From: Candidatus Omnitrophota bacterium
GTDB taxonomy: Bacteria; Omnitrophota; Gorgyraeia; Gygaellales; Profunditerraquicolaceae
Assembly (NCBI GenBank): GCA_026387265.1
Contig: JAPLLZ010000030.1
Span: 1 to 34,985 of the forward strand
DNA: 34,985 nt
Direction of reading: 5' to 3'
The position numbers were made by a program, and so were the translations under genes. Below, in pieces: positions 1 through 34,985 of this stretch. How positions within the stretch are numbered: the stretch's first letter is position 1; every line of letters begins with the position of its first letter. The notes beneath the pieces are model-generated. The model was not told the origin of the DNA, ran no database searches, and saw only the letters and a list, made by a program, of their open reading frames with translations.

Positions 1-504
1 GTGGCAGTATTCTTTTTAAGCTTTCTTTTTTTAATCTCAACAATTACAGCCATTTTATATTTTTCTAAACCCAGTAGAGATGCATATAGATTCTTACTTG
101 CGCATGGTGCTTGGGTGATGATTAAGGAAAATCCATTTCTCGGTAAAGGAATAGGGACCTTTATGGATTATTGTAATCGCTACACTAATAATTTTGGAGC
201 TTCTTATGCGCACAATTGTTATTTACAAATTTGGGCGGAGTCTGGAATCTTTTCTTTATTATGTTTTCTTTTGTTTGTGTGGTTTGTTTTTTATAAAAGT
301 ATTAAAGTGAGCTTAAGGTTGCCTAAATCTCCAGATTTTTTTATTTTGATTGGGTTAACTGCTGGCCTGTTAGGATTTTTAGTACACAGTTTTTTTGATG
401 TCCATTTTTATTCTTTTCAGTTGAGTTTTCTTTTTTGGGCAGTTTTGGGCCTAACAGTTGCTTTGGGCTCTAATCTTGAACAGGAATTGAAACTTAAGCC
501 GTAA
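1..504 (+). CDS. O-antigen ligase / Wzy-like membrane protein, C-terminal part (5' end cut by window)
   Basis: C-terminal ~167 residues of a polytopic membrane protein. A segment reading NPFLGKGIGTF, followed by YAHNCYLQIWAESG, matches the conserved loop of the Wzy_C / O-antigen ligase family (Asn-Pro-Phe-x-Gly-x-Gly, then His-Asn-x-x-Leu-Gln and Glu-[ST]-Gly), and hydrophobic helices lie on both sides. Members of this family polymerise O-units or ligate glycans to lipid A-core or similar acceptors at the periplasmic face. The frame is open from the first base, so the GTG at position 1 is probably internal and the true start is upstream. The next gene's ribosome binding site overlaps this stop codon (AAGGAG at 504-509). 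A second, complete family member lies at 15124, so two ligase/polymerase-like proteins bracket the sugar block. Polymerase versus ligase cannot be decided from sequence. Confidence 0.8.
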   Translation: MAVFFLSFLFLISTITAILYFSKPSRDAYRFLLAHGAWVMIKENPFLGKGIGTFMDYCNRYTNNFGASYAHNCYLQIWAESGIFSLLCFLLFVWFVFYKSIKVSLRLPKSPDFFILIGLTAGLLGFLVHSFFDVHFYSFQLSFLFWAVLGLTVALGSNLEQELKLKP

Positions 505-515
505 AGGAGATTAAT

Positions 516-1292
516 ATGAAAGTAGTCATTCTAGCAGGTGGTAGGGGGACAAGAATCAGCGAGGAAACAGAGGTCTTGCCTAAACCCATGGTGGAAATTG
601 GAGGCAAGCCGGTTATTTGGCATATTATGAAACTGTATTCTTATTATGGCTTTAATGATTTTATTATCTGTTTAGGATACCGGGGCTATATGATTAAAGA
701 ATACTTTTCGCACTATTTTATGCATATGAGTGATGTGACTATTGATTTGTCTAAAAATGAAACTAAAGTGCATACTACTGCCTCTGAGCCGTGGAAGATT
801 ACTTTGGTAGACACAGGCTTAGATACCATGACCGGCAGCCGGCTTAAGCGGGTAGAGAAATATGTGGGAAATGAGTCTTTTCTTTTAACCTATGGAGATG
901 GGTTGGCCGATATCAATATGAAAGAGCTGGTTGAATTTCATAAGGCGAATAAAAGGCTGGCGACTTTAACGGCAATACAGAATGTTGGTAGGTTTGGCGT
1001 ACTGGATATCGCCGCAGGTAATAAAGTTTCTTCTTTTTTGGAAAAACCAAAAGGCGAAGGTGGATGGATTAACGGAGGGTTTTTTGTCTTGGAGCCGGAA
1101 GTTTTTAGTTTTATCGAAAATTATGATTCCATTATTTGGGAAAATCAACCTTTGGAGAATTTGGCCAAACAGGGAAAATTAAGTGCCTATAAGCATACCG
1201 GGTTCTGGGGTTGTATGGATACTTTAAGAGATAAAAATAATTTTGAACGGATTTGGCAGTCAGGGACTGCTTCCTGGAAGGTGTGGAAATGA
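516..1292 (+). CDS. rfbF: Glucose-1-phosphate cytidylyltransferase
   Basis: Makes CDP-glucose from CTP and glucose 1-phosphate, the entry step to CDP-3,6-dideoxyhexoses. The 258-residue length is normal for the family. The N-terminal nucleotidyltransferase signature is present: LAGGRGTR at residues 6-13, followed by LPKPMVEIGGKP at 21-32. LTYGDGLAD in mid-protein is the metal-binding Asp region, and the GFWGCMDTLRDK segment near the C-terminus is typical of RfbF. A good AAGGAG lies 6 nt before the ATG. The stop overlaps the start of the dehydratase gene (ATGA at 1289-1292), so the two are translationally coupled, as expected for consecutive pathway steps. Confidence 0.95.
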   Translation: MKVVILAGGRGTRISEETEVLPKPMVEIGGKPVIWHIMKLYSYYGFNDFIICLGYRGYMIKEYFSHYFMHMSDVTIDLSKNETKVHTTASEPWKITLVDTGLDTMTGSRLKRVEKYVGNESFLLTYGDGLADINMKELVEFHKANKRLATLTAIQNVGRFGVLDIAAGNKVSSFLEKPKGEGGWINGGFFVLEPEVFSFIENYDSIIWENQPLENLAKQGKLSAYKHTGFWGCMDTLRDKNNFERIWQSGTASWKVWK

Positions 1293-2281
1293 TTTTCATG
1301 GATAAGAAATTCTGGAAAAATAAAAATGTTCTAGTTACTGGTTTTGAAGGTTTTCTGGGTTCGCATTTGACTAAGGCGCTTCTTATAGCCAAAGCCAAAG
1401 TTATTGGTCTGGATATTAAAACTTTTCGCCGACAAACCATGCTTAACCCTCAGGATTATAAAAGAATAATTGTTATTAAAGGAAGCGTGGCTAACCGTAA
1501 ACTGGTCAGGGAAATTTTACATAAGCACTCGATTGATGTGATTTTCCACTTAGCTGCTGAAGCCATTGTTGCGCGTAGCCAGCAAAATCCTCTATGTGCT
1601 TTTGAATCTAATATCGCCGGTACTTGGGAAATTCTAGAAGCTGCCCGTCAACAAGGGGGAGTACAGTCAATTGTGGTTGCTTCTAGCGATAAGGCTTACG
1701 GCAGCCATAAGAAACTTCCTTATCGCGAAGGTACTCCTTTAATTGCCAATCATCCTTATGATGTTTCTAAAAGCTGCGCGGATTTAGTGGCGAATACTTA
1801 TTCTCATACTTATAATTTGCCGGTAGCGATTACCCGCTGCGGGAATATTTACGGCCCGGGAGATTTTAATTTTAGCCGCTTGATTCCTGATGCTTTTAGA
1901 AGCTTAATTTTTAATAAGAAATTAGAGATACGCAGCGATGGAAAATTTGTGCGTGATTATGTTTACATCGATGATATCGTCGCTGGATACTTGCGCATAG
2001 CTGAGCAGCTGCGTAAAAGTAAGCTTGGCGGAGAAGCTTTTAACCTAAGCGATGAACAGCCGCTGACAGTGATTAAATTATTGAAAGAAATCAATCAAGC
2101 TTATTCTGGCTCAAAAAAATTGGATTACAAAATTATGAATACAGCTAAATATGAGATAAGAAAACAATATCTTTGTTCAGCTAAGGCCCGCCGTATTTTA
2201 GGCTGGAAGCCTAGATATAGCTTAAAAGAAGGCCTGCTTAAAACTGGTAAATGGTACGTGCAATATTTTAAACAAACATGA
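1289..2281 (+). CDS. rfbG: CDP-glucose 4,6-dehydratase
   Basis: An NAD-dependent extended SDR that converts CDP-glucose to CDP-4-keto-6-deoxyglucose. The 330 residues begin with the Rossmann motif (V-T-G-F-E-G-F-L-G, glycines at 18, 21 and 24); HLAAEAIVARS and the catalytic Tyr157-x-x-x-Lys161 (YDVSK) follow, then GNIYGPGD. The frame is open upstream to a TTG at 1253, but the ATG at 1289 was chosen because GGAAGG lies about 8 nt before it and it forms the classic ATGA overlap with rfbF; ATG 1298 is a second possibility. The downstream gene again overlaps by ATGA. Together with RfbF and RfbH (10678) this defines a CDP-3,6-dideoxysugar pathway. Confidence 0.94.
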   Translation: MIFMDKKFWKNKNVLVTGFEGFLGSHLTKALLIAKAKVIGLDIKTFRRQTMLNPQDYKRIIVIKGSVANRKLVREILHKHSIDVIFHLAAEAIVARSQQNPLCAFESNIAGTWEILEAARQQGGVQSIVVASSDKAYGSHKKLPYREGTPLIANHPYDVSKSCADLVANTYSHTYNLPVAITRCGNIYGPGDFNFSRLIPDAFRSLIFNKKLEIRSDGKFVRDYVYIDDIVAGYLRIAEQLRKSKLGGEAFNLSDEQPLTVIKLLKEINQAYSGSKKLDYKIMNTAKYEIRKQYLCSAKARRILGWKPRYSLKEGLLKTGKWYVQYFKQT

Positions 2282-3018
2282 AACTACATTTTTTGGGAAC
2301 TAGTGGTTGGTATGATACGGTTTTAGGTAATACGCTATCGATTCTATTGGAGACGAATCAAGCGTATATTGTTTTTGATGCCGGCGGAGGATTTTATAAG
2401 TTGGATAAGTACATTAAAGAAAATAAACCGATTATCGTTTTACTTAGCCATTTTCACTTAGACCATGTTATTGGGCTGCATGCTTTAGCTAAATTTAATT
2501 TCCCTCAAGGAATAAAGGTTTTTGGGCCTAAAGGGATAAAGAGGTTATTTAATTTTATAATTAACTCTCCTTATTCCATGCCGGTTAATAGACTTAAAAC
2601 AAAGCTGACGGTAAATGAATTTTCAAATAGCTTAAAGCTGCCGGTAAAAATTGAATATAAAAAACTGCGCCACGTTAGTACTTGTTATGGATATCGAATA
2701 TGCGCTGATAATAAGACGGTAGTTTTTTGTACGGATACCGGGCTCTGCAGAAACCTTGATTTATTAGCTAAGGGGGCGGATGTTCTTATTGCCGAGTCAT
2801 CTTTGCCTCCAGGAAAAACAGACGATGATTGGCCACATCTTAATCCTCAGCAGGCGGCTTTACTGGCTAAGCGGGCAAAGGTAAAGCAGCTTTTTCTGGC
2901 ACATTTTGATTCAGGGGTATATTTAACGCGGGGTGACCGGGATAGGGCCAAGAAAAGTGCCCAAAAGATATTTAAGAATACCCAGGCAGCTAGTGATGGG
3001 TTAAGTATGCGGATATGA
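2278..3018 (+). CDS. MBL-fold metallohydrolase (RNase Z-like)
   Basis: A 246-residue metallo-beta-lactamase-fold protein. The N-terminus MKLHFLGTSG is typical of the RNase Z/ElaC-like branch. The metal motif is His58-x-His60-x-Asp62-His63 (SHFHLDH). Further ligand candidates are the His in LRHVSTCYGYR, the Asp in FCTDTG and the His in LFLAHF near the C-terminus. Members are zinc or manganese phosphodiesterases or hydrolases; the substrate is unknown. It overlaps rfbG and the next gene by 4 nt each, so it is embedded in the sugar operon. A role in hydrolysing a sugar nucleotide, cyclic or activated intermediate is only inference; tRNA 3' processing is less likely given the location. Confidence 0.8.
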   Translation: MKLHFLGTSGWYDTVLGNTLSILLETNQAYIVFDAGGGFYKLDKYIKENKPIIVLLSHFHLDHVIGLHALAKFNFPQGIKVFGPKGIKRLFNFIINSPYSMPVNRLKTKLTVNEFSNSLKLPVKIEYKKLRHVSTCYGYRICADNKTVVFCTDTGLCRNLDLLAKGADVLIAESSLPPGKTDDDWPHLNPQQAALLAKRAKVKQLFLAHFDSGVYLTRGDRDRAKKSAQKIFKNTQAASDGLSMRI

Positions 3019-3905
3019 ATAGAATAAAAGTAGGAATTGTCGGTACGGGTAACATCGGTACGGACTTATTGTTTAAGGTGCAAAGGTCTGAGGTTTTGGA
3101 ATGCGGTATTTTTGCCGGAAGAAATCCGGATTCAGAAGGGATCAGAAAAGCGCAAGAGCTGGGAGTCAGCACTTCCGTAGATTCGATAAAGGCGATTCAG
3201 GATAATCCTAAATGCTGCGATATAGTTTTTGATGCAACTTCTGCCAGTGTCCATCAGCAGAATGCGCCGATTCTTAAAAAGTTGAACAAATATGTTATTG
3301 ATTTAACTCCTTCTAAAATCGGCAAGATGTGCGTGCCAGCGATTAATATGAGAGAGTGCCTTAAGGTTAGTAATATTAATTTGATTACCTGTGGCGGGCA
3401 AGCTACCATTCCAATTATTGCTGCGATTATGAAGGTGCATCCTGATACTGAGTACATTGAATTGGTGTCTAGCATTTCTTCAAAATCCGCCGGTTTAGGT
3501 ACCCGGATGAATATTGATGAATTTACTCAAACTACCCGGGATGCGATTGAAAAATTTACGGGGGTTAAAAAGGCTAAGGCAATTATTGTGCTGAATCCTG
3601 CTGAACCTCCGGTATTAATGCATAATACTATTTACGCTAAAATTAAAAAACCTCAGTTAAGTAAATTAAAAAAAGCAATTAACGCCATGGCTGGGCTTAT
3701 TCAAAAGTATGTCCCCGGATACAAAATAACCCTTGGCCCGGTAGCGGAGAATGGCAGAGTTACGACTATGGTTGAAGTTATCGGGCGAGGCGATTATCTG
3801 CCCAGATATTCCGGTAATTTGGATATAATTACTTGTGCGGCGGTGAATATGGCTGAGGCGTATGCCAGAGAGAAACTATTGGGCAAGATGGGCAAAAGAT
3901 TATGA
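3015..3905 (+). CDS. Acetaldehyde dehydrogenase (acetylating), DmpF/MhpF family
   Basis: A 296-residue enzyme interconverting acetaldehyde + CoA + NAD+ with acetyl-CoA + NADH. The N-terminal Rossmann motif KVGIVGTGNIGTDL (residues 5-18) and the catalytic cysteine Cys126 in TCGGQATIP are diagnostic of the DmpF/MhpF/BphJ family; GLGTRMNIDEFTQTT is also family-typical. In catabolic operons it partners with the 4-hydroxy-2-oxovalerate aldolase, and here too the aldolase gene follows directly with a 4-nt overlap. The surroundings are not aromatic catabolism but CDP-sugar synthesis, so the pair probably runs in the synthetic direction (acetyl-CoA to acetaldehyde to hydroxy-oxovalerate) or supplies a C2 unit; that is inference. 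Confidence 0.93.
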   Translation: MNRIKVGIVGTGNIGTDLLFKVQRSEVLECGIFAGRNPDSEGIRKAQELGVSTSVDSIKAIQDNPKCCDIVFDATSASVHQQNAPILKKLNKYVIDLTPSKIGKMCVPAINMRECLKVSNINLITCGGQATIPIIAAIMKVHPDTEYIELVSSISSKSAGLGTRMNIDEFTQTTRDAIEKFTGVKKAKAIIVLNPAEPPVLMHNTIYAKIKKPQLSKLKKAINAMAGLIQKYVPGYKITLGPVAENGRVTTMVEVIGRGDYLPRYSGNLDIITCAAVNMAEAYAREKLLGKMGKRL

Positions 3906-4945
3906 GCCAGGTACTTTTTTTTGATTCTACTTTACGTGATGGTTCGCATGCAGTCGGTCATCAGCTAAGCCTAGCGAATATCAAGAATTATTGCAGCCAA
4001 ATTGATAGCGTCGGATTACACACTGTGATTGTCGGCCATGGCAATGGATTAGGCGCTTCATCTTTGCAGGTCGGAATAGCTGCGGTTACGGATATGGAAA
4101 TGCTTAAAGCTGCCCGCAAAGAGTTAAAAAGAACTAAGCTAGGCGTATTTTTAATTCCCGGATTCGGTACAATCAAAGACGATATTCAACCGGCTATTGA
4201 TTACGGAGCGGATTTATTTTGCGTAGCCAACCACTGCACGGAAGCAGATGTGACTAAGCAGCATATTGAATTCTTGACAAAGAAAAATAAAGAAGCCTAT
4301 GGGGTATTAATGATGTACCATATGGCCCCTAAAGAAAGATTACTCCAGGAAGCTTTAAAAATGCAAAGCTACGGAGCTAAAGGGGTTATTCTTATGGATT
4401 CTGCGGGAGCTTCTACACCGGATATGGTTTCTGAGACCGTTAGTTACCTGGCGGCAAATATTGAAATCAAGCTTGGGTTTCATGCGCACAATAACTTGGG
4501 GCTGGCGATTTCGAATTCACTGGTTGCTTTGCAGCAGGGAGCATTGATTATTGACGGAACATTACGCGGGTTTGGGGCTGGCGCGGGAAATTGTCAATTA
4601 GAGGTATTAGTAGGATTATTGTTAAAAATGGGGATTGCTTCTGAATTAGAACTCTACCGGTTGATGGATGTTAGTGAGAATGTGGTTGCTAAAATAATGA
4701 AAAAGCCGCAGGAAATTACTTCTCTTTCTTTAATTAGCGGAATGGCCGGCGTATTTTCGGGGTTTGCCGAACATGTGAGAAAAGCGGCAGAGAGGTTTAA
4801 AGTTGACCCCCGGGATATTTTTATGGAGTTAGGCCGCCGTAAGATGGTGGCTGGGCAGGAAGATTTTATTGTGGATGTGGCGATGTACCTAGCCAGTAGA
4901 AAAGGATCGGAAAAAGAAAGTTACGACATTGAGTCTTTGCTTTAA
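3902..4945 (+). CDS. 4-hydroxy-2-oxovalerate aldolase, DmpG/MhpE family
   Basis: A 347-residue class II (metal-dependent) aldolase of the HMGL-like TIM-barrel family, cleaving or forming 4-hydroxy-2-oxopentanoate from pyruvate and acetaldehyde. The start FDSTLRDGSHAVGHQ (Arg12, Asp13, His16, His20) matches the catalytic Arg-Asp/His region of DmpG. FHAHNNLGLAISNS supplies the His-x-His metal ligands, and RGFGAGAGNCQLE is the conserved C-terminal barrel segment. A C-terminal communication domain follows, which in DmpG binds the dehydrogenase for acetaldehyde channelling. Coupling to the dehydrogenase gene (ATGA) supports a working complex. It lies in a polysaccharide locus, followed 15 nt later by a ThDP enzyme that could use its 2-oxo acid product. 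Confidence 0.93.
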   Translation: MSQVLFFDSTLRDGSHAVGHQLSLANIKNYCSQIDSVGLHTVIVGHGNGLGASSLQVGIAAVTDMEMLKAARKELKRTKLGVFLIPGFGTIKDDIQPAIDYGADLFCVANHCTEADVTKQHIEFLTKKNKEAYGVLMMYHMAPKERLLQEALKMQSYGAKGVILMDSAGASTPDMVSETVSYLAANIEIKLGFHAHNNLGLAISNSLVALQQGALIIDGTLRGFGAGAGNCQLEVLVGLLLKMGIASELELYRLMDVSENVVAKIMKKPQEITSLSLISGMAGVFSGFAEHVRKAAERFKVDPRDIFMELGRRKMVAGQEDFIVDVAMYLASRKGSEKESYDIESLL

Positions 4946-4960
4946 GGAAAGGAATAATTT

Positions 4961-6736
4961 ATGAGAGTTGCGGATTTTATTTTTAAATTTTTAACCGACC
5001 AAGGGGTTGAAACGGTATATATGATTTCTGGGGGCCAAGCGATGTTTTTGGTGGATGCGATTTATCAGAATAAAAAACTTAAAACCATCTGTACACATCA
5101 TGAGCAGGCGGCGGCGGGAATGTCTGCAGATGCTTACGGTAGGTTAACTGGAAAACTTGGGGTAGCTTTAGTTACTGCCGGGCCGGGAGCGGTAAATATC
5201 ACTAACGGAGTGGTCGGCGGCTGGACGGATTCAGCCCCGATGATGGTGATTTCCGGACAATCCGGGTTATCTTATGTGCAGTATCAGCAGGAAAATCCTA
5301 TTCGGCAATTCGGTATTCAGGGAATTAATATTAAACCGTTAGTAGAAAAAGCCACGAAGTATTTTGTAACTGTAGATGATCCGGCAAAGATTCTTTATTA
5401 TATGGGTAAGGCTTATTATTTGGCGATGAACGGCCGGCCCGGCCCGGTATGGATTGATGTGCCTTTGGACGTGCAAAAGATGGAGGTGCCACCGGGTTTA
5501 TTGGAAGAATTCCGTCCGCCGGTAGAAAAAACTAATCTTGTGCTTTTGAAAGAAGAGGCTAAACAGACATTAGAGATGATTGCTAAATCTAGACGTCCGA
5601 TTATTTTGGCAGGACAGGGAGTAAGGCTGGCTAATGCTGTAGGTGAATTTACGGATGTAGTTAACCGGTTAAAAATACCTGTCTTAACTTCCCGCTTAGG
5701 TATTGATCTGATTAACAGCGATAATTTATTATATGTTGGCCGGCCGGGAAATTATGGTGAGAGAAGCGCTAATTTTGCAATTCAGAATTCAGATCTGATT
5801 ATTTCTGTTGGATGTCGCCTGGCTTCGGCTTTGGTGGGGCATGACCCTAAAAATTTCGGCAAAAACGCTAAAAAAATAGTTATTGATATTGATGAGGAGG
5901 AATTAAGAAAACCGGGAGTAAAGATAGACCTTAAGATTAAAGACGACGCCAAGCGGGTGCTCTTACAGATTCTAAAGTTAACCGAGAAAATGAAGCTGCC
6001 TAAGTTTACCGCCTGGATTAATCAGTGTAGCCACTGGAAAAAAACTTACCCGGTAGCCCTGAATAGTTATAAAAATGAAAAACCGGTTAATTCATATTAT
6101 TATGCGACTAAAGATGATATGATTATTGTCGATACCGGCACTTGCTTTCATGTTGCCTGTCAGATTTGGAAGATAAAACAAGGGCAGAGATTTTTAACTA
6201 CCGGCGGGCTATCTTCTATGGGGTACTGGGCGGCTTCTATCGGCGGATGTGTGGCTAATAATCGCCAGCGTACGGTAGTAATTACTGGAGACGGCAGTTT
6301 GCAAATGAACATCCAGGAGTTAGCCACGATAAAGCATAATAAGTTACCGATAAAAATCATTATTTTTAATAATAACGGTTACTTATTGATCCGGCACACT
6401 CAGAAGAATTTCATGCAAGGCAGGCTTTTAGGCGAAGGCCCGGAAACCGGAGTGTGGTGCCCGGATGCACTGGAGATTGCCCGTGCTTACGGGATAAAGG
6501 GAGTAAGAATTAATAAGGTATCGGAAGTTGAGCCTAAAATAAAAGAAGTAATGGAACATGATGGCCCGGTGATTTGCGACGTAATGACTCCGGAATGGCA
6601 GTTAATTATTCCCAGAATCTCTTCGGAAAGAATGCCAGACGGATCTTTAGTTTCTAAACCCTATGAAGATATGTATCCTTTTTTGCCGCGTAAAGAATTT
6701 GATAAAGAAATGATGGTTAATCATTTAAACAAGTAA
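4961..6736 (+). CDS. Thiamine-diphosphate-dependent enzyme, acetolactate synthase (IlvB)-like; candidate YerE-type sugar-branching enzyme
   Basis: A 591-residue three-domain ThDP enzyme. The catalytic Glu48 sits in THHEQAA; the central domain follows (VGRPGNYG, NSDLIISVGCRLAS); the C-terminal ThDP/Mg motif runs from G-D-G at about 443-445 to NNNG at about 470-473. It is close to acetolactate synthase large subunits, but no small subunit or other branched-chain amino acid gene is nearby. Family knowledge: YerE is an IlvB-like enzyme that decarboxylates pyruvate and adds the acetyl unit to C4 of CDP-3,6-dideoxy-4-ketoglucose. With RfbF/G/H in the same operon that role is the leading inference, with pyruvate or the aldolase product as donor. 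AAAGGAA precedes the ATG, and the stop overlaps the next start (TAATG). Confidence 0.85.
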   Translation: MRVADFIFKFLTDQGVETVYMISGGQAMFLVDAIYQNKKLKTICTHHEQAAAGMSADAYGRLTGKLGVALVTAGPGAVNITNGVVGGWTDSAPMMVISGQSGLSYVQYQQENPIRQFGIQGINIKPLVEKATKYFVTVDDPAKILYYMGKAYYLAMNGRPGPVWIDVPLDVQKMEVPPGLLEEFRPPVEKTNLVLLKEEAKQTLEMIAKSRRPIILAGQGVRLANAVGEFTDVVNRLKIPVLTSRLGIDLINSDNLLYVGRPGNYGERSANFAIQNSDLIISVGCRLASALVGHDPKNFGKNAKKIVIDIDEEELRKPGVKIDLKIKDDAKRVLLQILKLTEKMKLPKFTAWINQCSHWKKTYPVALNSYKNEKPVNSYYYATKDDMIIVDTGTCFHVACQIWKIKQGQRFLTTGGLSSMGYWAASIGGCVANNRQRTVVITGDGSLQMNIQELATIKHNKLPIKIIIFNNNGYLLIRHTQKNFMQGRLLGEGPETGVWCPDALEIARAYGIKGVRINKVSEVEPKIKEVMEHDGPVICDVMTPEWQLIIPRISSERMPDGSLVSKPYEDMYPFLPRKEFDKEMMVNHLNK

Positions 6737-7389
6737 TGGAAAACGCCTTAGGCCAAAATTATAAAGAATTAGTTTTGGAAAAAATGAAAAAGTTAAAATA
6801 TGCGCCGTTTGGATTCACGGTGCAGAAGTGTAAACTTTCTGGCGCGGAATTTGAGATTATTCTATTGACTGCGGATTGCGCTAAAAATATAGATTTGATG
6901 GATCTTTTAGGTAAATGGCGTAAGGAGAATGAGCAGTGGTATCTTTCCCAATTCCCGGTTTCAGTCGAGAGGACGACAAAATGGTTTATGGGAAAACTTA
7001 CCGAGGTTCCAGACAGGTTGCTTTTTATCATTAAAGTATCTTCTAAATTTATCGGCCATGTAGGATTATTCCGTTTTGATTTTGATAATTTGACCTGCGA
7101 AATCGATAATATTTTACGCGGTGAAGGAAACTATCCGGGGATAATGGCAGCATCAATAAAGGGTATGATGGCTTGGGCAAAAAGTAATTTAGGATTAAGA
7201 GGTTTTACCTTAAAAGTTTTATCAGATAATCCGCGGGCGATTAAGCTTTATCAAAAAATAGGGTACCGGGAGGTTACGCGGATTCCTTTAATCCAAGTTG
7301 ATGGCCAAGATGGTTTGGAGTGGATAGAGGCTGCGCAAGATTACAAAGGCCAAGCACAAAGATACTATTTAGTAATGAGTTCGTGTTAG
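6736..7389 (+). CDS. GNAT-family N-acetyltransferase
   Basis: A 217-residue protein with a divergent N-terminal ~35 residues and then a GNAT fold. LLFIIKVSSKFIGHVGLFRFD is the beta-strand core, and MMAWAKSNLGLRGFTLKVLSDNPRAIKLYQKIGY is the acetyl-CoA-binding and C-terminal Asn-x-x-Ala-x-x-x-Tyr-x-x-x-Gly-Tyr signature of the RimJ/PseH-like group. Such enzymes acylate amino groups, often of amino sugars in surface-glycan loci. Two aminotransferase genes follow, so N-acylation of an amino sugar made by them is the most natural inference; acylation of a branch or an amino acid is possible. Coupled to the ThDP enzyme by a TAATG overlap. Confidence 0.85.
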   Translation: MENALGQNYKELVLEKMKKLKYAPFGFTVQKCKLSGAEFEIILLTADCAKNIDLMDLLGKWRKENEQWYLSQFPVSVERTTKWFMGKLTEVPDRLLFIIKVSSKFIGHVGLFRFDFDNLTCEIDNILRGEGNYPGIMAASIKGMMAWAKSNLGLRGFTLKVLSDNPRAIKLYQKIGYREVTRIPLIQVDGQDGLEWIEAAQDYKGQAQRYYLVMSSC

Positions 7390-7439
7390 TGCGGGGAAAT
7401 AATTTTCTGCACGTAATAATTAAAAGGTAAAGTTAGAAA

Positions 7440-8609
7440 ATGAAATTAGCAGTTAGTAAGCGCTCAGCGTTAATCGTTCAATCTGAAATTCGCAATATGT
7501 CTATCGAATGCGACAGGATAGACGGGCTTAATTTATCACAAGGTGTTTGTGATTTAAGCCTGCCGATGCCGGTAAAAAACGGCGCTAAACAAGCATTAGA
7601 CGCCGGCCTTAATCAGTATACCCGTTACGACGGAATCGATGAATTGAGGCGTTCAATTGCTAAAAAGTTGAAGCAATATAACCATATTTTGGCGCATCCG
7701 GATAAAAATATTGTGGTTTCCTGCGGAGCTACCGGCGCGTTTTACTCTGCGTGTTTAGCGTTGCTTAATCCGGGCGATGAAGTGATTATTTTTGAGCCTT
7801 ATTACGGCTACCATGTTAACACTCTCTTAGCGGCAAATACTAAGCCTGTGTTTGTCAAATTAACTGCGCCGGATTGGATTTTTAGTTTAGCCGAGCTAAA
7901 AAAACATATTACCAAGAAAACCCGGGGAATAATGGTTAATACTCCGGCTAATCCTTCCGGTAAAGTATTTTCGCGCCAGGAGCTGGAAGACATTGCGCAG
8001 GTTGCTTTAAAGCACGATTTATTTATTTTTACTGATGAAATTTATGAATATTTTATTTATGATGGATTAAAACATATCAGCCCCGGTTCCTTACCCGAGA
8101 TTAAAGACAGGACCATTTCCATTTCTGGATATTCTAAGACTTTTAGTATTACCGGATGGAGAGTGGGCTACTGTGTTTGTGATGAAAAATGGGCTAAAAT
8201 GATCGGCTACATTAATGACCTTATTTATGTCTGCGCGCCGGCGCCGTTGCAGTTTGGCGTGTTTAAAGGTATTGAAAGTTTGCCGGATAAATTTTATTCC
8301 GGGCTTTGCCAGGAGTACTTGTTTAAGCGTAATAAGATTTGCCGGGCACTGGAAATGGCGGGTTTGATTCCGTTTATCCCTAAAGGCGCTTATTATGTTT
8401 TGGCAAATGCTTCAAGGTTGCCCGGACCAACGAGTAAAGATAAAGCAATGTTTCTTTTAAAAAAAACCGGCGTGGCTTCGGTTCCGGGTGAAGCCTTTTA
8501 TCATGATCAAAGCGGTAAAGATATTTTAAGATTCTGTTTTGCCAAGAAAGACAGCGTGTTGGATGAGGCATGCCGTAGGCTGATTAAATTAAAAAAAAGG
8601 ATTAAATAG
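7440..8609 (+). CDS. Class I/II pyridoxal-phosphate aminotransferase
   Basis: A 389-residue fold-type I aminotransferase of the aspartate/methionine aminotransferase-like group. Landmarks: LNLSQGVCDL at the N-terminus, YTRYDGIDELRRSIA, the NTPANPSGKV motif, FTDEIYEYF with the PLP-contacting Asp and Tyr, the Schiff-base Lys233 in SGYSKTFSITGWRVGY, and the C-terminal LRFCFA containing the carboxylate-binding Arg. This class normally acts on amino/2-oxo acids rather than sugars, which is notable inside a sugar operon where a 2-oxo acid (hydroxy-oxovalerate) could be produced. A 50-nt gap precedes it and no strong ribosome binding site is visible (AAAAGGTAAAG about 8 nt upstream). Substrate not assignable. 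Confidence 0.88.
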   Translation: MKLAVSKRSALIVQSEIRNMSIECDRIDGLNLSQGVCDLSLPMPVKNGAKQALDAGLNQYTRYDGIDELRRSIAKKLKQYNHILAHPDKNIVVSCGATGAFYSACLALLNPGDEVIIFEPYYGYHVNTLLAANTKPVFVKLTAPDWIFSLAELKKHITKKTRGIMVNTPANPSGKVFSRQELEDIAQVALKHDLFIFTDEIYEYFIYDGLKHISPGSLPEIKDRTISISGYSKTFSITGWRVGYCVCDEKWAKMIGYINDLIYVCAPAPLQFGVFKGIESLPDKFYSGLCQEYLFKRNKICRALEMAGLIPFIPKGAYYVLANASRLPGPTSKDKAMFLLKKTGVASVPGEAFYHDQSGKDILRFCFAKKDSVLDEACRRLIKLKKRIK

Positions 8610-8610
8610 T

Positions 8611-9737
8611 ATGCATAAGAAGATTAGTTTTGCGCGAAGATCTTCTATCTTAAAGATATTTTTTATAGTCTGAAACAGTTTCATGAAATTATAGTATTAC
8701 AGCGGTTCCCTTTCTGGTATGAAACATACGATCAGCATACTAAAAAACTGGAAAAAGCGGTAACCGATTATTTGCAAGTTAAATACGGGATTGTTACTCA
8801 CTGCTGTACTCTGGCGCTGCATTTAGCTTGCGCAACTTTGGGCCTTAAAGAAGGGGATGAAGTAATTTGTACCGATTTCAGCTGGGTGGCTACCGCTTAT
8901 GCAATAAGTTATACAGGAGCCAAGCCAGTATTTGTAGATATTGACCCGGATTCCTGGTGTATTGATCCGCAGGCAATAGAAAAAGCAATTACTACTAAAA
9001 CTAAAGCGATTATGTTGGTACATTGTTTTGGGCATCCTGCTCAGATGGATGAAATTATGCAAATCGCCAACAAACATAATTTAAAAGTGATCGAAGACGC
9101 CGCACCATCTTTGGGAGCGGAATTTAAAGGGCAAAAAACCGGCACCTTCGGAGATATCGGATGTTTCAGTTTTCAGGGTGCTAAGATTGCCGTTAGCGGA
9201 GAAGGTGGAATTTTTGTGACGAATAATAAGGATCTTTATAAGAAGGCTTTATTACTGTCTTCAATGGGCAGGACGGATTCACAGGCAGTATTCTGGTCGG
9301 ATATGCTGGGATATCAGTATACGATTGCCAATCTTACCGCGGCGTTGGCCTTAGCTCAGGTAGAAAGAATTGAAGAATTGGTGGCTAAGAAAAGAGAGAT
9401 ATTTAGCTGGTATTATGAACGGCTAAAAAATATTAAAGGAATAAAAATTATTAAAGAAAAGAAGGATTGTAAAAGTAATTATTGTTATCCTTCAATTCTT
9501 TTGCAGGAGAGTGTAAAAGTGTCTCGTGATGAGGTGCTAGAAAAGTTAAAGGCCCTGAATATTCATTGCCGCCCGGGATTTCCGCGGATGAGCCGTTTCC
9601 CGGTATTTGAGGCAAGATTCCCGAATCCGGAAGCGGAAAAAGTGGAAAAAAGAGGGATTTCTTTGGCCGCTGCCGGAAATTTAACGCAAAAAGATGTTCA
9701 TTTTGTTTGTGATTCTTTATTAGAGATAATTAAATAG
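8611..9737 (+). CDS. DegT/DnrJ/EryC1 aminotransferase with apparent 5' frameshift
   Basis: From 8772 the frame encodes 321 residues of a DegT-type sugar aminotransferase: CTLALHLACATLGLKEGDEV, IEDAAPSLGAEFKGQKTG, the PLP lysine in CFSFQGAKIAVSGEGG, and SSMGRTDS. The conserved reading continues upstream in the same frame to 8628 (KIFYLKDIFYSLKQF, then RFPFWYETYDQHTKKLEKA) but contains no ATG/GTG/TTG before 8772, and TTG 8772 has no ribosome binding site. An ATG at 8611 with AAGGA 9 nt upstream begins MHKKISFAR in another frame and stops at 8671-8673. A single missing base near 8635-8637 would join MHKKISFAR to KIFYLKD and give a normal N-terminus. So this is either a recent frameshift mutation or a sequence error; no slippery heptamer is visible. 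Confidence 0.8.
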
Positions 9738-9745
9738 TTTTAAAA

Positions 9746-10678
9746 ATGAAAAATAAAAAAATCGCTATTCTTGGAGCAAGCAGCCATATCGCTAAAGGGT
9801 TGATCTTTAATTTTATGCACAGTGAGGGTTTTGAATTATTCCTCTTTGCCCGGTTTCCGGAAAAGGTGAAGAAATTTCTCAAAGAAAATAATTTAGCGTC
9901 AAAATACCACATTTATAAATTTGAACGCTTCTTTAGCGGTAAATACGACGTAGTAATTAATTGTGTTGGTTTGGGGACTCCGATCAAGGTAAAACAAGCC
10001 AGCGGGCAGGTTTTTAAGTTAACGGAAGACTTTGATAATTTAAGCTTAGCTTATTTATTGGCTCATCCAAAGGTTTTATATATTAATTTCAGTAGTGGAG
10101 CGGCTTACTGCAGTAGTTTTAATCAAAAGGTGAATCGTAATTCTAAGCTGAGTATATCGGTAAGTAATATCAAGCCGGAAAACTATTATGGAATTGCTAA
10201 AATATATTCAGAAGCCAAGCACCGCGCTTTAGATAAATTAAAAATCGTGGACATCAGGATTTTCTCTTATTTTAGTCGTTTTATTGATTTAGAGGGCGGT
10301 TATTTCATCACGGATATGTTAAGGAGCCTGAAAAAAAAGGATACTTTTATTACCAGCCATCATGATTTTGTCCGGGATTTTCTTTCACCACAGGATTTAT
10401 TTAATTTGATTTATTTAATTATCAGGAGCAAGCCATTTAACGGGGCGATCGATGCGTATAGCTCGGCTCCGATCAGTAAATTTAAACTGCTGGACTATTT
10501 TGTCAAACACCATTCTTTAAAATATGTTTTTGACCGGGATTTTAAGTTTTGGCCTACCGGCGGCAAAAGCCTGTATTATTCCAGTTCTAAAAAAGCGGCA
10601 AGCTTAGGGTACAAACCGAAATTTTCTTCGTTAAAAACAGTAGTTACGGAGTCCGAATATATCCTTAAAGGAAATTAA
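9746..10678 (+). CDS. NAD(P)-dependent sugar epimerase/reductase (extended SDR)
   Basis: A 310-residue SDR-type protein. The N-terminal nucleotide-binding motif is KIAILGASSHIAKGLI (Gly-Ala-Ser-x-x-x-Ala variant of GxxGxxG), followed by VINCVGLGTPIK, INFSSGAAYCSS (the catalytic Ser/Thr region) and YYGIAKIYSE, the Tyr-x-x-x-Lys pair. C-terminal HHDFVRDFLSPQDL is typical of sugar-nucleotide epimerases and reductases. It sits 8 nt after the DegT gene and overlaps rfbH by one base (TAATG). The likely job is the final keto-reduction or epimerisation of the CDP-dideoxy or branched sugar. It is shorter than RmlD/GalE relatives and poorly conserved beyond the motifs, so the exact reaction is open. 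Confidence 0.8.
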   Translation: MKNKKIAILGASSHIAKGLIFNFMHSEGFELFLFARFPEKVKKFLKENNLASKYHIYKFERFFSGKYDVVINCVGLGTPIKVKQASGQVFKLTEDFDNLSLAYLLAHPKVLYINFSSGAAYCSSFNQKVNRNSKLSISVSNIKPENYYGIAKIYSEAKHRALDKLKIVDIRIFSYFSRFIDLEGGYFITDMLRSLKKKDTFITSHHDFVRDFLSPQDLFNLIYLIIRSKPFNGAIDAYSSAPISKFKLLDYFVKHHSLKYVFDRDFKFWPTGGKSLYYSSSKKAASLGYKPKFSSLKTVVTESEYILKGN

Positions 10679-11988
10679 TGGATAAACAAGCCAGGATTAG
10701 AAAAAAAATATTAAAGCAGGTAGAAAATTACTATCGGGTTCAAAAGAAAAATAAGTTTATTCCTGGTACAACTTATATTCCTTATGCCGGACGAGTTTAT
10801 GACGAAAATGAGCTGTCTTTTTTAGTGGATGCATCATTAGATTTCTGGTTAACTAGCGGCAGGTATGCCGCAGAGTTTGAAAAGAAGCTGGCAAGTTTTT
10901 TAAATGTAAAAAGTTGTCTTTTAACTAATTCCGGTTCATCTGCTAATTTGTTGGCGGTTACTGCTTTGACCTCATCGTTGTTAAAGAGCAGGCAACTTAA
11001 GCCCGGGGATGAAGTAATTACTACTGCCTGCGGTTTTCCCACCACCTTGAATCCTATTTTACAGAATAACCTTCGACCAGTGTTTATCGATGTTCAGGTG
11101 GGAACTTATAATATACGGGCTGAATTGATTGAAAAAGCGCTAACTAAGAAAACTAAGGCGATAATCGTTGCCCATACCCTGGGTAATCCTGTAAATATCG
11201 AGTTAATTTTAAAACTTGCCAGAAAATATAACCTCTGGTTTATCGAGGATAACTGCGATGCTTTAGGTTCAAAATATAAAGGCAAATATACCGGTTCTTT
11301 TGGGGATTTGGCTACCGGCAGTTTTTATCCACCACATCATATTACCATGGGTGAGGGAGGTGCGGTTTTAACTAGCAATCCTTTGCTGCGGCGGATAGTT
11401 ACTTCTTTGCGTGATTGGGGCAGGGATTGTTATTGTGACTCAGGCAAAGATGATACTTGTAGAAAAAGGTTTTCACAGCAATTCGGAGATTTACCTTATG
11501 GATATGATCACAAGTATGTTTATTCGCATCTGGGTTACAATCTTAAGGTAACCGATATGCAGGCAGCGGTAGGAGTGGCACAATTGGCAAAATTGCCGGG
11601 ATTTATTAAAGCCCGCAGAAGAAACTTCTTATTTCTCAAAAAACATCTTCAGGCTTATCCAGAACATCTGATATTACCGCAACCGCAAGCACAGGCAGAT
11701 CCCAGCTGGTTTGGTTTTCCGATCATGGTTAGACAAGATGCTCCTTTTAGCAGGAATAATTTGGTCAATTATCTGGAGCAGAATAAAATCGCTACGCGTA
11801 TGCTTTTCGGGGGGAATTTGACGAAGCAGCCGGCTTATAAAGATGCCCGGTATAGGATTTATAGGTCATTGCCGAATACCGATTTGGTGATGAATAACCT
11901 TTTTTGGATCGGGATTTACCCTGGGCTTGATCAAGCCAGATTAAGGTATGTGAAAAATACGCTGATTAACTTCTTAAAAAACATATGA
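10678..11988 (+). CDS. rfbH: CDP-4-keto-6-deoxy-D-glucose 3-dehydrase (E1, RfbH/DdhC)
   Basis: A 436-residue coenzyme-B6, iron-sulfur dehydrase that removes the C3 hydroxyl of CDP-4-keto-6-deoxyglucose. It has the DegT fold, but the usual PLP-binding lysine is replaced: FYPPHHITMGEGG has His220 at the lysine position, the hallmark of E1. The four [2Fe-2S] cysteines fit the C-x57-C-x-C-x7-C pattern exactly: Cys193 (DNCDALG), Cys251, Cys253 (DCYCDSG) and Cys261 (DTCRKRF). This makes the assignment nearly certain. The partner reductase (E3, ferredoxin-type flavoprotein) is not in the window and must come from elsewhere. Stop overlaps the next start (ATGA). Confidence 0.97.
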   Translation: MDKQARIRKKILKQVENYYRVQKKNKFIPGTTYIPYAGRVYDENELSFLVDASLDFWLTSGRYAAEFEKKLASFLNVKSCLLTNSGSSANLLAVTALTSSLLKSRQLKPGDEVITTACGFPTTLNPILQNNLRPVFIDVQVGTYNIRAELIEKALTKKTKAIIVAHTLGNPVNIELILKLARKYNLWFIEDNCDALGSKYKGKYTGSFGDLATGSFYPPHHITMGEGGAVLTSNPLLRRIVTSLRDWGRDCYCDSGKDDTCRKRFSQQFGDLPYGYDHKYVYSHLGYNLKVTDMQAAVGVAQLAKLPGFIKARRRNFLFLKKHLQAYPEHLILPQPQAQADPSWFGFPIMVRQDAPFSRNNLVNYLEQNKIATRMLFGGNLTKQPAYKDARYRIYRSLPNTDLVMNNLFWIGIYPGLDQARLRYVKNTLINFLKNI

Positions 11989-12692
11989 AGCTTTCCATAC
12001 TCTTGCTTTGTTTAAACGAAAAAGCCACGATTGCCAAGGCTATTGAACAAGCCAAACAAATCACTATTGATAAAGAAATAATTGTGATTGATAATTATTC
12101 TACTGACGGCAGCCGTGAACTATTAAAAGCTTACCAGCAGGATAAGCAGGTCAGAGTAGTCCTGCATGAGAAAAATATGGGACCCGGATTTTCTATGCGC
12201 GAGGGGATTTCTTTGTCGCAAGGTGAGTATTTTTATGCTCCGGGCGGGGATTTAGAATATGAGATGAACGATGTATATAAAATGTTTGAGAAGTTAATAA
12301 ACGAAAAGCAGGATGGGGTTTTTGGTTCAAGACTGCTAGTTAAACAAGGAGTATCTAAGCTGGCTTTGATCAGGGAGAGGCCGTATTGGCTAGGCACAAT
12401 GATTGCCACTTTTTTGATAAATTTATTATACGGTAGGCATTTTACGGATATTATTGCTACTAAATTGATTAAGACTAATATCCTCCAAGGGTTGCGTTGC
12501 CAGGCCAGTAATCAGTCTTTCGAGTTCGAAATGGTCAGTATGATCTGTAAGAACAGGTTTAGGATCGCTGAGGTGCCGGTTGGGTATAAGCCTCGTACGC
12601 ACAAAGAAGGTAAAACAATTAAAGTCCTGGATATGCTACCGGCGATCTTAGTTATATTGAAGATTAAGTTTTTTGCCCGGCTTAATAAGTAA
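11985..12692 (+). CDS. Glycosyltransferase family 2
   Basis: A 235-residue GT-A fold transferase without a predicted transmembrane tail. LSILLLCLNEKATIAKAI is the N-terminal strand, IIVIDNYSTDGS the nucleotide-binding Asp region, FSMREGISLSQGEYFYAPGGDLEYE the place of the DxD-like motif (here GGDLE), and IAEVPVGYKPRTHKEGKTI the C-terminal segment characteristic of dolichyl-phosphate mannose synthase-like GT2s. Those proteins make polyprenyl-phosphate sugars or add sugars to lipid-linked glycans at the cytoplasmic membrane. Coupled to rfbH by a 4-nt overlap; donor and acceptor unknown. Confidence 0.88.
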   Translation: MKLSILLLCLNEKATIAKAIEQAKQITIDKEIIVIDNYSTDGSRELLKAYQQDKQVRVVLHEKNMGPGFSMREGISLSQGEYFYAPGGDLEYEMNDVYKMFEKLINEKQDGVFGSRLLVKQGVSKLALIRERPYWLGTMIATFLINLLYGRHFTDIIATKLIKTNILQGLRCQASNQSFEFEMVSMICKNRFRIAEVPVGYKPRTHKEGKTIKVLDMLPAILVILKIKFFARLNK

Positions 12693-12754
12693 AAGTATTC
12701 TAAAAAAGGCGGAATAGGCGCAAAGATATAGTTAATTTTAAAAAGGAGTAATCG

Positions 12755-13576
12755 GTGGCGCAGACAATCAGTATAATCACTAATACCAAGAATGAAGAAG
12801 GTGCGTTGCCAAAATTTTTTCAACAGCATGCCTGGGCGGATGAAATATTAGTGATGGATTCATTCAGCACCGACGCGACTATAGATATATGTAAAAAATT
12901 CGGGCATAGATTCTACCAGGCAGAGCTTACCGGTAACACCAATAGCCGCCATAATTTAGCCTTGACGCTGTTTAAATGTGATTGGGCTTTTTTTCTTGAT
13001 CCGGATGAGTTTATTTCCGATGAATTAAAACAGCAAATTCGCGAAATTTTATCGGCAGCTGATGATAAATATGCCGCTTATGAATTCCCGCGGATTAATT
13101 TTTTTATGGATCGGCCCTTGTATCATGGCGGATGGAGCGGCAATACTTTAAGGTTTTTTAGGAAGAATAGCGTTAAGTTTGATGGTGACGCATACCATGA
13201 CCGGCCGGTAGTTAAAGGCCGGATTGGGCACTTAAGTGGCGTTGCTTATCATTATCCTAATCCCAATATTTACTGGATTACTCAGAAGTTTAATTACATC
13301 AGTGAATTTGACCTAAAAGGGTATTATAATAAATTCGGCGTGCTATCAGAAAGAAAATTTAAATGGCTGCTTTTAACTAAGCCGCTTAAAATTTTTTGGA
13401 AGGGGTATGTTAAAAAGAAAGGATATAAAGACGGTTTGCATGGTTTTATCTATGCGGCGTTGATTTGGGCGTTTGATATTATGCGTATTTGTAAATACGG
13501 TGAGAAATATCTGGTTAAAAATCCGAATATACTTGCGGAAGATAAGCTGGCCGATCCCTGGGCGTGCCGTAAATAA
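12755..13576 (+). CDS. WaaE/KdtX-like glycosyltransferase family 2
   Basis: A 273-residue GT2 protein. ITNTKNEEGALPKFFQQHAWADEILVMDSFSTD and FFLDPDEF (DxD-like) follow the pattern of WaaE/KdtX LPS-core glucosyltransferases; the C-terminal KGYVKKKGYKDGLHGFIYA is also typical of that group. It resembles the protein encoded at 21413, so the two are probably paralogues adding core or outer-core residues. The start is GTG at 12755 with AAGGAG at 12743-12748 upstream. The 62-nt gap before it holds no recognisable element beyond this ribosome binding site. Confidence 0.87.
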   Translation: MAQTISIITNTKNEEGALPKFFQQHAWADEILVMDSFSTDATIDICKKFGHRFYQAELTGNTNSRHNLALTLFKCDWAFFLDPDEFISDELKQQIREILSAADDKYAAYEFPRINFFMDRPLYHGGWSGNTLRFFRKNSVKFDGDAYHDRPVVKGRIGHLSGVAYHYPNPNIYWITQKFNYISEFDLKGYYNKFGVLSERKFKWLLLTKPLKIFWKGYVKKKGYKDGLHGFIYAALIWAFDIMRICKYGEKYLVKNPNILAEDKLADPWACRK

Positions 13577-13598
13577 TCTAAGTTAAGAAAGGTTTTTT

Positions 13599-14303
13599 AT
13601 GGAAGACAGTTTCTTTATTAATCATCCTATTTTTTTAAAATATAAGCGCCGATTTGATTGGCGCAGTTTTAAGCGCAAGCCGTTTATTAAGAAAGCATTG
13701 CTTAATGAACGGATTATCGAAATCCCTTTTGCCATTAATGCTTTAGCTGGAATGGCCAGGGACAGCAAAATTCTAGACCTAGGTTGTATGGAAAGCGTCC
13801 TGCCGTTATTTCTTTCCGGTTTAGGTTTTCAGGTCACGGGTTTTGATTTTCGCCGCTACCCATACCAAGCGCCCAATTTTAAATTTGTCCAGGGCAGTAT
13901 TTTAGATTTGCCTTTTTCCAAGGGTTTTTTTAATGCGATAACCTGTGTTTCTACTATTGAGCATATCGGAATTGGTTTTTATAGCGACCCTAAGGAGAAT
14001 ATGTCTTCGGATGTTAAGGCAATGTTAGAAATTAGGAGAGTTTTAAAACCGGCAGGGTTGCTTATTTTAACTGTTCCCTTCGGTAGGGCTTTGATCAATA
14101 ACCAGCAGCGGATTTATGATAAGCAGGGCTTGGATAGGTTAATGGACGGTTTTTCGGTGAATACAATTAAGTTTTTTAAGAACCATCAGGTTTCCAGCGG
14201 AAACAATTATTGGGAAGAAATTTCTTTGCAGCAGGCTGCATCTGCCAGCTATACCAGCGGTACGGAATGTATTTGTTGTTTAAGCGCTTTAAGGATTAAT
14301 TAA
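13599..14303 (+). CDS. Class I SAM-dependent methyltransferase
   Basis: A 234-residue protein with a Rossmann methyltransferase core. Motif I is ILDLGCMESVLPLFL, motif II is VTGFDFRRYP, then VQGSILDLPFSKGFFNAITCVSTIEHIG (motifs III/IV) and EIRRVLKPAGLLILTVPFG (motif VI). The N-terminal ~45 residues are basic. It probably methylates a sugar of the glycan or a terminal residue, judging only by its location between glycosyltransferase and deacetylase genes. AAGAAAGG lies upstream of the ATG; the deacetylase gene follows after 4 nt. Confidence 0.87.
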   Translation: MEDSFFINHPIFLKYKRRFDWRSFKRKPFIKKALLNERIIEIPFAINALAGMARDSKILDLGCMESVLPLFLSGLGFQVTGFDFRRYPYQAPNFKFVQGSILDLPFSKGFFNAITCVSTIEHIGIGFYSDPKENMSSDVKAMLEIRRVLKPAGLLILTVPFGRALINNQQRIYDKQGLDRLMDGFSVNTIKFFKNHQVSSGNNYWEEISLQQAASASYTSGTECICCLSALRIN

Positions 14304-14307
14304 GCCG

Positions 14308-15096
14308 ATGAAAAAAATATTGCTATCCTTTTCTTTATTTATCTTATCTCTGATAATTTTTTACTTTTTCTGGTTTTCTCCAAAATATACCGTGCCTATT
14401 TTGATGTATCACAACATTGGCTATGAAAAGGGCAGTTTCTATGTAAGCCCTGAAAATTTTGCTAAACAGATGGAGTATATTAAGAAAAATGGCTATGAAG
14501 TCATTACTCTGAATGAGTTGGTTACAAACATAAGAGGCAAAAAACCTTTTAAGAGAAATAAAGTAGTGATTACTTTTGATGATGGCTATAGGGATAATTA
14601 TGAATATGCTTTTGGAATTTTGAAAAAGTTTAGTTTTCCTGCCACTATATTTATTATATCGGATTTCGTAGGCAAGGATTTTACCAGTGGAAAAGAATTT
14701 TTGAATTGGGAGCAGATTATTTTGATGTCTCAGGATAAAATTTCATTTGGTGCGCATACTAAAACGCATTTTAATTTTGGTAGTCAAATGGATAGCTTGG
14801 CGGCGCAAGAGGAAATTGCAGGTTCGAAGAAAGCAATTGAGGAAAAAACAAAATTACCGGTTGATTATTTTTGTTATCCTTCCGGAGGATTTAACGAGAA
14901 AGCAAAAGAACTAGTCAAGCAGGCAGGCTTTAAGGGGGCTTGTTCGACTAACCGCGGGTTTGCTAAATTTAATTCGGATGAATATGAGCTTAAAAGAATC
15001 AAAGTAACTAATTCTGATATGACCAAACCGTTTAGTTTTTATGTTAAACTTTCCGGTTTTTATAATGTTTTTAAGCGCAGCAGAAATTCGTATTAA
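14308..15096 (+). CDS. Membrane-anchored polysaccharide deacetylase (NodB homology, CE4)
   Basis: 262 residues. A lysine-initiated hydrophobic stretch (about residues 4-24) looks like an uncleaved signal anchor, putting the enzyme in the periplasm. The NodB domain follows: VPILMYHNIG, then VITFDDGY with the catalytic/metal Asp pair (Asp91-Asp92), PATIFIISDFVG, the metal-binding His150-x-x-x-His154 (HTKTH), and CYPSGGFNEKA. Such enzymes remove N-acetyl groups from polysaccharides or lipid-linked glycans. The context suggests modification of the glycan made by this locus. Confidence 0.9.
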   Translation: MKKILLSFSLFILSLIIFYFFWFSPKYTVPILMYHNIGYEKGSFYVSPENFAKQMEYIKKNGYEVITLNELVTNIRGKKPFKRNKVVITFDDGYRDNYEYAFGILKKFSFPATIFIISDFVGKDFTSGKEFLNWEQIILMSQDKISFGAHTKTHFNFGSQMDSLAAQEEIAGSKKAIEEKTKLPVDYFCYPSGGFNEKAKELVKQAGFKGACSTNRGFAKFNSDEYELKRIKVTNSDMTKPFSFYVKLSGFYNVFKRSRNSY

Positions 15097-15123
15097 TTTA
15101 ACTGCTTAAGAAGGAGTATTTTG

Positions 15124-16362
15124 ATGCAGAGGTTCATTAAGTTAATGGAAAAAATAAATTATTGGGCGATAATTTCGCTGCCGTTTTCAGTGGCAATTGC
15201 CCCGGCTATTTCTAATACTGTTGTCGGAATAATGATTGGTTCGTTTTTGATTGAAAAAATATTAAAGAGAGAGAGGCTTTGCTCTTTTTCTTGGGCTCTT
15301 GTGATTTTTGGAGTATTTATGTTGATTGGTGCATGCTCTTTTATAAACTCCGTTGACTACGGCAATAGCTTAAAAGGTATGTTTAAATTATTAAAATATT
15401 TGATGATTTTTATGGTTTGCAGTCAAAATATTAAAGACCGGGAGCATTTTTGGAAAATAGGCGTTTGTAGTGCTTGTGCTATTTCGCTTATTGGTATTGA
15501 TGCGCTTTGGCAGATATTCTCAGGGAAGGATTTTATCCGGGGAAACGCTCTGCAGGGAGTGATTGGCTTGGTGCGGGCAACTGCTTCTTTCCCGGGCTGC
15601 AATGCTATGGGTATTTATCTTACTGCTTTAACTCCTTTAGCGGCTGGATTAGTACTATTTTCCCAACAGTTAAAAAGTAAGATTCTTTTTTCTATTGCAG
15701 CTTTAATCGGATGTATCGGTGTTTATCTTTCTTTATCACGGGGAGCCGGTTTAGGGCTTTTTATAAGTATATTATTTTTAAGTTTAATCCGAAAAAATAA
15801 AATCATAATTAGCGGGCTTGTTTTATTGCTTGTTGTTTATCCTTTTATTATGCCTAAAAATATTAAAGAATGGGTAAAAACCGTGGATAATAATCCATTA
15901 GCGGTAATTGTTGATCCAGTCAGAATGTGCATTTTTGAAAACTCGGTAAATATGATAAAAAATCACCCTTTTGTGGGAGTGGGTATTAATACTTTTTCCA
16001 AGAACTATGGTAAATACAGAACTCCATCCGTCGAAGCCAGGTTTAAGACCTCGGCTACTATTTATGCGCATAATAACTTTTTACAGATGGCCGGAGAGAC
16101 GGGGCTTTTGGGGTTGGGGGTATTTTTAATCTTTTTGTTTTTTGTGCTTAAGTCGGCCTGGTTTGCTTTTAAGAAAAATGCAGATTGGTTTTTACGTGCT
16201 TTTTCTATATCTTGTTTTGCGGCGATTATCGCTTATCTTATCAATGGTTTAACTGAAACCAGCCTTTATCATTCTAGATTGGTAATGATTTTTTGGTTTC
16301 TCGTGGGGCTAGCTTTAGCTTTAGGAAAAATTTCAAATAGCGGATTTGAAAAAAATAGATAG
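15124..16362 (+). CDS. O-antigen ligase / Wzy family membrane protein
   Basis: A 412-residue integral membrane protein with about ten to twelve hydrophobic helices. The conserved periplasmic loop is present: NHPFVGVGINTF, then IYAHNNFLQMAGETGLLGLG, with the His-Asn-x-x-Leu-Gln and Glu-Thr-Gly features of the Wzy_C/WaaL-type domain. LSRGAGLGLF lies in the middle. ATG 15124 is preferred over the in-frame TTG at 15121 because AAGGAG (15111-15116) is 7 nt from the ATG. It resembles the truncated product at the left edge of the window. It joins or polymerises lipid-linked glycan in the periplasm; ligase or polymerase cannot be distinguished. Confidence 0.88.
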   Translation: MQRFIKLMEKINYWAIISLPFSVAIAPAISNTVVGIMIGSFLIEKILKRERLCSFSWALVIFGVFMLIGACSFINSVDYGNSLKGMFKLLKYLMIFMVCSQNIKDREHFWKIGVCSACAISLIGIDALWQIFSGKDFIRGNALQGVIGLVRATASFPGCNAMGIYLTALTPLAAGLVLFSQQLKSKILFSIAALIGCIGVYLSLSRGAGLGLFISILFLSLIRKNKIIISGLVLLLVVYPFIMPKNIKEWVKTVDNNPLAVIVDPVRMCIFENSVNMIKNHPFVGVGINTFSKNYGKYRTPSVEARFKTSATIYAHNNFLQMAGETGLLGLGVFLIFLFFVLKSAWFAFKKNADWFLRAFSISCFAAIIAYLINGLTETSLYHSRLVMIFWFLVGLALALGKISNSGFEKNR

Positions 16363-16373
16363 GAGCCATCAAG

Positions 16374-16979
16374 ATGATTTCTATTATTTTACCGGTTTTT
16401 AATCAAGATAAAATTATTGAAACAGCAGTAAATAGGATTAACGCTTTGCCTGTTGAAAAAGAAATTATTGTGGTTAACGATTGTTCGCTTGACAATACCG
16501 CCGCAGTTTTAAGGGGGATTGTTTTGAACAATTTGAAAGTAATTCACCATGTTAGCTGTCGGGGTAAGGCGGCGGCGATACGTACCGGGATGGAAAATGC
16601 TAGCGGCGAATTAGTTATTCTTCAGAACGGTAACCTAAATTGCAATCCCAGTGATTACCTTAAGCTTTTAGAGGCTTTTAATAATTCAGGGGCAGATATG
16701 GTTTTGGGCGCACGTTTTAGCAAAATGTCGCAAGGAATATTGGTTCCGAAAACCAAAAGTTATTTTTTAACATATTTTCTAAATTTTTTGTTTGGCGTTA
16801 GGCTGCATGATTGGTTTACGCATTGTCAACTTATACGCAGAGAAAGTTTTTTGGGTATAGTTTCCGGGCTTAAAAGTGCAGATACGCTTTTTGAAATTTT
16901 AACTAAAGCAATCCAGAAAAAAATGCGCATAATCGAAGTGCCTATTTCCTATGGTCAAGAAAATACTTGTCATTCGTAA
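16374..16979 (+). CDS. Glycosyltransferase family 2, short C-terminus
   Basis: A 201-residue GT-A fold protein: ISIILPVFNQDKIIETAVNRIN, IIVVNDCSLDNT (nucleotide-binding Asp), CRGKAAAIRTGMENASGELVILQNGNL, and IIEVPISYG near the end. It is of the DPM1/polyprenyl-phosphate glycosyltransferase type. Relative to the GT2 encoded at 11985, the sequence stops just after the VPxxY motif, so the usual ArgThr-x-x-Glu-Gly-Lys tail is absent. The last 29 nt overlap the next gene in another frame. The position of the acidic DxD (here QNGNL) looks degraded, so activity is uncertain. AGGAG precedes the start. Confidence 0.8.
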   Translation: MISIILPVFNQDKIIETAVNRINALPVEKEIIVVNDCSLDNTAAVLRGIVLNNLKVIHHVSCRGKAAAIRTGMENASGELVILQNGNLNCNPSDYLKLLEAFNNSGADMVLGARFSKMSQGILVPKTKSYFLTYFLNFLFGVRLHDWFTHCQLIRRESFLGIVSGLKSADTLFEILTKAIQKKMRIIEVPISYGQENTCHS

Positions 16980-17844
16980 TGACCGGTTTGGTGAATTTTT
17001 ATTAAATATTCCGGCAATCCGGGCGTTAAAAGAAGCGTACCCGCAAGCAGAGCTTACTTTGGCGGTAAATTCTGCGGTTTGTGAGTTGGCTAATACTGTT
17101 AAGTGTGCGGATCAGGTGGTGGATTGGGATGGTATTAGGAAAAGATTAAGTAAATATAAATTTGATCTAGTTGTTGTCTTAAATCCGACTAAAGTTGCTC
17201 ACCAAAGTATTTTTCTGGCGGGTATCCCAATGCGTGTCGGCTATAACCGAAAATTCGGGTTTTTGCTTACGCATAAATTAAAAGATACCAAACATATTGG
17301 CAATCGGCATGAGGTTGATGCTAACCTAGAGTTAGTAGGATTGCTGGGGATAAAAACTTTTGATAAAACTATCGTGGTTAAAGTAGATGATAATCTATAT
17401 AAATATTTTATTAATCAAAAAATTGTTATTATTCATCCTTTTACTAGCGACCCGGTTAAACAGTGGCCGATTGAACGGTTTAACCAGCTGGCAGGGCGTG
17501 TTAGGTCTGAGTTGGATGTAAAGGTGGTTATGGTAGGTTTGTCGCACAGTTTACTGCAGCTTGATGCAAATATTATCAATATGATTAATCAAACTTCTTT
17601 ACCGGAATTAGCGGCATTGTTGAAGCGCGGATGTTTGCTTGTTACAGGTGATAGCGGGCCGATGCATCTGGCTGCTGCTGTGGGTACTTCAGTGATCGCT
17701 TTGTTTAGAAATGACCTGTTTGGTAAAACCGCAAAACGCTGGGGGCCCTGGGGTAGTGGGCACGCCGTAATTGAAAAATCCAGTTTAGGCGATATAACTG
17801 TAGATGAGGTTTTTAATAAGATTAAGGAGGTATTGAATAGATGA
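16951..17844 (+). CDS. Glycosyltransferase family 9 (heptosyltransferase-like)
   Basis: 297 residues in a GT-B arrangement: N-terminal KKILVIRNDRFGEFLLNIPAIRALKEAYP, the RxDRFGDxxL-type motif of ADP-heptose:LPS heptosyltransferases, and C-terminal LLVTGDSGPMHLAAAVGTSVIALF, the conserved Asp-Ser-Gly-Pro-x-His donor-binding segment. It transfers heptose or a related sugar to the LPS inner core on the cytoplasmic side. The C-terminal half is slightly short. It starts inside the previous GT2 gene (29-nt overlap) and ends with an ATGA overlap with manC. A relative is encoded at 19220, and GmhB at 22231 supports a heptose pathway. Confidence 0.88.
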   Translation: MVKKILVIRNDRFGEFLLNIPAIRALKEAYPQAELTLAVNSAVCELANTVKCADQVVDWDGIRKRLSKYKFDLVVVLNPTKVAHQSIFLAGIPMRVGYNRKFGFLLTHKLKDTKHIGNRHEVDANLELVGLLGIKTFDKTIVVKVDDNLYKYFINQKIVIIHPFTSDPVKQWPIERFNQLAGRVRSELDVKVVMVGLSHSLLQLDANIINMINQTSLPELAALLKRGCLLVTGDSGPMHLAAAVGTSVIALFRNDLFGKTAKRWGPWGSGHAVIEKSSLGDITVDEVFNKIKEVLNR

Positions 17845-19223
17845 ATTATGCTGTAATTTTGGCCGGCGGAGTAGGAAGCAGATTCTGGCCGTTTTCCCGC
17901 GAGCTTGAGCCAAAGCAGTTTATGAAAATTATCGGTCAACACAGCCTGCTGCAGGCGACTATTCAACGGTTAAGCGGATTGGTAAGCCCGTCTCGTATTT
18001 ATGTGATTACGAACAAAATTTATTTTTATGAAGTAAAGGCCCAGGTTGCCAAGTTTCGCATTCCGGATAAAAATATAATTTTAGAACCGCAAGGTAAAAA
18101 TACCGCTCCGGCTGTAGGATTGTGCGCAAAATTAATCGGTCAAATCGATCCCGACGCGGTACTTTTAGTTTTACCTTCCGATCACTACATTAAAAATGTG
18201 GGTAATTTTAAAGCCACACTTAAAAAAGCAGTCGCTTGCGCTAAAAATAATTTTTTAGTTACATTGGGAATTAAGCCTACTACGCCATCTATAGGGTATG
18301 GTTATATAAAAGTAGGCAAGAAAAGTAGCGGCCATTTGCAGGTGCAGAAATTTCTGGAAAAGCCTGATTTGAATAAGGCCCGGGAATACTTTAAGGATAA
18401 AAGTTTTTACTGGAATAGCGGTATGTTTATTTGGAAGGCTTCGGTATTATTAGAAGAAATCAGGGCGTATTTACCAGGTTTATACTCTAGTCTGAAATTA
18501 ATAAATTCCGTTGATGATATTCCTAAAGTTTGGCCGCAGATTGAAGCTATCTCAGTTGATTATGGAATTATGGAACATTCTAAGCGTATTGCACTTATTC
18601 CTTCTAACTTTTATTGGACGGATTTAGGTAGTTGGGAGGCTTTGTCGGAGGTATTCCCGAAAGATAGAAAAGGAAATATCGTAAGCGGTAATGCTTTAAA
18701 TCTGGATAGTCAGGGTGTTTGTGTGTTTTCCATGGGCAATCGCTTAGTTTCAACTATTGGTATTAAAGATGCAATTATCGCAGATACTCCGGATGCTTTG
18801 TTGGTTTGTAACCGGGATAAAACCCAGGATGTGAAGAAATTAGTAGAGTTGATGAAGTCGCTAAATCGCAAGGAACATCTTGCGCATTTAACGGAAAGAA
18901 GACCGTGGGGGTCGTTTACAGTTTTACAGCAGGGAGTTGGTTTTAAAATCAAGCTTATTGAAATTGCCCCGCATAAGCGTTTAAGTTTGCAGCGGCATAA
19001 GAACCGGGCTGAACATTGGGTAGTAGTTTTTGGTACGGCCAAAGTGGTAAGCGGGCACAGAGTTGTTTTGGTGCGCAGTAACCAGAGTATTTATATTTCT
19101 AAAGGTAAAAAACATCGTTTAGAAAATACTACCGATAAGCCATTAAGGATTGTTGAGGTGCAAACCGGAAGCTATCTTGGCGAAGATGATATTGAAAGAT
19201 TCGATGATGATTTTAAAAGATGA
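17841..19223 (+). CDS. manC: Mannose-1-phosphate guanylyltransferase / mannose-6-phosphate isomerase (bifunctional)
   Basis: A 460-residue two-domain enzyme. The N-terminal GDP-mannose pyrophosphorylase domain begins AVILAGGVGSRFWPFSRELEPKQF (residues 4-27), followed by VLPSDHYI and FLEKPD. The C-terminal cupin-type isomerase domain has RPWGSFTVL, LQRHKNRAEHWVVVFGTAKV (metal-binding His/Gln/Glu) and GEDDIERFDDDF at the end. It makes GDP-mannose for glycan synthesis or as precursor of GDP-deoxysugars. Overlaps both neighbours by 4 nt, so it belongs to the glycosyltransferase operon. Phosphomannomutase is not in the window. Confidence 0.95.
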   Translation: MNYAVILAGGVGSRFWPFSRELEPKQFMKIIGQHSLLQATIQRLSGLVSPSRIYVITNKIYFYEVKAQVAKFRIPDKNIILEPQGKNTAPAVGLCAKLIGQIDPDAVLLVLPSDHYIKNVGNFKATLKKAVACAKNNFLVTLGIKPTTPSIGYGYIKVGKKSSGHLQVQKFLEKPDLNKAREYFKDKSFYWNSGMFIWKASVLLEEIRAYLPGLYSSLKLINSVDDIPKVWPQIEAISVDYGIMEHSKRIALIPSNFYWTDLGSWEALSEVFPKDRKGNIVSGNALNLDSQGVCVFSMGNRLVSTIGIKDAIIADTPDALLVCNRDKTQDVKKLVELMKSLNRKEHLAHLTERRPWGSFTVLQQGVGFKIKLIEIAPHKRLSLQRHKNRAEHWVVVFGTAKVVSGHRVVLVRSNQSIYISKGKKHRLENTTDKPLRIVEVQTGSYLGEDDIERFDDDFKR

Positions 19224-20290
19224 AAAAGATTTTAATTATTAATCCGTTTGGTATAGGGGATGTATTGTTTACTACGCCGGTAATTGCAGCGCTAAAGCAG
19301 CAGTTTCCAGAAAGTTGGATTGCTTATTGGTCGAATTTACGCGTAAAGCCGATTTTGGAAAGTAATCCTCAAATTAGCAAGGTTTTTGCTCTTTCGCGCG
19401 GTGACCTTAAAAAAATTTATCAGGAGTCATTCTTTAAAGGGTTATGGGAAGCGTTTAAGTTATTTAGGCGGATAAAAAAAGAGCATTTTGATATTTGTCT
19501 TGATTTTTCTCTTGATCACCGCTATAGTCTACTGGCAAAAATAATCGGAATCAAGAAGCGGATAGGTTTTAATTATAAAGGCAGAGGAAGGTTTTTGACT
19601 GATCGTTTTGATCTGGAGAGCTATCAGGATAAACATGTGGTGGTATATTACCTCCAACTGCTTAAATTTCTAAATATTCCGGCAAAAGATAATAATTTGT
19701 TTCTCAATGTCCTCCCGGAGGATGAAATAAAGGCTAGAAATATACTTGCGGCAGCAGGGATCGAAGAGAATGATTGCGTTATTGGTGTTTTTCCCGGGGC
19801 CGGAGGTAGTTGGGGTAAGGATGCTATGGTTAAACATTGGCCGGCACTGAAATTTGCCCAAGTAGCCGATAAATTGATGGTTAAATTTGGCGCCAAGGTA
19901 ATAATTCTAGGTGATGAATCTGAGCGTAAGATTGCTGAAGTAGTTCTGCATGCTATGTGCGATAAGCCAATCGATTTAGTGGGAAAAATCGGGCTAGACA
20001 TTTTACCGGCGGTAATTAAAAATTGTAATTTATTAATTACTAATGACGGTGGACCGATGCATATGGCAGTGGCTTTGGGGGTTAAAACCGTCGCGGTATT
20101 TGGTCCGGTTAGTGAGGTAGTTTATGGACCTTATCCGGTTAGTAGCCAGCATGCAGTTTTAAAAACAGACCTAGATTGCCGTCCATGCTATAAAAATTTC
20201 CGGCTTATGGCTTGTGACAGAGATAAAGAATGTTTGAAGCAGGTAAGCGTAGATGCAGTATTTGATGAAGCGGTAAGATTACTATCTTAA
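19220..20290 (+). CDS. Glycosyltransferase family 9, heptosyltransferase II-like
   Basis: A 356-residue GT-B protein: ILIINPFGIGDVLFTTPVIAALKQQFP (GxGDxLxxTP motif), VIGVFPGAGGSWGKD in the donor-binding domain, and LLITNDGGPMHMAVALGVKTVAVFGP near the C-terminus. It contains a C-terminal cysteine cluster (DCRPCYKNF, MACDRDKECL) seen in many WaaF/RfaF-like proteins (pattern known for the family, role unclear). Likely adds heptose or another sugar to LPS core. Coupled to manC by ATGA. It is probably not the functional twin of the product at 16951, since only the ends of the proteins look alike. Confidence 0.9.
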   Translation: MKKILIINPFGIGDVLFTTPVIAALKQQFPESWIAYWSNLRVKPILESNPQISKVFALSRGDLKKIYQESFFKGLWEAFKLFRRIKKEHFDICLDFSLDHRYSLLAKIIGIKKRIGFNYKGRGRFLTDRFDLESYQDKHVVVYYLQLLKFLNIPAKDNNLFLNVLPEDEIKARNILAAAGIEENDCVIGVFPGAGGSWGKDAMVKHWPALKFAQVADKLMVKFGAKVIILGDESERKIAEVVLHAMCDKPIDLVGKIGLDILPAVIKNCNLLITNDGGPMHMAVALGVKTVAVFGPVSEVVYGPYPVSSQHAVLKTDLDCRPCYKNFRLMACDRDKECLKQVSVDAVFDEAVRLLS

Positions 20291-20301
20291 AGGAACAAAT
20301 A

Positions 20302-21420
20302 ATGAAAATATCGGCGTTAGATCTAAAAAAGCAAATTGAGCCTTTACGTCAGGAGCTAGATGCCGGGATAAAAGAAGTAATTGATAATACCAGTTTTATA
20401 TTGGGATCTGGGGTGGATAAGTTTGAGCGGCATGTTGTTGAATATTCCGGAGCGCAATATGCTATTGGAGTTTCCAATGGTACTGATGCCATAAGCTTAA
20501 GTTTGTTGGCATTAGGTATTGAGCCGAATGATGGGGTAATTTGCCCGGCATTTACTTATTATGCCACCGCAGGTGCTGCAGCAAATATTGGTGCGCGTCC
20601 GGTTTTTGCGGATATTGATGAAGATACGTATAATATTTCGCTTAAAAGTATAGAAACAGTATTAGCTAAAAAGAACAAGTTTAAGATTAAGGCGATTATC
20701 CCAGTTCATCTTTACGGGGCTTGCGCCGATATGGATGGAGTGTTAAGGTTGGCGCGTAAGCATAAGATTAAAGTTGTCGAGGATACAGCGCAGGCTTTTG
20801 GTGCAGAGTATAAGGGTAAGAAAGCCGGCACGCTGGGTGATTGCGGGGCAGTGAGTTTTTATCCAGGCAAAAATTTAGGTGCATTTGGCGATGCAGGATT
20901 AATTTTAACGAATAATAAAACACTGGCTGAAAAACTCAGAGTTTTACGTAATCAGGGGAATAAGGATAAATATTATCATACGGTTTTGGGTCGCAACAAT
21001 CGCATGGACACTATTCAAGCGGTAGTGCTGGATATTAAGTTAAGATATCTGGATCTTTGGAATAGTTCCCGGCAGGAGGTTGCGCAATATTATAATAAGA
21101 ATTTAGCGGGGTTAAATGTTAAGCTGCCGGTTGTCCCTGTTTATTCTACGCATATTTATCATCAGTATGTGCTTAGGACTTCAGTTTCTAATAAGCTGTT
21201 TATGAATTATCTGCAGGAAAAAGGAATAGATTCCCGGGTGTTTTATCCTGTCCCTTTGCATTTGCAGAAGTGTTTCAAATATTTAGGATATAAGGCTGGC
21301 GATTTTCCGCAAGCAGAGAAGGCAGCCAAGCAAACCTTTACTTTACCTATTTATCCGGAGTTAACTAAGGAAGAAAAGGATTATATTATTCAAACTGTGA
21401 AGGAGTTTATCCATGGCTAA
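20302..21420 (+). CDS. DegT/DnrJ/EryC1 sugar aminotransferase
   Basis: A 372-residue PLP-dependent aminotransferase: KQIEPLRQELDAGIKEVIDNTSFILGSGVDKFE, VSNGTDAISLSLLALGI, DTAQAFGAEYKGKKAGTLGDCG, and the Schiff-base Lys190 in FYPGKNLGAFGDAG. Unlike RfbH it keeps the lysine, so it makes an amino sugar from a keto-sugar nucleotide. It resembles the WbpE/FdtB/QdtB-type group that forms 3-amino sugars; the exact substrate is inferred poorly. ATG with AAAGGAA upstream. It overlaps the following glycosyltransferase gene by 8 nt, suggesting that the product sugar is used by these neighbouring transferases. Confidence 0.92.
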   Translation: MKISALDLKKQIEPLRQELDAGIKEVIDNTSFILGSGVDKFERHVVEYSGAQYAIGVSNGTDAISLSLLALGIEPNDGVICPAFTYYATAGAAANIGARPVFADIDEDTYNISLKSIETVLAKKNKFKIKAIIPVHLYGACADMDGVLRLARKHKIKVVEDTAQAFGAEYKGKKAGTLGDCGAVSFYPGKNLGAFGDAGLILTNNKTLAEKLRVLRNQGNKDKYYHTVLGRNNRMDTIQAVVLDIKLRYLDLWNSSRQEVAQYYNKNLAGLNVKLPVVPVYSTHIYHQYVLRTSVSNKLFMNYLQEKGIDSRVFYPVPLHLQKCFKYLGYKAGDFPQAEKAAKQTFTLPIYPELTKEEKDYIIQTVKEFIHG

Positions 21421-22168
21421 ATTATCAGTGATGATTTTAACAAAAAATGAAGAGTCTTGTATTGCCGATTGCCTGGAGTCAGTGAAATGGGCGGATGAAG
21501 TTATTGTAGTAGATGATGAGAGTACGGATAAGACGATAGAAATTGTAAAGAAGTATAATGTTAAGCTTTTTTTCCGCAAAATGGATATTGAGGGTAAACA
21601 CCGGAATTGGGGGTATGCTCAGGCGCAAAATCAATGGGTTTTAAGTTTAGACGCGGATGAGGTAGTTACTCCGGGGTTAAAAATCGAGATCCAGCAGGCG
21701 ATTGAATCTACAGAATTTGTGGCTTATGATATTCCGCTGCGTAATTTTATCAGTAATTATTGGGTGCGCTACGGTGGTTGGTATCCGGCTTCTAAAGTGC
21801 GGCTTTTTAAGAAAGATAAATTTAAGTATGAAGAGGCACAAGTGCATCCGCGGGCGTTTATTGACGGAGCTTGCGGGCATTTAAAATCTGATATTATTCA
21901 TCGGGGATATCCGGATTTAGAGCATTTCTTAAATAGCGTTAACCGTCAGTCAACCTTAGAAGCGCAAAAGTGGATTGAAACCGGACGTAAAATGACTTTG
22001 TTGTGGGCTACCTGGAGAGCGGTGGATCGTTTTTTTAGAAGGTATCTTAGGAAGAAGGCGTATAAAGATGGGATGTACGGGTTTATTATTTCATTTTTCG
22101 ATACGTTGTATCAGATATTAAGTTATGCTAAGTTTCGGGAGATGCAAAGATCATCTGGTGGCAAGTAA
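21413..22168 (+). CDS. WaaE/KdtX-like glycosyltransferase family 2
   Basis: A 251-residue GT2 protein: LSVMILTKNEESCIADCLESVKWADEVIVVDDESTDKT, LSLDADEVV (DxD-type Asp-Ala-Asp-Glu), YGGWYPASKVRLFKKDKFKYEEAQVHPR, and the C-terminal RRYLRKKAYKDGMYGFIISFF, all typical of WaaE/KdtX LPS-core glycosyltransferases. Similar in architecture to the product at 12755. AAGGAG ends 6 nt before the ATG inside the preceding gene. A 28-bp palindrome follows its stop by 9 nt and probably ends this transcription unit or marks a repeat insertion. Confidence 0.9.
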   Translation: MAKLSVMILTKNEESCIADCLESVKWADEVIVVDDESTDKTIEIVKKYNVKLFFRKMDIEGKHRNWGYAQAQNQWVLSLDADEVVTPGLKIEIQQAIESTEFVAYDIPLRNFISNYWVRYGGWYPASKVRLFKKDKFKYEEAQVHPRAFIDGACGHLKSDIIHRGYPDLEHFLNSVNRQSTLEAQKWIETGRKMTLLWATWRAVDRFFRRYLRKKAYKDGMYGFIISFFDTLYQILSYAKFREMQRSSGGK

Positions 22169-22177
22169 AAGGATAAT

Positions 22178-22205
22178 GTAGAGACGCAAAATTTTGCGTC
22201 TCTAC
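22178..22205. repeat. 28-bp perfect palindrome between GT2 and gmhB
   Basis: GTAGAGACGCAAAA followed immediately by its exact reverse complement, 14 bp per arm with no loop. No uridine-rich tail follows, so it is a poor intrinsic terminator. It resembles short palindromic elements scattered through intergenic spaces of many bacterial genomes. It fills nearly half of the only gap (62 nt) between the glycosyltransferase genes and gmhB. Confidence 0.85.
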
Positions 22206-22230
22206 TAAATAACATAATCGATTTACTGCT

Positions 22231-22770
22231 ATGAAAATTGTATTTTTAGATCGAGATGGAGTAATTAATAAATACCCCGGGGATAAGTTATATGTAACTT
22301 CACTCAGGAAGTTTAGATTTTTGCCAAACGCTAAAAAAGCAATTGCTTTGTTGAGCAAGTCGGGGTGTAAAGTATTTGTTGCTTCTAATCAGGCAGGGGT
22401 AGGTAAAGGTACTTACAGCCAAAAAACCCTTGATCTTATAACGGCTAAAATGCTTACTAGTATCGAAAAAGAAGGTGGTTTGATCAATCAGGTTTATTAT
22501 TGTACTCATCGTAAAGAGGCGGATTGTTCCTGCCGTAAACCAAAACCAGGATTATTGAAAAAGGCGGCGCATGATTCTGGTTTTAATTTAAAGGCTGCTT
22601 ATTTTATTGGCGATACAATACGTGATGTATTTACTGCGCAGGCATCCGGATGTAAGTCTATATTGGTATTAAGCGGCAAAGAAAAACTAGCTAATCAGAA
22701 AAACTGGGAAACCAAGCCGGATTTTGTATTTAAGGATCTCCTTGCAGCCGCAAAATTTTTAACTAAATGA
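22231..22770 (+). CDS. gmhB: D-glycero-D-manno-heptose 1,7-bisphosphate 7-phosphatase
   Basis: A 179-residue HAD phosphatase. The catalytic Asp7-x-Asp9 is in FLDRDGVIN, ASNQAGVGKG is HAD motif II, and FIGDTIRDVF is motif IV. The zinc-binding insert that separates GmhB from other HADs is present: Cys91-x-His93, Cys99, Cys101 in YYCTHRKEADCSCRKPKPG. It removes the 7-phosphate in ADP-heptose synthesis, consistent with the two GT9 heptosyltransferase-like genes upstream. No Shine-Dalgarno is visible before the ATG (ATTTACTGCT), and a palindrome lies 25 nt upstream. A histidinol-phosphatase role is possible for this family, but the context favours heptose. Confidence 0.92.
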   Translation: MKIVFLDRDGVINKYPGDKLYVTSLRKFRFLPNAKKAIALLSKSGCKVFVASNQAGVGKGTYSQKTLDLITAKMLTSIEKEGGLINQVYYCTHRKEADCSCRKPKPGLLKKAAHDSGFNLKAAYFIGDTIRDVFTAQASGCKSILVLSGKEKLANQKNWETKPDFVFKDLLAAAKFLTK

Positions 22771-23858
22771 AAGTACTGATTGTTCATGCTTCAGCCGGGG
22801 CTGGGCACCGCCGAGCGGCAGAAGCAATATATAATTATTTAAAAGAAAACTCCCCCGAGTTGGATTTAGTGCTTTTAGACGCTCTGGATAAGACTAATGC
22901 TCTGTTCAAATTTGATTATACTAAAGGCTATTCGTTTTTAGTTCATTATGCTACGAGAATATGGCATTGGGCTTTTTTAGTCACAGATTTTAAATTTCTG
23001 CGGCCGATTAGCCGGTTTCTGGCACGCTTAATTAATTGTATTAATTCACAAAGGCTAGTTCATTATTTTGTTCACGAGAATCCCGATGTAATTGTTTCTA
23101 CCCATTTTCTTCCTTCTGAGTTAGCGGCGGGCCTAAAAAAGAAACATAAGATAAACTCAAAATTAATCACAGTGATTACGGATTATGGTGTACACCCTTT
23201 TTGGATTTCTGCCGGAACGGATCTGTATGTGGTGGCGTCGGATTTTACAAAGCAAAGATTAGTAATGGAAGGGGTAGATGCCGGGAAAATTAGTGTTTTG
23301 GGGTTACCTTTTGACCCAAAGTTTTTAAGGCATTTTGACCGCAGAGTGGTTTGTCATAAAATCGGAATCGACCATAAGCAGTTTACTGTTTTGTTAATGA
23401 CCGGTTCTTTTGGTTTAGGGCCGCTAGAAGAAATTGTGGAGGCTTTACATAAGGATTGTCAGGTTTTAGTGGTTTGCGCCGGTAATAAGAAGCTTTATAA
23501 CAAGTTACTTAAAAAGAACCTAGAGAACGTTAAAGTGTTTGGTTTTATTTCCAACACTGAAGAATTAATGGCTGCATCTCAAGTAATTATCACTAAGCCA
23601 GGCGGTTCAACAATTACCGAGGTGTTAATTATGGAACTTCCGGTTGTGTTTATTAGCGCTATACCGGGACAGGAAACAGCCAATGTAAAAGCATTGTCAG
23701 AATATGGTATTGGGATAACTCCTAAAAACATCGAAGAAATTAGAAATTTTGTTTTGGATCTAAAAAATAATCCTCAAAAAATTTTAGAGTTAAGGCAGAA
23801 GATTAGGGAAGTACAAAAGCCGTTTGCGTGTAAGGAGCTGGCTAGTGTTATACGCTAA
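22767..23858 (+). CDS. MGDG-synthase/UgtP-like glycosyltransferase (GT28)
   Basis: A 363-residue GT-B protein. The N-terminal domain has VLIVHASAGAGHRRAAEAI (the HxSxGxGH motif of monogalactosyl- and processive diglucosyl-diacylglycerol synthases), then VDVxxLDAL-like text and DVIVSTHFLPSELAAGL. The C-terminal GT28 domain has VLLMTGSFGLG and ITKPGGSTITEVLIMELPVVF. The related MurG shares the fold but not the N-terminal motif. Predicted to glycosylate diacylglycerol or another lipid at the inner leaflet. Coupled to gmhB by ATGA and overlapping priA by 14 nt. Confidence 0.88.
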   Translation: MKVLIVHASAGAGHRRAAEAIYNYLKENSPELDLVLLDALDKTNALFKFDYTKGYSFLVHYATRIWHWAFLVTDFKFLRPISRFLARLINCINSQRLVHYFVHENPDVIVSTHFLPSELAAGLKKKHKINSKLITVITDYGVHPFWISAGTDLYVVASDFTKQRLVMEGVDAGKISVLGLPFDPKFLRHFDRRVVCHKIGIDHKQFTVLLMTGSFGLGPLEEIVEALHKDCQVLVVCAGNKKLYNKLLKKNLENVKVFGFISNTEELMAASQVIITKPGGSTITEVLIMELPVVFISAIPGQETANVKALSEYGIGITPKNIEEIRNFVLDLKNNPQKILELRQKIREVQKPFACKELASVIR

Positions 23859-25641
23859 TGTGGTATTAGGTTTACCAATTGAAGGCCCGTTTGACTATCT
23901 TGTGTCCGTGGATTTAGAAAGCAAAATTAATATTGGAGTAAGGGTTTGGGTAAATTTCCGCAACAAAAAAGTAGTTGCCTACGTAGTAGAATTAAATAAT
24001 AAAACTAAAATTAAGCAAGTCAAAGAGATCCTTTCGGTTATTGATACTTATCCGGTTTTGAATGAATCGCTGCTTTTATTAACTAAAAGATTAGCGCAAT
24101 ACTATTGTTGTTCTTGGGGGGAGGCGATTGATGCTGCGCTTCCGGATGAATTGAGAAAAGGTAGCAAGGTTGATTTGGTTTCTTCGGATTCGGTGTTGCC
24201 TCAGGATGATTGTCCCCGTTCGCTTTTTGTCCAGGGTTTTGACCGGATGCCGGTTTACCTGAGAGAAATTAAAAAATCCCTAGTGGAAAAAAAGTCAGTA
24301 ATTTTTTTATGCAGCAATATTGTAATGGTGAAAAAAGTAGAAGAAGCTGTCCGGGATAGTTTAGGGGTAGGAGTTTTTATTGCTTACCGTAAACAGCCCG
24401 ATGAAGCAGAAGTTTGGAGTAAGATTAAGCAGGCAGATAACTGTGTGGTGGTGGGGACGCGTTCAGGTATCTTTTCTCCGGTTAATAATCTGGGATTAAT
24501 AATTATCGATCAAGAGGATGATCAGGTATATAAACAGGAACAGGTTCCGCATTATCATGCCCGGGAAGTTGCCTTGATGCGTGCGCAGATTCAGGGGGCA
24601 AAGGTGGTTTTGGGCAGTCATTGTTTGTCCCTGGAAAGCTACTATTCTTTACAGAAAGATAAATTAGACCTGGAAGTTATTCCTGCGAAACTTACTTATC
24701 CTCAGGTTAAGGTTATTGATGTGCGCCGGTTAGCCTATGCGGAAAGAAAAAACCGTTCTATGTTTTCTAAGTTTTTGGTTGATGCGATACAAATCGCTCT
24801 GCTTGAAAAAGGTAAAATTTTGTTAGTGATTAATCGTAAAGGTTTTGCGACCACGGTTGCCTGTCATAACTGCGGCGTAGCTTTAAAATGCCCGCGTTGC
24901 AATATTAATTTGGTATTGCATTTCGATGGTAATGAATTAAAATGCCACCATTGTAATTTTAAAATGCCGTTACCTAAGATCTGCCCGAACTGTAGCGCCG
25001 GGTATATTAAATATTTTGGTCTAGGTACGGAAAAAGTAGAAAGTGAATTGGCTAGGATTTTTCCGCAGGCGCGTATCGGCCAGGATATTGTTGTGGCCAC
25101 TGGCGCAGTATTTAGTCAACAAGAGCTAAACTTTGATTTGATTGGAGTAATGGTAATTGATGATTCGCTTAACCGGGTGGATTATCGTGCAGCAGAAAAG
25201 ACTTTCTTTATGCTTTCCGGTATTATTAATCTGACTTCTAAAAAGGTGATTATTCAGAGCTCTAATTCCGGCCATCATTGTTTCCAGGCTTTGATTAAGA
25301 ATGACCCGCAACTTTTTTTAAAAGAAGAGCTTAAGCAGCGTAGGCAGATGAACTTTGTTCCTTTTAGTCACATGATTCTGCTAAAAATGCGGGGAAGGGA
25401 TTTGGATAAAGTTAAAAAATCTGCCCAGAGTTTATTTCAAAGACTAAGTGAAATAAAAACTAACAGCTTAAAACTGCTTTCTCTTAATCCGGGGCAGCCG
25501 GCTAAGCTGCGAGGTAATTTTTATTATCAGATATTGATGCGTACCCCGAATGTGGAGAGGGCAAACCGTTTTATAAAATTACACTTAAAAGATGGGCATT
25601 ATTCAGGTATAATAGTGACTGTAGATGTAGATCCGGTTTAG
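23845..25641 (+). CDS. priA: PriA-like replication restart protein with lost helicase motifs
   Basis: 598 residues, against about 730 in E. coli PriA. The N-terminal 3'-DNA-binding domain (LYANVVLGLPIEGPFDYLV) and winged-helix region (YYCCSWGEAIDAALP) are well kept, as is the cysteine-rich zinc region (CHNC, CPRC, CHHC, CPNC) and the C-terminal domain. The helicase motifs are not: Walker A GSGKTEVYL reads DRMPVYL at 133-139, the DEEHD box reads DQEDD at 222-226, GTQMLAKGHD is unrecognisable, and the motif VI arginines are replaced (SGIINLTSKK). GTRSGIF and YKQEQVPHYHAREVAL survive. Start GTG 23845 was chosen over TTG 23824: AAGGAG at 23832-23837 is 7 nt away and the N-terminus then matches the family. 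Probably a structural primosome loader without ATPase activity. Confidence 0.9.
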   Translation: MLYANVVLGLPIEGPFDYLVSVDLESKINIGVRVWVNFRNKKVVAYVVELNNKTKIKQVKEILSVIDTYPVLNESLLLLTKRLAQYYCCSWGEAIDAALPDELRKGSKVDLVSSDSVLPQDDCPRSLFVQGFDRMPVYLREIKKSLVEKKSVIFLCSNIVMVKKVEEAVRDSLGVGVFIAYRKQPDEAEVWSKIKQADNCVVVGTRSGIFSPVNNLGLIIIDQEDDQVYKQEQVPHYHAREVALMRAQIQGAKVVLGSHCLSLESYYSLQKDKLDLEVIPAKLTYPQVKVIDVRRLAYAERKNRSMFSKFLVDAIQIALLEKGKILLVINRKGFATTVACHNCGVALKCPRCNINLVLHFDGNELKCHHCNFKMPLPKICPNCSAGYIKYFGLGTEKVESELARIFPQARIGQDIVVATGAVFSQQELNFDLIGVMVIDDSLNRVDYRAAEKTFFMLSGIINLTSKKVIIQSSNSGHHCFQALIKNDPQLFLKEELKQRRQMNFVPFSHMILLKMRGRDLDKVKKSAQSLFQRLSEIKTNSLKLLSLNPGQPAKLRGNFYYQILMRTPNVERANRFIKLHLKDGHYSGIIVTVDVDPV

Positions 25642-25648
25642 AAAGCAT

Positions 25649-25783
25649 TAAACTCTAAACACGAAATCCTAAACTCTAAACAAACTCGAAACTATAAATT
25701 CAAAGTTCAAAACATTGGTTTTAGAAATTTGAGTTTTGGATTTAGGTTTTGTTTAGGATTTAGAGTTTAGTGTTTAGAGTTTA
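25649..25783. repeat. Nested inverted repeat between priA and fmt
   Basis: Outer arms 25649-25662 and 25770-25783 are perfect 14-bp complements (TAAACTCTAAACAC). Inner arms 25664-25674 and 25751-25761 are perfect 11-bp complements (AAATCCTAAAC). The left arms are 1 nt apart, the right arms 8 nt apart, and the AT-rich loop is about 76 nt with further partial repeats of CTAAAC/CTCGAAAC-like units. It fills almost the whole 153-nt gap. No long T-run follows, so it looks more like a miniature repeat or hairpin element than a terminator. Confidence 0.8.
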
Positions 25784-25794
25784 TAGGAATTGAT

Positions 25795-26739
25795 ATGAAG
25801 ATAATATTTTTCGGAAGTGCACATTTTGGAGTTCTAGCGCTGAAGGCTTTGATCAAAAGCCAGCATGAATTAGTCTGTGTGGTAACTCAGCCGGATAAAC
25901 AAAAAGGAAGGCACCTGCAGTTAGCAGCTACGGATGTTAAAAATACGGCTCTTTCCTGCGGGCTTAACATTTTCCAGCCGGAGAATATTAATAATATAGA
26001 GAGCGCAAATTTTTTAAAAAAACTGGATGTAGATATTTTCGTAATTGCCGCTTATGGCCAGATATTATCCCAGGAGATTTTGGATATCCCTAAGATTATG
26101 CCGGTGAATATTCATGCTTCGCTTCTGCCGCGCTATCGGGGAGCAGCTCCGATTAACTGGTCGATAATTAATGGTGATAAGAAAACCGGGGTGACTATAA
26201 TGTATGTAACCCGGAAAATGGATTCCGGCCCGATAATTATACAAAAAGAAGTTAAAATTGAAGATAAGGATACCGCAATCAGTCTGGAGGAAAAGTTAAG
26301 CCTTTGCGGATCCGGGCTTTTAATGGAGGCGTTGGCTATTATTGATAGCCGTAATTATCGTTTATTGGATCAAGATGAAGAGAAAGTGGTTTATGCCCCA
26401 AAAATGAAAAAAGAGATTGGTTTAATTGATTGGGATACTCCCGCGGTGAATATCCATAATCAGATAAAAGGGGTAGTGCCTTGGCCGGGTGCGTTTACCA
26501 GCTATCGCCGTAAGTTACTTAAGATATTTCAGGCAGAAGTTTTGCCGATATTCCCCGGGCAGAAACCGGCTGCCGGACAGATAATCAGGGCAGATAAGCA
26601 TGGTATTATTGTGGCATGTTCCAGAGGTTTTTTAGAAATTAAAGAACTGCAGCTGGAAGCGGGAAAGCGTATGTCAGCACAAAATTTTGTTATTGGGCAT
26701 AAGCTTATTGTAGGCGAAATTTTGGGCAAAGATAAATAA
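25795..26739 (+). CDS. fmt: Methionyl-tRNA formyltransferase
   Basis: A 314-residue enzyme formylating Met-tRNAfMet for translation initiation. The N-terminal formyl-transfer domain starts MKIIFFGSAHFG. The catalytic set Asn105, His107 (VNIHASLLPRYRGAAPINW) and Asp143 (KMDSGPII) is complete. The C-terminal OB-like domain includes VVPWPGAFTSYR. AGGAATTG precedes the ATG. It often follows priA and def in bacterial genomes; def is absent here and a hairpin repeat separates the two genes. Confidence 0.96.
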   Translation: MKIIFFGSAHFGVLALKALIKSQHELVCVVTQPDKQKGRHLQLAATDVKNTALSCGLNIFQPENINNIESANFLKKLDVDIFVIAAYGQILSQEILDIPKIMPVNIHASLLPRYRGAAPINWSIINGDKKTGVTIMYVTRKMDSGPIIIQKEVKIEDKDTAISLEEKLSLCGSGLLMEALAIIDSRNYRLLDQDEEKVVYAPKMKKEIGLIDWDTPAVNIHNQIKGVVPWPGAFTSYRRKLLKIFQAEVLPIFPGQKPAAGQIIRADKHGIIVACSRGFLEIKELQLEAGKRMSAQNFVIGHKLIVGEILGKDK

Positions 26740-26765
26740 CTGCTGGTTATTTTGTCGGTCTGTAC

Positions 26766-26785
26766 CCTCCTCGCAATTAAGGAGG
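26766..26785 (+). terminator. Small hairpin after fmt, weak terminator candidate
   Basis: CCTCCT and AGGAGG form a 6-bp stem around an 8-nt loop, 27 nt after the fmt stop. There is no clear T-run after it (CTATAAAAC), so termination would be weak. The AGGAGG also looks like a Shine-Dalgarno, but no start codon lies at suitable distance. Confidence 0.3.
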
Positions 26786-26796
26786 CTATAAAACTG

Positions 26797-26824
26797 TTGC
26801 AACTTTTGAGAGTTCTGTTATAAT
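26797..26824 (+). promoter_or_regulatory. Sigma70-type promoter for galT-like gene, leaderless
   Basis: TTGCAA (26797-26802), 16-nt spacer, TATAAT (26819-26824), exact -10 consensus. Only 8 nt separate the -10 box from the ATG at 26833, so transcription should begin at or within 1-3 nt of the start codon. No Shine-Dalgarno exists between. This predicts a leaderless mRNA. Confidence 0.75.
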
Positions 26825-26832
26825 CATTTCCT

Positions 26833-27858
26833 ATGCCAGAATTAAGAAAAGATCCGATTATAGGTAGATGGGTAATTATTGCCACTGAGCGAGCACGCCG
26901 CCCTGATCAATTTGTCGGTCATATTAAAGACCAGGAGGATTTGTCGGCTTGTCCGTTTTGTGAAGGAAGGGAAGGTAAAACCCCTCCTGAGATTTATGCT
27001 ATCCGCCCGCGTAATTCTACACGTAACGAACCGGGGTGGGATCTACGTGTTATTCCGAGTATTTCTCCTTTTTTAAGAGTTGAGGGTGACCTGGATCGTC
27101 GCGGAAACGGCGTTTATGATGTAATGAATGGCGTGGGTGCGCATGAGATTGTCATTGAGACTAATCAGCACATCGCTAATATGGCGGATTTAAGCGAAGA
27201 GCAGATTACCCGGGTACTCAATTGTTATTCTGATCGGATAACGGATTTAGAAAAAGATACGCGCTTAAAATATGTTTTAGTATTTAAAAATTACGGCAAG
27301 GGTTCAGGTAGCACAGGAATCAGGCATGCGCGCAGCCAGTTGATTGCTACGCCGGTTAATCCTAAGCGGGTAAAAGAGGAGTTGGCCGGCGCGCGGCTTT
27401 ATTATGAGTATCATGAGCGTTGCGTATTTTGTGATTTAATCAAGCAGGAGTTAGCGCAAAAAGAACGCGTGATTTTAGATTTTGATGGTTTTGTTGCGGT
27501 TAGCCCGTTTGCTGCGCGGTTTCCTTTTGAGACCTGGATTCTACCTAAGAAGCATTGTTGCGATTATACCTGTATGGATGGGGAATCTAGAAGAAATCTA
27601 GCCCGGGTGCTTAAAGCCGTGCTTTTAAAGTTAAAAATCGGGTTGAATGACCCTGATTATAATTACATTATTCATACTGCGCCTTTCCGCAGGCAGAAAA
27701 TGGGCTACTGGAAGACGATTGACCAGGATTATCACTGGCATATTGAAATTATGCCGCGTTTAACTAAGGTGGCGGGTTTTGAGTGGGGTACGGGTTTTTA
27801 TATTTGTCCGCTCCCGCCTGAAGAGACAGCTAAGTTTTTAAGAGAGGTAAAGATTTAA
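26833..27858 (+). CDS. GalT-like nucleotidyltransferase with HAR in place of the catalytic HPH motif
   Basis: A 341-residue HIT-superfamily protein of the galactose-1-phosphate uridylyltransferase type. It has the N-terminal zinc Cys40-x-x-Cys43 (ACPFC), GAHEIVIE (zinc His), and the C-terminal IDQDYHWHIEIMPRLTKVAGFEWGTGFYI, all as in GalT. The active-site HPHSQ, whose second His is the uridylylated nucleophile, reads His165-Ala-Arg167-Ser-Gln here, in GSGSTGIRHARSQL. So the zinc-ligand His is kept but the nucleophile is replaced by Arg. Normal uridylyltransferase chemistry is doubtful; a phosphorylase-type or regulatory role is possible. A related gene follows immediately, its ATG overlapping this stop by one base (TAATG). 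Confidence 0.85.
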   Translation: MPELRKDPIIGRWVIIATERARRPDQFVGHIKDQEDLSACPFCEGREGKTPPEIYAIRPRNSTRNEPGWDLRVIPSISPFLRVEGDLDRRGNGVYDVMNGVGAHEIVIETNQHIANMADLSEEQITRVLNCYSDRITDLEKDTRLKYVLVFKNYGKGSGSTGIRHARSQLIATPVNPKRVKEELAGARLYYEYHERCVFCDLIKQELAQKERVILDFDGFVAVSPFAARFPFETWILPKKHCCDYTCMDGESRRNLARVLKAVLLKLKIGLNDPDYNYIIHTAPFRRQKMGYWKTIDQDYHWHIEIMPRLTKVAGFEWGTGFYICPLPPEETAKFLREVKI

Positions 27859-28809
27859 TGGGTGAATTAAGAAGGGATCCGGTGGTTGGCCGTTGGGTGA
27901 TTGTAGATACGGATCACCCGAAGAAGCCGGGCGATTTTAAGTATGAGCAGTATATTCCGGGTGGAGGGTTATGCCCGTTTTGTTATGGTAATGAATTTAT
28001 GACTCCGCCTGAGATAAGTTGTTTTCGCGATCCGAGTACAGCGGTTAATACTCCTGGTTGGCAGGTACGCGTGGTGGCAAATAAATTCTGATATGTCTAA
28101 CGGAATAGGGGCGCATGAAGTTTTAATTGAAAGCCCTTACCATAATAAAGATATTTCAGACCTTTTACCTCAGGAAATTGAAAGTTATCTGAAGATGTGT
28201 TGTATGCGCACAGCGGATTTAATAAAAGATAGCCGCTTTAAATATATTATGGTTTTCCGTAATTATGGATCAGCCGCCGGCGCTTCCTTAGAGCATCCGC
28301 ATACGCAATTGGTGGCTTTACCAATGGTACCCAAAAATGCGCTGGAGGAGATCCATGGAGCGCAAGCTTATTATAATTACCGGGAGCGTTGCATCTACTG
28401 TGATATTATTCGTCAGGAGATTGCGGATAAAGAAAGAATTATTTTAGAAAATAAGTATTTTATATCTTTTTGCCCGTTTGTTTCCCGTTTTCCGTTTGAG
28501 ATTATGATTATGCCTAGGCAACATAGCGGTTATTTTTATCACATCTCTGCGGAAGAGACTGCAGCCCTGGCACAGATTTTAAAGGACACCCTATCAAAAC
28601 TAAAAAAAGTATTTGTAAATTTGTCATATAATTATATAATTCATTCTGCGCCTATTAATGGCGAAGTCGGCGTAGAGTATTACCATTGGCATCTTGAAAT
28701 TATGCCTAAGTTAACACAAGTTGCAGGTTTTGAGTGGGGGACCGGTTTTTACCTAGATCCAACCTCTCCTGAATTAGCCGCGCAATATTTAAAAGCCGTA
28801 AAAGACTAA
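27858..28809 (+). pseudogene. galT: GalT paralogue broken by a ~50-nt internal deletion and frameshift
   Basis: The 5' piece (27858-28091) encodes MGELRRDPVVGRWVIV, the zinc pair CPFC, and ends ANKF then TGA. The 3' piece in another frame (from 28090, DMSNGIGAHEVLIES) carries the intact active site ASLEHPHTQL and the C-terminal HWHLEIMPKLTQVAGFEWG. Compared with the upstream paralogue, about 17 residues (the segment like PFLRVEGDLDRRGNGVY) are missing between F and DMSNG, leaving one stray T: a ~50-nt deletion that shifts the frame. The 3' piece could start at ATG 28093 but would lack the zinc Cys pair. So this is either a pseudogene that kept a normal catalytic motif, a recent mutation, or an assembly error. 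Confidence 0.8.
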
Positions 28810-28883
28810 TAAATAAAATATTAAGCAAGTAGAATATAGTAGCTAAACATAAACAAAACATATTATTAATTAAGAGGAGGAGT

Positions 28884-28961
28884 AATCCCGTTTCGTAACC
28901 GCGTCAAAATTTTCTTATTTTCTTTCGGAGAATTTAATTATTTTGACGCACTCACGGGATT
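28884..28961 (+). promoter_or_regulatory. Structured 5' leader of gapdh (two-stem hairpin)
   Basis: Outer stem AATCCCGT (28884-28891) with ACGGGATT (28954-28961), inner stem GCGTCAAAAT (28901-28910) with ATTTTGACGC (28940-28949), both perfect. Internal loops are 9 and 4 nt and the apical loop is 29 nt. No T-run follows; instead a single-stranded A-rich stretch leads to the ribosome binding site of gapdh. An orphan GAGGAGGAG lies just upstream (28874-28882). It is placed as an mRNA leader element, possibly for stability or translational control; no known riboswitch class was recognised. Confidence 0.6.
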
Positions 28962-28990
28962 TCGTTCAACAAAAACAAAAGGAGCTCAAG

Positions 28991-30043
28991 ATGGCAGTAA
29001 AAGTAGGAATCAATGGTTTTGGTAGGATAGGTCGTTTAGTCGCCCGGGCAATTTTAGAGAAAAATAGTAAAGATATAGAGCTGGTGGCAATCAATGATTT
29101 GACCGATGCCAAAAGCAATGCTTATCTTTTTAAATATGATTCTGTGCACGGACGTTTTAACGGTGAGGTTAAAGCTACTGCTGATGATGTAATTTCGGTT
29201 AACGGTAAAGCGATTAAGGTTCTCAGTAAAAGAGATCCCGCTGAGCTTCCCTGGAAGGATTTAGGGGTAGAGATCGTGGTGGAGTCTACGGGATTATTTA
29301 CGATTAAAAAAGATGGTGTAAATAAAAAAGGTAAGGAAGTTAAAGGCGCAGAAAATCATATTACCAAGGGTGGTGCTAAGAAAGTTATTATTTCTGCTCC
29401 GGCTGAAGGTGAAGATATTACTATCGTCTTAGGCGTGAATGAATCAAAGTATGACCCTAAAAATCACCATGTAATTTCCAATGCTTCTTGCACGACCAAT
29501 TGTTTGGCGCCTGTAGCTAAAGTAATGCAGGATAATTGGGGGATTGTGAAAGGTTTAATGACAACAATCCACTCTTATACTAATGACCAAAAGTTACAAG
29601 ACATGGTGCATTCTGATTTACGCCGCTCACGTGCTGCGGCAGTTTCCATGATCCCTACATCTACCGGTGCCGCTAAAGCGATATCGTTGGTTATTCCGGA
29701 ATTAAAAGGAAAGCTCGACGGTTTTGCTATTCGTGTTCCTACTCCGAATGTATCGATTGTGGATTTAACCGTAACTTTGGCTAAAAAAGCAACGGCCGAA
29801 GAATTGAATGCCGCTTTTAAATCCGCTGCGGAAGGAAAAATGAAAGGCATACTTGGATATACTGAGGATCCGGTGGTTTCGATAGATTTTAACCACTGCC
29901 AATTAAGTTCAATTCTTGATGCTAAACTTACTAAGGTTATTCAGGATGATTTTGTCAAGGTACTTTCCTGGTATGACAATGAATGGGGTTATTCTAATCG
30001 CGTAGTCGATCTGTGCGAGTATATTGTTAAGCAGGGGCTATAA
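28991..30043 (+). CDS. gap: Glyceraldehyde-3-phosphate dehydrogenase (type I)
   Basis: A 350-residue glycolytic enzyme, NAD-dependent. [12 protein letters not shown] at the N-terminus binds NAD; the catalytic Cys167 is in [12 protein letters not shown], followed by [16 protein letters not shown] and [17 protein letters not shown], and [12 protein letters not shown] near the end. The frame is open from 28943, but ATG 28991 matches the family N-terminus and has AAAAGGAGCTCAAG upstream, so it is the start. An insertion of about 10-12 residues rich in Lys/Gly ([12 protein letters not shown]) follows [11 protein letters not shown], making it longer than the usual ~335. First gene of a glycolytic operon with pgk, tpiA and secG. 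Confidence 0.97.
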
Positions 30044-30048
30044 AAACG

Positions 30049-31227
30049 ATGGCAAAATTAACCTTAAAAGATATCGATTTAAAAAATAAAACGGTATTAG
30101 TGCGGGCAGATTTTAATGTGCCTCAGGATGCTAGCCTTAGTATTACTGACGATACGCGTATTCGTGCCACGCTGCCTACTTTAAAATATATTTTAGAGCA
30201 AGGGGCTAAGAAATTGGTGATCATGAGTCATCTGGGGCGTCCGGATGGTAAAGTCGTGGCTAAATACAGCCTTAAACCGGTAAGCGTGCGTTTGCAAGAG
30301 CTTCTGGGGCAGGAGGTATTATTTCTTAATGAGTGCGTCGGCGATGATATTAAGCCGGAAATCGATAAATCAAAAGAAAAGGTGATTTTGTTGGAGAATT
30401 TGCGTTACCATGCTGAAGAGGAAGCTAACGAAGCGAATTTTGCTAAAAAGTTAGCAAGCTTAGCAGATATTTTTGTTAATGATGCTTTTGGTACAGCCCA
30501 CCGGGCGCATGCTTCTACGGAAGGGGTTACTCATTTTCTAAAATCAGCCGCGGGGTTTCTTCTGGAGAAAGAGATTAAATATATCGGAGGGGCAGTGAGT
30601 AATCCGGTTAAGCCTTTTATGGTAATTTTAGGCGGAGCAAAAGTTTCTGATAAAATAGGCATGATTGAAAATTTACTTCCTAAATGCGACGCGGTGATTA
30701 TCGGTGGTGGTATGGCTTATACTTTTTTAAAAGCACAAGGTGAGCCAATTGGTAATTCCAAGCTGGAGAAAGAAAAACTGGAATTAGCTAAGTCTATCCT
30801 GGAAAAAGCAAAAACCTTGAAAAAAGAGATCTTGCTGCCAGTTGATCATTTAGTTGTGGATAGCGTAGATGTTAATGCTCAGGGGCAAATAGTTGATCAG
30901 ATACCTGATGGTAAAATTGCTGTGGATATCGGGCCTAAAACGATTAAATTATTTGAGGAGAAATTAAAAACCGCTAAAACTATTGTTTGGAATGGTCCGT
31001 TAGGGATTTTTGAGATGGATCCTTTTAGCCGGGGAACGCATGAGGTAGCTAATTTTATTGGCTCTTTGAGGACTACTTCGATAATTGGTGGAGGGGATAC
31101 AGCGGCAGCAATTGCTAAGTTTAAATTGGAAGATAAGATGTCGCATATCTCAACCGGAGGAGGGGCAAGCCTGGAGTTTTTAGAGGGGAAAAATTTACCC
31201 GGGATTGCTGCGCTTACTGATAAATAA
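30049..31227 (+). CDS. pgk: Phosphoglycerate kinase
   Basis: A 392-residue enzyme converting 1,3-bisphosphoglycerate + ADP to 3-phosphoglycerate + ATP. Signatures: KTVLVRADFNVP, IMSHLGRPDGK, FVNDAFGTAHRAHAST, PFMVILGGAKVSDKIG, IIGGGMAYTF, VWNGPLGIFE and the ATP-binding GGGDTAAA and STGGGASLEFLEGK. Full length. Only 5 nt after gap, so co-transcribed and probably co-translated. Confidence 0.97.
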   Translation: MAKLTLKDIDLKNKTVLVRADFNVPQDASLSITDDTRIRATLPTLKYILEQGAKKLVIMSHLGRPDGKVVAKYSLKPVSVRLQELLGQEVLFLNECVGDDIKPEIDKSKEKVILLENLRYHAEEEANEANFAKKLASLADIFVNDAFGTAHRAHASTEGVTHFLKSAAGFLLEKEIKYIGGAVSNPVKPFMVILGGAKVSDKIGMIENLLPKCDAVIIGGGMAYTFLKAQGEPIGNSKLEKEKLELAKSILEKAKTLKKEILLPVDHLVVDSVDVNAQGQIVDQIPDGKIAVDIGPKTIKLFEEKLKTAKTIVWNGPLGIFEMDPFSRGTHEVANFIGSLRTTSIIGGGDTAAAIAKFKLEDKMSHISTGGGASLEFLEGKNLPGIAALTDK

Positions 31228-31292
31228 CCCGTTAAACTTTGCTTAGGGGTCATCCTGAGTAGATGTGAACAAAATGAGGATAAATTAAGAGG

Positions 31293-32066
31293 ATGAGAAA
31301 ATCAATTATTGCTGGAAATTGGAAGATGTATAAAACAATCAATGAGGCTATTGATCTAGCTAATGGCTTAAAGCGCGAATTTTTTAAATTAGATTTTGCT
31401 AGTGTAGATGTAGTGTTATGCCCGGTATTTACTGCTTTAAGTGAAGTAGCGGAGGTGTTAAACGAAACGGATATCGGTTTAGGCGCGCAGGATGTTTATT
31501 GGCAGGATGAAGGTGCTTTTACCGGAGAGATTTCTCCGGTAATGCTCAAAGACTCAGGCTGCCAATATGTGATTATCGGGCACTCCGAGCGCAGGCAATT
31601 TTTTGGTGAAACTAATGAAACAGTAAATAAAAAAATCAAGGCTAGTTTAAAGCATGGATTGACTCCAATTATCTGTGTTGGGGAAAATTTACAGGAAAGA
31701 GAGTCAAATAATACGTTTAAAGTTATTCAGGATCATATTAAAGGGAGCCTGCAAGATATCAGTGCAGATGATTTATTAAAAACCGTGATTGCTTATGAGC
31801 CGGTTTGGGCGATTGGGACGGGTAAAACCGCCACTCCGGATCAGACCCAGGAAGTACATAAGTATATACGTGATTTATTACGCAAAATGTATAACCAGGA
31901 AACTGCCGATAGTATTAGGATTCAATATGGCGGAAGTGTTAAGCCTGAAAATATTATAGAGTTAATCAGTAAGTCTGATGTTGACGGAGCTCTTGTAGGG
32001 GGCGCCAGTTTAAAGGTGGAAAGTTTTAGCGCAATTGTTATTCAAGCCAGCGAGGTTAAGAAATGA
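31293..32066 (+). CDS. tpiA: Triose-phosphate isomerase
   Basis: A 257-residue TIM barrel. IIAGNWKMYKT with the catalytic Asn/Lys, VIIGHSERRQFFGE with the catalytic His, AYEPVWAIGTGKTATP with the catalytic Glu, and IQYGGSVKPEN with DGALVGGASLK for phosphate binding. Interconverts dihydroxyacetone phosphate and glyceraldehyde 3-phosphate. AAGAGG lies directly upstream of the ATG, rather close. The 65-nt gap after pgk holds the string GTCATCCTGAG, noted separately. Ends with an ATGA overlap with secG. Confidence 0.96.
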   Translation: MRKSIIAGNWKMYKTINEAIDLANGLKREFFKLDFASVDVVLCPVFTALSEVAEVLNETDIGLGAQDVYWQDEGAFTGEISPVMLKDSGCQYVIIGHSERRQFFGETNETVNKKIKASLKHGLTPIICVGENLQERESNNTFKVIQDHIKGSLQDISADDLLKTVIAYEPVWAIGTGKTATPDQTQEVHKYIRDLLRKMYNQETADSIRIQYGGSVKPENIIELISKSDVDGALVGGASLKVESFSAIVIQASEVKK

Positions 32067-32437
32067 CGACATTATTAATAGTAATCCATGTAACTGCTTG
32101 TGTAGTTTTAATCGTTTTGGTTTTGATTCAGCGTGGCCGTGGTGCGGGGTTAGTCAGCTTCGCCGGGGTTGAGTCGATGTTCGGGACGAAGACCAGCGTT
32201 TTTTTGACCCGTACGACTACAATTATGTCGATAGTTTTTTTTATAACTTGTTTGGCTTTGGCGGTTTTATCGGTCAAACAGAGCAAATCATTAATGCGCG
32301 ATATTTCTCCTGCAACTACTAAAGCTGCCGCTAAAGTTGAGCCAGTTAAAGCCGAAACAGTTAAGGATCAGGCTGTTGCTGCTGTCCCGGCAGAAAAAGC
32401 GGACAAAGTAAGTACTGATGCAGCAAAAGCTCAGTAA
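32063..32437 (+). CDS. secG: Preprotein translocase subunit SecG
   Basis: 124 residues with two transmembrane helices (about 3-21 and 52-72) around the conserved cytoplasmic loop VLIQRGRGAGLVSFAGVESMFGTKTSVFLTRTT, the SecG signature. It is part of SecYEG in the inner membrane. The C-terminal ~50 residues are an Ala/Lys/Val-rich low-complexity tail, longer than in typical SecG. The position after tpiA is a widespread bacterial arrangement. A strong hairpin with T-run follows. Confidence 0.93.
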   Translation: MTTLLIVIHVTACVVLIVLVLIQRGRGAGLVSFAGVESMFGTKTSVFLTRTTTIMSIVFFITCLALAVLSVKQSKSLMRDISPATTKAAAKVEPVKAETVKDQAVAAVPAEKADKVSTDAAKAQ

Positions 32438-32455
32438 TAATTTTTAATTTAAATC

Positions 32456-32507
32456 AAAGGGGACGGTTCTCTTAAGCTAGTTTTAGAATAAGAGAACCGT
32501 CCCCTTT
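32456..32507. repeat. 52-bp hairpin element, copy 1; likely secG terminator
   Basis: Perfect 19-bp stem AAAGGGGACGGTTCTCTTA (32456-32474) with its complement at 32489-32507, 14-nt loop AGCTAGTTTTAGAA, then ATTTTTTAAT. On the + strand this is a good intrinsic terminator for the glycolytic operon. Its reverse complement is nearly identical, loop included, to the element at 33671-33722. Confidence 0.9.
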
Positions 32508-32517
32508 ATTTTTTAAT

Positions 32518-33663
32518 ATGAAAAATAAAAAACTTTTTTGGGTGTTTGCTTTAAGTAGCGCAGTTTATTTTACGCAAGGCATCGAAGGGTTGCCGGCGCA
32601 AAGTTTATTTTATTATCTTAAAGAAACGCTTAATTTTTCCGCTGAAAAAATTATGCTTATCGGCAGTTTGACTGCTTTTGCCTGGCTGATTAAGCCTTTG
32701 ATTGGTTATTTAGTGGATAGTTTATTTAGTAAGCGGGTATGGATCTTTATTTCATTAGCTTTAGATATAACCTTTGTTTTATTTCTGGGGTTACTGCAGA
32801 TCCCGCTTCTTATTTTGGTAGCTTTGTTGATAGTTAGCTCTGGCAGTGCGGCTTTTCGTGATGTAGCAACTGATGGAATTATGTGTGTGGAAGGCAAGAA
32901 ATATCAGGCTACCGGTAAGATTCAAAGTATTCAATGGATATCTCTTTTGATTGCCGGATTATTTACCGGGTTAGGCGGAGCCTTTATTGCTCAGCGATGG
33001 GGTTACCAAACAGGTTTTCTTTGTTTGATACCAGTTTATTTGTTGGTAGGTTTGCCAACATATTTGTATCAGGAAGAAACATTAGAAAAGAGGCAGTCAA
33101 CTTTATTTGCAGACTTAAAAATACTTTTTAGTAATAAGCAAATTTTGATTATCGGGTTATTTATATTTTTATATAAATATGCACCTTCTTTTGGTACACC
33201 ACTACTGTATATTCAGCGTGATAGTTTTAAGTGGGGGAAAATGTGGATTGGCGTAATATCTACGTTGAGTACAGTGTTTGGAATCATCGGAGCTCTGCTT
33301 TATTATAAATTTAGTCAGAAGATAAATATTAAGAAATGGTTGTATTATTCGGTATTCTTAGGCGGATTGACTACTTTAAGTTATTTGTATTATACTCCGG
33401 TAAGCGCGGTAGTTTATGATGTGGCCTATAGCTTTCTGGGGATGTTTATATTTCTCATGGTTATGGATTTTATGGCGCGCCACTCAGTTAGCGGGCTAGA
33501 AGCAACCTCATTTGCTTTTTTGTGCAGCATAAATAATTTAGCCGGGGTAACTGGTAATTTATCTGGAGCTTTTTTGCTTCCGCTTGTTGGATTAAAGTGG
33601 TTGATTATTTTATCGGCGTTAACCAGTTTTCTTTGTCTGTTGCTTATTAATAAGATAGAATAG
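32518..33663 (+). CDS. MFS transporter (BT1/AmpG-like)
   Basis: 381 residues with about twelve hydrophobic helices and few soluble stretches. LIGSLTAFAWLIKPLIGYLVDSL resembles the conserved loop between helices 2 and 3 of MFS proteins (here Gly-Tyr-Leu-x-Asp), and DVATDGIMCVEGKK in helix 4-5 is like the folate/biopterin (BT1) and AmpG groups. The substrate is unknown. No Shine-Dalgarno precedes the ATG, which lies 10 nt after hairpin copy 1 in its T-rich tail; hairpin copy 2, inverted, begins 7 nt after the stop. No related functional neighbour gives context. Confidence 0.82.
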   Translation: MKNKKLFWVFALSSAVYFTQGIEGLPAQSLFYYLKETLNFSAEKIMLIGSLTAFAWLIKPLIGYLVDSLFSKRVWIFISLALDITFVLFLGLLQIPLLILVALLIVSSGSAAFRDVATDGIMCVEGKKYQATGKIQSIQWISLLIAGLFTGLGGAFIAQRWGYQTGFLCLIPVYLLVGLPTYLYQEETLEKRQSTLFADLKILFSNKQILIIGLFIFLYKYAPSFGTPLLYIQRDSFKWGKMWIGVISTLSTVFGIIGALLYYKFSQKINIKKWLYYSVFLGGLTTLSYLYYTPVSAVVYDVAYSFLGMFIFLMVMDFMARHSVSGLEATSFAFLCSINNLAGVTGNLSGAFLLPLVGLKWLIILSALTSFLCLLLINKIE

Positions 33664-33670
33664 GTCAAAG

Positions 33671-33722
33671 AAAAGGGACGGTTCTCTTATCCTAAAATCA
33701 GCTCAAGAGAACTGTCCCCTTT
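33671..33722. repeat. 52-bp hairpin element, copy 2 (inverted relative to copy 1)
   Basis: AAAAGGGACGGTTCTCTT (33671-33688) pairs with AAGAGAACTGTCCCCTTT (33705-33722) over about 16 bp with one G-U pair; the loop is ATCCTAAAATCAGCTC. The loop closely matches the reverse complement of the copy 1 loop, showing that the two copies point in opposite directions. It may also terminate MFS transcription, though no long T-run follows. Confidence 0.88.
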
Positions 33723-33746
33723 GATTTAAAGTGTTCAAATTATCTA

Positions 33747-33775
33747 TTGCCATTTTGCGGGCTATTCTATATAAT
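33747..33775 (+). promoter_or_regulatory. Sigma70-type promoter for marC-family gene, leaderless
   Basis: TTGCCA (33747-33752), 17-nt spacer, TATAAT (33770-33775). The ATG at 33784 begins 8 nt after the -10 box, the same spacing as in front of the galT-like gene at 26833. The 8 nt AATTAATC contain no Shine-Dalgarno. Predicted leaderless transcript covering marC and glgC. Confidence 0.75.
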
Positions 33776-33783
33776 AATTAATC

Positions 33784-34383
33784 ATGATGGAAATGCTTAA
33801 GCCTTATATACTTAGCTTTGTTGCGCTGTTTGTGGCTGTGGATGCGATTGCCAATATTCCTATCTTTCTGTCTTTGGTTGAGCATTCAACTAAGCCGGCA
33901 AGAAAGAAGATTGTGCGCGATGCAGTGGTTACCGCAACCGCTGTAGCGATTATTTTTATGTTTGTTGGTAGATGGGTATTTTCTTTGTTGGGCGTTACGA
34001 TTTCTGATTTTCAGATTGCCGGTGGCGTGCTTTTATTTGTGATTGCCGTGCGGCTTTTGTTGCCCGGTGCCCAGAAAAGCGCATTAACTAGCTGCCAAGA
34101 TAAGGATATGGGTGTATTTCCTTTAGGTACTCCGCTAATTACCGGACCGGCAGTTTTAACCACTACCTTAATGATAATGAATAGCTATGGTACTGTGGCA
34201 ACTTTGGTGGCGGTAGTATCAAATATGATTTTTGTCTGGATTACTTTGATTAAGGCTGATACGATAATGAGAGTTGTTGGTTCTCATGGTACGCGGGCAT
34301 TCTCTAAAATAATGTATATATTATTAGCCGCCATTGCGGTAATGATGATTCGCCATGGCATAACAGGAGCATTTTTACAATGA
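33784..34383 (+). CDS. MarC/UPF0056-family integral membrane protein
   Basis: 199 residues with about six transmembrane helices. Family signatures: FVALFVAVDAIANIPIFLSL at the N-terminus, FQIAGGVLLFVIAVRLL, and FPLGTPLITGPAVLTTTLMI (the conserved PL-x-x-P-L-x-x-G-P motif). Function of the family is not firmly known; the former link to multiple antibiotic resistance is not supported. ATG 33784 or 33787 (ATGATG) could be used; the first fits the promoter. Overlaps glgC by ATGA. Confidence 0.9.
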   Translation: MMEMLKPYILSFVALFVAVDAIANIPIFLSLVEHSTKPARKKIVRDAVVTATAVAIIFMFVGRWVFSLLGVTISDFQIAGGVLLFVIAVRLLLPGAQKSALTSCQDKDMGVFPLGTPLITGPAVLTTTLMIMNSYGTVATLVAVVSNMIFVWITLIKADTIMRVVGSHGTRAFSKIMYILLAAIAVMMIRHGITGAFLQ

Positions 34384-34985
34384 TGCGTAAGGTTTTAACC
34401 TTTATTATGGCCGGTGGCAAAGGTGAACGCCTGTTGCCTTTAACTAAAGACCGCACTAAACCGGCAGTTCCCTTTGGCGGTATTTACCGGATTATCGACT
34501 TTACTTTAAGCAATTGCATCAATTCAGGAATGCGCAAGATTTATATTTTGACTCAGTATAAATCCGCTTCTTTGCAAAGGCATATTCGTTTAGGCTGGAA
34601 TTTTCTTCCTTCCGAACTTGGGCAGTTTATTGAGTTGCTTCCTGCGCAGCAGAGGATTGGAGATTCCTGGTATATGGGTACGGCGGATGCGATTTATCAG
34701 AATCTTTATACTTTAGAAATGGACCGTCCGGATGAAGTTTTGATTCTAGCCGGTGACCATATTTATAAAATGAATTATTATTCTATGATTGATGTGCACC
34801 GCGAGCAGAATGCAGACCTGACCGTGGGAGTGGTAGAGATTGATAAATTTAAATCTAAACATTTAGGGGTGATAGAGACAGATACTTTAGGCCGGGTTAC
34901 TGGTTTTCAGGAAAAGCCGGTTGACCCTAAGACTATCCCCGGAAAGCCGGATAAGATTTTTGGTTCAATGGGGATTTATGTGTTT
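34380..34985 (+). CDS. glgC: Glucose-1-phosphate adenylyltransferase, N-terminal part (3' end cut by window)
   Basis: The first 202 residues of ADP-glucose pyrophosphorylase, glycogen synthesis. FIMAGGKGERLLPLTKDRTKPAVPFGGIYRIIDFTLSNCINSG is the effector/nucleotide-binding N-terminus; LTQYKSASLQRHI, WYMGTADAIYQN and ILAGDHIYKMNY (metal-binding Asp) are all in place, and FQEKP binds glucose 1-phosphate. ATG 34380 is preferred over 34383: AGGAG at 34365-34369 is 10 nt away and it overlaps the marC stop. The gene runs off the right edge. Confidence 0.96.
   Translation, partial: MMRKVLTFIMAGGKGERLLPLTKDRTKPAVPFGGIYRIIDFTLSNCINSGMRKIYILTQYKSASLQRHIRLGWNFLPSELGQFIELLPAQQRIGDSWYMGTADAIYQNLYTLEMDRPDEVLILAGDHIYKMNYYSMIDVHREQNADLTVGVVEIDKFKSKHLGVIETDTLGRVTGFQEKPVDPKTIPGKPDKIFGSMGIYVF

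Follow-up and report, generated by a model that had tools for sequence, protein, structure and literature searches.

The window, by which we mean the whole stretch of 34,985 nucleotides of Candidatus Omnitrophota DNA analysed here, carries a priA-like gene at positions 23845..25641 (stop codon included; + strand, as for its parts and its two neighbours below). The frame is intact, stays open over 598 codons and encodes a 598-aa protein that we describe as a PriA pseudohelicase. It begins at a GTG in the same position as the start in relatives, several of which have ATG there. The protein matched the PriA equivalog model TIGR00595 with 362.6 bits (cut-off 230.35) and scored 435 bits with the ordinary PriA models PRK05580.1-3, compared with at most 178 bits for the actinobacterial PRK14873 models. 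Upstream, a diglucosyl-diacylglycerol-synthase-like glycosyltransferase gene (22767..23858) runs 14 bases into priA, and downstream lies fmt, encoding methionyl-tRNA formyltransferase (25795..26739; TIGR00460, 283.7 bits). Among loci with enough flank, fmt follows priA at 98 of 106 pseudohelicase loci and at 26 of 54 intact loci; because this downstream neighbour is conserved, we take the window gene to be the ordinary priA locus rather than a paralog, which supports orthology. When the window's own genome was searched with PriA models, the other helicase matches were Mfd, RecG and UvrB, and a family-wise search for a second PriA in this draft genome (87.5% complete) found none. An Rfam search of the window gave no match. 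Beyond fmt lie two adjoining galactose-1-phosphate-uridylyltransferase-like ORFs (window positions 26833-27858 and 28093-28809), the second apparently without its N-terminal ~100 residues.

Each helicase motif was compared with that of E. coli PriA. The original prediction had described Walker A, the DEEHD box, the motif V region and the motif VI arginines as replaced within an intact frame, and the alignment bore this out. Motif I (Walker A; 24226..24252) reads FVQGFDRMP as opposed to LAGVTGSGKTE; GVTGSGKT has become ..QGFDRM, with loss of the P-loop glycines and the changes K230R and T231M. In motif II (Walker B; 24502..24522), IIDQEDD stands in place of VIDEEHD, turning DEEHD into DQEDD (E321Q) while leaving the neighbouring E322. 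Motif III (24610..24636) is LGSHCLSLE versus LGSATPALE, a change of GSATP to GSHCL. A deletion of ~24-30 residues in lobe 2 precedes motif V (25096..25128; ATGAVFSQQEL), where the E. coli sequence GTQMLAKGHHF is aligned with ATGAVFSQQE. Lastly, motif VI (25216..25242) is SGIINLTSK rather than TQVAGRAGR, so that the arginine fingers of QVAGRAGR are replaced. Overall, the window protein is ~70 aa shorter than its intact relatives (~667 aa). The broader statement that every core helicase motif had been lost therefore holds for motifs I, II, III, V and VI but has to be narrowed, since motif IV (NRKGF, 24832..24846; pattern NR[KR]GF) and E322 are kept.

The domains outside the motor present a different picture. 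Three Pfam domains were matched above cut-off and in order: the 3'-end-binding domain or 3'BD (residues 1-105, 23845..24159; PF17764, 4e-26), the zinc ribbon (PF18319, 2e-10) and the C-terminal domain (25360..25635; PF18074, 2.8e-12). All eight zinc cysteines of the cysteine-rich region or CRR (C340-C383, 24862..24993) are present, and the predicted retention of these three parts was thus confirmed. In E. coli, the zinc region is needed for primosome assembly. The 3'BD shares F16, D17 and Y18 (23890..23898) as well as K61 with E. coli PriA. Position 17 is aspartate in 106/108 pseudohelicases, as in E. coli, and in only 5/54 intact Omnitrophota PriAs; from this alignment, PriA may have come to hold the nascent 3' end more tightly upon motor loss. 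The winged helix, which had also been reported as retained, is not there. A short linker (24160..24225) takes its place, with 15 residues in the window protein, ~30 in intact Omnitrophota PriA and 95 in E. coli PriA. Because the winged helix is missing from intact Omnitrophota PriAs as well, its loss is older than and separate from that of the motor, and the domain is not a defining feature of PriA in Omnitrophota.

Structure modelling, one of the checks originally proposed, yielded a confident PriA fold (AlphaFold with an alignment of 81 locus sequences; mean pLDDT 91.6, pTM 0.89). The best PDB match of the model was 8fak (8fak_H; E. coli PriA with PriB on fork DNA) at a TM score of 0.88 over the query, and the first nine PDB matches were all PriA. 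According to the model, the dead lobes still adopt the fold of a helicase core. The window protein resembles E. coli PriA (8fak, 6dcr, 6dgd) in fold, in its eight zinc cysteines and, save for the winged helix, in domain order, whereas the E. coli protein is a working 3'-5' helicase with a winged helix and an SSB pocket.

The close homologs came from MAGs labelled Candidatus Omnitrophota. A PriA model matched at E < 0.001 in all 286 Omnitrophota genomes sampled, with two very different strengths, some of the weak matches being other helicases. Of 170 PriAs that we extracted, those of nearly full length were aligned; f-numbers (f1, f54 and so on) are anonymous family codes and L-numbers denote loci. 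Fifty-four of these PriAs are intact and have every motif (K230, G583, R584 and R587 in 54/54). Intact proteins such as L063, L066 and L076 are orthologs of the window PriA, often have the same fmt neighbour and likewise have no winged helix, but differ from it in their complete set of helicase motifs and, mostly, in having W83. The motifs are lost in 108 aligned PriAs of the window's and related families, in four of f54, a family of another class, and in one extreme member of f11. Aligning PriA from related genomes had been suggested as a check, and finding the same pattern in 108 proteins, against 54 with every motif, indicates that the motif loss is not chance. The same features recur in many independent assemblies, which rules out an assembly artefact. 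K230 is replaced by arginine in 75/108 pseudohelicases and in 28/28 of the window's family, and arginine or lysine occupies the P-loop lysine position in 85/108. In motif VI, R584 is kept in 2 and R587 in 6 of the 108, while 101 retain the E322 that adjoins motif II.

Motor-less PriA spans the window's genus, family and order and extends to many further families of the same class; the PriA of other Omnitrophota is fully armed and ~667 aa long. Nearly all genomes of the genus carry the motor-less form, at ~60-79% identity to the window PriA where full length, with 44-49% across the family and 33-43% across the order. PriA was present in every near-complete relative searched (30/30), and in every pseudohelicase genome the degenerate protein gives the best PriA match, so no second armed PriA is hidden there. 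On an RpoB tree, the main pseudohelicase clade comprises families f1-4, 6-8, 20, 23, 27, 29, 31, 32, 37, 38, 39 and 44. Three groups of motor-less PriA, namely f54, part of f27 and a single f38 genome, have lost the entire cysteine-rich zinc region as well (L131, L132, L139, L140, L145-L150). The most eroded PriA encountered is that of the f11 genome examined (L198, G057:C1:149800-152600), in which the helicase motifs are unrecognisable and FDY and the zinc cysteines are kept. Two PriAs with all helicase motifs, L182 (f51) and L186 (f58), have lost some zinc cysteines.

In the window's genus, where most pairs have a dS close to or exceeding 1, dN/dS of priA is 0.142, and a pair with an unsaturated dS of 0.26 gave 0.163. 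Regional dN/dS was compared between pseudohelicases and intact relatives of similar divergence. The helicase motif columns reached 0.184 in pseudohelicases versus 0.031 in intact proteins, a roughly six-fold difference, and the lobes outside the motifs 0.140 versus 0.091. The corresponding values were 0.109 and 0.149 for the 3'BD, 0.132 and 0.157 for the C-terminal domain, and 0.079 and 0.072 for the CRR, which is the most constrained part in the window's lineage. Since the motif columns differ so strongly while the binding domains are still constrained, relaxation is concentrated on the motor. Judged by these substitution patterns, purifying selection for a non-helicase function, as the original prediction had proposed, is strongly supported by a dN/dS of 0.14, order-wide conservation and relaxation at the motifs. 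A second intact priA together with relaxed selection on this one had been named as evidence that would speak against such a function; a second priA was looked for and none was found, and the low dN/dS points the other way.

PriA of D. radiodurans is a proven pseudohelicase, with no ATPase, no unwinding and near-normal binding of forks and ssDNA, and there is evidence that it binds DnaB (PMC4504706). According to work cited in that paper, K230R alone renders E. coli PriA ATPase-dead, and ATPase-dead PriA still assembles primosomes (PMC4504706). Like the Deinococcus protein, the window protein is a PriA ortholog in which the Walker A lysine is arginine, motif II is changed and the DNA-binding parts are kept, without PriB or DnaT. 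Two of the features that mark D. radiodurans PriA as a pseudohelicase are found here too, with Walker A and B disrupted in a gene that is under selection and is the sole PriA found. Unlike Deinococcus PriA, however, the window protein belongs to the Omnitrophota, with an origin that is independent as far as tested; it also lacks motifs V and VI and the winged helix, has a shortened lobe 2, and has lost the SSB-pocket tryptophan in a clade without the SSB tip. The inactivity and the fork and DnaB binding of the Deinococcus protein are biochemical results, whereas the window protein is known from its sequence and model. Actinobacterial PriA also lacks helicase motifs. It has been called "smaller and very divergent" (PMC1193525), and the window protein is similarly short and divergent. 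Its far better score on ordinary than on actinobacterial PriA models (435 versus at most 178 bits) argues for a loss separate from that in Actinobacteria, and it nests with Omnitrophota PriA, in agreement with the suggestion that this shorter protein, from a Gram-negative lineage, is a case of its own.

We also searched for the partners of PriA in replication restart. DnaB in the window's genome is present and ordinary. DciA was found in 65/80 genomes, motor-less and intact kinds together; that of the window's own genome is a weak match (27.4 bits versus a cut-off of 24). DciA was matched as well in the control genomes Deinobacterium, Thermus and Corynebacterium, which represent groups with known or suspected motor-less PriA. 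DnaD, a further check that had been suggested, was absent from 30 genomes (the window's and its relatives), and a search for IstB/DnaC-type proteins (DnaC/DnaI) gave no match in the window's own genome. Elsewhere, the IstB/DnaC-type matches were mostly proteins of ~450 aa, which by their length may be DnaA, and the few true IstB/DnaC-type ones were in distant families. In C. crescentus, DciA has been suggested to act in concert with PriA (PMC9825169). In the simplest mechanism, a passive PriA would mark the fork and a loader based on DciA would accept it. The presence of DciA in most motor-less genomes and in the controls, together with the lack of DnaD in the window's relatives, suggests a link between loader type and motor loss.

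The C-terminal tip of SSB is highly conserved among bacteria (PMC12143593), and the pocket that receives the SSB tail in K. pneumoniae PriA consists of Trp82, Tyr86, Lys370, Arg697 and Gln701 (PMC5531588). The window protein has R82 (24088..24090) at the position of this tryptophan (W83 in E. coli); with the pocket tryptophan lost, PriA lacks one or more of its known contacts. Tryptophan is found at the W83 position in 46/54 intact PriAs, in 7/12 motor-less PriAs outside the main clade and in 0/101 within it. The main SSBs (SSB loci L287-L373) end in PF in 38/39 intact genomes, 12/12 motor-less genomes outside the main clade and 0/34 main-clade genomes. Because the PF tip is still present in some lineages with motor-less PriA, motor loss and tip loss are separate events. 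In 28/34 main-clade genomes, the SSB has an acidic tail with a tryptophan within its last 18 residues, for example STWLAESEDEAHEG in the window's genome (L295, G000:C56:15020-15436) and EDIAWEE in f27, and one second SSB copy (f39) keeps DDTPF. When a correlation with PriA W83 was attempted by independent contrasts, the SSB tip was found to change only about three times on the tree, without independent replication. From these alignments, the losses of the SSB tip, of PriA W83 and of the motor appear as a coincidence in the main clade. We tentatively suggest, while thinking it somewhat doubtful, that the SSB hub of the main clade has been rewired, with the PF tip exchanged for an acidic tail with an internal tryptophan (EDIAWEE, STWLAESEDE), PriA left without motor and pocket tryptophan, and restart bypassing the canonical SSB-tail contact. 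If true, this would be a rare case in which a widely conserved interaction peptide, the SSB PF tip, has been replaced. In the f11 genome with the most eroded PriA, SSB still ends in LPF.

We consider it probable, at about 0.8, that the window PriA is the only PriA of its genome and acts as a pseudohelicase, recognising forks and recruiting DnaB to them. The residues for ATPase and helicase function are lost, the fold and binding domains are kept under purifying selection, and DnaB, DciA and RecG are all present. The protein would have no ATPase activity. Its 3'BD pocket would grip the 3' end of the nascent leading strand at a stalled or repaired fork, while the dead helicase lobes, the zinc region and the C-terminal domain would hold the fork. 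PriA would recruit the replicative helicase DnaB without ATP hydrolysis, with DciA probably serving as the loader. The lagging strand would not be cleared by PriA, and another helicase, such as RecG, would substitute by exposing single strand where required. Another restart factor could be missing from the 87.5%-complete draft genome.

The weightiest objection is that the protein still binds DNA but has been repurposed as a scaffold outside replication restart, where it might, for example, protect forks or act in recombination. The lost SSB-pocket tryptophan in a clade without the SSB tip suggests changed interactions, and some lineages have lost the zinc region. Nevertheless, we regard this as unlikely, since the gene is single-copy with no other PriA found, DnaB and DciA are present, the zinc region is the most constrained part in the window's own lineage and the Deinococcus precedent still binds DnaB. 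A cryptic ATPase, in which non-canonical residues would let the altered site still bind ATP or hydrolyse it slowly, is favoured by the conserved E322 and by the arginine or lysine at the P-loop lysine position. It is highly improbable given the loss of the P-loop glycines, motif II, motif V and both motif VI arginines, and motif columns whose rate of evolution is six times that in intact relatives.

Were the helicase dispensable, the gene might instead be a decaying pseudogene that is simply drifting; many otherwise invariant residues have indeed been replaced and the protein is shortened. The frame, however, is open here and in almost every relative, dN/dS is 0.142 in the genus and 0.163 in the unsaturated pair, the gene is present in 30/30 near-complete relatives and the predicted model is well folded. 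With dN/dS far below 1 and conservation across the order, we consider decay refuted, leaving it almost no probability. It is hardly conceivable that an actinobacterial or Deinococcus-type pseudohelicase was acquired horizontally, even though the outcome is similar and the Walker A lysine is arginine in Deinococcus too. Transfer from Actinobacteria was rejected on the model scores, and the protein groups with Omnitrophota PriA (in a tree whose sole outsider is E. coli) and shares its fmt neighbour with intact relatives.

A PriA pseudohelicase in restart raises the question of why bacteria keep the PriA motor at all. Our literature search, which covered few subscription journals, returned no paper pairing PriA with Omnitrophota; the single match for PriA and Omnitrophica concerns Akkermansia. 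The PriA pseudohelicase is already known as a kind, and what is new concerns the phylum, how deep the loss reaches and how often it recurs, the zinc regions that were lost in addition, and the coincidence with the SSB tip. Beyond what the original prediction contained, Deinococcus PriA is already a proven pseudohelicase and the trait is spread over a large part of the Omnitrophota. Loss of the PriA helicase is thus no longer a quirk of Deinococcota and Actinobacteria. A single phylum holds armed, motor-less, and motor-less zinc-less PriAs, probably through several separate losses, and comparison across this range allows the indispensable parts of PriA to be read off: where a good deal of the protein has gone, the 3'-end domain and the C-terminal domain are still there.

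The number of losses was assessed on trees of one gene each, with SH-aLRT support, from MAG genomes that are incomplete. On the RpoB tree (76 genomes), the motor-less state needs seven changes, at least three of them forced by well supported branches. Families f21 and f50 fall near the base of the main clade, f33/f45/f48 make up another group, f43 is paired with an intact family and f54 lies in a different class. The PriA tree, built without the motif columns, needs four changes; there, f5 and f41 fall in the main clade, f45 lies beside the intact f34 (SH-aLRT 98) and f43 is among intact PriAs. An AU test did not reject a single clade of all pseudohelicases but f54 (p 0.107), and the number of losses is therefore given as a range. 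The trees point to at least two losses, with four to seven more likely. RpoB of the main clade is itself ~100 aa shorter (~1135-1180 versus ~1240 aa; rpoB loci L239-L277 versus L202-L237), and the rpoB model matches it only from position ~296, indicating that its N-terminal part is strongly changed.
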